The notes beneath the pieces are model-generated. The model searched no databases and had not been told where the DNA came from. It saw nothing but the letters and a program-made list of their open reading frames with translations. Source: Sphingobacteriaceae bacterium (lineage in GTDB: Bacteria; Bacteroidota; Bacteroidia; UBA7662). From it: a stretch of DNA of 64,000 nt. A program made the position numbers and the translations under genes. The stretch spans positions 1 to 64,000 of the forward strand of contig PNNG01000034.1 of NCBI GenBank assembly GCA_013824115.1. Reading direction: 5' to 3'. Numbering within the stretch: position 1 is the stretch's first letter; each line of letters begins with the position of its first letter. Shown here piece by piece: positions 1-64,000 of this stretch.

Positions 1-3000
1 AGTTGGTGTAATTTCTGTTTGATGCACGATTTGGCCTTGGGCATTATAAATTACCAAGGTTGAAGTTTCATGCCAGCCTGTCATCTTAAAGTTTACAAAG
101 TCCTTAGCAGGGTTTGGATAGACCTGCATGCTAGTTGCCTTCAAACCCTTAGATTTGGTTGGTAACGTACCAGCTCTTCTAAATTCACCATCCATTGGAA
201 TGTCACTAGGAAACTCATGGTTTTTATAAAACTTCAAAATGTTTTTGGCTTTTGCAGCAGCAATGTCAACATGAGTTAACGCAAAGTCAAGTAGAATATT
301 TTCATCGATTTCGTTCATCTCGTAATAATTAGAAGCGTAGGAGTTTATGTTTTCGAGGATAGCAGCCAAGTTGAGCATTCGATGGATGGCTGCTTGGTCA
401 TTTTTGTCTTCAAACTGTGATTGAATTGTTTGAATCGCATCGTTTACTCCTTCAAAATCACCGACTAACAGCTTTTCATTTACGTTGGCAAGCTCATATT
501 CAAACCAGTGACCAATTGTTAACCAAGCATTTAACGAATCAACAGTACTTATGGTTGTATCGGCCAAATAATGGCGAACAACTTCGTTGGCAATACTTAC
601 ACAATGCTGTTGAGCAGATGCAATGAGCCTTTCAACACTGGCCCTAGGCGTTGGGTTGTTCCAGCTTTCCATGATAAGTTGAATTTGCATTTCGCTAAAA
701 GGTTGTGGAGCCTCGTATTGCAAATAAACCAAGAAGTCTTCATTAAAGGTTGCTTCTGGATTTGCCAAAATAATTTCAAGTAATATGGCCTGAGGAAGTA
801 CATTACTGGCCGAGAGTTCAATGAGGAAATCTTGAGAGAGATAGGGCGATTGGCTTAACAATTCTTGCCGTGTAATCCAAACCTCGTCGCTCCAAGTGGT
901 TACAACCTGTTGCAATAATTGAGAGCTGTTTCCGCCATCTATGAGCTGACCGTAATTGTATTTAGCAGCAATGAGTTGCTCGAAACCTTGTTGAAAATTG
1001 TTCTTTAAGGCTAACAATTCTGCATTGGATTTTAAAGAACGTACAACACCACCCGCATTGAAGCGACTTGGACAATTGTTTGCAGGCAACATTTGAAGTG
1101 ATACGGTAGATGGTGTGTAATATATTGGCTCCGATAGGCCACCATGATGATAGTACTTCATGCCTTGGGTGGAGCCGTTACGCAAGTCTCCATCTGGTGG
1201 GCTCAATTGTGAAAAAATATTCCCAGCAGAAAGGTTGCCATAGGCTTGAATTTGGTATACCCCATCTTGCTGAATTAAGATGTCACGTCCACAACGCTCA
1301 AAATGGTTGCAACCATACAATAGACCTCTATTATCTTGAACAGCCCAAACCGCTCTCTTAATGTCATAAAACTTATTCCCGTAGAGTTCATTAGCAGCTG
1401 TACCTGTGTGAATGGTCACGATGCCATGGTTTTCAATGCTCAGATTTTCTGCTGAATTGAAGCGGTTATGAATAACTTCAAATCCGGTAGCTTGGCGAAT
1501 GGAAATGCCTGTTTTTGTACCCGAAACAGCGTAAGGTTTGAAAATGAAATCGTTATTAACAATTCGACAAAAATTAACTTGATTGTTAACGATGCTATTA
1601 CGATTACCTTCGAATAATGCATTGAAAACATTGAAAGGGCGGTTGCTGGTGGCGCCTAGGGCCTCGATGGCAGTATTCAGATTTTTGAATTCAGAACGAA
1701 TAGGTGTTGTAGCACAGGGCAGAAAGTTTGAAGGACAATGATCGGAAACCGTGTAAGAGGCATCGATGCTATAAATGGCATGTCCACCTTGGTTTGAAGC
1801 AAATTGACTCGCATTATTCAAAAACCTACATCCTGAAAAACTGATACCTTTTACTTCCCACATGGTTACAAAGGCGCCGAAGGCAGTGGGCCCGTTGATT
1901 TGATTGTTGAGTTCAAAAGTGCAATTCGTAAAGCTGCTAAAGTAGTTCGTTTTGATAGCAGGATTGGAGGGCAAGAAATTTTCGTAAGAAATAAACTCAA
2001 CAGTTCTTCGGTTGTTAATAAATGAAGAATTGCTAGCATAAACAATACCTCCCGAAGTGTTGTAATCGCCTGGTTTCCATAACTGAATGGCGTTATTGGC
2101 ATTTTTGATGCTGCTACCATTTTTAATTTCAAGATAGCCTTGGAAGCGATTACCAGCAGTTGAATATTGGTGTTGGTTGTAGTTACCCCAAACTTCTATG
2201 CCACGCCACAACACATTACAGTCGGTTGAAGTAAATTCAGTACTATCGAGGATTAATCTTGCATTTTGCTCCACAACCACCCTTCCATTTGCCCCAAAAT
2301 TAAATTTCATGTTGCGAAGGGTAATCGTGGTGCCATTAACAATACGTAGCTCATTTACAATTTCAACCACACTACCATTGGTAATAGGATTGCTATTCGG
2401 ACTCCAAGTAGCATTAGAAGTTGCAGTGTAGTTTAAAACGTTGAAGCCTCTCAATGTTTCGCAACAAATTGAATTGGATTGTTGGAAAAGTTGGTCATAA
2501 TTAAACCCATCTATTTGATCAGGTATTACGTAAATCAAAGGTCTTTGTGTCGATCCAGGGGCACTACCACTATTTACCGGATTGAGACCTGCAATTAAGC
2601 CTGTGGCCAAGGTATTGTTGCTAGTATTAACCGCACCCAATGATCCATTCGCATTGAAAGCAAATATAAATTCGGGATTTAAAGGATGAAATTCCAACTC
2701 TAGATGTGAGTTTCCGAAAGCTCCAGAATTTTGAATAAAGTTGATTGCTGAATTATTTAAATTTATAACATAGATACCTTGATTGGTAGACCCTACGTAA
2801 ATGCTGTTTGAATTAGGATGAAACTCTACTCCAGTAAATCGCTGTTCATTACTACCTGGTAAATTGAAGATCTGATGTGAAATTACATTACCACTAGAAT
2901 TTAGATTGAGCACCACCAAATCATGTACTGATGGACGTAAGCTAAAAGGCTTCAAGTTGGCAAATGCGAGTTTTTGGCCATCTGATGAAATTTCTAATTC

Positions 3001-3726
3001 ACAGGTTTGAATAGGTGCTTCAAATGTCCAAATCAACTGAGGCAAGCTAACTCCTGATGCACTAATATCAATTTTGTACACCTCTGTTTGTGGACCAGGA
3101 ATTGCATAATTTTTAGATCCAGCAACAAATAGTTGGAAATTACCCAGTGCATCCGGCTTTTTAACGGTAATGGATGGGAAACCCTCATTTCTAAAATCAA
3201 CGAGAAACTTGTTCGTGATTAAAGGGTTCAGTCCACCTTGACCATTATTCAGTGCCAAATCATATTCGCTATATCTCAATATATGGCCATGAGTAGCTGA
3301 AGTTCCCTGGTTAGAGATAAGAGCTTGGAGGTAAAAAATGTAAAACTTACTGCATTGTGAACCGGGTACCGGTATAATTGCATTTTCATACCCATACTCA
3401 TCGAGTGGGGCAAATTGAATACCAGGCGGAGCAGAGGATACTCCCGGACTTTGATGAAAATTGGCAACAAAATTCCCAAATTTGTTGTAGATATTCCCAT
3501 CTATTACTTGAAAAAGGGGTCTGCCATTATTCCCATGCATACCATGTGCAGCTGAGCGTGCATTCGGTAGATTTGCTGGTAATGTGCTCACTTGTGGGTT
3601 TCCCGTCGTAAGGTCTAAGGCGTTCCCATTAAAGTACCAAAGTTTTAGTCCTGTTTGGCCAAAGGTTGTGCTTACCAAGCAACAGAGAAGTAGCTTGGTG
3701 AAAAAGAAGAAGTATATCTTTTTCAT
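1..3726 (-). CDS. Large secreted beta-helix protein with T9SS C-terminal sorting domain (3' end cut by window)
   Basis: An open frame of 1242 codons runs from an ATG at 3726 down to base 1 without a stop, so the C-terminus lies outside the window. It opens with a signal peptide (MKKIYFFFFTKLLLCCLVSTTFGQ). Roughly residues 100-420 look like a cell-surface beta-propeller or WD-like part, with phrases such as LNPEFIFAFNANG. Residues about 470-850 are rich in N-x-F and N-x-I turns typical of a right-handed beta-helix. The last visible residues contain VYPNPAKDFVNF, the start of a type A sorting domain, so export by the type IX system and anchoring or release at the cell surface is expected. Substrate unknown. 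The ORF track shows only shadows here because the frame is open at the edge. Confidence 0.85.
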   Translation of the reverse strand, partial: MKKIYFFFFTKLLLCCLVSTTFGQTGLKLWYFNGNALDLTTGNPQVSTLPANLPNARSAAHGMHGNNGRPLFQVIDGNIYNKFGNFVANFHQSPGVSSAPPGIQFAPLDEYGYENAIIPVPGSQCSKFYIFYLQALISNQGTSATHGHILRYSEYDLALNNGQGGLNPLITNKFLVDFRNEGFPSITVKKPDALGNFQLFVAGSKNYAIPGPQTEVYKIDISASGVSLPQLIWTFEAPIQTCELEISSDGQKLAFANLKPFSLRPSVHDLVVLNLNSSGNVISHQIFNLPGSNEQRFTGVEFHPNSNSIYVGSTNQGIYVINLNNSAINFIQNSGAFGNSHLELEFHPLNPEFIFAFNANGSLGAVNTSNNTLATGLIAGLNPVNSGSAPGSTQRPLIYVIPDQIDGFNYDQLFQQSNSICCETLRGFNVLNYTATSNATWSPNSNPITNGSVVEIVNELRIVNGTTITLRNMKFNFGANGRVVVEQNARLILDSTEFTSTDCNVLWRGIEVWGNYNQHQYSTAGNRFQGYLEIKNGSSIKNANNAIQLWKPGDYNTSGGIVYASNSSFINNRRTVEFISYENFLPSNPAIKTNYFSSFTNCTFELNNQINGPTAFGAFVTMWEVKGISFSGCRFLNNASQFASNQGGHAIYSIDASYTVSDHCPSNFLPCATTPIRSEFKNLNTAIEALGATSNRPFNVFNALFEGNRNSIVNNQVNFCRIVNNDFIFKPYAVSGTKTGISIRQATGFEVIHNRFNSAENLSIENHGIVTIHTGTAANELYGNKFYDIKRAVWAVQDNRGLLYGCNHFERCGRDILIQQDGVYQIQAYGNLSAGNIFSQLSPPDGDLRNGSTQGMKYYHHGGLSEPIYYTPSTVSLQMLPANNCPSRFNAGGVVRSLKSNAELLALKNNFQQGFEQLIAAKYNYGQLIDGGNSSQLLQQVVTTWSDEVWITRQELLSQSPYLSQDFLIELSASNVLPQAILLEIILANPEATFNEDFLVYLQYEAPQPFSEMQIQLIMESWNNPTPRASVERLIASAQQHCVSIANEVVRHYLADTTISTVDSLNAWLTIGHWFEYELANVNEKLLVGDFEGVNDAIQTIQSQFEDKNDQAAIHRMLNLAAILENINSYASNYYEMNEIDENILLDFALTHVDIAAAKAKNILKFYKNHEFPSDIPMDGEFRRAGTLPTKSKGLKATSMQVYPNPAKDFVNFKMTGWHETSTLVIYNAQGQIVHQTEITPT

Positions 3727-3966
3727 TTTATTGAATTTAAGATGAAAGTTATTTGCCCTACCATCCGGGCTAGATGAACTGTTTCTTTGGCCAATAACAA
3801 TTTGTTTCAAGTCTAAAAAAAAAACAATACACTCCAAATTAATTTTAAGTAATACATGCATTGGGTTTAAATGCAAGATGCAAAAACCACGTCAGTTGGC
3901 TGTATTTGATGTTTTTATAAGCATATTTTTTTCAACAATTTGTAAGATGTCTCTTGGTTCAGACCA

Positions 3967-4293
3967 ATGACAGCCTGTCTTCCTAAGTTTTACAACTCCC
4001 ACCACGACATTGTGAACGTATCAAACCCCGAAGGCACGCCGCGCATCTACACCATTGTGGGCAATATTTGTGAAACCGACACCTTTGGCTACGACCGCAA
4101 ACTCACCGAAGTGCGTGAGGGCGACATCCTGGCCATTAAAAACGCCGGTGCCTACGGTTTTACCATGAGCAATAACTACAACGCCCGTTTCCGTCCCGCC
4201 GAAGTGCTACTCCTCAACGGCAAGCCGCACCTCATCCGCAAGCGCGAAACGCTGGAGGATATTACGAGGAACCAGGTGATGGTGGAAGTGTAA
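3967..4293 (+). pseudogene. lysA: Orphan C-terminal fragment of diaminopimelate decarboxylase (lysA remnant 1)
   Basis: From about residue 8 the frame reads like the C-terminal barrel of LysA: HHDIVNVSNPEGTPRIYT, then GNICETDTF with the conserved Cys-Glu pair, then GDILAIKNAGAYGFTMSNNY, ending RETLEDITRNQVMVEV. Only about 100 of roughly 400 residues remain. The PLP-binding TIM barrel is absent and the sequence before base 3988 does not continue the homology, so this cannot be an active decarboxylase. The reading frame is intact and well conserved, which suggests a recent origin or a recombination-derived tail. A second, more decayed copy of the same 3' end lies at 5075-5212, beyond the toxin-antitoxin pair. 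No complete lysA is in the window. Confidence 0.8.
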
Positions 4294-4381
4294 GGAAGGG
4301 GTTATAGAATTTTACGATTGAGTGTTAGATGAAGTTGCCAAGTGTAAAAGTGTTCTTGTCATATGGACAACTTTTGGGTGA

Positions 4382-4720
4382 TTACTGATTGCCCAAAAGC
4401 TGTTCTACCTCACGCTGCAATTCAGGCAGTTCTCGGCATACAATCGTCCAAATGACTTCATCAGAGATGTTATCGTAACTGTGAATAATGCGGTTTCGCG
4501 TACCAATGATGTTCTTGGCATTTTTTATCTCCAACCAAGGGGCGTGCTTTACGATTCGGTTAACGGCTTCACCAATGATTTCAAGATTACGCTCAACCGC
4601 CTTTTTGGTTTTTAAGTCTTCTTGGTAGGTAATGAAGTTCCTCTCTTCGCCTATGAATAGAAAAATTTCGTCGATGGCTTGCTGAATATCTAGTAGCCAA
4701 ACTTTGATTTTAATGTCCAT
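4382..4720 (-). CDS. hepT: HepT-like HEPN-domain toxin (DUF86)
   Basis: A 112-residue all-helical protein matching the HEPN/HepT family in length and layout. Near residue 75 it carries GTRNRIIHSYDNI, which fits the RX4HXY ribonuclease motif of HepT toxins. The family cleaves RNA and is neutralised by MntA, which adds AMP to the tyrosine of this motif. The ATG lies inside the end of the upstream mntA gene (11-base overlap), the usual arrangement of this module. The pair sits between two lysA 3' remnants, which suggests it arrived as a cassette. Family and partner are clear from sequence; toxicity is inferred from the family. Confidence 0.88.
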   Translation of the reverse strand: MDIKIKVWLLDIQQAIDEIFLFIGEERNFITYQEDLKTKKAVERNLEIIGEAVNRIVKHAPWLEIKNAKNIIGTRNRIIHSYDNISDEVIWTIVCRELPELQREVEQLLGNQ

Positions 4721-5018
4721 AAATCAGGACTTTGGTTTCATCAAGCTGTTTTCTGAACACCCGGTTCCGAATGGCCCGCTCTTCCAACAAGTCAATAGGC
4801 CTGTTGAATAGGAGCTCTAGCTTATTTTTGAGGTCAAAGTAGAGGTCGGTATATGTAAAGGGATCTTTTTCATCAAAATCAACCACCAAATCAATGTCTG
4901 AAGCCGCATGGAATTCGCCATTAGTCACCGAACCAAAGGCAAACAGCGTTTTCACTTTGCTTGCTTTGCAAAGTTCTTGGATGCGTTTGATTTGAACTGG
5001 CTGCATATTCATATTCAA
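4710..5018 (-). CDS. mntA: MntA-like minimal nucleotidyltransferase antitoxin
   Basis: A 102-residue minimal nucleotidyltransferase. It contains FAFGSVTNGEFHAASDID, a perfect GSX10DXD nucleotide- and metal-binding motif, followed by a further acidic stretch (LVVDFDEKD). In MntA/HepT systems this enzyme AMPylates the HEPN toxin. It is the first gene of the pair and overlaps hepT by 11 bases, implying translational coupling. The start is either the ATG at 5018 or the in-frame ATG four codons later. No promoter with a good TAnnTTTG box was found directly upstream. Confidence 0.87.
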   Translation of the reverse strand: MNMNMQPVQIKRIQELCKASKVKTLFAFGSVTNGEFHAASDIDLVVDFDEKDPFTYTDLYFDLKNKLELLFNRPIDLLEERAIRNRVFRKQLDETKVLIYGH

Positions 5019-5074
5019 AAGTAACTTTTTGGAGCAAGTTTGCCAAATGAGCTATTGTTCTGTTAGCACCATCT

Positions 5075-5212
5075 TATTGCTTCGGCATGTAAACAACCAA
5101 CGCTTGTGCTTCTTATGCTAAAGTTTTGCTGCTCAACGGTCAACCACACCTTTTCCGCGAGCGAGAAACGCTGGAGGATATTATCAGGAACCAGGTGATG
5201 GTGGAATTCTAA
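5075..5212 (+). pseudogene. lysA: Second, decayed lysA 3'-end fragment (remnant 2)
   Basis: Too decayed for the ORF track. Read in frame from 5075 it gives YCFGM, an in-frame stop, a degraded stretch aligning with NNYNARFRPAE, then KVLLLNGQPHLFRERETLED, then IIRNQVMVEF and a stop. This aligns residue for residue with the tail of remnant 1. The last part is almost identical in DNA: GAAACGCTGGAGGATATTA and AGGAACCAGGTGATGGTGGA occur in both copies. Two copies of the same gene end flank the MntA/HepT pair in the same orientation. It is non-coding today. Confidence 0.75.
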
Positions 5213-5215
5213 GTA

Positions 5216-5293
5216 CTACTTAACTTTTTGCGCATTCCTAATGTGGTGCACGATGGAGTCAACCTGTAGTTTGGTAGGTTTTAGCAAGGCCAT
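5216..5293 (-). other. 25-residue ORF, possible truncated gene start abutting lysA remnant 2
   Basis: Starting 25 bases beyond the stop of the nucleotidyltransferase gene, an ATG opens MALLKPTKLQVDSIVHHIRN and a few more residues to a TAG at 5216, only four bases from the end of lysA remnant 2. Orphan nucleotidyltransferases usually have a HEPN partner directly downstream. This short frame could be the surviving N-terminus of such a partner, broken where the lysA sequence joins. The length is far too short to prove homology, so it may be chance. Confidence 0.2.
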
Positions 5294-5318
5294 GACGCTA
5301 CTTTAGTTGAAAAAGCAT

Positions 5319-5633
5319 TCATAGCGGCACAGCCGATTGCATCACACTTTCGTAGAATGCGGTCACACTGTACTTTTTTGTCCATTCCTTACTGGTATAC
5401 ACCGATGGACTGATGACGGCACCCGTTGCTATTTCGATGTCGTAAAGGGCGTTGGTGATGTTTTTCTCTTGTGCTAATGATAGCTCCTTTTGATCAAGTA
5501 AGATGAGCAAATCCCAATCAGAATCAGGCGTAGATTTGCCCGTAGCCCGCGAACCAAAAAGATATACTTGTGCATTTGGTGCGTGTAGGCTTACGGTTTC
5601 TTTGATTTTCGAAAGGAGGGCTTTTTCAGTCAT
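5319..5633 (-). CDS. Orphan minimal nucleotidyltransferase (MNT) domain protein
   Basis: A 104-residue nucleotidyltransferase-fold protein with VYLFGSRATGKSTPDSDWD, a perfect GSX10DXD motif. It belongs to the same superfamily as MntA at 4710-5018 but the two differ in most positions outside the motif, so this is not a recent duplicate. Such proteins are normally antitoxins of HEPN toxins; no intact HEPN gene follows, and only a 25-residue ORF lies downstream before lysA remnant 2. It may be a solitary antitoxin left after loss of its toxin, or act on an unlinked partner. Confidence 0.8.
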   Translation of the reverse strand: MTEKALLSKIKETVSLHAPNAQVYLFGSRATGKSTPDSDWDLLILLDQKELSLAQEKNITNALYDIEIATGAVISPSVYTSKEWTKKYSVTAFYESVMQSAVPL

Positions 5634-5705
5634 TTTATTTCAAAAATAAGCATTGTCAATCGATCATGGTAAACATCAATGAAGACAAATGCTCCTATTA
5701 ACTTT

Positions 5706-6755
5706 CTAAATGAATCTTTGTAATGGCAAATTCAGCCACTCAAGCGCAGCGCCATGCAGCAACCAGTCCTTCTGCTCGGTGCTGAAGGGCATGCTGTGGA
5801 TGAGCTGGCCGGGTTCTAATTCGCCCAAGGGGAAGGGATAATCGGTGCCCAGGGCCACGCGGTTCATACCCACCAAATCGGTGATGTACTGCAGCATGGC
5901 AGGGTCGTGCACCAGCGAATCGAGCCAAAAGCGGCCCAGGTAGTCGCGTGGGTTCACGGGATTGTCGATGGCCACCAAGTCGGGACGCACATTAAAACCG
6001 TGCTCAATGCGGCCAATGGTGGCAGGGAAGGAGCCACCGCCGTGTGCAAAGGCCACCCGCAGTTTGGGCAGGCGTTCGAATACCCCGCCAAAAATCATCG
6101 AGCAAATGGCCAGCGACGATTCAGCTGGCATGCCCACCAGCCAAGGCAGCCAGTAACGCTGCATCTTGTCTTTGCCCATCATGTCCCACGGATGCACAAA
6201 AATGGCAGCGCCCAAACGCTCTGCCGCTTCAAAGAAGGGGAAAAGCTCGGGAGCACTCAAATTCCAGTCGTTGACGTGTGAGCCAATTTCTATCCCTGCG
6301 AAACCAAGCTCCAGCATGCACCTTTCCATCTCCTGAATGGCCAGCTGCGGGTCTTGCAAGGGCACGGTGCCCAGCCCTACGAAGCGCTTCGGATTTTTGG
6401 CCACGGTTTCGGCCAGGTGGTCGTTGAGGTAACGCGAGGTTTCGAGCGCGTCTTCGCCCTTGGCCCAATAGTGAAACAGCACCGGAATGGTCGACAACAC
6501 CTGCACATGCACCCCGTGCTGGTCGCACTCGTTCAAACGGACATCGGCCTCCCAGCAGTTTTCTTCCACCTTGCGGAAGAATTTATCGCCTTGCATCATG
6601 CTGGCGCAGCGAGGACAGCTGTCGGCATGGTGCTCCAGGTGAATAAAAGTGCCATACCCGAACTTCTCGGCCCAGCGGGGCAAATGTTCGGGCATGATGT
6701 GGGTGTGGATGTCGATGGTGAGCTTGGAGCTGCCGTAGGGCTGCAAAAAGGACAT
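5706..6755 (-). CDS. nbaD: 2-amino-3-carboxymuconate-6-semialdehyde decarboxylase (amidohydrolase family)
   Basis: A 349-residue metal-dependent amidohydrolase. It has the N-terminal zinc pair in DIHTHIMPEH, a His in FVHPWDMMGKDKMQRYW, a His in VAFAHGGGSFPATIGR and the catalytic Asp in ALGTDYPFPLGE. The MMGKDKMQRYWLPWLVGMP region is typical of ACMSD. The enzyme decarboxylates the unstable product of 3-hydroxyanthranilate oxidation and so steers it to degradation rather than to quinolinate and NAD. The start is set at the ATG at 6755, because the longer track ORF runs back into the preceding gene and adds 22 residues unlike the family. It lies 17 bases behind the dioxygenase gene that makes its substrate. 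Confidence 0.88.
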   Translation of the reverse strand: MSFLQPYGSSKLTIDIHTHIMPEHLPRWAEKFGYGTFIHLEHHADSCPRCASMMQGDKFFRKVEENCWEADVRLNECDQHGVHVQVLSTIPVLFHYWAKGEDALETSRYLNDHLAETVAKNPKRFVGLGTVPLQDPQLAIQEMERCMLELGFAGIEIGSHVNDWNLSAPELFPFFEAAERLGAAIFVHPWDMMGKDKMQRYWLPWLVGMPAESSLAICSMIFGGVFERLPKLRVAFAHGGGSFPATIGRIEHGFNVRPDLVAIDNPVNPRDYLGRFWLDSLVHDPAMLQYITDLVGMNRVALGTDYPFPLGELEPGQLIHSMPFSTEQKDWLLHGAALEWLNLPLQRFI

Positions 6756-6772
6756 GCGGTAAGGTTCAGAAA

Positions 6773-7303
6773 TTAAACGAATCGGGGATCGGTCTCCATC
6801 ACATGCCCGCAGCTTTTGCAAGTGCGCAAATCTTCACTGCCGTAAAAATGGCGGAAGCGGGGCAGGAAGTCGGTTTCGATGTTGCTGAGCTCAAAATAGG
6901 TCTCGTGCAGCTTGTGGTTGCACTTTTCGCAAAACCACAACAAGCCATCGTTGTAACCTTTGCCCAAGCGCACCCGCTCAATCACCAAGCCAATAGAACC
7001 GGCCGAGCGAATGGGCGAGTGGGGGGTTTTGGGTGGACACAAAAACATATCGCCGGGACCCAGTGGTATGTCAACCGGCTTGCCTTCGTCCTGAATGCGC
7101 ACTGTGATTTCGCCTTCCAACTGGTAGAAAAGCTCTTCGGTTTCGTTGTAGTGGTAGTCTTTGCGGGCATTCGGACCGCCCACAATCATCACAATGTAGT
7201 CGGTACCTTCGGGATACAAATTCTTATTATTCACCGGCGGCTTGAGTAGGTGCCGGTTTTCATCGATCCATTTTTGCAGGTTGAAGGGTGCGCGTATGGC
7301 CAT
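6773..7303 (-). CDS. nbaC: 3-hydroxyanthranilate 3,4-dioxygenase
   Basis: A 176-residue cupin. Iron ligands are visible in KDYHYNETEELFYQLEGE (His and Glu) and PPKTPHSPIRS (His). The C-terminus carries a rubredoxin-like metal site of two pairs, CEKC and CKSC, as in bacterial homodimeric enzymes of this family. It opens the ring of 3-hydroxyanthranilate to 2-amino-3-carboxymuconate semialdehyde, the substrate of the next gene's product. The two genes form a two-step unit. Other kynurenine-pathway genes (kynureninase, kynurenine monooxygenase, tryptophan dioxygenase) are not in the window. Confidence 0.93.
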   Translation of the reverse strand: MAIRAPFNLQKWIDENRHLLKPPVNNKNLYPEGTDYIVMIVGGPNARKDYHYNETEELFYQLEGEITVRIQDEGKPVDIPLGPGDMFLCPPKTPHSPIRSAGSIGLVIERVRLGKGYNDGLLWFCEKCNHKLHETYFELSNIETDFLPRFRHFYGSEDLRTCKSCGHVMETDPRFV

Positions 7304-7336
7304 GGCGGTGTGTTTACAAGCTCAAAGTAAGTGAAT

Positions 7337-8182
7337 TTACCCAAATCTTTGTCCCAACCACAGCACGGCGGGTACCCACAGCAGCAAACCATCTACCCAA
7401 AACAAGTAAATCAACTCACGCTCACGCCATGCTGCCCATACCGAAATGCCTAAGCTCATTGAAAAAGAGATAGCAGTAAATATCAAATTCAAATTGCTGA
7501 AAAACAGTATAAAAATGAAAGTTACTGCATGTAAAAGTATAAGTGTTATCACGAGCTGTGACAGAGACTTCTTTCGCCAGAGATTGGCAGCGAAAGCCTG
7601 ATTATCATGCTTGCGATCGCGCCATTCGAAAACCAAACTCAAACAAACAATCCAAACAAAATAGCTCAATGTGAGGAGGAGTTGGGCAGTGATCCATTGG
7701 CCATTTTCTGCCAACATCATTCCTGGTCCCACCCAAGTCCAAACGGCAGCCACCAGCACGGGTTTGAGCCAGCCGATGCGTTTGGGGGCAAAGGCAAATC
7801 GTGCAGGAATGGAGTATATCAAAGCGATACCGACTCCTCCTAGCAGTGCGATTTGAGTGCTAAAGCTCAATAGTATAAAAATGAAAGCTGCTAAAATGCC
7901 TGGTGCAAGCGTAAACGCCAGCCATTCGCCCGTATGCGCTTTGAGCCAGTTTTGTCGTTCGTTTTGAGCTTTTTCGAACCACAAGTCGACCCATCGGTCG
8001 AAGTTGTAGTAGGCTAGGGTTGCGGCAAACAAGAAGAAATCTAGCAGGGGAACAGCTGGTTTTTGAAGCAATAGCGCCGCAAAGTGCGGTTGCACAGCAG
8101 CCATGCAGGCAATCCAAAGGTTGCCATAGAGCAGCCGGTTGATCAGCGGTTGCAAATGCCTTTGAAGTCGCAGTTTTGGCAC
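7337..8182 (-). CDS. UbiA-superfamily prenyltransferase-like membrane protein
   Basis: A 281-residue protein with about eight hydrophobic segments. Two features recall UbiA prenyltransferases: YYNFDRWVD in the first loop (N..D...D spacing) and EWRDRKHD in the later loop. Between them lies YSIPARFAFAPKRIGWLKP, close to the family's YS-P-x-R-x-K stretch. The aspartate motifs are sparser than in UbiA or MenA, so the substrate cannot be named. The start at 8182 overlaps the upstream nuclease gene by 40 bases; a shorter start at the internal Met about residue 26 would remove most of the overlap. Confidence 0.6.
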   Translation of the reverse strand: MPKLRLQRHLQPLINRLLYGNLWIACMAAVQPHFAALLLQKPAVPLLDFFLFAATLAYYNFDRWVDLWFEKAQNERQNWLKAHTGEWLAFTLAPGILAAFIFILLSFSTQIALLGGVGIALIYSIPARFAFAPKRIGWLKPVLVAAVWTWVGPGMMLAENGQWITAQLLLTLSYFVWIVCLSLVFEWRDRKHDNQAFAANLWRKKSLSQLVITLILLHAVTFIFILFFSNLNLIFTAISFSMSLGISVWAAWRERELIYLFWVDGLLLWVPAVLWLGQRFG

Positions 8183-10872
8183 GTTTTGAGCTCCGTGGTT
8201 TGGGTAATGGGCACAGCGCTGTTGCTCAGTTGGTCAACAATGTGCCGAACGGCATCCTCAAACCATTGCAAAGCGGTGGGCAGGTCGGCACCCGTAATTT
8301 CGAGCATTTTGGCGCCTTGACGCATCATGCGGAAGCTCATGATGCCTACTTCGGGCAGGTGAAGCGGTGCCTTTTGAGCCCGGTAAAGCCAGGCATAGGC
8401 CAGCAATTGGAAGGCCTTCGATTTTTCGGGTTTTAATAATTCTTCGGCCGACTGAAGCTTCATTTCCTTGTCGTCGAACTTCCCTGTTTTGTAATCGATA
8501 ATGCGCAATTGCCCATTCAGCCGGTCAATGCGGTCGGCCTTGCCGAAAAGTTGCACATCGCCCTGTGCTGTGCTGAGACTGCCCAGCATATTTAGTTCTT
8601 GTTCCTCAACCTTAATTTCATTGTTTTTGCTCCATTCGGTTTCCAATTCCAAAAAGGTATCGAGGTAACTTTTGCATACTTCTGCGATTAGCAAATTAAT
8701 GCCGGTTCCAAAATCCTTGAAGGGGAATTTAGCAGCCAAGCGTTCAAACAAAAGTGGGGTAGCCTCTTGGCGCAGTGAATCCAAGGTTTGAGCCGACAAG
8801 GCTTGGCCTACGTGCGGTTTGTATAACAACTCCAATACTTCGTGCAGCACTTCGCCAATTTCATTGGCTTGCAATTCTTCCATCAGGTCGTCGGCCACGC
8901 GCAAGCGAAGCACCCGGCCAAAGTAAAAACGCAGGGGACAACTGATGTAAAGCAGCAAGGCCGAAGGTGAAAGTTTTTGTTGAAGTAAATCGGCTATTTG
9001 CTGCTGTATTTCAGTTGTTTTTTCAATCACAATATCTGCACTGATGTGCTGCGTTGGAGTGGCCAGTTGCAGGCTGCTTTCGTGGAAATTACCCCATTCT
9101 ACGCCTTTCCATTCGGTACGCAATTGCGCCAAATAGCGCGATGCTTCGCTTTGTCCGAAATCGTCGGTGCCACTGTTGTAAAGCAGCACCGCCTCGTGGG
9201 CATGTTGCAAGAGCCGGTAAAAGTGGTAGGCAAATACAGCCTCCTTTTCTCGTGCACCTGGCAAACCAAATTCGCGGCGCAGGGTGTAGGTTATAAATCC
9301 ATCTATGGGCTGTGCTTTAGGTATAGTGCCTTCGTTCATACCCACCACCAAAACATAGCGAAAGGCCAGGGCGCGGGTTTCGAGCAGTCCCATTACCTGC
9401 AAGCCTTGTAAGGGTTCTCCCAAAAAGGCTACCTGTTCGTTTTTGCTCGATTGTTGTAAAAAGGGCTTAAACAAACGCCATTCATTGAGGGCCGGAAAGC
9501 GCTGAAGCTGAATGCTTAATTTTCTTAATAAAACAATGGCTTGCAGACACATGGCTTCTTGCAATTTATCGGAAGCTTTAATTGCAATCTGCAGTAACTC
9601 CTGCCAATATGCTACCCATGCCAGTGGCGAATAATCCGCAATTTCGCCTTTCATGCCCATGGCTTTTGCTATCGATAGGGTGCGTTCTTTGGCTTCGTTG
9701 GCATCTATCCATAAGCGACCGCTTTTGAGCAGCGTTTGCATCGATGCTGCTGTACCTGCCTGGTGCATGAACGGATGTTTGAGCAGCGCCAAGAGGTGTG
9801 GAAGGTATCCGGCCTTATGTTGGGCAAGGGGTTCTACCCAATTCGACCATGCCAGCAAAAAGGAGTAGGCATGGCTCTCGGTTATCGGATAGCCCATACT
9901 CACATTCACCGCCGGTAAATTTTCGGGCAAGGCCTGTAGCATGGGTATCAATAACTGTTCATTGGCCAATACCACCACTATTTCATCGGCTGATACTCCT
10001 TGCGCTAACCACCTCCTGATTTGCGCTGCAGCAAACTGCACTTGTGCGCTGTTGCCCAAGGCATCAGCTACCGTAATGCTGCTTTTCCCCGCTGCTAGTT
10101 GGTTGCTTATCAGGATGTTTTTACCCAGCCACTCGTCGGATTGGTACGACCTTAAAAACAGACCAGCTTCGTGTTCCTCTACAAGGTAGTGGTGGTCGGC
10201 TTCAAAAAGCACGGCTGCTGCATGTGTTTGCGTCCAATGCGTAAATAAACTGCTTTCGGCCTTGCTCAAAGCATTAAATCCCGCAAAGAAGTAGTGGCTA
10301 TAGGCCGACTGGTGTTCCCCTAAAGCGCATTTTTCGCTCAGCGTACGGGCAATTAAACTCTGCCAGCCTTGTTGTTTGCTCCGCGCTTTTTCGTGCAAAC
10401 GGGCGTAGAGGCCGCCAAGCCGACTGTAAAAAGCCAAAAATTTGCTCGAATAAGCATCGAGTTGGCCTAGCTCGGGCGACCAAAGGTCGATGGCCTTTTC
10501 TTGCGTGAGGTAGCCAAAAACCCGATCTCCATCGAGTAAATAGGCATCTACTTCGCTGAAATCGCTCAAGACCTTGGGAGCCCAGTGCAAGAATGATTCA
10601 AGAGGCTCTTCGGGTTCATATTCCAAATAGGCTTCATACAAGTCGAATTGCAACTGGGTAGCATCGGCCAATTGCCAGCCTGTTTCTTGACACAACCACT
10701 CGGGCAAGGTGAGTATGTTCGGCGAAAAAACGGGTGATTTGATGTTTTCTGCCAAAAGTTTCCTAAAGGCTACACCAGCCCTCCGGCTGGGAAAAACCAT
10801 TGCTGTGCGGTGCCATTCGTGGGTAGGTATGGCTTGTAGGCGTTCGAGTAGTGAGTGAAGCAAAGGCGACAT
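8143..10872 (-). CDS. AddB-like PD-(D/E)XK nuclease / inactivated helicase-fold protein
   Basis: About 909 residues. The N-terminus (AMVFPSRRAGVAFRKLLAEN) and middle (LEALRALAFRYVLVVGMNEG-like text) follow the UvrD-type fold of AddB without a Walker A motif. The C-terminus has the nuclease motif GKADRIDRL...LRIIDYKTGKF and four cysteines arranged as in AddB iron-sulfur nucleases: one in YISCPLRFYFGR, then CQNCDFKGIC at the end. It probably works in double-strand break repair with an AddA-type helicase, which is not adjacent. The start is set at the ATG at 10872 (MSPLLHSLLERL) because the extra 23 residues in the track ORF look non-native. Confidence 0.78.
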   Translation of the reverse strand: MSPLLHSLLERLQAIPTHEWHRTAMVFPSRRAGVAFRKLLAENIKSPVFSPNILTLPEWLCQETGWQLADATQLQFDLYEAYLEYEPEEPLESFLHWAPKVLSDFSEVDAYLLDGDRVFGYLTQEKAIDLWSPELGQLDAYSSKFLAFYSRLGGLYARLHEKARSKQQGWQSLIARTLSEKCALGEHQSAYSHYFFAGFNALSKAESSLFTHWTQTHAAAVLFEADHHYLVEEHEAGLFLRSYQSDEWLGKNILISNQLAAGKSSITVADALGNSAQVQFAAAQIRRWLAQGVSADEIVVVLANEQLLIPMLQALPENLPAVNVSMGYPITESHAYSFLLAWSNWVEPLAQHKAGYLPHLLALLKHPFMHQAGTAASMQTLLKSGRLWIDANEAKERTLSIAKAMGMKGEIADYSPLAWVAYWQELLQIAIKASDKLQEAMCLQAIVLLRKLSIQLQRFPALNEWRLFKPFLQQSSKNEQVAFLGEPLQGLQVMGLLETRALAFRYVLVVGMNEGTIPKAQPIDGFITYTLRREFGLPGAREKEAVFAYHFYRLLQHAHEAVLLYNSGTDDFGQSEASRYLAQLRTEWKGVEWGNFHESSLQLATPTQHISADIVIEKTTEIQQQIADLLQQKLSPSALLLYISCPLRFYFGRVLRLRVADDLMEELQANEIGEVLHEVLELLYKPHVGQALSAQTLDSLRQEATPLLFERLAAKFPFKDFGTGINLLIAEVCKSYLDTFLELETEWSKNNEIKVEEQELNMLGSLSTAQGDVQLFGKADRIDRLNGQLRIIDYKTGKFDDKEMKLQSAEELLKPEKSKAFQLLAYAWLYRAQKAPLHLPEVGIMSFRMMRQGAKMLEITGADLPTALQWFEDAVRHIVDQLSNSAVPITQTTELKTCQNCDFKGICNR

Positions 10873-10980
10873 ACTACAAACATACAATGCACTGCTGGCA
10901 ATAGGGGAAGTGTGAAAAAAAATACCAGTGCCCTGTAACAATCTTCAGAGGGCTGGCTCTAAAGGTCAAAAATTTAAAAT

Positions 10981-11808
10981 ATGCGCATCTTTCTTTTCCA
11001 CCTGTTTTTAATTGGTTGCCTGGCAAAAGCCGAGGCGCGCCCATTTGAAATAACCACCTACGGACAACAAGGCAGTGCCATTGTCCTGCTCCCAGGCTAT
11101 GCTTCTTCGCCCGAAGTTTGGCAAACTACCATCGAGCGCCTGCAAGCCAACTACCGCTTGTATGTGCTGCATTTTGCCGGCTTTGCGGGTAAAGCTCCAG
11201 CTGACCAGCCGGCTTTCGAACCTTGGGCAAATGCGGTAACCGAATGGCTACGGTTGATGCCCGATAGCCAAGTGACCATCATCGGCCACAGCATGGGTGG
11301 GGTGATGGCCCTGTGGTTGGCCGCTGAGTTGTCCCATAAGGTGGCCAAAGTGGTGGTAGTCGACGCTTTGCCCTGTTTGAGCGCGCTCAATAATCCATCC
11401 TTCAAAGTCGATCCCCATTTTTCATGCGAAGCCAGCATCCGGCAAATGACAGCACTCAGCGATTCTGCCTTTAAGGCCATGCAACAACAAGGTGCGCCTT
11501 GGTTGGTGAACGATGTGGCTTGGCAGCAAAAATTGGTCGATTGGAGCATGCAAAGCGATAGACATACCCTGGCGGCGGTGTATTGCAGTTTCCTGCAGAC
11601 GGATATGCGTCCGAAATTGTCGCAAATCAAAGCCCGGGTGCTGGTTCAGCTTGAAGCACCCTTCACCGGATACCAGAGTGCCATCGCCGCTCAATACGAA
11701 ACGTTGAAAGGGGCAGAGCTGGTATATGCTCCCAAAGGACTCCATTTTGTGATGATCGATGCAGCCGATTGGTATTTCGAAAGCCTAATCGCATTTTTGA
11801 AAGCATGA
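10981..11808 (+). CDS. Exported alpha/beta hydrolase
   Basis: A 275-residue alpha/beta hydrolase with an N-terminal signal peptide (MRIFLFHLFLIGCLAKAEA). The oxyanion region is VLLPGYASSPEVW, the nucleophile elbow is IIGHSMGG, and the terminal KGLHFVMID supplies the catalytic His. The substrate cannot be predicted; the family includes esterases and lactonases. Its stop codon overlaps the start of the ECF sigma gene (ATGA), so it is translated together with that regulator and is likely part of its regulon or signal path. Confidence 0.8.
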   Translation: MRIFLFHLFLIGCLAKAEARPFEITTYGQQGSAIVLLPGYASSPEVWQTTIERLQANYRLYVLHFAGFAGKAPADQPAFEPWANAVTEWLRLMPDSQVTIIGHSMGGVMALWLAAELSHKVAKVVVVDALPCLSALNNPSFKVDPHFSCEASIRQMTALSDSAFKAMQQQGAPWLVNDVAWQQKLVDWSMQSDRHTLAAVYCSFLQTDMRPKLSQIKARVLVQLEAPFTGYQSAIAAQYETLKGAELVYAPKGLHFVMIDAADWYFESLIAFLKA

Positions 11809-12287
11809 GTTCGTTCCAGCAATTGTATGAAGCCTATTGGCCGCGCATTTATCGAGTTTGCTTGGCGTATGTTGGCGATCGGGAATGGGCCAAGGATGTA
11901 TGTCAAGAGTGCTTCGAAATCGCCTGGCGCCAACGCGAGCAATTCCGAGACGAGGCGCTAATGAGCAGCTGGATTTTCCGGATTGCTGTCAACCTCTGCC
12001 TCCGACAGCTCAAGCGAGAGGAGAAGAGGGCAGGTTGGGAGGCCGAGCACCACGAACGCCAACAAATGCAGCGTGAAAGGCGCACGGAGCTCGAACTACG
12101 GTTATTCGATGCTATTGGCCAACTTCCCGAACTCGATCGTCTGCTAATTTCATTACACCTCGAGCAAATCCCACAGCAACAAATGGGTGAAATGCTCAAC
12201 CTTAGCCACGCAAACGTGCGTGTTCGCATTCACCGCATCAAAGAACAATTACAAAAGTTATTGGAGGAGCCTTCCCATGGAGCATAA
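11805..12287 (+). CDS. ECF-subfamily RNA polymerase sigma factor
   Basis: 160 residues with the two ECF sigma regions. Region 2 is FQQLYEAYWPRIYRVCLAYV followed by AKDVCQECFEIAWRQREQF, and region 4 is LPELDRLLISLHLEQI then MGEMLNLSHANVRVRIHRIK. The start chosen is the ATG at 11805, which overlaps the hydrolase stop as ATGA; the longer track ORF adds 12 residues unlike the family. The downstream membrane-protein gene begins within its last codons, the usual position of an anti-sigma factor. It probably directs a small envelope-related regulon. Confidence 0.9.
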   Translation: MSSFQQLYEAYWPRIYRVCLAYVGDREWAKDVCQECFEIAWRQREQFRDEALMSSWIFRIAVNLCLRQLKREEKRAGWEAEHHERQQMQRERRTELELRLFDAIGQLPELDRLLISLHLEQIPQQQMGEMLNLSHANVRVRIHRIKEQLQKLLEEPSHGA

Positions 12288-12864
12288 ACCCAACATCGAG
12301 CAATTGTGGCAACAGGCTGCTGCACCGGCACCCGATTGGCAGCAATTTGCCTCGCAATTGGCTGCAATGGAAACAAAAAAACGCAATGAAAAGAACAGAG
12401 TCAATTTCTTACTGGGAGTAACCATTGCTTTTGTGGCCTTTATTGCGATTGCCTACTGGCCCATGCAATGGTCTACACTAGCAGGCATAGTGCTTACCGA
12501 GGCCAGCATGTTGCTGTATTTGTGGCAGTACAACCGCCACACCAAAGTACGTAGTGAAGGATTGGTATCGGCCAATGCATGCGAATACCTCAGCTACCTG
12601 CACGCGGAGCGAAAGAAACAACATTTTCTAGGCACAAAGCTCATGACCGCTTATTTTCTGTTGCTGGGCACCGGCATCCTTTTGTACATGTGGGAGTTTG
12701 TGCTGCGCATGCCCGGCTGGTACGGTTGGCTGGCTTATGCCCTGGCCATGGGCTGGTTTGCCTTAAATTGGTTTGTATTTAAGCCTCGCATCATCCAAAA
12801 GAAAGAGGCTGAGATGAATAAATACATTCAGCAGCTCGAAGCCTTACAACAGCAATGGTCATAA
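12277..12864 (+). CDS. Membrane protein coupled to ECF sigma factor, candidate anti-sigma factor
   Basis: 195 residues: a cytoplasmic N-terminus of about 45 residues (EQLWQQAAAPAPDWQQF), four hydrophobic segments in two pairs (about residues 46-90 and 125-170), and a basic, coiled C-terminus. It starts at the ATG at 12277, overlapping the sigma gene by 11 bases, with GGAGG nine bases upstream. Location and topology fit a membrane-bound partner that holds the sigma factor, but no recognised anti-sigma motif such as a HxxxCxxC zinc site is present. The function is inferred from position only. Confidence 0.6.
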   Translation: MEHKPNIEQLWQQAAAPAPDWQQFASQLAAMETKKRNEKNRVNFLLGVTIAFVAFIAIAYWPMQWSTLAGIVLTEASMLLYLWQYNRHTKVRSEGLVSANACEYLSYLHAERKKQHFLGTKLMTAYFLLLGTGILLYMWEFVLRMPGWYGWLAYALAMGWFALNWFVFKPRIIQKKEAEMNKYIQQLEALQQQWS

Positions 12865-12866
12865 AA

Positions 12867-12890
12867 AAAGCGGGCCATTTGGCCCGCTTT
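12867..12890. terminator. Bidirectional rho-independent terminator between sigma operon and aconitase
   Basis: AAAGCGGGCC-ATTT-GGCCCGCTTT forms a perfect 10-bp stem with a 4-base loop. It is preceded by A-rich and followed by T-rich sequence, so it can stop transcripts from both convergent units. Confidence 0.88.
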
Positions 12891-12909
12891 CCTTTTTAAT
12901 CAGCTTCAC

Positions 12910-15177
12910 TTAGCCAGCGAACTGCGCGCGGATGATGTTCAAGGCCGCACCGGCTTTGAACCACTCAATCTGCTGTTCGTTGTAGCTGTGATTGACTGCA
13001 ATTTCATCTTTGCTGCCATCGGCATGGTTGAGCACAATGCTCAACGGCTTGCCAGGTGCAAAGCTGGTGAGTCCGAGGATGTCGATGCTGTCGTTTTCCT
13101 GCACCTTGTCGTAATCGGCCTTGTTCGCAAAAGTCAAGGCCAACATGCCCTGCTTCTTGAGGTTGGTTTCGTGGATACGGGCAAATGACTTTACCAGAAT
13201 GGCACGCACGCCCAGGTGACGGGGCTCCATGGCCGCATGCTCACGCGATGAGCCTTCGCCATAGTTTTCGTCGCCCACCACAATAGAACCAATGCCAGCT
13301 GCCTTGTAGGCGCGCTGAACTGCAGGTACTTCTCCGTATTCGCCGCTGATTTGGTTTTTCACCTTGTTGGCGGTTTCGTTGTAGTAGTTGATGGCGCCAA
13401 TGAGCAGGTTATTCGAAATATTATCGAGGTGACCACGGAAACGCAACCAGGGTCCGGCCATCGAAATGTGGTCGGTAGTACACTTGCCTTTGGCCTTGAT
13501 AAGTAGCTTCAAGCCGTGCAAATCGGTGCCTTCCCAAGCCTTAAACGGATCGAGCAACTGCAAGCGCTCAGAGGTGGGGGAAACGGCAACACTTACTTTA
13601 CTTCCATCGGCAGCCGGTGCTTGATAGCCCGCATCTTCAACGGCAAAGCCCTTGGTTGGCAGGTCTAAACCCTTGGGTTCTTCAAGTTTTACTTGTTCTC
13701 CTTTTTCATTAGTGAGGGTGTCGGTAACCGGATTAAAAGTGAGATCACCGGCAATAGCCAAAGCGGTTACAATTTCAGGCGAGGCTACAAAGGCGTGGGT
13801 GTTGGGGTTACCATCGGCACGCTTGGCGAAGTTGCGGTTGAAAGAGGTGATGATAGAATTCTTCTCCTGCTTTTCGGCACCGTGACGCGCCCACTGACCA
13901 ATACACGGTCCGCAAGCATTGGCCAATACCACACCGCCCATTTGGTCAAAGGTTCCGAGGAAACCATCTCGCTCTACGGTATAACGTACCATTTCCGAAC
14001 CAGGGGTGATGGTGAACTCGGCTTTGGCTTTGAGGTTTTTGTCAACAGCCTGTTGTGCCAAAGAGGCGGCACGACTAATGTCTTCGTACGAAGAGTTGGT
14101 GCAAGAGCCAATCAAACCCACATCCAATTTAGCAGGCCAGCCGTTCTCACGAACTGCTTGGGCAAATTTGCTCAAAGGCCAGGCGAGGTCGGGCGTAAAT
14201 GGACCGTTGATGTGTGGCTCCAATTCGCTGAGGTTGATTTCGATTACCTGGTCGAAATACTTCTCCGGATTGGCATACACTTCAGCGTCGCCGGTGAGGT
14301 GCTCGGCTATGCCGTCGGCCAGGGCAGCTACCTCGGCGCGACTGGTACCGCGCAAATAGCTCGCGCTGTTTTCGTCGTACCCGAAAATGGAAGTGGTTGC
14401 ACCAATTTCAGCACCCATATTGCAAATGGTGCCTTTACCGGTTGCCGAAAGTGAACGGGCGCCTTCGCCAAAATATTCTACAATGTGGTCAGTTCCGCCT
14501 TTTACGGTGAGGATGCCGGCCACTTTCAAAATCACGTCTTTGGCCGAAGTCCAGCCGCTGAGCTTGCCAGTAAGTTTTACGCCAATGAGCTTAGGGAATT
14601 TCAGTTCCCAAGCCAATCCTGCCATCACGTCGCACGCGTCGGCACCACCTACACCAATGGCAATCATGCCCAAACCGCCCGCATTGGGGGTATGTGAGTC
14701 GGTGCCAATCATCATACCTCCGGGGAAGGCATAATTCTCAAGCACCACTTGGTGAATGATACCTGCACCGGCTTTCCAGAAACCAATGCCGTATTTGTTC
14801 GAAACCGAAGCCAAGAAATCGTAAACCTCTTTGTTTTTGTCAACCGCCGTTTGCAAATCTTCCACAGCACCTACTTTGGCTTGGATGAGGTGGTCGCAGT
14901 GTACGGTTGAAGGTACGGCTACTTGATCGCGACCAGCTTGCATGAACTGCAAAAGTGCCATTTGTGCAGTTGCGTCTTGCATGGCTACACGGTCGGGGGC
15001 AAAGTCAACGTACGAAACACCGCGTGCGAAATCTTCACTGGCCTCACCCTGCCACAAATGGGCGTAGAGGATTTTTTCGGTGAGGGTAAGTGGACGGTTT
15101 ACAGCAGCGCGGGCAGCGGCAACGCGGGCCGGAATGCGGCTGTACACCTGTTTGATCATATCCAAATCAAATACCAT
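12910..15177 (-). CDS. acn: Aconitate hydratase
   Basis: 755 residues, the size of mitochondrial-type aconitase. The three cluster cysteines are in [13 protein letters not shown] and [10 protein letters not shown], and the swivel domain follows after about residue 560 ([19 protein letters not shown], then [19 protein letters not shown]). It interconverts citrate and isocitrate in the TCA cycle using a [4Fe-4S] cluster. Transcribed alone: the upstream gap carries a good promoter (15207-15237) and the downstream end is closed by a bidirectional terminator. Confidence 0.97.
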
Positions 15178-15206
15178 GGGAATCGATGATTTTTAGCAGG
15201 TTAAAC

Positions 15207-15237
15207 GAAAAGTAATTTGCACGCGAAAATACGCAAA
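15207..15237 (-). promoter_or_regulatory. Bacteroidota-type promoter for aconitase
   Basis: Read on the minus strand: TTTG, a spacer of exactly 19 bases, then TACTTTTC, one mismatch from TAnnTTTG. The predicted transcription start is near 15201, leaving a leader of about 25 bases before the ATG at 15177. Confidence 0.65.
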
Positions 15238-15326
15238 CCACGCCTCAAAAGGAGGTGAAGTATTAAAAAACATGAAGATTTTACAAATACATCCGCCACT
15301 GTTGGCCTAGCCCTTAAATTCGTGGC

Positions 15327-16562
15327 ATGCAATTACGTTCTATCGATAATGTGAAGATTGCCATCAGTGCCATTCTGGGGAATAAACTGCGTACTGGTTT
15401 AACCGCATTGATCATTGCCATTGGCATTACGGCACTGGTTGGAATCCTCACTTCCATTGATGCACTCGAAAAGTCACTTACCGATACTTTTACCAGTATG
15501 GGGGCTAACACCTTTACCATCAGAAACCGGGGATTGAACATCAGCTTTGGGGGGCCACGCAAGCGGGTAGCTAAAAAGCCCATAGCTTTCAAAGATGCAT
15601 CGAGCTTTGCTGAGCGTTTCGACTTTCCATCTCAAATTTCTTTGTCAGGGATGGTTTCGGGCGCTTCCACCATCAAGTACGGCTTGAGGAAGACCAATCC
15701 AAATGTGACTGTCTTCGCCAGTGATGAAAATTACCTTGCTACTGGGGCGATTGATTTGGAAAAAGGCAGGAATTTCAGTCCAGCTGAAGTGCGCTCGGGT
15801 AGCAACGTGGCCCTCTTGGGGGCCGAAGTGGCCAAGAATCTCTTCAAAGACGAAAATCCAGAGAACAAATTGGTGAAAATTGGCAATGGCAAATACCGGG
15901 TGATAGGGGTGATGGCTTCCAAGGGGTCGAGCTTCGGACAAAGTGGCGACCGGTCGGTAGTGATTCCCATTACCAATGGCCGCAGTTTTTTTCCCGATCC
16001 AAACCGCTCCTACGTCATTTCGGTACTCATTACAGATCCAACCTTGCTACAAGCGGCAGTGGAAGAGGCCAATGGATTGTTTCGTGTAATCAGGCGTTTG
16101 CGCAGCGAGGAGGAGGATAATTTCGATATTTTGAAGTCCGATAGTTTTGCCAGCAGCCTCATTAGCAACCTCAGCTTCATCAGTGTGGCTGCAACTGCCA
16201 TTGGCTTTATTACTCTTTTTGGTGCGGCTATTGGCCTCATGAACATCATGTTGGTGTCGGTAACCGAGCGCACCCGAGAAATTGGCACACGCAAGGCAAT
16301 GGGGGCCACCCAGCAAGCCATCAGGCAGCAGTTTTTGTTCGAAGCTCTGGCCATTGGCCAAATTGGAGGTTTTGGTGGCATCCTATTGGGCTTATTGGTA
16401 GGTAATATGGTGTCGTTTTTGGTAGGAGTGGGCTTCATTATACCCTGGTTGTGGATTTTTTCTGGCGTAATTTTATGCTTGCTAGTTGGCTTGATTTCAG
16501 GCTATTATCCCGCAGCGAAAGCTGCAAAACTCGATCCCATTGAAGCTTTGCGTTACGAATAG
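15327..16562 (+). CDS. MacB/FtsX-type ABC transporter permease
   Basis: 411 residues with the layout of MacB-type permeases: one N-terminal membrane segment ([20 protein letters not shown]), a large periplasmic core (about residues 45-275) and three C-terminal membrane segments. The family signature is seen in [20 protein letters not shown] and the tail [17 protein letters not shown]. Such permeases act by mechanotransmission, exporting or extracting envelope substrates with a separate ATPase and often a HlyD-type adaptor. Neither partner is adjacent, so the gene stands alone between aconitase and the tRNAs. Confidence 0.87.
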
Positions 16563-16592
16563 TTGGAGCAAATAAATTTCTCTCTATATTTG
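16563..16592 (+). promoter_or_regulatory. Promoter of the tRNA-Cys/tRNA-Leu unit
   Basis: TTG at 16563, a 19-base spacer, then TATATTTG at 16585-16592, a full match to TAnnTTTG. Transcription would begin about 16597, a few bases before tRNA-Cys. The promoter begins directly after the permease stop codon. Confidence 0.75.
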
Positions 16593-16604
16593 CACTCCCA
16601 TCCG

Positions 16605-16675
16605 GGTCGGATGGCCGAGTGGCTAGGCAGAGCTCTGCAAAAGCTCCTACAGCGGTTCGAATCCGCTTCCGACCT
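16605..16675 (+). tRNA. tRNA-Cys (anticodon GCA)
   Basis: Acceptor stem GGTCGGA pairs fully with TCCGACC. The anticodon arm is GAGCT-CTGCAAA-AGCTC with anticodon GCA, and the T arm contains GGTTCGAATCC. 71 bases; the 3' CCA is not encoded. Confidence 0.95.
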
Positions 16676-16700
16676 CATCCACTCGGTGGAAACAAAGATT

Positions 16701-16784
16701 GCCCAGGTGGCGGAATTGGTAGACGCGCTGGTCTCAAACACCTGTGAGGTTACACTCGTACCGGTTCGACTCCGGTCCTGGGCA
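16701..16784 (+). tRNA. tRNA-Leu (anticodon CAA)
   Basis: Acceptor stem GCCCAGG pairs with CCTGGGC. The D arm is GCGGAATTGGTAGACGC, the anticodon loop CTCAAAC gives CAA, a class II variable arm (TGTGAGGTTACACTCGTA) follows, and the T arm has GGTTCGACTCC. The anticodon stem CTGGT/ACCTG contains one T-T mismatch. CCA is not encoded. It lies 25 bases after tRNA-Cys in one transcript. Confidence 0.93.
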
Positions 16785-16785
16785 C

Positions 16786-16815
16786 AAATCCCAATCGAAC
16801 AGATTGGGATTTTTT
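16786..16815 (+). terminator. Rho-independent terminator after tRNA-Leu
   Basis: AAATCCCAATC and GATTGGGATTT form an 11-bp stem around GAACA and are followed by a T tract. It begins two bases after the tRNA end. Confidence 0.85.
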
Positions 16816-16867
16816 ATTTTTAGGTCATCATCTTTTTTGCCATTTTTGGACGTATCAATTTTTTACC

Positions 16868-18799
16868 TTGAAACAACAGCTATTCCAAGAAGCTTTTTTG
16901 CATCTGCCCGACCCATGTTGGCTCGTTAACGAACAGATTGAATTGGTGCAATTCAATGAACTGTCGGTCGTCTACTTTCAGCGATTCAACGATATTACTC
17001 TCAAGTTAGGCGTAAGCATGGTGGAGGTATTGCCCGAGCCTTTGCAAAATGATTGGAAAGAGTGGTACCAGAGGGCGGTGGCCAAAGAAGCCTTCATCGT
17101 ACAGAAGGTGTATGATTTCCAAGGAACCATGGTGCGCTTCCAAATCAGTTTTCAGCCACTGCGAACCGACGAAGGCACTTTCATCTTGGTTTTAGCCAAA
17201 GATTTATCGCGTTACCGCGATATGTACGATAACTTGCCTGGAAGAGACCGGCTTTTAGATATCGTTTTTAAGGCTGCACCAGTAGGCATATCGCTCACCA
17301 ATGCAGAAGGAAAGTTTGTTAAACTAAACGGAGCGTTTGGCGATATCTTGGGATGGGACAAGGAAGAGTTGCTTGGCCAATCGTTCACCCAGATTTTCAT
17401 ACCTGAATTCCGAGAGCAAGCAGAACTCTTGCATCAGAAATATTTGGCCGGAGAGGAAATTCCACCCGAAGAGTGGGTGCTCAAAACCAAGCACGGCAAG
17501 GCCATTCACCTTTCGGCACGCATTTCCAATTATGTGGATGATAGAGGGCAGCAGTTTGTAGTAGCAGTAATCGCCGACATAACAGAACAGAAAAGGTCGG
17601 AAGTCGCCCTAAAAGAGGCAAAACAAGTGGCCGAATCTGCTGCCAAAGCCAAGGCTGAGTTTTTATCGAATATGAGCCACGAAATCCGTACGCCTTTAAA
17701 TGCCGTAATCGGACTTACAGAATTGCTCATCAAAGGTACAGAGCCCGAAATGTATCCTAGATATATCGAATCTATCAAGTACTCAGCAGATAATCTGTTG
17801 GTGATTGTGAACGATATTCTCGATTTTTCGAAGATTGAGTCGGGTAAAATTGCTTTGGAACACATCCATTTTAGCTTACACAAAGTTTTCGATCAGTTGA
17901 TGAAGTCATTGGTGCACAAGGCCAACGACAAAGGCTTGAAACTCAAACTTACCATCAACGACGATGTGCCCGATAAGCTCATTGGAGATCCCTATCGCTT
18001 GAACCAGGTATTGATGAATCTTTCGGGAAATGCCCTAAAATTCACCAAAGAAGGGTCAATTACCATTGATGTTTCAAGTAAAATACTGGGCAAAAAACAA
18101 TGTGAAATAGCCATTGTGGTGCGCGATACTGGCATTGGTATTCCATCCGACAAGATTGACAAAGTGTTTGAAAGCTTTACGCAGGCTTATGCCGATACAA
18201 CACGTTTGTTTGGTGGTTCGGGCTTGGGCTTGGCCATTAGCAGAAATTTGGCGCGTTTGTTGGGAGGAGATATTACCGTTGAATCTAAGGTAGGAAAAGG
18301 GTCGGTATTCACTTTTACAGTGACTTACGATATTGCCGACCAAGAAATTGTGTCTGCTGCCAAAAGTGCTGCACCTACTTCAGATAAGGCCGATCTTTCG
18401 GCCTATCGCTTCCTTTTGGTGGAAGACAATTTGATGAACCAATTTGTAGCCATCCAAATTTTGAAGCGGTGGAAAGCCAGGGTAGAGGCTGCCGAAAATG
18501 GCGAGGTGGCCTTGCAGATGTTGAAAAAGCAGTATTATGACCTTGTTTTCATGGATTTACAGATGCCTGTAATGAATGGATTTGAAGCCACTTCTCGAAT
18601 CAGAGATGGGGAGGCGGGTGCACACAATAGCAAAATACCCATTTTAGCCATGACTGCCGATGCCTTGCACGAAACACGCTTGCGTGTATTGGATAGTGGC
18701 ATGGACGATTTCATTACCAAACCCCTCGACCTAGAAGATCTGTACTCCAAAACCTTGGCAGCTTTAGAAGCCAGCAATAGAGGTGAAGGAATGGGTTGA
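16868..18799 (+). CDS. PAS-domain hybrid sensor histidine kinase with C-terminal receiver
   Basis: 643 residues, no membrane segments, so cytoplasmic. A degenerate PAS domain (about 10-110) and a clear second PAS/PAC (about 130-250) precede a coiled linker. The kinase core has the H-box FLSNMSHEIRTPLNAVIGL, the N-box NQVLMNLSGNALKFTKEG and the G-boxes DTGIGIP and GGSGLGLAIS. The receiver (about 510-630) has FLLVEDNLMNQ and the phospho-acceptor in LVFMDLQMPVMNG. No DNA-binding domain; it would act by phosphorelay to an unlinked partner. The start is a TTG at 16868; the first in-frame ATG would cut away much of the first PAS domain. Confidence 0.9.
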   Translation: MKQQLFQEAFLHLPDPCWLVNEQIELVQFNELSVVYFQRFNDITLKLGVSMVEVLPEPLQNDWKEWYQRAVAKEAFIVQKVYDFQGTMVRFQISFQPLRTDEGTFILVLAKDLSRYRDMYDNLPGRDRLLDIVFKAAPVGISLTNAEGKFVKLNGAFGDILGWDKEELLGQSFTQIFIPEFREQAELLHQKYLAGEEIPPEEWVLKTKHGKAIHLSARISNYVDDRGQQFVVAVIADITEQKRSEVALKEAKQVAESAAKAKAEFLSNMSHEIRTPLNAVIGLTELLIKGTEPEMYPRYIESIKYSADNLLVIVNDILDFSKIESGKIALEHIHFSLHKVFDQLMKSLVHKANDKGLKLKLTINDDVPDKLIGDPYRLNQVLMNLSGNALKFTKEGSITIDVSSKILGKKQCEIAIVVRDTGIGIPSDKIDKVFESFTQAYADTTRLFGGSGLGLAISRNLARLLGGDITVESKVGKGSVFTFTVTYDIADQEIVSAAKSAAPTSDKADLSAYRFLLVEDNLMNQFVAIQILKRWKARVEAAENGEVALQMLKKQYYDLVFMDLQMPVMNGFEATSRIRDGEAGAHNSKIPILAMTADALHETRLRVLDSGMDDFITKPLDLEDLYSKTLAALEASNRGEGMG

Positions 18800-18821
18800 G
18801 AAAGGCAACTGAATCCCAAAT

Positions 18822-18868
18822 AAAAAGGCGGGAATTCGATGACTTCATCATTGAATTCCCGCCTTTTT
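18822..18868. terminator. Bidirectional terminator between hybrid kinase and rseP
   Basis: AAAAAGGCGGGAATTC pairs perfectly with GAATTCCCGCCTTTTT. The intervening sequence holds a small second stem, GATGA/TCATC. A and T tracts on both sides make it usable in both directions. Confidence 0.88.
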
Positions 18869-18881
18869 GCATTTGGAGGTT

Positions 18882-20210
18882 TTACTTAAGCAGATGTTGC
18901 CAGATGTCGTTCCCAAAGGCAAATACCATCAGTGAAATTACCAGCACCATGCCTACATACTGAGCAGCCACCATTACTTTTTCTCCAACCGGACGGCCAA
19001 TGGCCATCTCAATGAGTAAGAAAAGCACATGCCCACCATCAAGAGCCGGAATAGGCAACAGATTCATAAAGGCAAGCACCATACTCAATAATGCAGTAGT
19101 CATCCAAAAGCGATACCAGTCCCAAACACCGCCGTACATCTTTTTGGCAATGGCAATAGGCCCGCCAATAGATTTTTCAACGGGAATATCACCCGAAAAC
19201 ACTTTGCCAAAACCCTTCACATTGTCGGATATGACCTTCCAAGCCATTTGTGCCCCTGCGGGCACGGCCTGTAGTATGCCGTACGACTTGGTTGCTGCCT
19301 CTAATGCTTCCACCTCGGGATAAAAGCCAATGGTGCCTTGTTCACTTACAGCTACCGTTAGTGTCACATTTTTGCCATCCCTCAAAACTTCTAGTGGCAA
19401 GGTTGACGATTTATGGGCTTTTAAGGCGTCCTGCAATTGATCAAAGTAAGCAATTTCTTGACCTTTTACGCTGATGATCTTGTCGCCTTGCTGGAGGCCA
19501 GCTTCATAGGCCGGCATGCCTTTCATCACCTCACCCACTGTAAATGTAACTCGTGGTGACAAAAAGAGTGTTTTATCGGTTTCTAGGAGCTTTTTGGTGA
19601 AGTCGGATGGCAGCGTCACTTCAACCGATTGTCCATTGCGCATCAGCCCAATGCTGGCATTGGTGCCTAACAGAACTTCGCTGCTCACTATTTCATCGAG
19701 TCTTTCAATGGTTTTGCCATTGATGCTTACCAGTTGATCGCCTGTTTGAAATCCCATTTCCTGGGCAAATTCAGAAGCAACAATGCCATGTTTAACGGCT
19801 GAGACCGGAATGTATTTTTCGCCCCAATAGAGCAGTATACCGGTAAATATGATGATTCCAAGAATGGCATTCACCGTAACTCCTCCCAGCATGACAATCA
19901 AACGCTGCCAGGCTGGTTTCGAACGAAATTCATAGTCTTGGGCAGGTTGTTTTAACTGCTCTGTATCGAGAGATTCGTCTACCATGCCGGTGATTTTTAC
20001 ATAACCACCCAAGGGTAACCAGCCAATGCCGTATTCTGTATCGCCTTTTTTGAAAGAAAAGAGCTTTTTGCCCCAAGCGTCAAAAAAGACATAAAATTTT
20101 TCTACCCTGATTTTGAAGGCGCGTGCAGCAGCAAAATGCCCCCATTCGTGCAACAAAACTAAAAGCGACAATCCCAGCAACAACTGGGCAATCATAATTA
20201 AAACGGTCAT
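18882..20210 (-). CDS. rseP: RseP-type site-2 intramembrane zinc metalloprotease
   Basis: 442 residues. The zinc site HEWGH lies in the first membrane helix (LLVLLHEWGHFAAARAF), and the second metal motif is in NLLPIPALDGGHVLF near residue 395. Two PDZ domains fill about residues 120-300 (GFQTGDQLVSINGKT and GLQQGDKIISVKGQE). The family cuts membrane-anchored anti-sigma factors and leftover signal peptides. An ECF sigma factor with a membrane partner is encoded at 11.8-12.9 kb, but nothing in the sequence proves they work together. Confidence 0.95.
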   Translation of the reverse strand: MTVLIMIAQLLLGLSLLVLLHEWGHFAAARAFKIRVEKFYVFFDAWGKKLFSFKKGDTEYGIGWLPLGGYVKITGMVDESLDTEQLKQPAQDYEFRSKPAWQRLIVMLGGVTVNAILGIIIFTGILLYWGEKYIPVSAVKHGIVASEFAQEMGFQTGDQLVSINGKTIERLDEIVSSEVLLGTNASIGLMRNGQSVEVTLPSDFTKKLLETDKTLFLSPRVTFTVGEVMKGMPAYEAGLQQGDKIISVKGQEIAYFDQLQDALKAHKSSTLPLEVLRDGKNVTLTVAVSEQGTIGFYPEVEALEAATKSYGILQAVPAGAQMAWKVISDNVKGFGKVFSGDIPVEKSIGGPIAIAKKMYGGVWDWYRFWMTTALLSMVLAFMNLLPIPALDGGHVLFLLIEMAIGRPVGEKVMVAAQYVGMVLVISLMVFAFGNDIWQHLLK

Positions 20211-20316
20211 TTGAAATATTGAAGATATGGTTGCAAAGCTAACGTATTCGGCAGGAGCTTGGTTTACAATTTGGCATTATTCGCATTTGTTTGCATCCTG
20301 CCCAGCTTAAAAGAGA

Positions 20317-21819
20317 TCAGGGACGTTTCCATAAAACAGAATTGCCGCTATGATATTCGTTTTCTTCCCAAAGCTGGTTGTGCGGATCTAAGATCCATTC
20401 ATTATCCACCTTGAATTTATAGGTGTGTTTGCCTGGTGGCACATAATAGTCGAGAACCCAACCATTTTCTGTGCGCTTCATGCTGAGGCTTTGCTCATTC
20501 CACCCATTGAAGCTACCTGCAACCACTACTTTTTCCGCAAAATCGTAGCCTTTCAGGATAAATTGATGGTTTGACTGAACAATCATCAAGGCGTTGTCTA
20601 CCGGTGGCTCTCCCTCAAAAAGGCTGGCATTCGGGTCTACCATCCATTTGCCGTCGACGATAAATTTGTAAGGATAAACACCTTGGCCAAGCACATACGG
20701 TAAAATCCAAACGCCATTTTTTTTCTGAAGCCGCAATTCCCGTGGATTCCATTGGTTAAAACTTCCGGCAACAAAAACTTCAGCGGCTTGAGGAAAGCCG
20801 TTTAGACGGAAATACATGGTATCGCCTACGCTGGTATAAGAATTTTCAAAACCATCGCCATCGGTAAGTGAAATGCGATTACTTGGGTCGAGGTAGTATT
20901 TTTTATCGGCTTTGAATCTATACGCATAGGTTCCTTCTGCCAGGTACATATCCACTACCCAAACTCCGCCAACTTTGCGCATTTCAATTTCCTTGTCTTT
21001 CCAACCATTGAAGTTGCCCAGCAGATATACTTTGTTGGCTTGTGCCAGCGCATCAAATTCAAAACGCTTATTGTTCCTAAAATAAACCGAATTGAACCCC
21101 CTAAAACCGTCACTTTCCCTCATTTCATTGGAGGGATCGGCATTCCACGCCCCGTCGATGATGAATTTGTACAGGTGTTTTCCGGGGGCGAGCGCCACTT
21201 TGATTTCCCAGCCGCGCGCAGTTTTGTGCATCAAATCGCCGCTCAAACTCCAGCCATTGAATGAACCCGAAAGCCGCACTTCCCGCGCCGCTTCATGGCC
21301 AAATAAAATGAAGGTAAATAAACCAGCCTCTTCTTCAATCACCGACATACGCTTGAACCTATTGATGCCCCAAGTGGCCGTAGGATAGAAATGCGCTGGA
21401 TTAAATTTGCTGATGCCACTAAAATCGGCAATCAGCATCCTGTCTTCCCACGGAATGAGAGGTTCGCCTGGCTTGCCGGGCACAAAATGGGGAGGGAGCA
21501 GCACTTCATTATCGGCCGCCTTACTGATCTTGTAATATTTACTGCCCGCATTTTCCAGCTTCCAACCCATGGCAGAAACCTCTGGATGCAAGCTCCCGCT
21601 TTTGTATAAATGGGGCAATTGTAGCTCTGCCAAATCGAAATTGCTGATGATCGAGTCGAGTTGCGCTGCCCTCAGGTTTTTAGGCAAGTGAATCACGGTG
21701 CCTTTATCGGTGCATTCATAAATGGGTTTTTCGCCTTTGAATGGAAGTTGGGCATGCACCTGACTTGTCAGAAACAAACCAACCACCAAAAGGAAAGCAT
21801 ATACTATGGCACTTCTCAT
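20317..21819 (-). CDS. Secreted protein with four tandem AMPK/CBM48-type glycogen-binding domains
   Basis: 500 residues with a signal peptide (MRSAIVYAFLLVVGLFLTSQVHAQ). After about 180 residues of unassigned sequence come four repeats of the early-set carbohydrate-binding fold, marked by VRLSGSFNGWS, VYLLGNFNGWK, VFVAGSFNQWN and VVVAGSFNGWN. Each ends with a Y-K/R-F-x-x-D...DP-N strand pair such as HLYKFIIDGAWNADPSN. No catalytic domain is visible, so the protein may bind alpha-glucans or serve as a scaffold. The start at 21819 overlaps the stop of the retropepsin-like gene as ATGA; the track start eight codons earlier is less likely. Confidence 0.83.
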   Translation of the reverse strand: MRSAIVYAFLLVVGLFLTSQVHAQLPFKGEKPIYECTDKGTVIHLPKNLRAAQLDSIISNFDLAELQLPHLYKSGSLHPEVSAMGWKLENAGSKYYKISKAADNEVLLPPHFVPGKPGEPLIPWEDRMLIADFSGISKFNPAHFYPTATWGINRFKRMSVIEEEAGLFTFILFGHEAAREVRLSGSFNGWSLSGDLMHKTARGWEIKVALAPGKHLYKFIIDGAWNADPSNEMRESDGFRGFNSVYFRNNKRFEFDALAQANKVYLLGNFNGWKDKEIEMRKVGGVWVVDMYLAEGTYAYRFKADKKYYLDPSNRISLTDGDGFENSYTSVGDTMYFRLNGFPQAAEVFVAGSFNQWNPRELRLQKKNGVWILPYVLGQGVYPYKFIVDGKWMVDPNASLFEGEPPVDNALMIVQSNHQFILKGYDFAEKVVVAGSFNGWNEQSLSMKRTENGWVLDYYVPPGKHTYKFKVDNEWILDPHNQLWEENEYHSGNSVLWKRP

Positions 21820-22799
21820 GGTTGCGTCTCCTCCAATTCCCAAAATGTAATCTCTTTCGTTACGAAATTAATACTTACTGGTGCAAATGACAAGAAGTCG
21901 TAACCCAGCATACCATCAATGCGCAAATTATAGGCGCGGCTCATATTGCCCAAGTGGGTAATGAGGGTAGGCATCATGGGGCAGTGGAATTTACCTACGT
22001 GGATACGTTCCATATTGCCACGCAATACCTCAATTTTGCGATTGCTGGTGCCGCTTAAAACGCTACGACTGTTAATTTGCACCGCTTCCATGGCCTTTTT
22101 GGGTAATCTATTGTGCAGCACATTTACTTCGGCGCCTGTGTCTAAACAAAAACGCATGGGAACGCTGTTCAAGGTGCCGTCCATCAGAATGGTGTTGTTG
22201 TATAAATAGAAGGGCATTTGTCCCAAGGGCTTTTTGAAAAACGGCGCGAGCTTTTTTCCTTTTTTGTCGAGGCGGTAGAGCTTGAGCTGTTGCTTATCAT
22301 AGTCGATAAATACCTCAAAGCTTTTGAAAAGATTCAAGCCCAGGAGGCCGAAGATGGGCACCCCTCTGCTTTTTTCAATATGTCCCAGTTCAATCACATC
22401 GGCTTCTACCCGCAAATACGATACATTCCCCAATTGCACTTGGCCTACCATGGTGGTCATTACTTCGCTGGCACCACCCGTGATACCGCCAGCTTGCACC
22501 ATAGCAGCAGTGCCGTATCCCCTAAACCAACTCTTGTTGAGTACTAAAAAAGGAGCTCCAGTATCTAAAATAAAGTTGCCTACCAGTGTATCTACTTTGG
22601 CCTCAAGCAAAATAAGCCGACCGGCCATGCTGAAGGGCAGTACTACTTCGTCGCCTTCGAAACGGGGAGTGGGGTCGTCAACCTGCCGCTCATTGGCCCA
22701 AAGAACTGCAATGGCCTGGCTGCTATCCGCCGATTGTTGGGCCAGTAAACAGGAGGAATACAGGCAAAAAAGCAGAAATAACCCATTTCGCACTTCCAA
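21816..22799 (-). CDS. Exported retropepsin-like aspartyl protease-fold protein
   Basis: 327 residues with a signal peptide ending in SCLLAQQ. Two aspartyl-protease-like half-sites are visible: NFILDTGAPFLVLNKSW near residue 75 and MRFCLDTGAEVNVLHNRL near residue 215, each with a DTG triad. A single chain with two DTG sites forms a complete pepsin-like active centre, although many bacterial relatives are uncharacterised. It is the first gene of the pair with the four-domain carbohydrate-binding protein, coupled by an ATGA overlap. Confidence 0.8.
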   Translation of the reverse strand: MEVRNGLFLLFCLYSSCLLAQQSADSSQAIAVLWANERQVDDPTPRFEGDEVVLPFSMAGRLILLEAKVDTLVGNFILDTGAPFLVLNKSWFRGYGTAAMVQAGGITGGASEVMTTMVGQVQLGNVSYLRVEADVIELGHIEKSRGVPIFGLLGLNLFKSFEVFIDYDKQQLKLYRLDKKGKKLAPFFKKPLGQMPFYLYNNTILMDGTLNSVPMRFCLDTGAEVNVLHNRLPKKAMEAVQINSRSVLSGTSNRKIEVLRGNMERIHVGKFHCPMMPTLITHLGNMSRAYNLRIDGMLGYDFLSFAPVSINFVTKEITFWELEETQP

Positions 22800-22881
22800 A
22801 TCTAATGTAAATGGTACAAATTTCCATTAACTTGCCGCCTTACATCAGAGAAAGTCGCTTAAAGTCTAGCCTCCTCCTAAA

Positions 22882-23310
22882 ATGCTTGATCGTGGTCAAT
22901 TAACTGCCCTGTTCGGACGTGTATGGGTGATGCACGCCCTGCAGCTCGATCAGGCTTTTCGCGAAAAGGGCATCCCACTTACTGCCGATCAATACCGACT
23001 CATGAATTTGCTGTGGGCACGAAATGGCGCACATCAGGAGTTTTATGCCCGAAAACTGGGACGCGACCGCTCGGCCATTACCCGCATGATTCAGTTGCTC
23101 GAAAAACAAGGATTTGTGAAAAGGTTGGATGATGAGGCAGACCAGCGCGCTAAAAAATTAGAGCTCACTGCCGAGGGAGAAGCCCTACGAGCACCCGCCG
23201 AAGAGCTGGCCAACGAAATTTTGATGAAAATGTGGGAAGGCTTCATGAGCGAAGAACGCGAAGCCCTGAACGATTACCTGAGCAGACTTCGGCACAACCT
23301 CATGGGTTGA
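22882..23310 (+). CDS. MarR-family transcriptional regulator
   Basis: 142 residues with the winged-helix pattern of MarR: LTADQYRLMNLLWARNGAHQ, the recognition helix in RDRSAITRMIQLLEKQGF, and the wing VKRLDDEADQRAKKLELTAEG. Dimerising helices lie at both ends. It stands alone on the plus strand; its 3' end overlaps the convergent DUF3817 gene by 11 bases. Possible targets are the divergent retropepsin operon or unlinked genes; no clear palindrome was seen in the short gap. Confidence 0.9.
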   Translation: MLDRGQLTALFGRVWVMHALQLDQAFREKGIPLTADQYRLMNLLWARNGAHQEFYARKLGRDRSAITRMIQLLEKQGFVKRLDDEADQRAKKLELTAEGEALRAPAEELANEILMKMWEGFMSEEREALNDYLSRLRHNLMG

Positions 23311-23590
23311 GGTATTTTTTCTCAAACCAAAAAGTACCCGCAGGAAACAAACTGGCCAAGCCTGCTAAAAAGGCCTTTCCAAAGCGCCATTTTTCGTGCG
23401 TCCATACCCAAAGCAAAGCCAAGCCATAGGCCACAAACAGAGCTCCATGCGCCCAGCCCACATACAACACCCATTGGGGAATGCCAGCAAGGTACTTCAA
23501 AGGCATGGCAATGAATAGGAGCAGGAGGTAAGAGGTACCTTCCAAACGGGCAATCCACTTGAATGTGACAACAGAAATACTGCTTTTCAT
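23300..23590 (-). CDS. DUF3817 family membrane protein
   Basis: 96 residues with three hydrophobic segments. The pattern ARLEGTSYLLLLFIAMPLKY, then YVGWAHGALFVAYGLAL, and a final GTFWFEKKYL tail matches the short DUF3817 membrane proteins, whose role is unknown. It is the last gene of a coupled trio with xseB; its start overlaps the preceding stop as ATGA. Confidence 0.8.
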   Translation of the reverse strand: MKSSISVVTFKWIARLEGTSYLLLLFIAMPLKYLAGIPQWVLYVGWAHGALFVAYGLALLWVWTHEKWRFGKAFLAGLASLFPAGTFWFEKKYLNP

Positions 23591-23961
23591 GGCTGATTCG
23601 CTTTGTAAAAATGTCGGATGATTACTTTTTGGGCTTCTCGCTTAAGCACCATTGCGGCCAAAATGGCCGCCAGCGATTGTTCGCTTTGGTTTACAATGGC
23701 TTTTTTCAACGCATCTTCTCCCAAATCGATGCGGTACAGCAGCTGTAGCAGACGCTGCTCGTCGCGCTCCAGCAACCAACCAAATGCTTCTTCTAGTTTG
23801 ACCGAAAGTTGTGATACAGTCAAAGCGCCATGGTCGGCCAAATTTAAGGCCAGGCCATTTTGCATAAAATCTTTCTCTATTTGCGCGATGGTTGCCGATA
23901 CTAAGTCCCATTGCTGCTCAAGCATGGCCAATGGGTCCTTTAGTGCTAATTCGAGCTTCAT
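23587..23961 (-). CDS. Conserved-looking hypothetical protein between xseB and DUF3817
   Basis: 124 residues, soluble and mainly helical, rich in Leu, Gln and Glu, with no signal peptide and no motif I recognise (LEEAFGWLLERDEQRLLQLL is the most distinctive stretch). It overlaps xseB upstream and the DUF3817 gene downstream, both as ATGA, so the three are translated in a fixed ratio. Function unknown. Confidence 0.65.
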   Translation of the reverse strand: MKLELALKDPLAMLEQQWDLVSATIAQIEKDFMQNGLALNLADHGALTVSQLSVKLEEAFGWLLERDEQRLLQLLYRIDLGEDALKKAIVNQSEQSLAAILAAMVLKREAQKVIIRHFYKANQP

Positions 23962-24182
23962 ACAAAGGGAGTACGTTCGTCGCTTTGTGGATTCACCAAT
24001 TGTTCAACCTGTACAGCTGCCTGCTGTAAATAGGTTCTGCATTCGGCAATCAGTTGGTCGGCTTCTTTAAATAAGGCCATATTTTCCTCTAAATGGAGGT
24101 TGCCGTTTTGCATACGCTCGGCTATCTGCTTGATTTGAAGCAATTTGCCCTCGAAACTGAAATCCGTTTTTTTCTTTGCCAT
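23958..24182 (-). CDS. xseB: Exodeoxyribonuclease VII small subunit
   Basis: 74 residues, the usual size. FSFEGKLLQIKQIAERMQNG and LHLEENMALFKEADQLIAEC follow the family pattern of two helices with a conserved L-E-E/L-F-G/K core. The product binds the large subunit XseA to form the single-strand exonuclease. xseA is not next to it and not in the window, which is unusual because the two are commonly adjacent. Confidence 0.88.
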   Translation of the reverse strand: MAKKKTDFSFEGKLLQIKQIAERMQNGNLHLEENMALFKEADQLIAECRTYLQQAAVQVEQLVNPQSDERTPFV

Positions 24183-24261
24183 GGTAGAACTTCAAATTTC
24201 GGAAAAATCTGATAAAGCCGTTCAATTATGCAATTTCTACGGTTCATTTTATTCTGTTCGG

Positions 24262-24269
24262 TATATTTG
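24262..24269 (+). promoter_or_regulatory. TATATTTG -7 element upstream of udk
   Basis: A perfect TAnnTTTG box eight bases before the udk ATG. I see no convincing TTG box at 17-20 bases upstream. With a start site five or six bases downstream, the transcript would be nearly leaderless for the ATG at 24278, or have a leader of about ten bases for the ATG at 24287. Confidence 0.5.
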
Positions 24270-24277
24270 CCCACACA

Positions 24278-24925
24278 ATGTATGGCATGGAGCAACCTTA
24301 TTTGGTAGGTATAGTTGGCGGAAGCGCCTCTGGTAAAACGTCTTTTATTCATGCACTGGCCCGTGAGTTTGATACCGATCAGATTACCGTTATTTCTCAG
24401 GATCATTATTACGTGCCTATCGACAAACAGCTGAAAGATGCCAATGGCGTTGTGAATTACGATTTGCCAGGCTCCATTGATAGGCAGCGCTTCCACGACG
24501 ATGTGTTGCGGTTGGTTACTGGGCATGATGTGTATGTGCAGGAGTATACTTTCAACAATCCCAACCGACAGCCCGAACTCATCTGCTACAAACCAGCTCC
24601 CATTATCATTATGGAAGGCCTGTTTGTTTTTCACTACGAGGAAATTCGAAATATGCTCGACTTAAAGGTATATCTCGATGCCGAGGAGGACATCAAACTT
24701 TCACGTCGCATCAGAAGAGACGCTGCAGAAAGGGGATATCCCGAAGAGGAGGTGCGATATCAGTGGGACAACCACGTAATGCCAGCCTATCGTTTTTATT
24801 TAGCCCCTTACAAATCGCAAAGCGATATCATTGTTACGAATAACGTATCTTTCAGCAAAGGATTGGAAGTACTCATTCATCACCTCAAAGCCAAAGTGTC
24901 ATGGAAAACAGATTCGGTGTTATAG
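24278..24925 (+). CDS. udk: Uridine kinase
   Basis: 215 residues. P-loop at residues 10-19 (IVGGSASGKTSF), then SQDHYYVPID and the NYDLPGSIDRQRF motif of uridine-cytidine kinases, with the lid arginines in KLSRRIRRDAAERG. It phosphorylates uridine and cytidine in pyrimidine salvage. The 3' end overlaps ktrA by 25 bases. The alternative ATG three codons later (24287) fits the upstream promoter box equally well. Confidence 0.93.
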   Translation: MYGMEQPYLVGIVGGSASGKTSFIHALAREFDTDQITVISQDHYYVPIDKQLKDANGVVNYDLPGSIDRQRFHDDVLRLVTGHDVYVQEYTFNNPNRQPELICYKPAPIIIMEGLFVFHYEEIRNMLDLKVYLDAEEDIKLSRRIRRDAAERGYPEEEVRYQWDNHVMPAYRFYLAPYKSQSDIIVTNNVSFSKGLEVLIHHLKAKVSWKTDSVL

Positions 24926-25596
24926 GATTAGGACGTTTTGGAACCACCATCGCTCGCACGCTTTCGCAGCGGGGCGCCGAGGTGATAGCCATCGATTCAA
25001 GTGCCGAGAAGGTCGACAACCTGCGCGATGAGGTGGCCTACGCCGTTCAGCTGGATGCCACCGATGGCAAAGCCCTCCGCTCTCAAAATGTACACGAACT
25101 CGATGCCGTGGTAGTGGCCATTGGTCAGGATTTTGAGTCGCTTTTGCTTACCACCGTAACGCTCATGGAGTTGAAAATAAAGCGCATCATTGCCCGCGCT
25201 TCCACCGATCAGCAAAGACGTATTTTGGAGAAATTGGGAGTGAAGGAATTGCTATCTCCTGAAGATGAAGTAGGTATATCGGTAGCAGGTAGGTTGCTCA
25301 ATCCCGACTTGGTGAGTTTTTTCCAGTTGCCCGACGATTATCAAATTGTGGAGCTCAAAACGCCAACAGGTGTAGCCGATAAAACGGTAATTGAAATTGG
25401 TTTGCGGAACAAATACAATCTCAACCTCATTACGCTGCGCAGGGCTTACGAAGTGAAAACCGAAAATGGAGATATCGATTACGAATATCACATTTTGGGT
25501 GTACCTAAAGCTGATACTGTACTTTACAGCACCGATTACATCATCTTGCTCGGTAAGAGCGACGACATTGAAAAGTTTGTAGAAGTAAATAAGTAA
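24901..25596 (+). CDS. ktrA: KtrA/TrkA-type potassium channel regulatory subunit
   Basis: 231 residues: an N-terminal RCK Rossmann fold (FGVIGLGRFGTTIARTLSQR, acidic end of strand 2 at VIAIDSS) and a C-terminal RCK_C domain (about 140-230, YNLNLITLRRAYEV). It gates a KtrB-type potassium channel in response to nucleotides. No ktrB lies next to it. Translation is likely coupled to udk through the 25-base overlap. Confidence 0.9.
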   Translation: MENRFGVIGLGRFGTTIARTLSQRGAEVIAIDSSAEKVDNLRDEVAYAVQLDATDGKALRSQNVHELDAVVVAIGQDFESLLLTTVTLMELKIKRIIARASTDQQRRILEKLGVKELLSPEDEVGISVAGRLLNPDLVSFFQLPDDYQIVELKTPTGVADKTVIEIGLRNKYNLNLITLRRAYEVKTENGDIDYEYHILGVPKADTVLYSTDYIILLGKSDDIEKFVEVNK

Positions 25597-25607
25597 GCCT
25601 TATTTAC
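25585..25607. repeat. AT-rich inverted repeat spanning the stop codons of ktrA and gldB
   Basis: GTAAATAAG-TAAGC-CTTATTTAC: nine perfectly paired bases around a five-base loop, covering both convergent stop codons, which are only three bases apart. It could weakly stop both transcripts, but it lacks GC pairs and a T tract. Confidence 0.35.
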
Positions 25608-26640
25608 CTCTATAAGCCGATTTTTGTAGTAGTTCGGCTGCCGCTGTTTGAAGCAACTCCTCTATGGTGATTTCGGGCTGCTTGTCCATAAAACGTTCCA
25701 CCATGCGCCAGCCAGTGAAGGCAGCCATGCGTGCTGGACTTCCTTCGGGTAAGCCCGCTGTAAACGGACCATCGTTCATCAATCGGCCAATGACCTTCGG
25801 GTCGCTGCTATACAAGATATTTTGAGCGATCAGGTATTCCCACATATTCCTTTCATTGTCTTTGGCCCACTGGGTTTGTGAAGCCGTAAAGCCCAACAAA
25901 ATGCTATCGTTGAGGTTCGGCATGCATTTTTTGGTGATAAAAAGTACTTTGCCCGCACGAACCATTTCCTCCAAAACCTGATCTTTAGCGATGGGTGGTA
26001 CAACATCGTCTACCAGCAATTTGATGCCATCGGCCACCAAATGAGATTTTTCAAGCCGCGGCAGCATGTATTGGGTCAAGTAACTCACCTTTGGATAAAA
26101 TCGATAGTCACAGCCCAAATGTAAATCGAGTCCAAACAACAAGGCACTGTCGGTAAGCGCATGCTTGTACTGAAAAGCCCCCACCATGCCTATCATTCTG
26201 TAACGCGTTGCTTTTGGGAAAAGCAGGTAAAAGTAGGAGAGTGCCTGGTGGAGTTCGGCTTCAATCTCGGCGGTTTGACCGTATGCTTTTTGAACATCGG
26301 AAAACAAGGTATCGATGTACGGATCGGCTAAAAAAGCGTTCAGATGCTTTGGCAAATCAGGATCCTTGGCACTACACAATGAAATAATGTTCTCCAAATA
26401 GGTATCCCATATTTCACCGTATTGCACGCGCAAAGTAGCCAGGCGGTCTTCGGTCAAGCTATCACCCTCGGTTAAAGCCAAGTCGAGCCGCTCGAAAGTG
26501 ACTGCTGATGTTTCATTTGCCAGTTCCGATGTTTTACCAATGCGGGCTGCTGGCCAAAAGAACCAGGCCATGGCAGCAAGCACCAAGCAGGCAATGAGGA
26601 CTCCAATAATGCGTTTGTTCACAGAAACCGCTGTTATCAT
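25600..26640 (-). CDS. gldB: Gliding motility lipoprotein GldB
   Basis: 346 residues. The C-terminal half carries the pattern I associate with GldB: GKVLFITKKCMPNLNDSILL, QTQWAKDNERNMWEYLIAQN, ILYSSDP and GSPARMAAFTGWRMVERFM, ending LLQKSAYRGK. GldB is an envelope lipoprotein needed with T9SS-linked gliding in Flavobacterium. The N-terminus has LIAC at residues 15-18, a possible lipobox, but hydrophobic residues continue after the Cys, so a plain membrane anchor is also possible. nadE lies nearby as in other Bacteroidota; gldC is not seen. Confidence 0.82.
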   Translation of the reverse strand: MITAVSVNKRIIGVLIACLVLAAMAWFFWPAARIGKTSELANETSAVTFERLDLALTEGDSLTEDRLATLRVQYGEIWDTYLENIISLCSAKDPDLPKHLNAFLADPYIDTLFSDVQKAYGQTAEIEAELHQALSYFYLLFPKATRYRMIGMVGAFQYKHALTDSALLFGLDLHLGCDYRFYPKVSYLTQYMLPRLEKSHLVADGIKLLVDDVVPPIAKDQVLEEMVRAGKVLFITKKCMPNLNDSILLGFTASQTQWAKDNERNMWEYLIAQNILYSSDPKVIGRLMNDGPFTAGLPEGSPARMAAFTGWRMVERFMDKQPEITIEELLQTAAAELLQKSAYRGK

Positions 26641-26707
26641 TTTATAGCGTACTTTAGTGCCACGAAATTAAAACAAACCCAAGCATCCACGCATTAATCT
26701 TCTGAGT

Positions 26708-27439
26708 ATGTCGCGTTTTAGATTCCACTTGCTTTTTGCCCTGCTTCTTTGTACTGGCACCGCACTGGCCCAGCAAAGCCCATATCGTTTTGGATTGCAT
26801 TTTACGCCTAATTATAATTGGGTTTCTGCCGAAACGCGATTGTTGAATCCCGAAGGTGGGGCTTTTGGATTTGGATATGGTTTATTGATAGAAAGGGCCA
26901 TAGGAAGCACCAATTATTTCTTCAGCACCGGTTTATCGGTAAACCAGCTTCAATACAAGAGCTCTATCGATCAAGCTTATTACAAGTTGCCCAACACCAC
27001 CAATACCGACGTGGTGGCTACCAATGCCCTTTATCAATACAGGGTGCAATACTTCGATTTGCCGCTTACCATGAAAATGCGCACCAATCAAATGGGGGCC
27101 GTAAGAATTTATGGTCAATTTGGACTCAATACTGGTATCATGTTTCAGGCCAAAGCAAGGGTTGAAAATGTGCCGGCCGTTTTTGATAAGGAAGAGTTTT
27201 TTTTCGTCAATAGGGTAGAAGATTACCACCCCAACACGATGTCAAACTTTGTGGATGATCGGGTGAATATTTTCAGAGCTAGTATCCTCATTGGAGCTGG
27301 GGTAGAGTATTTGTTGAGTGGCGATACACACATGATCATTGGTTTACGGTTGGATAATCCCTTCACCGACGCCTATCGCGGAGAAAAGCTCAACGGTCGC
27401 ACCAATTCGGCAGGACTTCAACTGGGCATTATCTTCTGA
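26708..27439 (+). CDS. PorT-family outer-membrane beta-barrel protein
   Basis: 243 residues with a signal peptide (LLFALLLCTGTALAQ) followed by alternating strands: YRFGLHFTPNYNWVSAE, YFFSTGLSVNQLQYKS, VQYFDLPLTMKMRTN, VRIYGQFGLNTGIMFQ, and a final GLQLGIIF ending in an aromatic residue. This is the eight-strand barrel class that includes PorT/SprT of the T9SS. I cannot tell whether it is the T9SS component itself or a paralogue. nadE starts two bases after the stop. Confidence 0.72.
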   Translation: MSRFRFHLLFALLLCTGTALAQQSPYRFGLHFTPNYNWVSAETRLLNPEGGAFGFGYGLLIERAIGSTNYFFSTGLSVNQLQYKSSIDQAYYKLPNTTNTDVVATNALYQYRVQYFDLPLTMKMRTNQMGAVRIYGQFGLNTGIMFQAKARVENVPAVFDKEEFFFVNRVEDYHPNTMSNFVDDRVNIFRASILIGAGVEYLLSGDTHMIIGLRLDNPFTDAYRGEKLNGRTNSAGLQLGIIF

Positions 27440-27441
27440 GC

Positions 27442-29091
27442 ATGAAAATAGCGCTTGCGCAACTCAACTACCATACCGGCAATTTTGCATTGCACCAAGA
27501 GCAAATGGTGCAGCAAATTCAAGAAGCAAGGTCGGAGGGAGCAGATTTAGTGGTTTTTGCCGAGTTGGCAGTCACCGGATATCCAGCCCGTGATTTTTTG
27601 GAGTTCGAACACTTTTTGCAGCTTTGCGATGGGGTAATTGCTTCATTGGCGGAAGTTGCTACCGACATAGGCGTGATTGTAGGTGCGCCTCTACGCAATA
27701 CACACGGCCAAGGGAAACCGCTTTTTAATGCCGCGTACCTGCTTTACCAAGGAAAAGTGCAGCAAACTGTTTCCAAAACCTTGTTGCCTACCTACGACGT
27801 ATTTGATGAGTACCGTTATTTTGAACCCGCCTTTGAAAATGCACTGATGGAGTTCAAAGGGGTAAAATTGGCAGTTACCATTTGCGAAGACCTTTGGAAT
27901 GTGGGGCACCACGCCCGTTATGTGCGTAATCCTTTAGAGGAAATTCAAGCAGACAAGGCCGATATACTCATCAACATTGCGGCATCGCCCTTTTCGAAGC
28001 AACAATGGGAAGAGCGCTTGTATGTGCTTGGCACGCAAGTAGCCCGTTGGAAAAAACCACTTTTGTACGTCAATCACGTAGGAGCTCAAACCGAGTTGAT
28101 TTTCGACGGGGGCTCATTGGCCCTCGATGCCCATGGGAACAAGGTTTTGCAAATGCCCTTCTTCAAACCCGATTTGGCGTACGTACACTATCAAGGCGGC
28201 CAGCTTACTTCCGAACAACCCCACCATGCTACAACACCCGACTTCAACAATGAGCTAGATGCTATTCACGATGCATTGGTGCTGGGTATACGCGATTATT
28301 TCCGAAAATTGGGCTTTAAGAAGGCCATCCTCGGTTTGTCGGGTGGAATAGATTCTGCCTTGGTTACCGTATTGGCTGCTCGTGCGCTGGGAGCCGAGAA
28401 TGTACATGTACTGCTCATGCCATCGCGTTATTCAAGCGACCACTCAGTGGATGATAGTTTGACGTTGGTGACACATTTGGGCATCAGCCACAGCATTATT
28501 TCTATAGAAAACGCGTTTGGAGCATTTGAACAAACGTTGTCACCCAGTTTTGAGGGCACCCATCCCGATATCACAGAAGAAAATCTCCAATCGCGTATCA
28601 GAGGGATGTTACTCATGGCCCACACCAATAAGTTTGGCTACATCCTCCTAAATACCAGTAATAAAAGCGAATTGGCTGTAGGTTATGGTACCCTTTATGG
28701 CGATATGTGTGGCGGTCTATCGGTGATTGGCGATTTGTATAAAACAGAAGTATACGCCCTTAGCAGCCACATCAACGCTCAGCAAGAAATTATCCCGAAC
28801 AACATACTCGTTAAAGCACCCAGTGCCGAATTGCGCCACAATCAAACCGACCAGGATTCACTGCCCGAATACGACCTGCTCGACAAACTGCTTTTTCACT
28901 ACATCGAAGAACGCAAGTCGCCTGCAGAGCTCAAATCCATGGGGTTTGAAGCCGCAGTGGTTGACAAGGTCATGCGTTTGGTGAATATGAATGAGTACAA
29001 ACGCCATCAAACACCACCCATTTTGCGCATTAGTAACAAGGCTTTTGGCATGGGACGTAGAATGCCCATTGTGGCCAGGTACTTACAATAA
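27442..29091 (+). CDS. nadE: Glutamine-dependent NAD+ synthetase
   Basis: 549 residues in two domains. The nitrilase-type glutaminase domain has its Glu-Lys-Cys triad in VFAELAVTGYP, VSKTLLPTYDVFDEYRYFEP and AVTICEDLW. The synthetase domain begins near residue 275 with the ATP loop LGLSGGIDSALVTVLAARAL and includes NKSELAVGYGTLYGDMCGG. It makes NAD from nicotinic acid adenine dinucleotide. The gene follows the barrel protein by two bases and ends in the terminator shared with rng. Confidence 0.96.
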   Translation: MKIALAQLNYHTGNFALHQEQMVQQIQEARSEGADLVVFAELAVTGYPARDFLEFEHFLQLCDGVIASLAEVATDIGVIVGAPLRNTHGQGKPLFNAAYLLYQGKVQQTVSKTLLPTYDVFDEYRYFEPAFENALMEFKGVKLAVTICEDLWNVGHHARYVRNPLEEIQADKADILINIAASPFSKQQWEERLYVLGTQVARWKKPLLYVNHVGAQTELIFDGGSLALDAHGNKVLQMPFFKPDLAYVHYQGGQLTSEQPHHATTPDFNNELDAIHDALVLGIRDYFRKLGFKKAILGLSGGIDSALVTVLAARALGAENVHVLLMPSRYSSDHSVDDSLTLVTHLGISHSIISIENAFGAFEQTLSPSFEGTHPDITEENLQSRIRGMLLMAHTNKFGYILLNTSNKSELAVGYGTLYGDMCGGLSVIGDLYKTEVYALSSHINAQQEIIPNNILVKAPSAELRHNQTDQDSLPEYDLLDKLLFHYIEERKSPAELKSMGFEAAVVDKVMRLVNMNEYKRHQTPPILRISNKAFGMGRRMPIVARYLQ

Positions 29092-29114
29092 AAAAAGGGC
29101 CGAAGCCCTTTTTT
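29091..29114. terminator. Bidirectional terminator shared by nadE and rng
   Basis: AAAAAAGGGC-CGAA-GCCCTTTTTT. It overlaps the last base of the nadE stop and part of the rng stop. Read on the minus strand the loop is C(TTCG)G, a very stable tetraloop. The same core recurs at 46152. Confidence 0.88.
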
Positions 29115-30663
29115 AAATACTTATTTGCTCGCCATTGCTGTTGAGGAAGTGATATTCGTTGATTTGATAGCTGGGTTCCTCGGTTACTTTGATCCAAACC
29201 TTGTACTTCCACCACCATTTCATTTGCTTCGACATGAACCCTTTGGTGAAATAAGCAGCCAGATAGGGGTGTGTGTGTAAGGCAACCTTCTTTTCATTTT
29301 GCTCTTGAAGGATATATCGCAAGTGCGATTCTATTTCATCGGAAAGCAAAATGCTCGGGCGAATGTGCCCTGTACCTTCGCAGGTAGGACAAACCTCCTG
29401 GGTAACCACGTTCACCTCGGGGCGAACGCGTTGGCGGGTTATTTGAAGCAAACCGAACTTGGAGATGGGCAGCACCGTATGTTTGGCACGGTCGGTTTTC
29501 ATGGCCTCACTCATGCGTTCATAAACCAGCTTTTTATTCGCCGCTTTGCGCATATCAATGAAGTCGATGACTATGATTCCACCCATATCGCGGAGTCTTA
29601 GCTGGCGAGCAATTTCATCTGCTGCATCGAGGTTGGTGTTCAGCGCGTTGTTTTCCTGGTCGAGCTCTTGTTTCATGCGATTTCCGCTGTTCACGTCAAT
29701 CACATGCAATGCTTCGGTATGCTCAATGATGATATAGGCACCACCGGGCATGGTTACGTTCTTACCAAAAGTGCTTTTTACCTGCTTGTCGATGCCAAAG
29801 TGCTCAAACATGTCCTGTTTCGACTTGTAGAGCTTCACAATTTCAGCTTTGTCGGGAGCGATGCTGCTCACATATTCCTTCACCTCCTCGTGCATCCGAG
29901 GGTCATCGAAGTAAATCGACTGAAACGAATCATTTAGTAAATCACGCAACATCGATGTGGTGCGTGCTACTTCTTGAACAATACGGTCGGCAGGTTTAGC
30001 GCTTTTGAGTAGCTGCACTGCCGCTTCCCATTTTTGCACCAGCTCTTTGATGTCTCGTTCTAGCTCTTCCGTTTCGCAACTAATAGCAGCTGTACGTACG
30101 ATTACACCGAAATTTTTGGGTTTCACACCCAATGCAATTTGTTTCAATCGCTTTTTCTCGGCGTTGTCTGTTACTTTTTTGGAGATATTCACGGCATCAC
30201 CAAAGGGAACGAGTACGCAGTAACGTCCAGCAATGGATATTTCGCTGCTCAGGCGAGGGCCTTTGGTACTAATGGGTTCTTTAACCACCTGCACCATCAC
30301 CAAATCACCCTTGCTTACAAGGTCTGCTATTTTGCCATCTTTGGCTATGTCTTCTTCCAGCTTGAAGTGCTGGAGCATGGCGCCTTTTTTTTTGCCGGAA
30401 GTGACGTCTTCCGTGAATTTTTTCAAGGAGTTGTATTGTGCACCCAGGTCGAGATAATGCAGAAAAGCATCTTTCTCATACCCTATGTCTACAAAACAGG
30501 CATTCAAGCCGGGAACCACTTTTTTGACTTTGCCCAAATAGATATCACCTACTTGAAACGACTTATCGTTGATTTCCTGGCTGAATTCCACAAGCCTTTT
30601 GTCTTCAAACATCGCAATGTCGAAGCCGGTGGGCGTACTCCTTACATATAAGGACTTGTTCAA
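29113..30663 (-). CDS. rng: Ribonuclease G/E family endoribonuclease
   Basis: 516 residues. An S1 RNA-binding domain (GDIYLGKVKKVVPGLNACFV), then the catalytic part with IDVNSG and VIDFIDMR supplying the magnesium aspartates, and the zinc-link cysteines in EVCPTCEGTGHIRPS. RNase G/E cuts single-stranded RNA in mRNA decay and rRNA maturation. The start codon is TTG and is preceded at four bases by a perfect Shine-Dalgarno, AAAAGGAGG, rare in this phylum and a strong reason to accept this start. It shares a terminator with convergent nadE. Confidence 0.93.
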   Translation of the reverse strand: MNKSLYVRSTPTGFDIAMFEDKRLVEFSQEINDKSFQVGDIYLGKVKKVVPGLNACFVDIGYEKDAFLHYLDLGAQYNSLKKFTEDVTSGKKKGAMLQHFKLEEDIAKDGKIADLVSKGDLVMVQVVKEPISTKGPRLSSEISIAGRYCVLVPFGDAVNISKKVTDNAEKKRLKQIALGVKPKNFGVIVRTAAISCETEELERDIKELVQKWEAAVQLLKSAKPADRIVQEVARTTSMLRDLLNDSFQSIYFDDPRMHEEVKEYVSSIAPDKAEIVKLYKSKQDMFEHFGIDKQVKSTFGKNVTMPGGAYIIIEHTEALHVIDVNSGNRMKQELDQENNALNTNLDAADEIARQLRLRDMGGIIVIDFIDMRKAANKKLVYERMSEAMKTDRAKHTVLPISKFGLLQITRQRVRPEVNVVTQEVCPTCEGTGHIRPSILLSDEIESHLRYILQEQNEKKVALHTHPYLAAYFTKGFMSKQMKWWWKYKVWIKVTEEPSYQINEYHFLNSNGEQISI

Positions 30664-30667
30664 GGAA

Positions 30668-30676
30668 CCTCCTTTT
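30668..30676 (-). promoter_or_regulatory. Strong Shine-Dalgarno sequence for rng
   Basis: On the minus strand AAAAGGAGG is followed by TTCC and the TTG start of rng. Bacteroidota ribosomes usually keep the anti-Shine-Dalgarno end of 16S rRNA covered, so most genes here lack such a site. Confidence 0.7.
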
Positions 30677-30724
30677 GTAAAGCTTATGGAAAAGAAATTA
30701 TAGTCGGCTTACCGACAAAAAACA

Positions 30725-30750
30725 CCGATACCTGCAATTGCAGGTATCGG
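30725..30750 (-). terminator. Perfect hairpin between the small basic-protein gene and rng
   Basis: CCGATACCTGCAA and its exact complement TTGCAGGTATCGG form a 26-base palindrome, followed on the minus strand by TGTTTTTTG. It fits an intrinsic terminator or attenuator of the small-protein transcript. A second small stem, GTCGG/CCGAC, sits between it and rng at 30703-30716. Confidence 0.7.
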
Positions 30751-30763
30751 TTATTGGAAGAAA

Positions 30764-30853
30764 TTATTTCTTCTTGTGACGATTCTTTCTGAGGCGCTTC
30801 TTACGCTTGTGTGTAGCGATTTTATGACGCTTTCTTTTTTTACCGCAAGGCAT
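30764..30853 (-). CDS. 29-residue AURKAIP1/COX24-domain (bS22/mS38-like) basic protein
   Basis: Too short for the ORF track. An ATG at 30853 gives MPCGKKRKRHKIATHKRKKR then LRKNRHKKK and TAA. Nearly two thirds of the residues are Lys, Arg or His. The KKRKRHK-x-x-THKRKKRLRKNR pattern matches the very short COX24/AURKAIP1-domain proteins of Bacteroidota, relatives of mitochondrial mS38 and actinobacterial bS22, which sit on the small ribosomal subunit near the decoding site. It lies between the TPR gene and rng, with a hairpin directly after it. Ribosomal role inferred from the motif. Confidence 0.82.
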   Translation of the reverse strand: MPCGKKRKRHKIATHKRKKRLRKNRHKKK

Positions 30854-30863
30854 AGTAATGATT

Positions 30864-31706
30864 TTAAGGGGTTGAACTTTTGATTTTTGCGATGAACTCG
30901 TTTACCTGAGCAATGATTTGCTCGTCGCGTACAAGTCCTTTGTATTGTTCCAAATTCCGAATTGCTGGTTCTAGCTGTCCGGTATTGTAATAGGCTTCTC
31001 CCAGTCCAAGGTAAGCGTCGGCATAAGCCGGATACCATGTGACCAGGTTTTGATAACGCTCTATGGCTTTGTCGTTTTGACCGCTGGTAATGGCCAAGCG
31101 GGCCAAATGCACATTGGCACGGAGGTGTTTGGGTTCTTGCTTAACAATGTCGAGCAAGCGCTGAATGCCTTGCATGGGCTGCGGAGAGCTCAAGACAAAC
31201 ACATTGGCCAGGTCGGCCTTAATGTCAAGGTCATCAGGAGAGATACTTGCTGCACTTTCCATGGCAACTACTGCCTTGCGAAACATAAAGTTACGCAATA
31301 AGGTATCGTTAGCCATTTCAGCAGCAGCTTGAAAGCGGCTGCCGGCGAGCATATACAACGGAGCTTCTTTCAGCAAATCGGCAGCTTGTAGATGATAAAT
31401 CGCTGAAGCAGCATATTGCCCTTTGGTATCCCAAAAGGCAGCAATACTGCGTAGCATACCTGCTCTTTGGGCAGGTTGATTGATCGTGTCTAAGGCAGCC
31501 AAAATGGGCTTCAACTTGTCGGTTTCTTCGGGTTTTAGTCCGCTTTGTGCAATATCGAGCACAGCAGCTTCATCCATGCCGCGACTAGCAGCCACAGCTT
31601 CTGGTGCCATGGTATCTTGGGTAAGCACTGTTTTTTTGCCAAAAACAAAAATGCTCACCCCAAGGGCTACGCAGGCAGAAACAACAACAAGTTGCGTTTT
31701 ATTCAT
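30864..31706 (-). CDS. Membrane-anchored TPR-repeat protein
   Basis: 280 residues with one N-terminal membrane segment (TQLVVVSACVALGVSIFVFG) and helical repeats. Recognisable TPR units are YAASAIYHLQAADLLKEAP, HLRANVHLARLAITSGQNDK, and AYADAYLGLGEAYYNTGQLE. Probably a periplasmic or inner-membrane scaffold; partner unknown. It starts one base after the HU stop codon, so the two are almost certainly co-transcribed, and it is followed by the 29-residue gene. Confidence 0.78.
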   Translation of the reverse strand: MNKTQLVVVSACVALGVSIFVFGKKTVLTQDTMAPEAVAASRGMDEAAVLDIAQSGLKPEETDKLKPILAALDTINQPAQRAGMLRSIAAFWDTKGQYAASAIYHLQAADLLKEAPLYMLAGSRFQAAAEMANDTLLRNFMFRKAVVAMESAASISPDDLDIKADLANVFVLSSPQPMQGIQRLLDIVKQEPKHLRANVHLARLAITSGQNDKAIERYQNLVTWYPAYADAYLGLGEAYYNTGQLEPAIRNLEQYKGLVRDEQIIAQVNEFIAKIKSSTP

Positions 31707-31707
31707 G

Positions 31708-32007
31708 TTAAGCGATTACGCCGTTTTTGATGGTGTCTTTCACTTCGTCGATGAACTGTTTCGACGGCTTGAAGTGGGGGATGAAGTGCTCGGGGATTTC
31801 AATCGAGGTATTGCGAGAAATATTTCTGGCAATTTTACGGGCACGCTTTTTTACGATGAAGCTGCCAAACCCACGCACATAAATGTTCTCTCCATTTTTG
31901 ATGGAGTCCTTCACCACAGTGAAAAAGGCCTCTACCACTTGTTGAACATCCACCTTCTCAATGCCGGTTTCTTCGGCAATCTGGCTAATCACTTCTGCTT
32001 TGGTCAT
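31708..32007 (-). CDS. HU/IHF-family DNA-binding protein
   Basis: 99 residues with the HU fold: helices MTKAEVISQIAEETGIEKVD, the beta-arm entry IYVRGFGSFIVKKRARKIAR, the conserved NISRNTSIEIPEHFIPHFKPS arm (IHF-like P at the tip), and a C-terminal helix. It bends DNA as a dimer. It heads the HU-TPR unit and diverges from mutY; its own promoter is at 32049-32078. Confidence 0.93.
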   Translation of the reverse strand: MTKAEVISQIAEETGIEKVDVQQVVEAFFTVVKDSIKNGENIYVRGFGSFIVKKRARKIARNISRNTSIEIPEHFIPHFKPSKQFIDEVKDTIKNGVIA

Positions 32008-32008
32008 C

Positions 32009-32038
32009 TTGTTAACTATTAAAGACTATCTATTTTTG
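32009..32038 (+). promoter_or_regulatory. Promoter for the mutY-ssb-gldE-gldD unit
   Basis: TTG at 32009-32011, a 19-base spacer and TATTTTTG at 32031-32038, a full match to the Bacteroidota consensus. Predicted start near 32043, giving a leader of about 70 bases. It begins directly behind the first codon of HU. Confidence 0.65.
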
Positions 32039-32048
32039 AAACGGAATG

Positions 32049-32078
32049 CAAAAATACAGGATTAGGGCGAAATTCGAA
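32049..32078 (-). promoter_or_regulatory. Promoter for HU and the TPR gene
   Basis: On the minus strand TTCG, an 18-base spacer and TATTTTTG. The predicted start near 32043 nearly coincides with that of the divergent mutY promoter, so the two transcripts would start almost back to back. Confidence 0.6.
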
Positions 32079-32114
32079 GCTGCTAACTTGGTTAAATCTA
32101 AAGAATTGTAGGAA

Positions 32115-33173
32115 ATGGATGGATGGAGTGCCCAACTCACACATTGGTATGAAATAAATAAGCGCGATTTGCCTTGGCGACAGACCAGAAATCCGTACTT
32201 CATCTGGCTGTCGGAAATAATATTGCAACAAACCAGGGTAGTGCAAGGTCTCCCGTACTATGAACGTTTTGTGCGTGAATTTCCTACCATACAAGATTTG
32301 GCCAGCTCACCCTTAGAGCAGGTGTTGAATTGCTGGCAAGGCTTGGGCTACTATAGTCGTGCACGAAACTTGCACTTAGCTGCTCAGCAGGTGGTTCAGT
32401 CAATGCAGGGCAAATTCCCTGAGAATTACCATGATATACTCAAATTAAAGGGTGTTGGGCCCTACACCGCGGCTGCCATTGCTTCTTTTGCCTTCGATTT
32501 GCCACACGCTGTGGTTGATGGTAATGTTTATCGGGTGCTTTCGCGACATTTTGGCATTCACGAGCCGGTAGATAGTGTGTCGGGACAACGTTTGTATGCC
32601 GAATTGGCCCGGCGTCTGCTCAATACGGCACAACCCGCCCAGCACAATCAAGCAATCATGGAGTTCGGAGCCATGCAATGTACCCCAGTTAAGCCGCAAT
32701 GTGATATATGTATCTTTAAAACGAGTTGTGTGGCGTTCAACCGCAACGAAGTAGATTTACTTCCTGTAAAGGTGGGCAAAGTGAAGCAAACCGAACGGTT
32801 TTTCAACTATTTGGTTTTTCAAGTAGAGGGTGGTACGTATCTGCGCGAACGCATTGAAAAGGACATTTGGCAAAATCTGTGGGAATTTGCCGTGGAAGAA
32901 AGCGCCGCGCTGCTCGAGGAGAAGGAAATTATGCTGCTTTTGCAGCAAAAATTTTCACTTTCAGCAGAGTCCTTGGTCATAAAGCGGGTTTCTGAGCCTC
33001 AGAGGCATATTTTAACACATCAGCGACTTTTAGCCAGATTTTGGCTGGTTCAAATTTTTTCTAACTTGCAGTCGAAGGAGCTTATTTTTGTACCCTATGA
33101 TCAGTTGGGCTCAAAACCGCTACCAAGATTGATAGACAAGTTTATAAAGACACATCCAACATGGCTGGACTGA
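32115..33173 (+). CDS. mutY: A/G-specific adenine glycosylase
   Basis: 352 residues. Helix-hairpin-helix and catalytic Asp region: LKGVGPYTAAAIASFAFDLP followed by VVDGNVYRVLSR. The iron-sulfur cluster cysteines are in CTPVKPQCDICIFKTSC. The C-terminal NUDIX-like domain (about 230-350) recognises 8-oxoguanine. It removes adenine mispaired with 8-oxoG. Its last codons overlap ssb by 13 bases; the order mutY-ssb-gldE-gldD is a common Bacteroidota arrangement. Confidence 0.95.
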   Translation: MDGWSAQLTHWYEINKRDLPWRQTRNPYFIWLSEIILQQTRVVQGLPYYERFVREFPTIQDLASSPLEQVLNCWQGLGYYSRARNLHLAAQQVVQSMQGKFPENYHDILKLKGVGPYTAAAIASFAFDLPHAVVDGNVYRVLSRHFGIHEPVDSVSGQRLYAELARRLLNTAQPAQHNQAIMEFGAMQCTPVKPQCDICIFKTSCVAFNRNEVDLLPVKVGKVKQTERFFNYLVFQVEGGTYLRERIEKDIWQNLWEFAVEESAALLEEKEIMLLLQQKFSLSAESLVIKRVSEPQRHILTHQRLLARFWLVQIFSNLQSKELIFVPYDQLGSKPLPRLIDKFIKTHPTWLD

Positions 33174-33604
33174 ACAAAGTGATGCTCATTGGTAATTTGG
33201 GCAAAGATCCAGAGGTAAAAACCCTCGACAATGGCGCGAAAATCGCTACTTTTCCTTTGGCAACCTCGGAGAACTACAAAGACAAGGAAGGCAATCGCCA
33301 AACCCGAACCGAATGGCACAATCTGGTATTGTGGAGAGGGCTGGCCGACATAGCCGAAAATTACTTACACAAGGGATCTCAGGTTTTTGTGGAAGGCCGT
33401 TTGTCGACACGCAAATGGGAAGACAAAGAAGGCCATACACGTTATACCACTGAAGTGATTGGCGATAACTTGGTACTTTTGGGTCGGGCAGGCGAAGGTG
33501 GAGGCCAAGCGCAAAGCGGAGCTGCTTTTAGTGCTGGCATGACTTCCACCCGGCCATCGAACGATGAATTAATGACAGATGCGGCAGACGATCTGCCCTT
33601 CTAA
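33161..33604 (+). CDS. ssb: Single-stranded DNA-binding protein
   Basis: 147 residues. OB-fold start MAGLNKVMLIGNLGKDPEVK, then TEWHNLVLWRGLADIAENYL and VFVEGRLSTRKWEDKEG. The tail DAADDLPF is the acidic tip that recruits repair and replication partners. The start lies inside the end of mutY. Confidence 0.96.
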   Translation: MAGLNKVMLIGNLGKDPEVKTLDNGAKIATFPLATSENYKDKEGNRQTRTEWHNLVLWRGLADIAENYLHKGSQVFVEGRLSTRKWEDKEGHTRYTTEVIGDNLVLLGRAGEGGGQAQSGAAFSAGMTSTRPSNDELMTDAADDLPF

Positions 33605-33626
33605 TGTTTAACTTAAATTCCTGATT

Positions 33627-35003
33627 TTGGATAACCCCGACGAGGTACCGCAGGCAATGGCCACTTGGCTGCAAATAGAAATGCATGCCAGTAGTTTAGA
33701 ATTGGTTTTTGCCTGCTTATTGATTGCTTTTTTATTGTTTTTGTCGGCACTCATTTCCGGCAGTGAAGTCGCATTTTTTTCGTTAAACCGGTCTAATTTG
33801 GATGAATTAGAGGAGAGCGAATCAAAAAGCGATAAAGATTTACTTCAATTGCTTTCGAAACCCAAAGATTTGTTGGCAGGTTTACTTATAGCTAACAATC
33901 TGGTGAACGTAAGTACAGTGATCATTTCGTATTACGTAACTGTGAGGTTTTTCAGTTTTGGTGATTCGGCATGGTTAGGACTCCTTTTGCAGACCATCAT
34001 CATTACTTTTCTAATTGTGATGTTTGGAGAAGTTGTTCCGAAAGTCTACGCAACCGAGAATAATTTGACTGTGTCACGAAAGCTTCATGCTCCCATTCGT
34101 TTTTTGATTTTCACTTTAAAGCCATTTATAGCGATTCTTGTAAGGGGAACCCACTTGATTGATGGCCGATTCAAAAAGTACAACCAATCTGTTTCGAAAG
34201 ACGAACTGAACCAGGCCATTGAGCTCACTTATGAAGAGGAGCCCGCGTATCCTGATGAGAAAGACATCCTGAAAGGCATCGTGAATTTTGGGGAAATCAC
34301 CACCCGTCAAATCATGGTACCTCGCCAACAAATCAAGGCGGTTGACTTGGAGGAGGATTTTGACGCTATCAAGTCGAAGCTCATTGAGTGGGGTTATTCA
34401 AGAGTGCCGGTATACAAGGAATCGCTTGATCGGATTGAAGGCATTCTTTATCTCAAAGACTTACTTACCAAAACCAATGAAGGTGCCGAATACGATTGGC
34501 GCGTGATGCTTCGTAAGCCCTTTTTTGTTCCTGAAAAGAAGAAAATCGATAATTTGTTCAGGGATTTTCAGAAAAAACACACCCACATGGCTGTAGTGGT
34601 AGATGAATATGGTGGCTGTGCAGGTTTGATTACCCTCGAAGATGTGCTGGAAGAAATCGTAGGTGAAATCAACGACGAGTACGATGAAGTAGAAGAAAGC
34701 CAAATTCAGCAAATCGACGAGCGCCTTTTTGTATGTGAAGCCAGCGTATTGTTGCACGATTTAAGCAGACAAACAGGCTTTGAATTGGAATTGTTTGAGG
34801 ATTATTTGGCCGATGCTGATACACTGGCTGGATTGGTACTGGAGTTGGCAGGGAAATTCCCAGAGATTGGAGAAGAAATAGCCTTCGAAAAATATCGTTT
34901 TTGGGTGGAAGAAGCCGATGACAGGCGAATTATTAAAATAAAGTTAGAGCTACCAGCAGTAGATGCTGAAAAGGAGGATGAGAGAAACAATGCGGATGTT
35001 TAA
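33627..35003 (+). CDS. gldE: Gliding motility-associated protein GldE (CNNM/CorC-type membrane protein)
   Basis: 458 residues. An N-terminal CNNM transmembrane domain (ISGSEVAFFSLNRSNLDELE, LLIANNLVNVSTVIISY, EVVPKVYATEN), then two CBS domains (ITTRQIMVPRQQIKAVD; HMAVVVDEYGGCAGLITLED) and a CorC/HlyC domain at the end. Placement between ssb and gldD identifies it as GldE. The start is a TTG at 33627; an ATG ten codons later is possible. GldE is linked to GldD in T9SS-dependent gliding. Confidence 0.9.
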   Translation: MDNPDEVPQAMATWLQIEMHASSLELVFACLLIAFLLFLSALISGSEVAFFSLNRSNLDELEESESKSDKDLLQLLSKPKDLLAGLLIANNLVNVSTVIISYYVTVRFFSFGDSAWLGLLLQTIIITFLIVMFGEVVPKVYATENNLTVSRKLHAPIRFLIFTLKPFIAILVRGTHLIDGRFKKYNQSVSKDELNQAIELTYEEEPAYPDEKDILKGIVNFGEITTRQIMVPRQQIKAVDLEEDFDAIKSKLIEWGYSRVPVYKESLDRIEGILYLKDLLTKTNEGAEYDWRVMLRKPFFVPEKKKIDNLFRDFQKKHTHMAVVVDEYGGCAGLITLEDVLEEIVGEINDEYDEVEESQIQQIDERLFVCEASVLLHDLSRQTGFELELFEDYLADADTLAGLVLELAGKFPEIGEEIAFEKYRFWVEEADDRRIIKIKLELPAVDAEKEDERNNADV

Positions 35004-35565
35004 AAGCTGGTTTGGGTTTTTGTTTTTGCTAATTGCTTGTAGTTCGGAAGAAGGACAGCTCGCACGACCTTATGCTTATCACCGCCTCGACCTGCCCCCT
35101 AAAACCTATCGGCTTTATGAGGATGCCTGTCCTTTTAGCTTTGAAATGCTTGAATCTGCCCGCATTTCTCGCCCCATGGGTGCTCCCAATGAATGCTGGT
35201 TAAACATCGAATACCCGCAATTGAATGCCAAGATTCACTTGACTTATGCCACTTTTGACTCACGTGATGGTTTAGGCAAGTACATCAACGATGCTCATCG
35301 GATGACTTATAAGCATACGGTGAAGGCTACTTCCATAGAAGAGGTTCCCTTGAGTAATTCTAACAAGCAGCTATATGGCTTCTATTTCAGGGTGGGTGGC
35401 AATGCGGCCAGTAGCTCTCAGTTTTATGTAACCGACAGTGTGCGGCATTTTTTGAGAGGAGCAGTGTATTTCGAAAGCCAATCGCGCGCCGATAGTTTGG
35501 AACCGCTGATTCTGTATCTACGCGACGACTTAGAACATTTACTTGAAACTTTCCGCTGGAAGTAA
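34990..35565 (+). CDS. gldD: Gliding motility lipoprotein GldD
   Basis: 191 residues with a lipoprotein signal MRMFKSWFGFLFLLIAC. The mature part has ARPYAYHRLDLP, ECWLNIEYPQLNAKIHLTY and YGFYFRVGGNAASSSQFYV, as expected for GldD. It overlaps the end of gldE by 14 bases. Three in-frame ATGs compete; 34990 is chosen because it gives a short basic n-region and lies twelve bases behind an AAAAGGAGG stretch. Confidence 0.9.
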   Translation: MRMFKSWFGFLFLLIACSSEEGQLARPYAYHRLDLPPKTYRLYEDACPFSFEMLESARISRPMGAPNECWLNIEYPQLNAKIHLTYATFDSRDGLGKYINDAHRMTYKHTVKATSIEEVPLSNSNKQLYGFYFRVGGNAASSSQFYVTDSVRHFLRGAVYFESQSRADSLEPLILYLRDDLEHLLETFRWK

Positions 35566-35586
35566 GCAATATCCGGTGATGTATTC

Positions 35587-37719
35587 TTGTATTTTCGCTT
35601 TGTGAGCTTTCGTACACCTGATTTGTGGCAAACCCCCATCGAGTTCCTGAAGGGAGTGGGGCCCATGCGCGCCGAGTGGCTTAAGGGGGAACTGGGCATC
35701 AGTACCTTCGACGATTTGCTGCAGTATTATCCATTCCGTCACATCGATAGAACTACTTTCTATAAAATCAACCAACTCAACGAATTACAAGCCTATGTGC
35801 AAGTTGTGGGCAAATTACTTTCTCTGAAACTAGTAGGAGAAGGCGGAAAACGTCGTTTGGTTGCTGATTTTATTGATGAAACTGGAAAGATGGAGTTGGT
35901 TTGGTTTCAAGGAATTAAATGGGTGCAATCGGGCTTGCGGTTGAACGAACCATATGTGGTTTTTGGCAAACCCAACTTTTTTAAGGGGCAATACAACATG
36001 GCTCATCCCGAAATGGAGTTGTTATCGGAAGCGCGCTCCAAACCGCAAGGCATGCGTCTTCACCCGGTTTACAATACCACAGAAAAGCTCAAACAGAAAT
36101 CAATCGATTCAAAAGCCATTGCAAAAATGATTTGGCAGTTGCTTGAATTGCATGGACATCAAATCACAGAAAATTTACCACTTACAGTAAGGCAGCAGTA
36201 TCAACTGATGGAACGGACTTTGGCCTTTCGGCAGGTGCATTTTCCATCAGATCCTGAGAAACTCGAGGCCTCACGGCAAAGGCTTAAATTCGAGGAGTTA
36301 TTTTTTTTGCAATTCGGATTACTTTCCAACAAAAAAAGACGACTTGCTGGCAGTAGAGGTCACCTTTTTTTGAAGGTCGGTGATTTTTTCAATGGGTTTT
36401 ACAAATACCATTTGCCTTTTGAGCTAACCGAAGCCCAAAAACGTGTTTTACGTGAAATACGTGCCGATTTAGGAAGTGGCAAGCAGATGAACAGGTTATT
36501 GCAGGGTGATGTTGGCAGTGGAAAAACGGTAGTGGCTTTACTTGCCATGCTGTTGGCTGCCGACAATGGCTTTCAGGCATGCATCATGGCCCCTACAGAA
36601 ATTTTGGCTACGCAGCACCATCAGTCCATTTCAGAAATGCTCTCAGGCACCGGTTTAGAAGTTGGCCTTTTGACTGGCAGTACCAAAATAAAAGAACGTC
36701 GCAGGCTCCACGAGGCACTTCGCTCAGGGGAGTTGCATTTTTTAGTAGGTACCCATGCACTCATTGAGCCTGAGGTTGCATTTCAGAATTTAGGACTTAC
36801 CATCATCGATGAACAGCATCGATTTGGCGTTGCTCAGCGGGCAGCACTTTGGGCAAAAAACGCTTTGTCGCCGCATATTTTGGTAATGACTGCCACACCT
36901 ATTCCCCGTACATTGGCCATGACCTTGTATGGCGATTTAGATGTTTCTGTCATCGACGAATTGCCGAAGGGAAGGAAGCCTATCAAAACGCTTCATGCCA
37001 ACGATTCGCAGCGCTTGCGGGTGTTTGCTTTCATGCGTGAGCAAATTGCCTTGGGGCGCCAAATCTATTTGGTTTATCCCATGATTGAGGAATCGGAAAA
37101 ATCGGATTTGAAGTTTTTGATGGACGGTTACGAATCGGTGGCCCGTGCGTTTCCTCGACCCAATTACCAGTTAAGTATTGTGCATGGAAGGATGAAAGCC
37201 GATGACAAGCAGCAAGAGATGTCACGTTTTGCGTCTGGAAACACCAATATCATGGTGGCTACCACGGTCATTGAAGTAGGGGTAAATGTGCCGAATGCCT
37301 CCGTAATGGTGGTTGAAAATGCCGAGCGCTTTGGCTTGTCGCAGCTCCATCAGCTACGAGGAAGGGTAGGTAGAGGTGCCGAACAGTCGTATTGTATATT
37401 AATGACCGGTGAAAAGTTAAGTGCCGACGCTGCTACGCGTATCAAAACCATGTGCGAAACCAATGATGGCTTCAGGATTGCGGAAGTTGATTTGCAGCTA
37501 AGAGGACCGGGCGATATGGCTGGCACTCAACAAAGTGGTACCCTCGATTTTGCCATCGCCAATATCACCGAAGATGGCGAGTTATTGAGGCAGGCCCGTA
37601 TGGCTCTGGAACAAATCTTTGAGAACGACCCTCAGGGCCAAGGCCTAGTGGTAAGAACATTAGAACTTGCCTATGCAAGCATGCGACACAAGCATAAGAA
37701 TTGGAGTGCCATCAGTTAA
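35587..37719 (+). CDS. recG: ATP-dependent DNA helicase RecG
   Basis: About 705-710 residues. Wedge/OB domain near residues 60-150 (LQAYVQVVGKLLSLKLVGEG), Walker A LLQGDVGSGKTVVALLAML, the DEQH box TIIDEQHRFGVAQR, motif VMTATPIPRTLAMT, and the C-terminal TTVIEVGVNVPNASVMV and LRGRVGRGAEQSYC. It remodels stalled forks and recombination branches. The frame opens with TTG at 35587; a GTG at 35602 (VSFRTPDLW) looks closer to usual RecG starts and may be the true one. Confidence 0.95.
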   Translation: MYFRFVSFRTPDLWQTPIEFLKGVGPMRAEWLKGELGISTFDDLLQYYPFRHIDRTTFYKINQLNELQAYVQVVGKLLSLKLVGEGGKRRLVADFIDETGKMELVWFQGIKWVQSGLRLNEPYVVFGKPNFFKGQYNMAHPEMELLSEARSKPQGMRLHPVYNTTEKLKQKSIDSKAIAKMIWQLLELHGHQITENLPLTVRQQYQLMERTLAFRQVHFPSDPEKLEASRQRLKFEELFFLQFGLLSNKKRRLAGSRGHLFLKVGDFFNGFYKYHLPFELTEAQKRVLREIRADLGSGKQMNRLLQGDVGSGKTVVALLAMLLAADNGFQACIMAPTEILATQHHQSISEMLSGTGLEVGLLTGSTKIKERRRLHEALRSGELHFLVGTHALIEPEVAFQNLGLTIIDEQHRFGVAQRAALWAKNALSPHILVMTATPIPRTLAMTLYGDLDVSVIDELPKGRKPIKTLHANDSQRLRVFAFMREQIALGRQIYLVYPMIEESEKSDLKFLMDGYESVARAFPRPNYQLSIVHGRMKADDKQQEMSRFASGNTNIMVATTVIEVGVNVPNASVMVVENAERFGLSQLHQLRGRVGRGAEQSYCILMTGEKLSADAATRIKTMCETNDGFRIAEVDLQLRGPGDMAGTQQSGTLDFAIANITEDGELLRQARMALEQIFENDPQGQGLVVRTLELAYASMRHKHKNWSAIS

Positions 37720-37723
37720 AGCC

Positions 37724-37882
37724 TCAGCGCAGCGCCCTGTAAAGCATTACCAGCAAGCAAAACAAGAACATCACAATGCTGATCTTGTTGATGCCATGCA
37801 TCACTTTCAGATTAAAATTGGTGGCCTTGTGTGGTCCATTCGGGCGGAACACTTGGATAAAGTAGGAGAATACCTGTTTCAT
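37724..37882 (-). CDS. 52-residue single-span membrane protein of a small Bacteroidota family (DUF6728-like)
   Basis: Missed by the ORF track. An ATG at 37882 gives MKQVFSYFIQVFRPNGPHKA, then TNFNLKVMHGINKISIVMFL and a membrane span ending in YRALR. From memory the TNFNLKVMHGINKISI block is typical of a small conserved family in this phylum; I believe it is DUF6728, but the number is unverified. It ends four bases from the recG stop (convergent) and lies 15 bases upstream of the rodA stop on the same strand side, so it belongs downstream of the cell-shape operon. Confidence 0.7.
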   Translation of the reverse strand: MKQVFSYFIQVFRPNGPHKATNFNLKVMHGINKISIVMFLFCLLVMLYRALR

Positions 37883-37897
37883 AATTAACCTAACAGC

Positions 37898-39172
37898 TTA
37901 GCGTAAAGTTAGTTTTCGTCCGCTATCGAGCCTGATGAGTATGCCTAACAGAATGGTGAACGACCACAACGAAGAACCTCCATAACTGATGAAGGGCAGC
38001 GGAATGCCAATTACCGGCAATAGGCCAATGGTCATACCTATATTGATGAACACGTGAAAAAACAGGATTGAGGCCACACTGTAGCCATACACCCGCGCAA
38101 ATCGGGTAGTTTGCCTTTCCGATACTTCTAAAATGCGTAACAACAAGGCGCCATAGAGTATCAACAGTATCAGGCTGCCAACAAATCCGTACTCTTCACC
38201 TATGGTACAAAAAATAAAGTCGGTACTCTGCTCTGGTACAAAATCGAACTTGGTTTGGGTACCTTGTAAAAATCCCTTTCCCCAAAAACCCCCAGAACCG
38301 ATGGCAATAAGCGATTGATGCACGTTGTAACCAGCGCCCCTAAAGTCTTCCACCTTTCCTAGCAAAACGTTAATGCGCTGACGTTGATGCTCCTCAAGGA
38401 TGTTTTCGAAGGCATAGTTTACCGAAAAGATAATGAATAAGGCGGGCAAAAGAATGACCACAGCTTTGAGTATGGCTGGTTTCAGTTTTCGAGCAAACAG
38501 AACATACAAGGTAGCAATAACCACCAGAATAGAACTGATGATCCACTCATTAAACAGCAGGGTCATTACCACTATAAAAATAGCCAAGGCACCTGCTACC
38601 AAATAGAAGCTCGACAGCCCTTCGCGGTAGGCAACAAAAATGAATGAAAAATACACCAACGCACTTCCCGTGTCGTGTTGTAAGAAGATGATAGCAATGG
38701 GTACTAAAATGATGGCCCCCAATACAAACTTGGCCTTGTTTTTTTGCAAGGTGATGTCGGTATTGCTGAAGTAATAGGCCACCATCATGGCGGTGGCCAA
38801 TTTCATAAATTCGGCGGGCTGAAGGCGGAAACTGCCTATTTCGAACCAGGCTTTAGCTCCGTTTACTTCCCTGGCAAAAAATATTACCGCGATGCCCAAC
38901 ACCATCGCTGCGATATATACAAAAGGAGAGAGGCCTTCGTATAATCGGAAGTCGAGCGCTAAAATGATAGTCAAAATCAAATATCCGCTTCCAATGAACA
39001 CCAGTTGTTTGCCGTAGTTTTGCGTTAAATCGAAAATGCTCTTGTGTTCTTCATTGTATACGGCTGCATAAATGGCAATCCACCCAATGAGCGTAAGTGC
39101 CACATACAGCAACAACAAAGGTTTGTCGATATACTGAAAAATGGTTTTTTCTGTGCGTGATGTTGTTCTCAT
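37898..39172 (-). CDS. rodA: Rod shape-determining peptidoglycan polymerase RodA
   Basis: 424 residues of SEDS type with about ten membrane spans. The catalytic Asp region reads EVNGAKAWFEIGSFRLQPAE, and QSTDFIFCTIGEEYGFVGS and GIPLPFISYGGSSLW are the family signatures. It polymerises glycan strands with PBP2. Its start overlaps the mrdA stop as ATGA. Last gene of the purH-mreBCD-mrdA-rodA unit apart from the 52-residue gene. Confidence 0.96.
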   Translation of the reverse strand: MRTTSRTEKTIFQYIDKPLLLLYVALTLIGWIAIYAAVYNEEHKSIFDLTQNYGKQLVFIGSGYLILTIILALDFRLYEGLSPFVYIAAMVLGIAVIFFAREVNGAKAWFEIGSFRLQPAEFMKLATAMMVAYYFSNTDITLQKNKAKFVLGAIILVPIAIIFLQHDTGSALVYFSFIFVAYREGLSSFYLVAGALAIFIVVMTLLFNEWIISSILVVIATLYVLFARKLKPAILKAVVILLPALFIIFSVNYAFENILEEHQRQRINVLLGKVEDFRGAGYNVHQSLIAIGSGGFWGKGFLQGTQTKFDFVPEQSTDFIFCTIGEEYGFVGSLILLILYGALLLRILEVSERQTTRFARVYGYSVASILFFHVFINIGMTIGLLPVIGIPLPFISYGGSSLWSFTILLGILIRLDSGRKLTLR

Positions 39173-40980
39173 TGAATCGTAGCCTCCAAAATGCGCTTTT
39201 CCAATTCAGGACGTTTGGTGCCTCCAAGCAGGTATTTTTCAATCATTAAACTGGCCACTGGTGCTGCCCAAACACCACCAAAACCGGCATTTTCAATAAT
39301 CACAGCTATAGCAATTTTGGGGTTTTCCCGTGGGGCGAAACAAACAAAGACAGCATGGTCTTTGCCATGTGGATTTTGTGCCGTTCCTGTTTTACCGCAA
39401 ATGGTAATGCTATCTAACTTCCCATAGGCACGGGCTGTTCCGGCATCCACCACTTTTTGCATGGCTTCAATTACCACATCAAAGTAGCCTTCTTGTATAC
39501 CTACATTTTTTTTCTGTTTGAAATTTTCAGGCAGTGCCAAACTATCTCCAATGCCTTTCACAAAGTGAGGGGGATAGTGCCATCCTTTATTGGCAATGAT
39601 TGCCATGATATTGGCCATTTGCAAAGGGGTCATACCCACTTCACCTTGCCCTATCGATAATGAAATGATGCTATTGGCTCGCCAACGTCCTTTTCCATGA
39701 ATTTTATCATAATAATTCACGCTAGGTAAAATGCCTTTTGCTTCGTTGGGAATATCGATGCCCGTTTTTTCCCCCACAGTAAAGCGGTTCATGAAGCCCC
39801 TCCAAATGTCGTATCCGGCAGCTGAACTGTGGCCAGGATTGTGATCTACCATATTCTTAAATGCCCAGCAGTAATATGGATTGCAAGAGAACTGAACAGA
39901 TTCTTCGAGATTGAGTGCCGTATGTACGTGCGTACACTTTACGGTATGGGAACCCATACGGTATCCACCTCCGCAGGGATAGCGGGTTTCGGGCTTTAAA
40001 ATGCCCAATTCCTGTCCAATTAACGCTTGAACGGGTTTGAAAATCGATCCAGGTGGATACTGCGCTTGCAACGGACGGTTGAAAAGTGGCTTAGTTGGGT
40101 CAATTACCAGCGTTCGGTAATTTTTGCCTCTTACGCTTCCCACCAAGAGGTTTGGATCATAATAAGGGGAACTTACAAATGCTAAAATTTCACCTGTTGC
40201 TGGTTCAATGGCAACTACCGACCCTCTTTTATTGGCCAATAACTGTTCGGCATAGTTCTGTAATTGAATGTCCAATGAAAGTTGCAAGGCTTCACCTGCA
40301 ACCGCCATACTGTCGAATTCACCCTCCTTGTAGCTGCCTACTATGCGGTTATGTACATCTACATATTGGTACTTTACGCCACGTTTACCGCGTAGAGCTT
40401 CCTCATACGAAAGTTCAATGCCTGCAATACCAATGTAATCGCCCATTTGGTAATAGCCTTCCGACTTTTCTATTTGACGATCGTTTACCTCCCCAATATA
40501 GCCTAAAACGTGAGCGGCGCTGGCGAAAGGGTAGGTGCGAACCGTACGTGATTCAGGATAGAAGCCCGGGAATTCATGCAATCTTTCTTGAATGGCAGCA
40601 AATTCCTCTACGCTGATTTGGGCTTGAAACAAAGAGGCTTTGAAGCGAGAGAATTTCTTGGCTTTTGAGATGCGTTCGATGAAAATATCCTTTTCGATGC
40701 CCAATAGTCTGCAAAACGAAAGGGTGTCCATTTGAGGGTCAAGCTGCCGAGGCACTACCATTAAGTCGTATATCGGGCGATTTACAACCACTCTTTCGCC
40801 ATTTCTATCGAACATCACGCCACGGGCAGGATAAACAGTTACTTTTCGAATAGCGTTTTGGGTTGCCCAAATACTGTAAGAATCGGTGATTACCTGCACG
40901 TAAAACAACCGAGCTACAAATACCAAAAAAATGGCCAGCATGATGGCTGCAATCACACCTTGTTGACCGTTGTTTTTCAT
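39169..40980 (-). CDS. mrdA: Penicillin-binding protein 2
   Basis: 603 residues: one N-terminal span (GVIAAIMLAIFLVFVARLFY), a dimerisation/allosteric domain, and a transpeptidase domain with the active serine in YPPGSIFKPVQAL (SxxK), SCN in VQFSCNPYYC, and CGKTGTAQNPHG (KTG). The start is the ATG at 40980, overlapping the mreD stop as ATGA; the track ORF adds 36 residues from inside mreD. Partner of RodA in side-wall synthesis. Confidence 0.96.
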   Translation of the reverse strand: MKNNGQQGVIAAIMLAIFLVFVARLFYVQVITDSYSIWATQNAIRKVTVYPARGVMFDRNGERVVVNRPIYDLMVVPRQLDPQMDTLSFCRLLGIEKDIFIERISKAKKFSRFKASLFQAQISVEEFAAIQERLHEFPGFYPESRTVRTYPFASAAHVLGYIGEVNDRQIEKSEGYYQMGDYIGIAGIELSYEEALRGKRGVKYQYVDVHNRIVGSYKEGEFDSMAVAGEALQLSLDIQLQNYAEQLLANKRGSVVAIEPATGEILAFVSSPYYDPNLLVGSVRGKNYRTLVIDPTKPLFNRPLQAQYPPGSIFKPVQALIGQELGILKPETRYPCGGGYRMGSHTVKCTHVHTALNLEESVQFSCNPYYCWAFKNMVDHNPGHSSAAGYDIWRGFMNRFTVGEKTGIDIPNEAKGILPSVNYYDKIHGKGRWRANSIISLSIGQGEVGMTPLQMANIMAIIANKGWHYPPHFVKGIGDSLALPENFKQKKNVGIQEGYFDVVIEAMQKVVDAGTARAYGKLDSITICGKTGTAQNPHGKDHAVFVCFAPRENPKIAIAVIIENAGFGGVWAAPVASLMIEKYLLGGTKRPELEKRILEATIQ

Positions 40981-41492
40981 GCCGTCTTGCTCGATGAAAA
41001 GTCGAAATAACGAAAAGCAACTACCAAAACTACGGTTAGCAAGGTGTTGATGATGGTTTTTCCTGTAATCAGCCAAAAGTCTGACCAACTCATCGATTCT
41101 CCCCAGAATAGGGTGAGGTGATGAACGCCCACCAAAAGCACGGTATAGGTGATGAACTGCCCAAATTCAATGTCTTTGATGCGAATGTTTTGCAGTTCGT
41201 CGTAGTTGGTGCGCGGAATGGTGATGCCTACCCACCAAGGCCTTATAAAGGCCAATAAGGTGCTTGCGGCGGCGTGAAGGCCACCTGTATTGCTGAAAAT
41301 ATCAATCGTAAGTCCAGTAATGAAGGCCAGTATGAGTAATAAAGAGCGAGGCATGCCCAATGGAAAAACCAAAATGGCAAATACGTACACAAATGGATTG
41401 AAAAGTCCGGCCAGTTCAATATTGTTGAATATGCCAATTTGCAGGAGCACCAAAAACAGCCAGCGAACTATATGTTTGATCAAATCATTCAT
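40977..41492 (-). CDS. mreD: Rod shape-determining protein MreD
   Basis: 171 residues, five or six hydrophobic helices, with YVFAILVFPLGMPRSLLLIL and IDIFSNTGGLHAAASTLLAF as the recognisable core. Recognised by size, topology and position between mreC and mrdA. The start overlaps mreC by eight bases. Confidence 0.88.
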   Translation of the reverse strand: MNDLIKHIVRWLFLVLLQIGIFNNIELAGLFNPFVYVFAILVFPLGMPRSLLLILAFITGLTIDIFSNTGGLHAAASTLLAFIRPWWVGITIPRTNYDELQNIRIKDIEFGQFITYTVLLVGVHHLTLFWGESMSWSDFWLITGKTIINTLLTVVLVVAFRYFDFSSSKTA

Positions 41493-42309
41493 TGAAATTT
41501 AGTTTAGTTTCCAATGAGTCTCGCTCGAGCTGACCATGGTGGTCTATCAGGTTTACAAAGGTGAGTTGTTTGTAATCAACGCCCAATTTTACCTTTATCT
41601 CATAGGTGCTCGCGCCATCTGTTTTTTCTACTTTCGATACCTTGCCGATAAATATGTCTTCTGGAAAAATGTTGGAGTAAGAACTAGTAGTAATGCTATC
41701 GCCCACCTTCAACTTCACATGAATGGGGATTTCAATCAACTCCGCAAATTGATAGGAACCTCCTTGCCAGATAATAGTGCCTGTGGTTTGGCTTTTTGTA
41801 TGTTTAGCACTGATTCTCGCGTTTTTATTGAGTAAACTGATGACAGTGGCGTAATTGTCCGACACATCTTTCACAATGCCCACAGCACCTTGTGCCGAAA
41901 CCACAGCCATGCGTGGCCTCACCCCTTGAAGCGAACCCCTATTGAGCGTGAGAAAGTTATTGCGGAAGGCCGTTGTATTGTTTATGACCCGCGCGCTTTG
42001 AAAGGAATATGAAAGTACATCAGAGGGAAACTTCATGGAATCAGTAATGGCAAGGGTGTCGCTGTAAAGCATGCTAAGCAATCGGGCATTTTCAGTAGCC
42101 AAGCTGTCATTGGCGCTTCTCAAACTGATGTAATAATGAGCATCTGCTATTTTTTTGTAAATGCCTGAAGCTACAGCATTGCTGCTGTTGAAAAAAGAAG
42201 CCTGATGATAAGCACTTTGCTGAATGGTGAGCACAATGGCTACTGTTTCCAGCAAAACAAACAGGAAAAACAGTCTAAGCCTGTAGAGAAACCGAACAAT
42301 GGTGCCCAT
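41485..42309 (-). CDS. mreC: Rod shape-determining protein MreC
   Basis: 274 residues. One N-terminal span (LRLFFLFVLLETVAIVLTIQ), a coiled-coil, then the beta domain with ARVINNTTAFRNNFLTLNRG, VVSAQGAVGIVKDVSDNYA and LLNKNARISAKHTKS. It joins cytoplasmic MreB to the PBP2-RodA synthase in the periplasm. Confidence 0.93.
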   Translation of the reverse strand: MGTIVRFLYRLRLFFLFVLLETVAIVLTIQQSAYHQASFFNSSNAVASGIYKKIADAHYYISLRSANDSLATENARLLSMLYSDTLAITDSMKFPSDVLSYSFQSARVINNTTAFRNNFLTLNRGSLQGVRPRMAVVSAQGAVGIVKDVSDNYATVISLLNKNARISAKHTKSQTTGTIIWQGGSYQFAELIEIPIHVKLKVGDSITTSSYSNIFPEDIFIGKVSKVEKTDGASTYEIKVKLGVDYKQLTFVNLIDHHGQLERDSLETKLNFNE

Positions 42310-42318
42310 AACGGACTA

Positions 42319-43341
42319 TCAGGTCATCAAAAAGTTGAACCTGTCGATGTTCTTCAATGCAATGCCAGTACCGCGTACCACAGCGCGAAGGGGGTCTTCG
42401 GCAATGTGTACTTTCAATTTGGTTTTTTGACTGATTCGCTTATCCAATCCACGAATCAAGGCACCACCACCGGTGAGGTAGATACCGGTTTCATGGATAT
42501 CGGAAGCCAATTCGGGTGGGGTAATTTCCAGTGCCTTCAAAATAGCTCCTTCTACTTTTGAAATCGATTTGTCGAGGGCATGCGCAATTTCTGTATAGCT
42601 GACAGTGATTTGCTTGGGAATACCAGTCATCAAGTCCCGACCACTCACGGTAATATCAGCAGGTGGCTCATCGAGCTCAGGCAAGGCCGAACCTACCTGG
42701 ATTTTGATGTTCTCGGCAGTTCTTTCACCAATCAGCATATTGTGCTGGCGGCGGATATACTCGAGTACATCCGCAGTGAACTGGTCGCCCGCTACGCGAA
42801 TGGACTGATCGCACACAATGCCCGCCAACGCAATCACCGCAATTTCAGAGGTACCACCTCCGATATCGATGATCATATTGCCCTTGGGCTCTTCCACGTC
42901 GATGCCAATACCGATGGCGGCAGCCATAGGCTCATGGATGAGGTATACCTCTTTGGCTCCAGCATGCTCTGCAGAGTCGCGCACGGCACGCTTTTCAACT
43001 TCAGTAATGCCCGAAGGGATACAAATCACCATGCGCAAGGAAGGAGCTATGAATCGTTTTTTGGGATTGATCATGTCAATCATTCCACGAATCATGTTCT
43101 CTGCAGCATGGAAATCGGCAATCACCCCGTCTTTCAGAGGACGAATGGTTTTGATGTTCTCATGCGTTTTACCATGCATCTGTTGGGCCTGTTTGCCAAT
43201 GGCCAGTACCTTATTGGTAGTGCGGTCAATGGCCACAATGGAAGGCTCATCCACCACAATTTTATCTTTGAATATGATCAGCGTATTCGCTGTGCCCAGG
43301 TCAATCGCAATTTCCTGAGTGAAGAAGTCAAATAATCCCAT
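42319..43341 (-). CDS. mreB: Rod shape-determining actin homologue MreB
   Basis: 340 residues. Actin-fold phosphate loops AIDLGTANTLIIFKDKIV and NMIIDIGGGTSEIAVIALAG, with HEPMAAAIGIGIDVEEPKGN between them and ETGIYLTGGGALIRGLDKR near the end. It forms filaments that position the elongation machinery. It follows purH by 25 bases and probably also has its own promoter at 43362. Confidence 0.97.
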   Translation of the reverse strand: MGLFDFFTQEIAIDLGTANTLIIFKDKIVVDEPSIVAIDRTTNKVLAIGKQAQQMHGKTHENIKTIRPLKDGVIADFHAAENMIRGMIDMINPKKRFIAPSLRMVICIPSGITEVEKRAVRDSAEHAGAKEVYLIHEPMAAAIGIGIDVEEPKGNMIIDIGGGTSEIAVIALAGIVCDQSIRVAGDQFTADVLEYIRRQHNMLIGERTAENIKIQVGSALPELDEPPADITVSGRDLMTGIPKQITVSYTEIAHALDKSISKVEGAILKALEITPPELASDIHETGIYLTGGGALIRGLDKRISQKTKLKVHIAEDPLRAVVRGTGIALKNIDRFNFLMT

Positions 43342-43361
43342 GTATTACTTCGGTATACCGA

Positions 43362-43369
43362 CAAATTTA
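43362..43369 (-). promoter_or_regulatory. TAAATTTG -7 element for mreB, overlapping the purH stop codon
   Basis: On the minus strand TAAATTTG matches TAnnTTTG, and its first three bases are the purH stop codon. It lies 20 bases before the mreB ATG, with a perfect CGGTATACCG palindrome between. No good TTG box was found at 19 bases. Confidence 0.45.
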
Positions 43370-44890
43370 ATGTTTAAAATGACGAATGCCAGTAAACACC
43401 ATCGACATTCCGTGTGAATTACAAAAATCGATGCTGTCTTGGTCTTTTATGCTGCCGCCCGGTTGAATTACAGCGCGTATGCCTTCGTTATAGGCTACTT
43501 CTACGCTGTCGGCAAAAGGGAAGAAGGCGTCGCTCGCCAATACGGCCCCATGTACATCAAAATTGAAGGTGCGCGCTTTGTGAACGGCTTGTTTCATGGC
43601 ATCGATACGCGAGGTTTGCCCTGTTCCGCTACCGATGAGCTGTTTGTTTTTGGCCAAAACGATGGCGTTGCTTTTGGTGTGCTTTACTACCTTGGCAGCA
43701 AAAATCATATCGTCCAATTCGCTTGCTGTAGGTGCTTTTTCGGTAACTGATTTCAAATTCTGAAGACTGTCAACAAAAGTATCCTTGTCTTGAACCAATA
43801 CACCATTCAACACCGATCGTGCTTGAATATGCTGTCCTACAGCTTGCTTCATACGCACCAGAATGCGGTTTTTCTTCTTTTTGAGTAGTTCAACCGCCGC
43901 TGCCTCGTAGGAGGGCGCAATGAGTACTTCGTAGAAAATCTGATCAATCTCAGTAGCCGTGGCCAAGTCAATTTCGCGGTTGCACATCAAAATACCACCA
44001 AATGCCGAAACTGGATCACCAGCCAAGGCATCGTGCCAAGCTTGTAATACCGTGGGGCGTGATGCCAACCCACAAGCGTTATTGTGTTTGATTACTGCAA
44101 AAGTAGGCTCATCGAAATCGGCCAATAGGTTAACCGCTGCATCTACATCTAGTAAGTTGTTGTAGCTGAGTTGCTTGCCGTTGAGAATTTCAAAAACATC
44201 ATCCAGCTTGCCATAAAAGCTACCTCTCTGATGCGGGTTTTCGCCATACCGCAAAGGCAAAGCATTGTTGCTGACCAAACGCAAGGCCGACAATTTTTCG
44301 GCGCGATTGAAATAGTTGAATATCTGGCTGTCGTAATAGCTACTCACCGCAAAAGCTTCGGTAGCGTAGGTGATTCTTTCTTCTAGTGTGGTGCCTTCCT
44401 GACTTTCGAGCTGGCCAAGCAAGCGGCTGTATTGGTCTTTGGATGAAAGAATCGCCACTTCCTTGTGGTTTTTAGCACCCGCACGAATGAGTGAAATTCC
44501 GCCAATGTCTATTTTTTCGATGATATCGGCATTGGTAGCGCCCGAAGCCACGGTTTCTTCAAAAGGGTAGAGGTCAACAATCACCAAGTCGAGGGTGGGG
44601 ATATCGTAAGTAGCCAAGTCGTTGATGTCGTTCATCTCTTCGCGACGTGCCAGTATGCCACCAAAAACTTTGGGATGTAAAGTTTTTACCCTGCCACCTA
44701 AAATGGAGGCATAACCCGTTAATCCTTCTACCGTATGCACCGGAATGCCCAGTGATTCTATAAATTGCTGCGTCCCACCCGTGGAGTAAATCTCTACATT
44801 ACGTGCTTCAAGCGCCCTTAGCAAAGGTTCAAGACCATCTTTGTAATATACTGAAATCAGGGCCGTTTGAATCGGGCGAACGTTACTCAT
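43367..44890 (-). CDS. purH: Bifunctional AICAR transformylase/IMP cyclohydrolase
   Basis: 507 residues. N-terminal IMP cyclohydrolase (RNVEIYSTGGTQQFIESLGI, then LGGRVKTLHPKVFGGILARR) and C-terminal AICAR transformylase (FAVIKHNNACGLASRPTVLQ, KHTKSNAIVLAKNKQLIGSG, AVIQPGGSIKDQD). It carries out the last two steps of IMP synthesis. It heads the transcript that continues into mreB. Confidence 0.97.
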   Translation of the reverse strand: MSNVRPIQTALISVYYKDGLEPLLRALEARNVEIYSTGGTQQFIESLGIPVHTVEGLTGYASILGGRVKTLHPKVFGGILARREEMNDINDLATYDIPTLDLVIVDLYPFEETVASGATNADIIEKIDIGGISLIRAGAKNHKEVAILSSKDQYSRLLGQLESQEGTTLEERITYATEAFAVSSYYDSQIFNYFNRAEKLSALRLVSNNALPLRYGENPHQRGSFYGKLDDVFEILNGKQLSYNNLLDVDAAVNLLADFDEPTFAVIKHNNACGLASRPTVLQAWHDALAGDPVSAFGGILMCNREIDLATATEIDQIFYEVLIAPSYEAAAVELLKKKKNRILVRMKQAVGQHIQARSVLNGVLVQDKDTFVDSLQNLKSVTEKAPTASELDDMIFAAKVVKHTKSNAIVLAKNKQLIGSGTGQTSRIDAMKQAVHKARTFNFDVHGAVLASDAFFPFADSVEVAYNEGIRAVIQPGGSIKDQDSIDFCNSHGMSMVFTGIRHFKH

Positions 44891-44913
44891 AAAGGGTTGG
44901 GGCTAAGAAGGCA

Positions 44914-44921
44914 CAAAGGTA
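44914..44921 (-). promoter_or_regulatory. TACCTTTG -7 element for purH
   Basis: Full match to TAnnTTTG on the minus strand, 23 bases before the purH ATG. A TTG box at the usual distance is not evident. Confidence 0.45.
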
Positions 44922-44962
44922 TGAAAACCTTGGTATATTGACTAAAAAGTAAGGTTGTTGAC

Positions 44963-46153
44963 ATGCGAAAAAAGTATATATTTCAGTGGAGCTTGTTGTG
45001 GTTCATGCTTGTGAAAATTACTGTGGCACAATCGCCCGAATGGGAAAATTATTGGTTCCAATTAAAACAACTTCCAGTTGATTCTGTCAAAGAACTGCGG
45101 CTCGACGGCATGAGGCTGCATGAATTTCCAGAGGTGTTGTTGGAATACAGAGAGGTGACCAAAATCAGCCTCGACAACAACTATTTAGTGGCCTTGCCAG
45201 TGGAGTTGAGTCAGTTTACCAAGCTCGAAAAACTCTCTTTGCGGTCGAACTTGCTGTCGGGAAATGAAGTCAACTTGAGGCCTTTTAAAAATCTCAAAAT
45301 CATTGATTTAGGCAGTAATCGATTCAGCAAAAGCTTGAAGATTCGTACGTCCAAACGCTTACAAAAACTGTCGCTCTATGGCATGGGTTTGCAAAAAGTG
45401 CAATTCCAAGGCAGATTGCCAAAAGAAATCGATCTTTCTTCTTCGAGACTCAATGAATTGTCGTGGGGTTTGTTTCGCAAGCCCAGGGTGGAAGTACTTG
45501 TGTTGCATTCTAATTACCTTACTACTTTACCTCAAGGGGTGAGTAAATTGAGGCATTTGCGCAAGTTGGTTTTAGGAAATAATCATTTCGAAAGCATACC
45601 TGCAGAGATGGCACGCATGCGCAGGCTCGAAAGCTTGATGTTCTATAAAAACAAACTCACTCACTTGCCCGACTTTGTATGGACCATGCATGCACTCCAG
45701 GAAATAGATGTACACCACAACCGTATTTATGAATTGCCTCATGGCATTGGGGCATTGACCCAACTTTCCGAGTTGTACTTGGCCAATAATTGCTTGATAA
45801 GTCTGCCAGATAGTTTGGGCAAATTGTCGCAGTTGCGCTACTTGTATTTGGAGAACAACGAGCTCGAAGCCTTGCCTTCAAGCTTTTCTGAGCTTGGGTC
45901 GTTGCAAAGGCTAAGTTTGCTTGGAAACCGTTTTTTGGTTTATCCGGCCGCTTTATACCAAATGCCATGGTTACATGAGCTCGACCTTTCAGAAAACGAT
46001 ATCGAATCGTTTCCAACCGACTTTAAGCATTGGAAACAGCTTCGGTTATTGCTACTGCATGAGAATGCCTGCAAAAACGGTATGACGTGTATGCTTGAGT
46101 TAATGCGCCTCGAACAAAATCTAACCAACCAAGAAATCAGACTGGTGTATTAA
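44963..46153 (+). CDS. Exported leucine-rich repeat protein
   Basis: 396 residues with a signal peptide (IFQWSLLWFMLVKITVAQ) and about thirteen 22-24-residue repeats of the bacterial type, for example LPQGVSKLRHLRKLVLGNNH and LPDSLGKLSQLRYLYLENNE. Repeat order is regular, with a less typical stretch near residues 115-170. No T9SS tail or membrane anchor follows the repeats, so it is probably periplasmic or released. Likely a binding protein; ligand unknown. It ends in the terminator shared with htpG. Confidence 0.87.
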   Translation: MRKKYIFQWSLLWFMLVKITVAQSPEWENYWFQLKQLPVDSVKELRLDGMRLHEFPEVLLEYREVTKISLDNNYLVALPVELSQFTKLEKLSLRSNLLSGNEVNLRPFKNLKIIDLGSNRFSKSLKIRTSKRLQKLSLYGMGLQKVQFQGRLPKEIDLSSSRLNELSWGLFRKPRVEVLVLHSNYLTTLPQGVSKLRHLRKLVLGNNHFESIPAEMARMRRLESLMFYKNKLTHLPDFVWTMHALQEIDVHHNRIYELPHGIGALTQLSELYLANNCLISLPDSLGKLSQLRYLYLENNELEALPSSFSELGSLQRLSLLGNRFLVYPAALYQMPWLHELDLSENDIESFPTDFKHWKQLRLLLLHENACKNGMTCMLELMRLEQNLTNQEIRLVY

Positions 46154-46179
46154 AAAAGGGGCCGAAGCCCCTTTTTTTT
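46152..46179. terminator. Bidirectional terminator shared by the LRR gene and htpG
   Basis: AAAAAAGGGGC-CGAA-GCCCCTTTTTTT, an 11-bp stem with a CGAA loop (TTCG on the minus strand). It has the same design and core as the nadE/rng terminator and overlaps both stop codons. Confidence 0.88.
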
Positions 46180-47989
46180 AACTCATTTGAATGCTGCGTT
46201 CGATGAATGCGGTGAGTGCAGGCCCCTTTAGCATGCCTTGTGAAAGCAAGGCCAAATCGAAAGCCTGACGGGCAAGCATTTCCTTTTTGTCGTCGGAAGC
46301 TTCTGCCACCCTTTGTAAGAACGGGTGGGCAGTATTCAATACCAACTGTTTCGGCTCTTTCATATTTCCTCCAAACATGCTGCCACCACCTGTAGCGGCC
46401 ATCTCGTTCATGCGACGGATGAACTCCGAACGCGTTACTACCACCGGTTGATCGTCGGGCGAAAGGGGAGAAGCGCTTACGGTAAACTCACCTTCCTTGC
46501 CCAAATCTTCAAAAAGGCTAATTACCGCTTTTTGTTGGTCTTCGGTCAATAGGGCGTGATAGCTTTCCTCCTTTTCTACCAATTTGTCGATGGTATCGGC
46601 ATCCACACGCTTGAATTGGGTTTTTTCCAATTTGCTTTCGAGGAAACTGAGGTAATGGCTATCAATTACACTGCCCAGCTGAAGCACATTGTAATTGCGC
46701 TTTTCGGCAGCAGCCACAAAACCATGCTGCGCTTCCGCATCGCTCGTGTATAAAACCACCAACTGCTCGTTTTTATCGGTTTGAAGGGCTTTGATGCTTT
46801 CGGCGTAGTCTTCCCAAGTGCTGAGTTTGCCGTTGGTGTCTTTGTACAAGCAGAAAGCCTTGGCGCGGTCGTAGAACTTTTCATCGCTCAACATGCCATA
46901 CTTCACAAAAAGATCGAGGTTTTCCCACTTTCCTTCAAAATCTTCACGGTTGTTCTTGAAAATCTCGTGCAACTTATCAGCTACTTTTTTGCTGATGTGG
47001 CTGTTGATTTTCTTCACATTGGCGTCGGTTTGTAAGAACGAACGCGATACATTGAGCGGAATGTCGGGTGAGTCGATTACACCATGCAACAATCGAAGAT
47101 AATCGGGCACGATCTCTTCCACAGCATCGGTGATGAACACCTGGCGGCTATAGAGCTGAATCTTGTTCCGGTTGGGTTCAAAATCGGCTTTGAGTTTGGG
47201 AAAGAACAATACACCAGTGAGGTTGAAAGGATAATCCACATTGAGGTGAATCCAGAAAAGCGGCTTTTCAGCCATGGGGTAGAGGTCCTCGTAGAATTTC
47301 TGGTAATCCTCATCACTGAGCTCGGTGGGCTTTTTAGTCCACAAAGGCTTTGTGTCGTTCACCTGCTCGCCTTCAAACTCGATGGCCACAGGTAAAAAGC
47401 GACAATATTTTTTGAGAATTTCTTTCAGGCGCCAGCTATTGAGGAATTCCTCTGAATCCTCGGCAACATGCAAAATGATGTCGGTACCACGCTCTGTTCG
47501 GCTGCCTTCACTGATTTCGAATGAAGTACTTCCGTCGCAGGTCCAGCAAGCAGCCTGAGCACCTTCTTGGCACGACAGTGATTGTATTTCTACGGTTTTC
47601 GATACCATGAAAGCAGAGTAGAAACCCAAACCAAAGGCCCCAATCATATTGTTGAGGTCGGTTTTGTCTTTGTACTTTTCTACAAATTCGGTTGCGCCCG
47701 AAAAAGCCACCTGATTGATATACTTTTCCATTTCATCGGCCGTCAGACCAATGCCCGAATCGCTGATGGTGATGGTCTTGGCATCCTTATCGAAACTCAC
47801 TTGCACTTTCAATTCGCCCACTTCACCTTTGAATTCACCCATGGAACTCAATGCGGCTATTTTTTGGCTGGCATCTACCGCGTTGCTTACCAACTCACGT
47901 AGAAAGATTTCGTGGTTGGAGTAAAGCGACTTTTTGATAATGGGAAAGATGTTTTCGGTATTCACCGAAATACTACCGGTTCTGTTCAT
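46178..47989 (-). CDS. htpG: Molecular chaperone HtpG (Hsp90)
   Basis: 603 residues. ATPase domain: NHEIFLRELVSNAVDASQKI, ITISDSGIGLTADEMEKYIN and GAFGLGFYSAFMVSKTVEIQ; middle domain with GVLFFPKLKADFE and LNVSRSFLQTD. The start is the ATG at 47989 (MNRTGSISVNTENIFPII), because the 36 extra residues of the track ORF are not family-like. Monocistronic. Confidence 0.96.
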   Translation of the reverse strand: MNRTGSISVNTENIFPIIKKSLYSNHEIFLRELVSNAVDASQKIAALSSMGEFKGEVGELKVQVSFDKDAKTITISDSGIGLTADEMEKYINQVAFSGATEFVEKYKDKTDLNNMIGAFGLGFYSAFMVSKTVEIQSLSCQEGAQAACWTCDGSTSFEISEGSRTERGTDIILHVAEDSEEFLNSWRLKEILKKYCRFLPVAIEFEGEQVNDTKPLWTKKPTELSDEDYQKFYEDLYPMAEKPLFWIHLNVDYPFNLTGVLFFPKLKADFEPNRNKIQLYSRQVFITDAVEEIVPDYLRLLHGVIDSPDIPLNVSRSFLQTDANVKKINSHISKKVADKLHEIFKNNREDFEGKWENLDLFVKYGMLSDEKFYDRAKAFCLYKDTNGKLSTWEDYAESIKALQTDKNEQLVVLYTSDAEAQHGFVAAAEKRNYNVLQLGSVIDSHYLSFLESKLEKTQFKRVDADTIDKLVEKEESYHALLTEDQQKAVISLFEDLGKEGEFTVSASPLSPDDQPVVVTRSEFIRRMNEMAATGGGSMFGGNMKEPKQLVLNTAHPFLQRVAEASDDKKEMLARQAFDLALLSQGMLKGPALTAFIERSIQMS

Positions 47990-48107
47990 GTGATTCGTTT
48001 CTTTTAGGCTGTTCAAAGGCGGTGCCAGCCGCGTGAAGGCTGTCAATTTGACACAATCTAGAACGCTATAGCTGGTGTGCGACCGAGCATGTGCCAAAGT
48101 TGGCAGC

Positions 48108-49205
48108 TTATGCTCCGATGGTAAGTTTGTTAGGGAAGCTTACCCTAAACACACTGCCTTCACCCAAAACAGAGGTGACTTCGATGGTGCCACCAATCCT
48201 GTTTACCGCATCTTTGGTAATGTAAAGCCCTACTCCCGAGCCTGGATTATTGTTGGTAGCGCGGTGAAACATTTTGAAAATACCCTCTAATTCGTCGGTG
48301 GCGATGCCTATACCACCATCGGCAACTTCAAATGCGGCCTGCTGCTCGGAAATTTCTGCCCGTATTTCGACCCATTTCGCTCCTTCCTGCTTCTGATACC
48401 GATAAGCATTGCTAATGAGATTGGTGAGTATTATTTGTAGTTTGGTTCTATCGGCCACCAAAGGAGCGGTGCATTGAAGCCTTTTTCTCAGCTCTATGTT
48501 TTGAAGCTTTAATTTCGGATCAAGATCTCGCAATATATCTTCCACCAATAATTCCAAATCGATTTCGGTATGCTTTACCTCAATACGGTTATTGCGGTAG
48601 TATCCAATGATGTTTTTGATGAATTCGTCCATGCGTTGAACGCTCTCTTCAATCATATCGAAATACTTTTCGGTATTGCTCAGATCCTTTTCCATGCGCG
48701 ATAAACGAACAATTCCCAAGATGCTCATCAATGGAGAGCGCATATCATGGGAAGCACTGTACACGAATTTATCTAGCTCCTGGTAGGCTTTTTCAAGCTC
48801 AATATTTTTTTCTATGAGCTGAACACGCGTATGATATACCTCAAAAGCACTGTTAATGGCTTCCCTAATTTCTTCTTCTTGCCAGGGCTTTTGCAAATAC
48901 CTGAAGATATTTCCCATATTCACCGCACTAATGACCGCTTGTATATCGGTATAGCCAGTGAGCAAAATACGCATGGTATGCGGGTTCGTTTTTTTAATCG
49001 ATTCTAAAAACTCTATGCCGGTTTCTTTGGGCATTCGTTGGTCGGCAACTACCACCGGTATTTCATGCTCGGCCAAAAAAGCACGTCCTTCTTCTGCCGA
49101 CTCGGCAATGAAAATTTGGTAATCGTTTCTAAATGAGGCCCTGAAAGCATATAAATTATGCCTTTCATCGTCTACATAAAGCACAGCTATTTTTTGATTA
49201 ATCAC
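48108..49205 (-). CDS. Receiver-histidine kinase fusion (response regulator with C-terminal kinase)
   Basis: 365 residues. The N-terminal receiver (1-125) has VLYVDDERHN, the phospho-acceptor in VVVADQRMPKETGIEFLES, and the switch region LLTGYTDIQAV...LQKPW. A coiled linker leads to a kinase with H-box YSASHDMRSPLMSILGI, N-box LTNLISNAYRY and GSGVGLYITKDAV. No membrane span. Its start overlaps the DISM kinase stop as ATGA, so it is the likely receiver of that kinase's signal and passes it on. It is the last gene of the four-gene operon. Its receiver closely resembles the divergent regulator at 53308. Confidence 0.92.
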   Translation of the reverse strand: MINQKIAVLYVDDERHNLYAFRASFRNDYQIFIAESAEEGRAFLAEHEIPVVVADQRMPKETGIEFLESIKKTNPHTMRILLTGYTDIQAVISAVNMGNIFRYLQKPWQEEEIREAINSAFEVYHTRVQLIEKNIELEKAYQELDKFVYSASHDMRSPLMSILGIVRLSRMEKDLSNTEKYFDMIEESVQRMDEFIKNIIGYYRNNRIEVKHTEIDLELLVEDILRDLDPKLKLQNIELRKRLQCTAPLVADRTKLQIILTNLISNAYRYQKQEGAKWVEIRAEISEQQAAFEVADGGIGIATDELEGIFKMFHRATNNNPGSGVGLYITKDAVNRIGGTIEVTSVLGEGSVFRVSFPNKLTIGA

Positions 49206-51352
49206 TTGGTGTGCTGTTTAGGTAGCAAGATATGAAAAGTAGTACCCACTTTGGGCGTACTTTCTACGTCAATTTTTCCATTGTGTGCCTCTATGATGCT
49301 GTATACAATGGATAAGCCCAGGCCGGTACCATGCCCTACTTGCTTGGTGGTGAAAAAGGGATCGAATATCTTTTCTTTGGTTTCGGAAGTCATACCTGGA
49401 CCATTATCTCTGATAGATATGCGCACATGATCTTGTTCCGACTGTGTGGTAATTTCTACTACCCCACGTTGCAATGGTGATTCGTTCTCCAGAATGGCTT
49501 GAATGGCATTGTTGGTTATATTCATAATGACCTGATTCATTTTACCAGGATAGCACTCTACAAAGGCATCGGGGTCATAATTTTTTACCAAGTCGATTTT
49601 GCCTCCCATGCTACTGTTCAATAAAATCAAGGTGCTTTCGATACCTTCATTGATATCTACCTTTTTGAGATCGCTCTCGTCGAGCCGCGAGAATATTCTC
49701 AAGCCTTTCACTATTTCTGCGGTCCGTTTCGCGCCTTCTTCCATGCCATTGAGCAGAATGTTGATTTCTTCCTTTAAAAATTCAAAATCGAGCTCTCTCT
49801 CGAGTTTTTTGATTTTAGCCAATTGCGCTTGATAATCTACCCCGGCAACATGAAGCTCGCCATAAGCATTTAATAGGGTCATTAAGTCATCCATATCGCG
49901 ACGTAACGGCACTATGTTGGATGTTACAAAATTGATAGGATTGTTGATTTCGTGCGCAATTCCAGCAGTTAACTGACCTAATGAGGCCATTTTTTCTGAA
50001 TTCACGAGCTGTGTTTGGGTGTTTTTGAGATCATCGAGGGTGTTTTCGAGCTCATAGTTGGTCTTTTGCAGTGCCTCAGTGCGTTCGGCTACTTTCGCTT
50101 CCAAAACCAGGTTTTGTTCTCTTACCAACTTCTCATTTTCGAGAGATACTTGCAGCGCCAAGGCTTGAGAAGTTTCCTTTTCTTTTTTCAATATGTTAAT
50201 TCTATCGGCAAGGGCAACGCTCAGAAGTACTGCCTCAATGGCAGAACCGATAATAAGCGCATTTTTGGTGAGAAAGTTAAATGGAAGCCAGCCCAGATTT
50301 CGAGACACGAACACAAACATGCCTATCATAAAAATGGACCAGGCAAACAAGAAGAACATGGCACTTCGTTCACCTTGAATGCTCAACCTAATAGAAAAGT
50401 AAAGGGCGTAAAAGCTCAAAGTCAAGGCCAAGGCATCCAAAAAATTATAGCTTAGCTGCCTCCAGCCAAGGAGATATATAATTAGCGCAAGTACATAAAC
50501 AATGGCAAATAATTTCAACCCTTTGTCGATAAGGGGTAGTTTCGACTTGATGGGCAAGAAGGTCCGCACAAACTGTATTGCCCCCACGCCACTGACGGCA
50601 CTGAATATTACTACCGATAATTGGTTGAGATAGGGCCAATCAAATAAGACGTATTTAAAAACATATCCTTGTAAGGCCGCTTGGGCGAGGGCAATCCCCG
50701 CTATATAGGTAATGTAGTATAAATATGATTTATCGCGAATGCTCAGAAATAGAAATAAGTTGTAAAAAAACATCACGAACATGATTCCGAAATAAATCCC
50801 CGCAATGAGGTCGGTTTGGTAGTTATTCGTAAGAATGTCTTTGCGCCTTCCTGCCAAAAGAGGGATATTCACTTGCTCCATCGACTTGACCTTTAAGAGC
50901 AAGATGCAATTTTCACCCGAGTCGAGTTCAAATGGAAAAATGAAATGCTGGTGCTGAAAAAGGCGTTGCGAGAACGGCAAAGCATCACCTGTTTTGAATG
51001 ACAACCATTCATTGTTTCTTATGAAAAAGGCTTCTACCGAATCGAGCTGAGGGTTACTTAATTCGATAGCAAGCAATTTTTCATTTGTACCATTGATGAT
51101 TTCTAATTTCAACCAATAGGTGGAAGTAGAGTACTGTAAATTGGGGACCCTTCCCTGAAATGGGGTGAACTTCCCGGCTTCTTTGAGAATAGAAGTTGCA
51201 TCCCAAACGCCATCAACATCTTCGTATATGCCTAAATAGCGACCTTCAATGATACTCGGACTTCTTTCCGATATGATATAAGGGATTTCTGCAAATGCCA
51301 ATCGATGGAGAGATGCTAAAAAAAGCACACACAATAACCATTTGTGCTTCAT
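49202..51352 (-). CDS. 7TMR-DISM sensor histidine kinase
   Basis: 716 residues. Signal peptide (LLCVLFLASLHRLAFAE), an extracytoplasmic DISMED2-type jellyroll (about 30-165, STSTYWLKLEIINGTNEKLL), seven membrane spans (about 180-380), a coiled-coil (about 385-440) and a kinase with H-box GIAHEINNPINFV, N-box VIMNITNNAIQAI and GHGTGLGLSIVYSI. The DISM fold binds small extracellular ligands such as carbohydrates. It starts four bases inside the acyltransferase-like gene and ends inside the next kinase gene, so sensing and the two upstream enzymes are expressed together. Confidence 0.93.
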   Translation of the reverse strand: MKHKWLLCVLFLASLHRLAFAEIPYIISERSPSIIEGRYLGIYEDVDGVWDATSILKEAGKFTPFQGRVPNLQYSTSTYWLKLEIINGTNEKLLAIELSNPQLDSVEAFFIRNNEWLSFKTGDALPFSQRLFQHQHFIFPFELDSGENCILLLKVKSMEQVNIPLLAGRRKDILTNNYQTDLIAGIYFGIMFVMFFYNLFLFLSIRDKSYLYYITYIAGIALAQAALQGYVFKYVLFDWPYLNQLSVVIFSAVSGVGAIQFVRTFLPIKSKLPLIDKGLKLFAIVYVLALIIYLLGWRQLSYNFLDALALTLSFYALYFSIRLSIQGERSAMFFLFAWSIFMIGMFVFVSRNLGWLPFNFLTKNALIIGSAIEAVLLSVALADRINILKKEKETSQALALQVSLENEKLVREQNLVLEAKVAERTEALQKTNYELENTLDDLKNTQTQLVNSEKMASLGQLTAGIAHEINNPINFVTSNIVPLRRDMDDLMTLLNAYGELHVAGVDYQAQLAKIKKLERELDFEFLKEEINILLNGMEEGAKRTAEIVKGLRIFSRLDESDLKKVDINEGIESTLILLNSSMGGKIDLVKNYDPDAFVECYPGKMNQVIMNITNNAIQAILENESPLQRGVVEITTQSEQDHVRISIRDNGPGMTSETKEKIFDPFFTTKQVGHGTGLGLSIVYSIIEAHNGKIDVESTPKVGTTFHILLPKQHTK

Positions 51353-52089
51353 TGCAGGGCTAGTTTAAACTCATTCACGTCAACTCCTTTGATTTCAAGG
51401 TTATAGTGGATATTTACTTCCACATTTCGTAGCGGCGACATTTCGGTGTAAACCTGGTTTAGGTTTTTTCGTATATCAAAAATACGTTGTTGCTCTTGGG
51501 GATCGGCTTGCGTAATGGTTTGCGCGTCTTCAAGCAACACAATGGTAGCCAGTAAATCGAGTTTGGGATAATAGAATGTGCCGTTGTTGCCAATGCTTTT
51601 TAGTACCCTACAGCCCACTTTCTCTGCAAATTTCACTGTATAAGGGGCGCACAAGGCGAAGATGCTCTCAATGCCTATTTGCTCGGCTATCACTACTCCC
51701 ACACGGGTAGCAAAAAAGGCACCGATGCCCAAACCGGCAACTTCACGCGAGTTCCACAGTCCGCATAACTCTGCAGTGCCATTTTGAGCGTATTGCGCAA
51801 CCACTTCGTAGATCCGCTTGTCGAACTCACCAGTGGCTTCCTCAATAGGAAGCGGTTGATTGCCACCACTGCATTGCAATCGTGCCCCGCCTAAAACGCG
51901 GTCACCATTTTCATTTTCAACAATGATCACAAAATTACCCGGATTGTATTTCCAATCGTGATTGGCAGAAGTTACTTTTTTCACGCCTGCTACTTCCAAT
52001 ACGTGGGCATGCCCTTCAATGAATCGGTCGCATGAAGCAGGGTCATCGGTTGCCCTAAAAGCACGTATTCGAATGCTATTCACCGACAT
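51349..52089 (-). CDS. GNAT-fold acyltransferase-like protein
   Basis: 246 residues, no signal peptide. The central part looks like a GNAT acyl-CoA site: NFVIIVENENGDRVLGGARL, then ELCGLWNSREVAGLGIGAFF and IGIESIFALCAPYTVKFAEK, where G-L-G-I-G would hold the pyrophosphate. The layout also recalls autoinducer-synthase-like N-acyltransferases, but I cannot place it in a named family. The C-terminal 70 residues are charged and unassigned. It overlaps the E1-like gene by 14 bases and the sensor kinase by four. Confidence 0.6.
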   Translation of the reverse strand: MSVNSIRIRAFRATDDPASCDRFIEGHAHVLEVAGVKKVTSANHDWKYNPGNFVIIVENENGDRVLGGARLQCSGGNQPLPIEEATGEFDKRIYEVVAQYAQNGTAELCGLWNSREVAGLGIGAFFATRVGVVIAEQIGIESIFALCAPYTVKFAEKVGCRVLKSIGNNGTFYYPKLDLLATIVLLEDAQTITQADPQEQQRIFDIRKNLNQVYTEMSPLRNVEVNIHYNLEIKGVDVNEFKLALQ

Positions 52090-53197
52090 CCTGTTGTTGA
52101 TTGCTGCGCACTATTTGATGTACATCAATGTAGTAGCGCCCCGAGGGTATAGTTTCTTGCAGCAGAATTCGCCTGGCAGTATCAGCAACATGACCACCTC
52201 CGGCATACACCGCAGAAGCCAGTTGGGGCCAGGTGGTAATGCTTTTGCCCAACTCGCTGTAAGAAAAACGGAGTCGGTCCGACACCTGAGCCACATCCAC
52301 AATGGCAGTGAGATACTGCATTTTGAGAAGGGGATTCCAGCTTTCCGGTGGGTAGTTTTGCAAGAGGTGTTCAATTTTGCCATGAAACAACGACCTATGA
52401 GGTTCTAAGTCGAAACGTTCGATATCGAGCATGCCCCTGTCGGATGTTTCCATCAGGGTGGCCAACTTTCGCGAACGTGCAGCAAAACGCATGGCTAATT
52501 TCATCTCCAAGCTATCGCATTCGTCAATCAGCAAGTCGAGCGGACTGCTACCACCCAAAAAGTCGTCTAAATTCGAGGTTGTTAATCCATCGACAAATAC
52601 TTCTACGCGAAAATAGGGGTCTAATTCAGCAATTTCACGTGCCATTAGCACCGCTTTATGAAGGCCTATATCTTGCACCGACGCACGTATACGATTTAAG
52701 TTGCTTAAATCAATGGTGTCGAAATCGGCCAACTTTAACCGACCGCAACCTCTTTCTAAAGCAATGGTATAGGCAATGGCACTTCCAACCGACAAGCCTA
52801 CTACTCCGATGCATTTGGTGGCCAACGCAGCTTGTTCTTCTGGCGTGATTTTGTACTTGTTACGGGAGGTTCTTACTTCTATGAATTCTGCTTCATCTAA
52901 TAAATGCACCATTCTTCGGCTCCAGGGGTACCAAACCCAGGCGCCGTATTCATGCAAGCCAACATCACCCAAGTGTTGTTGAATAAACACATTCAGCTGT
53001 GCTTTATCAAGAGGGGTTTCAGGTCGGCGGATTTTTATCAGTTCTGCCAATTGAAGCTGAATGGTATCGTGAATCACCAGGTCAGGGTCGCCAACGAGCA
53101 GATTAAAATGCTCAGCATCTTCGGGATCTGTGATTTTAAAAATCCTTGGCGCATAGTCGAGAGGGTCGGCGCCTGGTCTATAATCGAGGTAATCCAT
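52076..53197 (-). CDS. E1/ThiF-like adenylating protein of the Rv1355c (MoeY-like) type
   Basis: 373 residues. An N-terminal region (HEYGAWVWYPWSRRMVHLLD) precedes a ThiF fold: nucleotide loop CIGVVGLSVGSAIAYTIA, LKLADFDTIDLSNLNRIRAS with the conserved Asn and Arg, and DLLIDECDSLEMKLAMRFAA with the catalytic Asp. METSDRGMLDIERFDLEP matches my memory of Rv1355c-type proteins. It lacks the zinc CxxC pairs and an obvious catalytic Cys, so it probably adenylates a carboxylate without forming a thioester. Rv1355c-type proteins often continue into a nitroreductase domain, absent here. First gene of the signalling operon. Confidence 0.75.
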   Translation of the reverse strand: MDYLDYRPGADPLDYAPRIFKITDPEDAEHFNLLVGDPDLVIHDTIQLQLAELIKIRRPETPLDKAQLNVFIQQHLGDVGLHEYGAWVWYPWSRRMVHLLDEAEFIEVRTSRNKYKITPEEQAALATKCIGVVGLSVGSAIAYTIALERGCGRLKLADFDTIDLSNLNRIRASVQDIGLHKAVLMAREIAELDPYFRVEVFVDGLTTSNLDDFLGGSSPLDLLIDECDSLEMKLAMRFAARSRKLATLMETSDRGMLDIERFDLEPHRSLFHGKIEHLLQNYPPESWNPLLKMQYLTAIVDVAQVSDRLRFSYSELGKSITTWPQLASAVYAGGGHVADTARRILLQETIPSGRYYIDVHQIVRSNQQQDVGE

Positions 53198-53262
53198 CTT
53201 TCTTGAGTGCTTTCGTAACCAAATCCGCAGCCAATATAATTAGAAAGGCGGCTCGGAAGTTA

Positions 53263-53290
53263 TTGAATACCGAGAGAAAGTTTATTTTTG
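53263..53290 (+). promoter_or_regulatory. Promoter for the single-domain response regulator
   Basis: TTG at 53263-53265, a 17-base spacer, and TATTTTTG at 53283-53290, a full match to TAnnTTTG. It lies 17 bases before the ATG at 53308. The spacer is two bases shorter than the usual 19. Confidence 0.55.
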
Positions 53291-53307
53291 ACGGAAATTC
53301 TTGTCAC

Positions 53308-53772
53308 ATGGCTGAGGAAAAAATTCAGGTACTTTATGTTGATGACGAGGTGAACAACCTCCATTCCTTCAAAGCCGCATTTCGTCGCGATTTTATGGTA
53401 TTTACGGCAGAATCGGCAAAGGAAGGCCTGGCCATCTTGGAGCAGGAACATATTGAAGTGATTATTACCGACCAACGCATGCCAGAAATGACTGGAGTTG
53501 AGTTTTTAGAGTCGGTGATTCCCCACTATCCCGAACCCATTCGGATTTTGTTGACCGGTTACACTGACATTCAGGCCGTAATCGATGCGATCAACAAAGG
53601 CCAGGTTTATCATTATATCACCAAGCCTTGGGACGAGGAGCAGCTCAGAAACATCATCAAAAAGGCGTATGAGGTATACGCGCTGCGAGCCGAAAATAAA
53701 GAGCTGGTGAAAAGCTTGTTGCGTGCCAATGAGCAACTTGAGTTTTTATTGCGACAACGTCTATTGTCGTAG
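53308..53772 (+). CDS. Single-domain response regulator divergent from the E1/GNAT/kinase operon
   Basis: 154 residues: a receiver domain (IQVLYVDDEVNNLHSFKAAF, phospho-acceptor in VIITDQRMPEMTGVEFLES, RILLTGYTDIQAVIDAINKG, KPW) and a short coiled tail with no output domain. It shares long blocks with the receiver of the kinase at 48108-49205, so the two are paralogues and probably answer the same sensor. The start is the ATG at 53308; the track ORF adds 54 residues that overlap the promoter. Its stop abuts that of the next gene with no gap. Confidence 0.9.
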   Translation: MAEEKIQVLYVDDEVNNLHSFKAAFRRDFMVFTAESAKEGLAILEQEHIEVIITDQRMPEMTGVEFLESVIPHYPEPIRILLTGYTDIQAVIDAINKGQVYHYITKPWDEEQLRNIIKKAYEVYALRAENKELVKSLLRANEQLEFLLRQRLLS

Positions 53773-54213
53773 TTAGGCTGCTTTGCGGTGCTTAAAAAAG
53801 AGTATCAAGCTACCAGCCCAACCCATTATAATAAGCCATGAAGCAGCCTCTGGCAGTCTTTGTGCTACTTCCATTAAAATGGTCTTTTCAGCTCTATATG
53901 CTGTAACCGCAATGGAAAACACCAAAGCAGAGGAGAGCAAGGCACTCGCATTGAAAAGTTTCTGCACAACGAGCAACGAAAAGTTGCTGAAAGCCAATGT
54001 GATTTGAAGAATTGCAAGTCCTAAACTGAGCCAATACAAGGCCATATTGTCCATTTGGCTTACCACATTGCCGGGAGAATGAGCGTAGGTGAGGTGCTTC
54101 AAGGTATATTGGAGTGTTGCCTCTTGCGCTTCAACGAATTTCCAAGTGAAAATCGGCAAAAACAAGGCAGCTAAAAAGCAGCCAGCCACCATCAAATGAG
54201 CAATCTTCTTCAT
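53773..54213 (-). CDS. Four-span membrane protein of unknown function
   Basis: 146 residues with four hydrophobic segments (LMVAGCFLAALFLPIFTW, LYWLSLGLAILQITLAF, ASALLSSALVFSIAVTAY, ASWLIIMGWAGSLILFF). The layout resembles the four-span DUF4293-type proteins of Bacteroidota, but I cannot confirm membership. The start is set at the ATG at 54213 (MKKIAHLMV); the longer track form would run into the thiolase start region. Convergent with the response regulator with no gap between the stops. Confidence 0.6.
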   Translation of the reverse strand: MKKIAHLMVAGCFLAALFLPIFTWKFVEAQEATLQYTLKHLTYAHSPGNVVSQMDNMALYWLSLGLAILQITLAFSNFSLLVVQKLFNASALLSSALVFSIAVTAYRAEKTILMEVAQRLPEAASWLIIMGWAGSLILFFKHRKAA

Positions 54214-54263
54214 TATTCTTTTTGCAAATCTAAGGCTAAAGCCGAAAGGCCTACCAACATTCC

Positions 54264-54271
54264 TATTTTTG
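54264..54271 (+). promoter_or_regulatory. TATTTTTG -7 element for the thiolase-truA-ABC unit
   Basis: Full match to TAnnTTTG, 18 bases before the thiolase ATG. The track ORF start at 54269 is a TTG within this element and is therefore unlikely to be the real start. A TTG box at 17-20 bases was not found. Confidence 0.5.
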
Positions 54272-54289
54272 TATTTCAAAATATGGTTC

Positions 54290-55489
54290 ATGCAGGCAGT
54301 TTATGTAATCGATGCGCTGAGATCACCCATCGGTAAATTCGGGGGAAGTCTTTCTAAAACCCGGCCCGATGATTTGGCCGCTATGGTCATCAAGGCGCTC
54401 ATGGCACGCAATCCGTTTATCGATCCTGCAAGTATTGAAGAGGTGGTATTGGGTGCTGCCAATCAAGCGGGTGAAGACAATAGAAATGTGGCACGAATGG
54501 CTCTGTTACTTGCTGGTTTGCCTACGAGCGTGGCTGGGGTAACGGTAAACAGGCTTTGCGCCAGCGGTTTGCAAGCGGTGATGGATGCCACACGGGCCAT
54601 CGCCCATGGCGATGGAGAAGCTTACCTAGCAGGAGGTGTAGAAAGCATGACGAGGGCTCCCTTTGTAATGGCCAAAAGTGAGCAGGCCTTCGGTAGAAAT
54701 GTAGAGATTTACGATACTTCCATTGGTTGGCGCTTCACCAATCAAGCCTTAGCCGCACTTTACTACCCCTATAGCATGGGTGAAACCGCTGAGAACGTTG
54801 CAAATCAATGGGGCATCAGCCGTGAAGAACAAGATGCTTTTGCCTATCAGTCGCAATTGAAATATGAAGCAGCGCACCAACGAGGCAGCTTTGCCCAGGA
54901 AATGGTGGCATTGGAATTGGCGGCGGGAAAGGGAAAGACAGAAATGTTTAACAAAGATGAGCATCCGCGCCTCAGTTCTGTTGAGCAATTGGCCCAATTA
55001 AAGCCCGCTTTCAAAAAAGATGGTACTGTAACAGCGGGCAATGCATCTGGACTGAACGATGGTGCTGCCTGTTTGTTTTTGGCTGGAGAAAACTATGTAA
55101 AGGCGCATCAGTTGAAGCCTTTGGCACGTGTAGCAGCCGTAGCAGTGGCAGGGGTGGACCCGTCGATCATGGGTATAGGGCCAGTGCCAGCCACGCAAAA
55201 GGCGTTAAAAAGAGCCGGACTTACCACCAACGACTTGGGCTTGGTAGAGCTAAATGAAGCCTTCGCCAGTCAGAGCATAGCTTGTATGCGCGATTTGGGG
55301 CTCAATCCCGATATCGTGAACGTAAATGGGGGCGCCATTGCTTTGGGCCATCCGCTCGGTTGCTCAGGTGCACGCATTTCTGCTACCCTCATTCATGAAA
55401 TGCATAAAAGAGCAGATGTGCGTTATGGCTTGGCCACCATGTGCGTAGGGGTGGGACAAGGGTCGGCTATCATCTATGAAAAGTGTTGA
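54290..55489 (+). CDS. Acetyl-CoA acyltransferase (thiolase)
   Basis: 399 residues with all thiolase motifs: active Cys in [40 protein letters not shown] with the catalytic His, and the second Cys in [12 protein letters not shown]. The sequence is closest in feel to 3-oxoadipyl-CoA or beta-oxidation thiolases (PcaF/FadA class); exact chain length and direction are not visible. Start set at the ATG at 54290. truA begins three bases after the stop. Confidence 0.92.
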
Positions 55490-55492
55490 CAA

Positions 55493-56260
55493 GTGCCGCG
55501 GTACTTCCTCCATTTCGCTTATAAAGGCACGCACTTTCATGGTTGGCAACGGCAGCAAAATGCCTTTTCAGTACAGGAAAGTATAGAAAAGGCACTGACT
55601 ACTGCCTTACGCCAAGAGGTGAGTACCACTGGGCAAGGACGTACAGATACCGGGGTTCATGCACAATCGTGCTACTTGCATTTTGATATTGATGTTCCCA
55701 TAAGAATGGCACCAGTGCTTCTCAGAAGCCTCAATGCGCTGTTGTCCGATGATCTTGCAGTTTTCGATATTTTTGAAGTACCTGCAGAGGCACATGCCCG
55801 ATTTTCGGCATTAAGCAGAAGCTATGAATACCGCATGCATCGAGGAAAAAGCCCTTTTCTAAAGGATTTTTCAAATGAATTGAACTTTTGGCCCGATGCT
55901 TCGCTCATTCAGCAGGCCATTCCTTACTTTTTGGGTAAAAAAGATTTTGGGAGTTTTGCCAAGCTCGGCAGCGACCACAAAACGAATCTTTGTGATTTGA
56001 GTTATCTAAGCTGGGAGCAGTCGGATACGAAAGCCGTACTCAAAATTACTGCCGATCGTTTTTTAAGAAATATGGTTAGAGCCATTACAGGCACCCTTTT
56101 AGAAATTGGTCAAGGAAAAAGGAGTCCGCACAATATTCCCCAACTCTTGGCTTCGGGCGAACGTTCCCAGGCCGGCGAATCGGTAGCTGCGCACGGCTTG
56201 TTTTTAGTGGATGTAGTTTATCCCGATTGGGTATTTGCTTTGAAAAATGGAAAAAGCTAA
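55493..56260 (+). CDS. truA: tRNA pseudouridine(38-40) synthase
   Basis: 255 residues. The catalytic Asp is in GQGRTDTGVHAQSCYLHF, with FAYKGTHFHGWQRQQNAFSV at the start and DRFLRNMVRAITGTLLEIGQ near the end. It modifies the anticodon stem of many tRNAs. The start codon is GTG, immediately after the thiolase stop, and the 3' end overlaps the ABC gene by 14 bases. Confidence 0.95.
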   Translation: MPRYFLHFAYKGTHFHGWQRQQNAFSVQESIEKALTTALRQEVSTTGQGRTDTGVHAQSCYLHFDIDVPIRMAPVLLRSLNALLSDDLAVFDIFEVPAEAHARFSALSRSYEYRMHRGKSPFLKDFSNELNFWPDASLIQQAIPYFLGKKDFGSFAKLGSDHKTNLCDLSYLSWEQSDTKAVLKITADRFLRNMVRAITGTLLEIGQGKRSPHNIPQLLASGERSQAGESVAAHGLFLVDVVYPDWVFALKNGKS

Positions 56261-58004
56261 GAGCTATACCACTTGGGCAGTGACCCTTAGGATTTTAGGT
56301 TTGGTGAGGCCATACCGAAAAATTTTTGTTGCCACCGTGCTTTTGGTGATTGCACTGGCAATTTTGGCGCCCTTGCGCCCTTGGTTAATACAGTACACCG
56401 TAGATGGGCCTATTGCAGCTTTCGATCGCGAAGGCTTGCTAAAAATGACGGCACTCATGGCGGCTGTATTGATTTTGGAGTCTGTTTTTCGGTATGCTTT
56501 CAGCTATTGGAGTACTTGGCTCGGACAGCAGGCCATCCACGATTTGCGCAACGGGTTATTCCATAAATTACTTCAAAAACGCTTGCGTTTTTTTGATAAA
56601 ACCCCCATCGGAACCCTTACCACACGTACAGTTAGCGACATCGAAACCATTGCCGAAGTTTTTTCGCAAGGGCTATTAACCATTGTGGGTGATCTACTTC
56701 AGCTCATCGCCATTTTAGCAGTGATGTTATATACCGATTGGCGTTTAACGCTCATCAGCTTATCAGTTTTACCGCTCCTTGTTTATAGCACGTACATATT
56801 CAAAGAAAAGGTGAGGCTTTCGTTTCAAGAAGTACGAAATGAAGTAGCGCGTTTGAATGCCTTTGTGCAAGAACACATTACGGGAATGCGGGTGGTGCAA
56901 CTTTTTAATCGCGAGAGCGAAGAAAAACGGCGCTTTGTAGAGGTAAACACATCGCTCAACCAGGCGCATCTCAAGAGTGTAATGTACTATTCCGTTTTTT
57001 TTCCTGTGGTGGAAATCATTACTGCAGCCAGTTTGGGTTTGTTGGTTTGGTATGGCGCGGGTGCTGCTTTGAAGGACGAAATTTCAGTAGGGGTAATCAT
57101 TGCATTCATACTCTATGTGAATCAGTTTTTTAGGCCCATTCGGTTGTTGGCCGATAAATTTAATAGCCTGCAAATGGGCGTAGTAGCTTCTGAACGGGTG
57201 TTCAAATTACTTGATTTGGAAGAGGAAGTGGCAGATACAGGTACCCAAGTGCTCGAAAACGCGCGGGGTCAGGTAGAATTCAATGAGGTTTGGTTTGCCT
57301 ACGATGGTGAACAAATGGTTTTGAAAGGCATTAGTTTTACTGCCGAGCCAGGAAAAAAAATCGCCCTTGTAGGCCCAACAGGGGCTGGAAAGAGCTCTGT
57401 AATCAATGTTTTGGGGCGTTATTATGAGTATCAAAAAGGGGAGGTACTCCTTGACGGCATAGCCATCAGAGAATTACCACTCGCAAGCATTCAAAGGCAC
57501 ATTGGGGTGGTATTGCAAGATGTTTTTTTGTTTTCGGGCACCATCGCCGATAACATCAGCATGTTTAATTCCGCCATTTCAAAGGAATACATGTTGGAAA
57601 TGGCTGTGGTATCGGGCATCGACAGGTTTATCAATAAATTACCGCAAGGACTCGATACACCAGTGGGCGAAAGGGGCGGTTTGCTGTCGACAGGACAGCG
57701 TCAGTTGGTGGCCTTCTTAAGAGTGATGGTATACAACCCCACCGTAGTGGTGCTCGATGAAGCTACTGCATCCATAGACTCGGAAACAGAGGAAATCCTA
57801 CAGATAGCCATGAAAAAGGTGCTCGAAAACCGCACCTCTATCATCATTGCACATCGCCTGTCGACCGTAACCGATGCAGACGAGATATTAGTGATTGAAG
57901 ACGGATGCATAGCCGAGCGGGGAACCCATCAGCAGCTTATGTCACAAAACGGTCATTACCAAGCATTGTATGAGTTGCAGTTGGCCCAAGAAAAGCCCGA
58001 ATAG
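56247..58004 (+). CDS. ABC exporter, fused permease and ATPase (MsbA-like)
   Basis: 585 residues. Six membrane helices (about 25-310) followed by an ATPase with Walker A LVGPTGAGKSSVINVLG, signature LLSTGQRQLVAFL (LSTGQ in place of the common LSGGQ), Walker B VVVLDEATASID and the switch IIAHRLSTVTDADEI. The half-transporter would work as a dimer, exporting lipids or other hydrophobic compounds; the substrate is not predictable. Confidence 0.92.
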   Translation: MEKAKSYTTWAVTLRILGLVRPYRKIFVATVLLVIALAILAPLRPWLIQYTVDGPIAAFDREGLLKMTALMAAVLILESVFRYAFSYWSTWLGQQAIHDLRNGLFHKLLQKRLRFFDKTPIGTLTTRTVSDIETIAEVFSQGLLTIVGDLLQLIAILAVMLYTDWRLTLISLSVLPLLVYSTYIFKEKVRLSFQEVRNEVARLNAFVQEHITGMRVVQLFNRESEEKRRFVEVNTSLNQAHLKSVMYYSVFFPVVEIITAASLGLLVWYGAGAALKDEISVGVIIAFILYVNQFFRPIRLLADKFNSLQMGVVASERVFKLLDLEEEVADTGTQVLENARGQVEFNEVWFAYDGEQMVLKGISFTAEPGKKIALVGPTGAGKSSVINVLGRYYEYQKGEVLLDGIAIRELPLASIQRHIGVVLQDVFLFSGTIADNISMFNSAISKEYMLEMAVVSGIDRFINKLPQGLDTPVGERGGLLSTGQRQLVAFLRVMVYNPTVVVLDEATASIDSETEEILQIAMKKVLENRTSIIIAHRLSTVTDADEILVIEDGCIAERGTHQQLMSQNGHYQALYELQLAQEKPE

Positions 58005-58020
58005 CGCAACTTTCGTATAT

Positions 58021-58039
58021 TAGGTAAATTTTTTACCTA
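58021..58039. promoter_or_regulatory. Perfect inverted repeat directly before the M1 peptidase start codon
   Basis: TAGGTAAA-TTT-TTTACCTA, an 8-3-8 palindrome ending one base before the ATG at 58041. Candidate operator or a hairpin that limits translation. It lacks GC content and a trailing T tract, so it is not a good terminator for the ABC gene. Confidence 0.5.
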
Positions 58040-58040
58040 C

Positions 58041-60017
58041 ATGCGAAAGCTCTTACCCTTAGGATTACTCCTTTTTAACACCTTCCACTCCTTTGCTCAA
58101 AACAACCAGGAGCACGACCATGGCTGTTCACACGTGAAAAGCCAAGCCATGGCAAGCAATTTTTCGGCGCTTAACCGCATCAGTGCTGCCCGAGGAGGCG
58201 ATTTATACGATATTCATTTTTACGACATTGAGCTTGAAGTATCGAATACCACAACCTATGTAGACGGCAATGTACTTATCGGTTCTAAGGTGATTTCGGC
58301 TTCCTTGGACACCTTTTGGTTCGAGCTCAAAGACAATATGACGGTCGACAGTGTTTACATTAATGGTCAGCGCCGCACGCAAATCAATCGACTAAACAAT
58401 GTCGTTCGTGTACCTCTTATGGAGCCCCTATTGCAAGGGCAAGAGGTGAGGGCGCGCATTTGGTACAAGGGAACCGCTACCCAAGCCGGTTTTTTCAGTG
58501 GCTTGAGCACTGGTTCTTCCAGCACATGGGGAGTAAATGTTAGTTGGACACTGTCGGAGCCCTTTTCGGCTCCCGATTGGTTACCATGCAAGCAAGATTT
58601 ATGGGATAAAATCGACTCTGTAAACTTCAACGGCATAGCTACCAATCCAAATAAGGTAGCCTCGGCTGGCTTGTTGACGTCGGTTACCCCATTGCCTGGA
58701 AATAAGAGCAAATTTGCCTGGAAAACACGTTATCCGATGGCATTTTATCTGATTGCCTTCAGCGTAACCAACTATGCCGATTATACTGTTTTTGCCAAGC
58801 CTACGCGTTTACCCGGTGACTCTATCAGGGTGCAGCATTGGGTTTACAATGCTAATAATTCGAGCAACGTAAGTGCCATCAATTTCTTTAAACCGCAACT
58901 TGATGCTACCAACGATATGCTGGAGGTATTCAGCAACCTATTCATTTTATATCCGTTTTGGCAAGAAAAATACGGACACATGCAAGCACCGCTGGGAGGA
59001 GGCATGGAGCACCAAACCATGAGTACTATGGGGGGCTTTGGGCAAGATTTAACCGCTCATGAGCTCATTCACCAATGGTTTGGCGATTATGTTACCTGTG
59101 CTACCTGGAGCGATATTTGGCTGAACGAGGGTTTCGCTTCCTACGGCGAATATTTGTATCGTCAAGTTGGGATTAGCCAGAGCAGCGCCGATAGCTGGAT
59201 GCAGTCGGCACATGGTAGCGCCCGTCAAAATACAGGATCGGTATATGTGCCCGCTGGCTCAACCGTCAACCGGATTTTTAGCAGCAATCTCAGTTATAAA
59301 AAGGGAGGTGCCGTAGTGCACATGCTGCGTTGGCAGTTAGGCAATGATAGCCTGTTTTTTGGTGGCTTGGTAGATTATCTTCAGCAAAAGGCAAACGACG
59401 TGGCAACCACCGACGAATTGCGTCAGATTTTGGAAGCCTATTCGGGGCAATCGTTGCAAGCATTTTTTGATCAATGGGTATATGGGGAAGGCTTTCCCAC
59501 CTACACTGTGAACTGGAACCAGGTTGACAGCACGGTATATGTAGAAGTATTGCAAACCACCACCAGTCCGGTTACGCCTTCCTTCTCAACCCCTGTTCCA
59601 GTACGCTTGGCAGTGGGAGGGCAGTTCGTCAATTTACGTGTAAATCCAACTGCAGGCGTGAATCGTTTTCAAATCAATGGAATTGTTACTTCTGCGCAGC
59701 TCGATCCAACGGCCATTTTACTCAAAGGTACCACAAGCGCCATTCGCAGGGTTACTACCCTGGGCGTAAGCGTGGCCGAAGAAAGTCTGCTGAAGGCCAA
59801 GGTTTACCCCAATCCGGTTACCGACATTTTGAGCGTTGAAACCGAAAGCGATGGAAGCCAGCTTCGTTTATTCGATGCTGCAGGTCGCATGGTATTTGAA
59901 ACAACCCTCCAGCAGCAGCAATCGGAAGTTTCTATTGGTCAACTTGCTACCGGCATTTACCACATACAATTGACCTCAGGAAGCAAAACTTTCAATCAAC
60001 GTTTGGTAAAGCAATAG
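58041..60017 (+). CDS. M1-family metallopeptidase with T9SS sorting domain
   Basis: 658 residues with a signal peptide (LLPLGLLLFNTFHSFAQ). A beta-saddle N-terminal domain leads to the exopeptidase motif GGGMEHQTMST, the zinc motif HELIHQWFGD and the third ligand Glu in WLNEGFASYGEYLY. The C-terminal 75 residues are a type A sorting domain (KVYPNPVTDILSVETESD, GIYHIQLTSGSKTFNQRLVK), so it is exported by the T9SS. Role: extracellular aminopeptidase. The helical C-terminal domain of large M1 enzymes is absent. Confidence 0.93.
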   Translation: MRKLLPLGLLLFNTFHSFAQNNQEHDHGCSHVKSQAMASNFSALNRISAARGGDLYDIHFYDIELEVSNTTTYVDGNVLIGSKVISASLDTFWFELKDNMTVDSVYINGQRRTQINRLNNVVRVPLMEPLLQGQEVRARIWYKGTATQAGFFSGLSTGSSSTWGVNVSWTLSEPFSAPDWLPCKQDLWDKIDSVNFNGIATNPNKVASAGLLTSVTPLPGNKSKFAWKTRYPMAFYLIAFSVTNYADYTVFAKPTRLPGDSIRVQHWVYNANNSSNVSAINFFKPQLDATNDMLEVFSNLFILYPFWQEKYGHMQAPLGGGMEHQTMSTMGGFGQDLTAHELIHQWFGDYVTCATWSDIWLNEGFASYGEYLYRQVGISQSSADSWMQSAHGSARQNTGSVYVPAGSTVNRIFSSNLSYKKGGAVVHMLRWQLGNDSLFFGGLVDYLQQKANDVATTDELRQILEAYSGQSLQAFFDQWVYGEGFPTYTVNWNQVDSTVYVEVLQTTTSPVTPSFSTPVPVRLAVGGQFVNLRVNPTAGVNRFQINGIVTSAQLDPTAILLKGTTSAIRRVTTLGVSVAEESLLKAKVYPNPVTDILSVETESDGSQLRLFDAAGRMVFETTLQQQQSEVSIGQLATGIYHIQLTSGSKTFNQRLVKQ

Positions 60018-60037
60018 TGAACTGTACGTTTTGAATT

Positions 60038-60075
60038 AAAAAAGGCTGATGCACCAAGTGCGTCAGCCTTTTTTA
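60038..60075. terminator. Terminator between M1 peptidase and the MlaD-family gene
   Basis: AAAAAGGCTGATGCAC and GTGCGTCAGCCTTTTTT form a long stem around CAA with one imperfect pair. A and T tracts flank it, so it can serve both convergent genes. Confidence 0.85.
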
Positions 60076-60092
60076 TACTTATTCAAGTCAAA

Positions 60093-61010
60093 TCACTTTT
60101 TACCAAATATGCTGAAGTGCACGTAACGCTTGGGATTGGCCTTCAAATCAATGACCAACGAATCTAAATCGGCTGCCGATTTATTGAGATTCTGATACAG
60201 TTGTTTGTCGTTCAACAACAATCCAATGCTTCCCTCACCTGCATTAATTTTTCGCATAATCTCGCTGGTTTGCTCTAAGGATGCATGCGCTTGGGCAATG
60301 GTTTGTGTCAAATTAGCTTTGGCCAAGCTATCGGTGATAGCGTGCACATTGGCCATGGCTGCTGTTAAAGTCTCATTGTTCGACTTCAAATTGCTGCTAA
60401 TGGAGGCAATATCCCTCAGTATTTTGTTCAATTGGCTGTTTTTATCGGCCAATAAGGCATTCAGATTGTATGTAGTTTGCTCCAAGTTGTTCACCGTTCC
60501 TCTGATTTTTTGAGGTTCAATGGCCAATCGCAAGGAGTCGATGAGTTGGTTGAGGCTGGTTACCAAAGGGCTGAACTCATCTCCCAGCTTGTCGAGCATG
60601 CCGGGTGCTATCACTCCTCTGATGGTGTCGTTCTTTCCATAAAACTTGCCATTATTTTCATTGGGCAGCGTGATTTCTAAAGCACGGGTGTTGAAAAGAT
60701 CTGTGCTAATCAATCGGACTTCGCTGCCTATCGGGAGTTTCACTTTGTCGTTCACATAAAATTGAACCATAATTCCGGCAAGGTCGCCGCGGAAGGCAAT
60801 TTTGCGGACTGAACCTACCTTGATGCCTTTGTGCATTACTGCAGCAGACGATTGTAGTCCCAAAGCATCGGGATAAGACACATAATAGTTGGTGGTAGTG
60901 CTAAAAAGTTCTTCTCCTTTTAGGAAATTATAACCTAACAGCAGAATAGCGATGGTGATGGCAGCAAATGCACCAACCAGGGTTTCGTTAGATACTTTGA
61001 ATTTGTTCAC
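60093..61010 (-). CDS. MlaD/MCE-domain lipid transport protein
   Basis: 305 residues. One N-terminal span (LVGAFAAITIAILLLGYNFL), an MCE domain (about 40-120: VSYPDALGLQSSAAVMHKGI, KVGSVRKI, RALEITLP) and a long helical tail rich in Asn, Leu and Ser (about 150-290). MCE proteins form hexamers that carry phospholipids across the envelope with an ABC transporter; the ATPase and permease are not in the window. It follows the amidase gene by seven bases. Confidence 0.9.
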   Translation of the reverse strand: MNKFKVSNETLVGAFAAITIAILLLGYNFLKGEELFSTTTNYYVSYPDALGLQSSAAVMHKGIKVGSVRKIAFRGDLAGIMVQFYVNDKVKLPIGSEVRLISTDLFNTRALEITLPNENNGKFYGKNDTIRGVIAPGMLDKLGDEFSPLVTSLNQLIDSLRLAIEPQKIRGTVNNLEQTTYNLNALLADKNSQLNKILRDIASISSNLKSNNETLTAAMANVHAITDSLAKANLTQTIAQAHASLEQTSEIMRKINAGEGSIGLLLNDKQLYQNLNKSAADLDSLVIDLKANPKRYVHFSIFGKK

Positions 61011-61017
61011 TGTGGGT

Positions 61018-61800
61018 TTATTTGCCTTCTTTATCTATTTCTGCCTTGTACGCAGTAAATGCGTTGTAGATCGATTCCGTAAGTTTTTGCTGACCTTCGG
61101 CCGAAGTTAAGTAATTTTCTTCGTTCGGATTGGTTAGAAATCCAGCTTCAATCAATACAGCCGGCATGGTGGTGCGGTAAAGCACCAAAAAACCAGCTTG
61201 TTTTACACCGCGACTGCTTCGGCCGGCATGCTTCACAAAATTGTGCTCCACCTTTTCTGCAAATCGGATGCTTTGGTTGCGATAGGCCGATTGAAAAAGC
61301 TCAAAAATGATGTGCGTGGTTGGGTCTTTGGGGTCAAAACCATCGTAATTGGCGGTATAATCACTTTCTAACAAAACTGAGGCATTTTCTCGTTTCGAAA
61401 CCTCCAAATTGGCACCGGTTACATGCAAGCCTTGAGTATAGGTTTCTGTACCGAAGGCCATGGGTTTGGCACTGTTCAAATGAATGCTCAAAAACAAGTC
61501 GGCATTCGCCTTATTCGCAACCGACGCACGCTGGTGTAATTCTAAAAACCGATCGTCTTTTCTGGTAAAAATTACTTTAACATCCTTGTGTTTCGATTCA
61601 ATTAGTTTACCTACAGTGATGGCCAACTCAAGGGCTACATCCTTTTCTTTGGCCTTTTTGCCCAAGCAACCCGAGTCGTGACCACCGTGCCCGGCATCGA
61701 TTACAACGGTACGAATTTTGTAAGCACGCAGCCCTGTTGGATTGATGTTCACCAACGTTAAAATGGCAATCAGAAGGACGATTACTTTGGTTTTATTCAC
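61018..61800 (-). CDS. N-acetylmuramoyl-L-alanine amidase
   Basis: 260 residues with a signal peptide (VIVLLIAILTLVNINPTGLR). Zinc ligands of the Amidase_3 family: VVIDAGHGGHDSGC (His), a Glu in DVALELAI, LFLSIHLNSA (His), and the catalytic Glu in AVLIEAGFLTNPNEENYL. It cleaves the stem peptide from peptidoglycan during cell separation. Divergent from the LptD-like gene, paired with the MCE gene. Confidence 0.93.
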   Translation of the reverse strand: MNKTKVIVLLIAILTLVNINPTGLRAYKIRTVVIDAGHGGHDSGCLGKKAKEKDVALELAITVGKLIESKHKDVKVIFTRKDDRFLELHQRASVANKANADLFLSIHLNSAKPMAFGTETYTQGLHVTGANLEVSKRENASVLLESDYTANYDGFDPKDPTTHIIFELFQSAYRNQSIRFAEKVEHNFVKHAGRSSRGVKQAGFLVLYRTTMPAVLIEAGFLTNPNEENYLTSAEGQQKLTESIYNAFTAYKAEIDKEGK

Positions 61801-61871
61801 TTTGATTCAGTTTACGTACTTTTGGGCAGCTTATTCACAGCAAATTTAACTACCATTTGGGCTTTTTTACT

Positions 61872-64000
61872 TTGAAGGTGTTGCGCGTTTTCCTCATTGC
61901 AGTATTTATTTTCCACTATGCTGGACAATCGAGCGCGCAGGAACTTTCAAAAAACATACCAGATAGCCGAAAATCTTCTTTTCTCGACTCAACTTTTCAA
62001 TCTTCGAAAGCCGATTCAAATCAAATATCGATTGGGAAGGATACGACTACCTTAGACAGCACACGCACAACGTCTAAAAAGAAGGGTGCTCTTGATGCGG
62101 AGGTAAAATACCAGGCGGAAGATTCCATCGTATTCAACTTACGTGACAAAGGCGCGAAATTGTATGGCAGCGCGCAGGTCGATTACGAACAAATTAACCT
62201 AAAAGCTGCAATCATTGAGCAAAATTGGGTAACCAACGAGGTAATTGCGCTGCCCGTAACCGACAGTTTGAACAATTTGGTAGGCAAGCCTAAATTCAAG
62301 GATGGTGATCAGGAATTTGAGTCGCGCAAAATGATTTACAACTTCAAGAGTAAAAAGGCGCGCATCTCTCAGATGGTTACCAAAGAAGGCGAGTCGTATC
62401 TGATTGGTCAAGAGGTAAAATTAAACCCCGATCAGTCGATTTACATTAAAAATACCCGTTATACCACCTGCAGTAATACCGATCATCCGCATTTTTACCT
62501 GAATTTATACAAAGCCAAAATCATCCCCAATCGCAGTGTGGTGAGTGGTCCGTCGAATATGGTGGTAGAAGGCATTCCTGTTCCTTTGGGCTTGCCGTTT
62601 GCCATCATTCCTACGCAGCGTGGTCAGCGTTCGGGCATTCTTCCACCCGAGTATGGCCGATCGCCCGAATTGGGTTTCTTCCTACGGAATTTCGGCTACT
62701 ATTTTGCCATCAACGATTATGTCGATTTGGCCTTGCGTGCAGATGTGTATTCCTGGGGTAGTTTTCGTCTTAACCCCTCTACGCAGTACGTAAAGAAATA
62801 CAAATACAGTGGTAGGGTGAGCTTTTCCTACAGCAATCAACAGCGTGGCGACCGTTTGGCCGATGATTTCGTTCGGAACCGTGATTTTGCCATCAACTGG
62901 CAACACCAGCAAGACCCTAAAGCCAATCCCTATGGGCGCTTTACTGCCAGCGTGGATGCCATGACAGGGAATTTTCTCCGTAATAACTCCTTTGGCAGCA
63001 ACCAGTTCTTGCGTAACCAGTTGAGCTCCTCTATCAGCTATAATCGCAATTTTGCAGGAAAGCCTTACCGGTTAAGTTTAGCAGCCCGACATACGCAAAA
63101 CACCCAAACCCGACAGATTCAATTGGCATTGCCCGAAGGTTCGTTTAATGTGAACCGCATCGAGCCTTTCAAGCGCAAGTCGATGGTGGGCGAAGAGCGC
63201 TGGTATGAAAAAATCGGTTTCACCTACCGAACCAACTTCAGGAACAATATCAATGATTTTGATAGCAGTTTGTTTGTAGGCAACTTTTTAGACAAGATGG
63301 ACGCGGGCTTTCAACACGATTTGCCAATAAGTACCTCGGCTTTTGTGGTTGCTAAGTATTTTCAGGTTACTCCTGCGCTCAATTACTCCGAGCGGTGGTC
63401 GTTTCGTTCGCTCGACCGTTTCTATGATCGGGATTCAAACCGTGTGATTACAGACACGGTCAGTGGGTTTTTTAGGAATTACGAATACAGCTTCAATTTG
63501 AGTGTAAATACCCGTTTGTATGGCCTCAAACAATTTCGAACGGGTAAAATTGCAGCCATCCGACATGTAGTAAATCCGCGTTTAGGTTATAACCTGCGGC
63601 CCGATTTTTCGGCACCGAATTTTGGCTTTTTTCAAGAAGTGCAAACCGATTCATTGGGAAATACTCGGTTTTTCAATCGTTTTGAACGCTTTGGTTTCGG
63701 TGGTCCAGGAGGCGGGAGGCAAGGTGCTTTGAACTTAAATGTAGACAACAACTTGGAAGCCAAAATCAGGCAGAGAACCGATACGGGAGTGGTAATGAAA
63801 AAAATCAAAATTTTTGACTCATTCAATTTTGGAGCCTCCTATAATTTTGCTGCCGATAGCTTGCGGTTGTCGCCAGTCATTTTTAGCGGCCGAACCACTT
63901 TTACCAACAACTTTAGCCTGTTATTTGGTGGTCAGCTCGATCCCTATGCCCGGGCTGAAAATGGACAAAGGGTGAATCAATGGTTAGTAGATCAGCAAGG
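61872..64000 (+). CDS. lptD: LptD-like outer-membrane LPS-assembly protein (3' end cut by window)
   Basis: An open frame from TTG at 61872 runs to the window end (709 codons plus two bases). After a signal peptide (LKVLRVFLIAVFIFHYAGQS) and a polar linker comes an OstA/LptA-type jellyroll (DSIVFNLRDKGAKLYGSAQV, YLIGQEVKLNPDQSIYIKNT, RYTTCSNTDHPHFYL with a Cys). The large barrel follows (VVEGIPVPLGLPFAIIPTQR, then many aromatic strands). It places LPS in the outer membrane. GTG at 61878 or TTG at 61881 are alternative starts; no ATG fits. The ORF track misses it because it is open at the edge. The divergence from amidase and MCE genes suggests an envelope cluster. Confidence 0.85.
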   Translation, partial: MKVLRVFLIAVFIFHYAGQSSAQELSKNIPDSRKSSFLDSTFQSSKADSNQISIGKDTTTLDSTRTTSKKKGALDAEVKYQAEDSIVFNLRDKGAKLYGSAQVDYEQINLKAAIIEQNWVTNEVIALPVTDSLNNLVGKPKFKDGDQEFESRKMIYNFKSKKARISQMVTKEGESYLIGQEVKLNPDQSIYIKNTRYTTCSNTDHPHFYLNLYKAKIIPNRSVVSGPSNMVVEGIPVPLGLPFAIIPTQRGQRSGILPPEYGRSPELGFFLRNFGYYFAINDYVDLALRADVYSWGSFRLNPSTQYVKKYKYSGRVSFSYSNQQRGDRLADDFVRNRDFAINWQHQQDPKANPYGRFTASVDAMTGNFLRNNSFGSNQFLRNQLSSSISYNRNFAGKPYRLSLAARHTQNTQTRQIQLALPEGSFNVNRIEPFKRKSMVGEERWYEKIGFTYRTNFRNNINDFDSSLFVGNFLDKMDAGFQHDLPISTSAFVVAKYFQVTPALNYSERWSFRSLDRFYDRDSNRVITDTVSGFFRNYEYSFNLSVNTRLYGLKQFRTGKIAAIRHVVNPRLGYNLRPDFSAPNFGFFQEVQTDSLGNTRFFNRFERFGFGGPGGGRQGALNLNVDNNLEAKIRQRTDTGVVMKKIKIFDSFNFGASYNFAADSLRLSPVIFSGRTTFTNNFSLLFGGQLDPYARAENGQRVNQWLVDQQ

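Follow-up and report, generated by a model that had tools for sequence, protein, structure and literature searches.

How does a toxin-antitoxin (TA) pair come to lie in a chromosome between two partial copies of one and the same gene? The movement of solitary chromosomal TA and defence genes with no obvious vehicle is an open question, and it is raised by a locus in the window (the whole stretch of 64,000 nucleotides analysed here, from genome G000, a metagenome-assembled genome of an uncultured Bacteroidota genus). In our reading, the chromosome gained a HepT/MntA pair at the 3′ end of lysA through insertion with long target duplication, and the locus is one instance of a gene-gain mode that is common in the genus (probability roughly 0.7 for both statements).

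Two lysA ends around a HepT/MntA pair

The features of the locus were as follows (window coordinates).

1–3726, minus strand: large type IX-secretion-sorted protein gene (PF18962), upstream of t1 and cut by the contig start
3979–4293, plus strand: lysA 3′ end copy t1, ~103 codons, 5′-truncated, open to the native stop
4202–4294, plus strand: 93-bp direct repeat within t1 (copy A), with 83% identity to 5121–5213
4382–4720, minus strand: HepT-like HEPN ribonuclease toxin gene (PF01934, 73.7 bits)
4710–5018, minus strand: MntA-like minimal nucleotidyltransferase antitoxin gene (PF18765, 54 bits; PF01909, 50.1 bits)
5121–5213, plus strand: lysA 3′ end copy t2, the solitary tail and direct repeat copy B
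5319–5633, minus strand: second MNT-type nucleotidyltransferase gene (PF18765, 42.4 bits), just outside t2

The plus-strand order was t1, the minus-strand HepT/MntA-type pair and t2. A first-pass annotation of this DNA had described two C-terminal pieces of lysA in the same orientation with a TA pair between them, and coordinates, strands and profiles bore this out. Homology of t1 to lysA ran from about 3979 up to the stop at 4291–4293 and matched positions 317–416 of the lysA profile TIGR01048 (E 5.6e-33) in an open frame, in agreement with the intact frame of about 105 codons reported for it. The DNA of t1 was 91.6% identical over 308 bp to the intact lysA of G001, a sister genome. The second piece had been given as about 45 codons with a stop; its 93 bp were firm (83% identity to t1, E 2.8e-20), and the stop-bearing part, a weak tblastn extension to about 5063–5075 with one TAA inside, was marginal, as 12 of 500 shuffles reached an equal score for the homology upstream of 5121. 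The near-identical DNA claimed by the stop codon was found in the last ~45 bp, the full repeat being only 83% identical. A 42-base near-identical string occurred twice in the 64 kb, once at each end, with 0 occurrences expected in shuffles.

No complete lysA was found in the G000 assembly, as had been said of the window; this absence is weak evidence because the completeness of the assembly is 85% and contig C2 begins at window base 1. Following the folE/queD flank on contig C25 towards a full gene led into unrelated DNA. Elsewhere in the family, lysA was absent from G002 (96% complete) and from most other genomes, and lysine synthesis may have been lost repeatedly.

The HepT motif RNRIIHSY (RX4HXY) and the MntA motif GSX10DXD were intact as read from the translations, and mntA, with a likely ATG start at 5012, overlapped the start of hepT. 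Both proteins passed Pfam cut-offs and missed the 60-bit cut-offs of the NCBIfam equivalogs (HepT, NF047751, 42.3 bits; MntA, NF047752, 46.3 bits). MntA also matched PADLOC PDC-S09 (88.5 bits) and PDB 1wot (E 4.4e-5). The pair resembled type VII HepT/MntA systems in having a HEPN RNase with RX4HXY and an overlapping MNT-type nucleotidyltransferase with GSX10DXD, but differed in falling below the equivalog cut-offs and in placing the antitoxin gene first; RNase toxicity and polyadenylylation of the toxin by the antitoxin are further traits of that class. Addiction and/or phage defence would be expected to keep such a pair in the genome.

A second HepT/MntA pair, with a HepT 85% identical, was located at a contig end of G000 (C21:46727–47398). 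It matched window positions 4419–5048 only and had no lysA tail beside it, and HepT/MntA paralogues were rejected as carriers of the tail. The nucleotidyltransferase gene at 5319–5633 had no HEPN partner; its G001 homologue (60% amino acid identity) had a HEPN-type partner downstream (L032:1800–2402, within L032:1800–2527).

Ancestry of the two lysA ends

The sister genome G001 is a MAG of the same genus (GenBank contig JAUXNJ010000042.1). It carried, in this order, an intact lysA, a gene for a secreted protein, a fragment corresponding to the C-terminus of the large secreted-protein gene at window 1–3726, and a 48-bp lysA tail, followed by hydrolase and sigma-factor genes that were found at window 10981–12287. 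This order indicated that a lysA tail closes the far end of inserted DNA in G001 too. Amidohydrolase and 3-hydroxyanthranilate dioxygenase genes (kynurenine-type catabolism) at window 5706–7303 sit between t2 and the hydrolase gene that directly succeeds the tail in G001.

Third-position divergence between G000 and G001 was 44.5% in the core (1070/2402; nine orthologues), versus 21% between t1 and the G001 lysA (22/103, p=2e-6). The C-terminus of the large secreted protein diverged by 21% as well (18/86), and its gene was 84% identical over 300 bp to G001 L031:17200–17497 in blastn. Because of the low divergence of t1 against the core, t1, and with it the large secreted-protein gene, was probably imported from a lineage like that of G001, the block probably having been exchanged between the lineages after their split.

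Comparison of t2 with the G001 lysA gave differences at 9/30 third positions (30%) and at 6/12 fourfold sites. By codon position its changes numbered 6/1/9, with only 1 of 16 at second positions, and this avoidance makes it a poor fit to a fresh duplicate that simply decays neutrally. Over ~30 codons, the changes are suggestive of a native lysA that was once functional. Judged from these substitutions, t2 may be a remnant of the native gene, and instead of a plain duplication the two ends may represent an import (t1) and the native gene (t2). The first-pass annotation had offered capture by exchange between lysA copies as an alternative to its attachment-site model, and for the window locus that alternative comes closer, because t1 and t2 appear to be of different ancestry.

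The locus also fits the simple design of full gene, cargo and tail incompletely, since copy A is itself truncated, and this counts against insertion with target duplication here. Import by homologous recombination between relatives, with no special insertion process at lysA, would have a foreign lysA end, secreted-protein gene and TA pair replace the native lysA and leave ~93 bp of it as t2. The ~21% divergence of t1 and its neighbour and the native-like, coding-type changes of t2 speak for it, but the t2 comparison is based on about 30 codons, and nadB, aroC, tRNA-Arg and the other loci described below, where the two copies differ far less from one another than from the sister species, would be left unexplained. 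We consider import alone unlikely, though it is the strongest of the competing accounts. A clean empty site at lysA itself was given by none of the relatives.

Recurrence of inserts that duplicate gene ends

Unique direct repeats (40–450 bp, at least 80% identity, 0.4–8 kb apart) were scanned for in G000 and G001. Inserts of the same design, with an intact gene end, cargo and a solitary copy of the end, numbered 14 in 1.64 Mb, with duplicated lengths of 48–271 bp. Part of this DNA had been picked for lysA or HepT matches; the unselected 800 kb still held 5 inserts. Dispersed repeat families of G001 with many repeat pairs (C9:36163, 37277 and 3601) were excluded by copy number, and two more unique repeats were left out as unclassified (G000 C3:1/1737, at a contig start; G001 C21:16718/18419, 46 bp). 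Target, duplicated length and cargo were as follows.

G000 lysA (window), 93 bp: HepT/MntA
G000 photolyase tail (contig C25), 56 bp: PIN-domain VapC-type gene and small upstream gene
G000 nadB tail (C3), 92 bp: small gene and PIN-like toxin gene with an in-frame stop
G000 infB tail plus terminator (C3), 87 bp: RhuM gene
G000 SDR gene tail (C1), 271 bp: 280-aa gene
G001 lysA, 48 bp: secreted proteins
G001 aroC, 162 bp: secreted proteins
G001 170-aa gene, 89 bp: three-gene ABC-transporter-like set
G001 esterase head (5′ end), 141 bp: lipoprotein-like genes
G001 tRNA-Arg(CCT) (C33:1201–3346), 117 bp, 100% identical: DUF4143 ATPase gene
G001 gene tail, 87 bp: split AbiD gene
G001 three intergenic repeats: two AAA ATPases and a HepT/MntA remnant

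The cargo consisted mostly of TA, Abi and defence candidates (Pfam PIN, RhuM, DUF4143, Abi_2 and DUF234; PADLOC PDC-S09, PDC-S05, PDC-S01, PDC-S27 and AbiD), together with ATPases, secreted proteins and the ABC-transporter-like set. Eleven of the 14 inserts were at gene ends, and 10 of these 11 at 3′ ends (p=0.012). The same scan found no such insert in 1.52 Mb of other Bacteroidota, comprising 717 kb at 40 other lysA loci, 200 kb each of G005 and of G002 (same genus), and 400 kb from four further genomes.

Some further observations were made at these loci. The tRNA-Arg(CCT) repeat consists of the 3′ half of the gene plus downstream DNA, and that insertion is apparently recent. The infB-pnuC gap holds RhuM in G000 and a RelE-like TA pair in G001 (C21:105700–106560; L222:5697–6560), the same slot being occupied by different addiction cargo in the two genomes. 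In G001, a lone AAA ATPase gene is flanked by direct repeats of 57 bp that are partly palindromic (C41:206213–207498); these lie off any gene end, and this may be another kind of element.

Since both genomes are MAGs and the HepT/MntA paralogue lies at a contig end, an assembly artefact of the metagenome bins was considered. The copies were only 83–97% alike in most cases, not as assembler duplicates would be, and the pattern was present in two independent MAGs, at 14 loci versus 0 in the controls; such an artefact is scarcely credible.

The direction of the events could be read at nadB, where G001 provided a clean empty site: both the cargo and the second copy were missing, and the sequence that follows nadB in G001 was collinear with the G000 DNA beyond the solitary nadB copy. 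At the four loci with an outgroup (aroC, the 170-aa gene, the esterase and nadB), 18 of 21 changes fell in the solitary copy and 3 in the gene-borne copy (p=0.0015), indicating that the solitary copy starts as a nearly identical, redundant duplicate and then decays. Tandem duplication of a gene plus its neighbours, after which the second gene copy lost its 5′ part, would likewise leave direct repeats of gene ends. But the cargo is on one side only, its families are present elsewhere in the genomes, and at nadB the sister simply lacks cargo and copy, so that we regard this origin as very improbable.

The 3′ end of lysA had been proposed at first pass to be the attachment site of a TA cassette. 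Part of this proposal holds, in that the insertion is at the lysA 3′ end, with a gene end at each junction, and other TA pairs of this genome are framed in the same way at other genes. The idea of a dedicated lysA site does not, as aroC, nadB, infB, photolyase and tRNA-Arg genes, among others, are targets too. Among 41 lysA loci a second tail was present in the sister G001 only, and lysA as a general attachment site was rejected. Carriage of the tail by phages was rejected as well (the pattern occurred in 0 of 2.9 million viral contigs), and a search for plasmid relatives of the region gave one weak 7% match and nothing useful.

A more specific form of the proposal has the lysA 3′ end serving as att site for a tyrosine recombinase acting in trans, the TA pair being a recombinase-free satellite cassette. 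SCC elements at rlmH, and other integrases, regenerate the 3′ end of a gene and leave the displaced tail on the far side. The inserts described here are alike in the regenerated 3′ end and in the displaced tail beyond the cargo. Insertions moreover end near the lysA stop codon in both genomes, successively (t1, t2 and the G001 tail), and the 3′-end excess is in the same direction. However, the targets are many unrelated genes, the duplicated length varies over the whole range given above, no recombinase or integrase was present among the window neighbours or the scanned cargo proteins, no common core was seen by eye in the table of junctions, and none of the 40 other lysA loci had a second tail. 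A recombinase acting in trans at lysA is therefore improbable.

Route of insertion and relation to known systems

On the favoured reading, DNA that enters the cell without bringing a recombinase would be joined to the chromosome within the end of one of its genes. The 48–271 bp of gene end would then be present twice, one copy completing the intact gene and the other standing alone, 5′-truncated, on the far side of the cargo. Survivors would be mainly 3′-end duplications, in which the gene keeps its promoter and full coding sequence; the observed 3′-end bias would follow from selection to keep the gene intact and under its own promoter.

Ku-dependent end joining was rejected, the Ku gene being absent from G000, G001, G002 and G005. 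With no recombinase among the scanned cargo proteins, no core evident by eye, variable length and no Ku, what is left is insertion with long target duplication or homology-facilitated illegitimate recombination. In the latter, one-sided homologous pairing in the gene would be followed by illegitimate closing of the other end, as in natural transformation. We infer this to be the most likely route, ahead of a site-specific integrase and of end joining through Ku, and on the lysA evidence we favour it with moderate confidence. Insertion with long target duplication is a possible route too, because target duplication accounts for the near-identity of the copies at birth at the other loci at least as well as the import of a foreign allele does.

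Insertion with long target duplication has been described for restriction-modification systems of Helicobacter pylori (Nobusato et al. 2000; reviewed in PMC3874152, PMC1643837, PMC3031569), as an uncharacterised route with duplications of variable length, of the order of 100 bp. The inserts described here resemble those cases in that self-contained addiction or defence genes lie between long, variable-length direct repeats of host sequence, recognised against an empty site in a relative (here nadB in G001). They differ in cargo, which is mostly TA, RhuM, AbiD, AAA ATPases and secreted proteins instead of restriction-modification genes, the latter being a trait of the published cases and not part of the mechanism. 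They differ also in targets, nearly always gene 3′ ends, in their uncultured Bacteroidota host and in their high density.

Homology-facilitated illegitimate recombination has been proposed for the effector-immunity arrays of the Vibrio cholerae type VI secretion system (T6SS) (PMC5361080). Old remnants downstream and serial additions at one place are shared features; one homologous anchor and illegitimate closing, in a naturally competent host, would be shared on the favoured route, which the mixed ancestry of t1 and t2 fits. In Vibrio the anchor is the T6SS cluster and the remnants are whole immunity genes, whereas here the remnants are gene ends of 48–271 bp at many loci.

The two sister genomes repeatedly gain small gene sets, often of TA or phage-defence genes, by insertions that leave a neighbouring gene's end in two copies. 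This kind of insertion, previously known mainly from restriction-modification genes of Helicobacter, is found here with TA and defence-type cargo. With ~14 readable inserts in 1.64 Mb and none in the sampled relatives, the pattern lends itself to counting, to dating from the decay of the solitary copies and to testing. More tentatively, a recombinase-free process may operate in this genus, and seldom or never in its relatives, that repeatedly places small TA and defence genes at gene 3′ ends. If so, that process, duplicating 50–270 bp of target, would explain how solitary TA and defence genes enter chromosomes without a mobile element.
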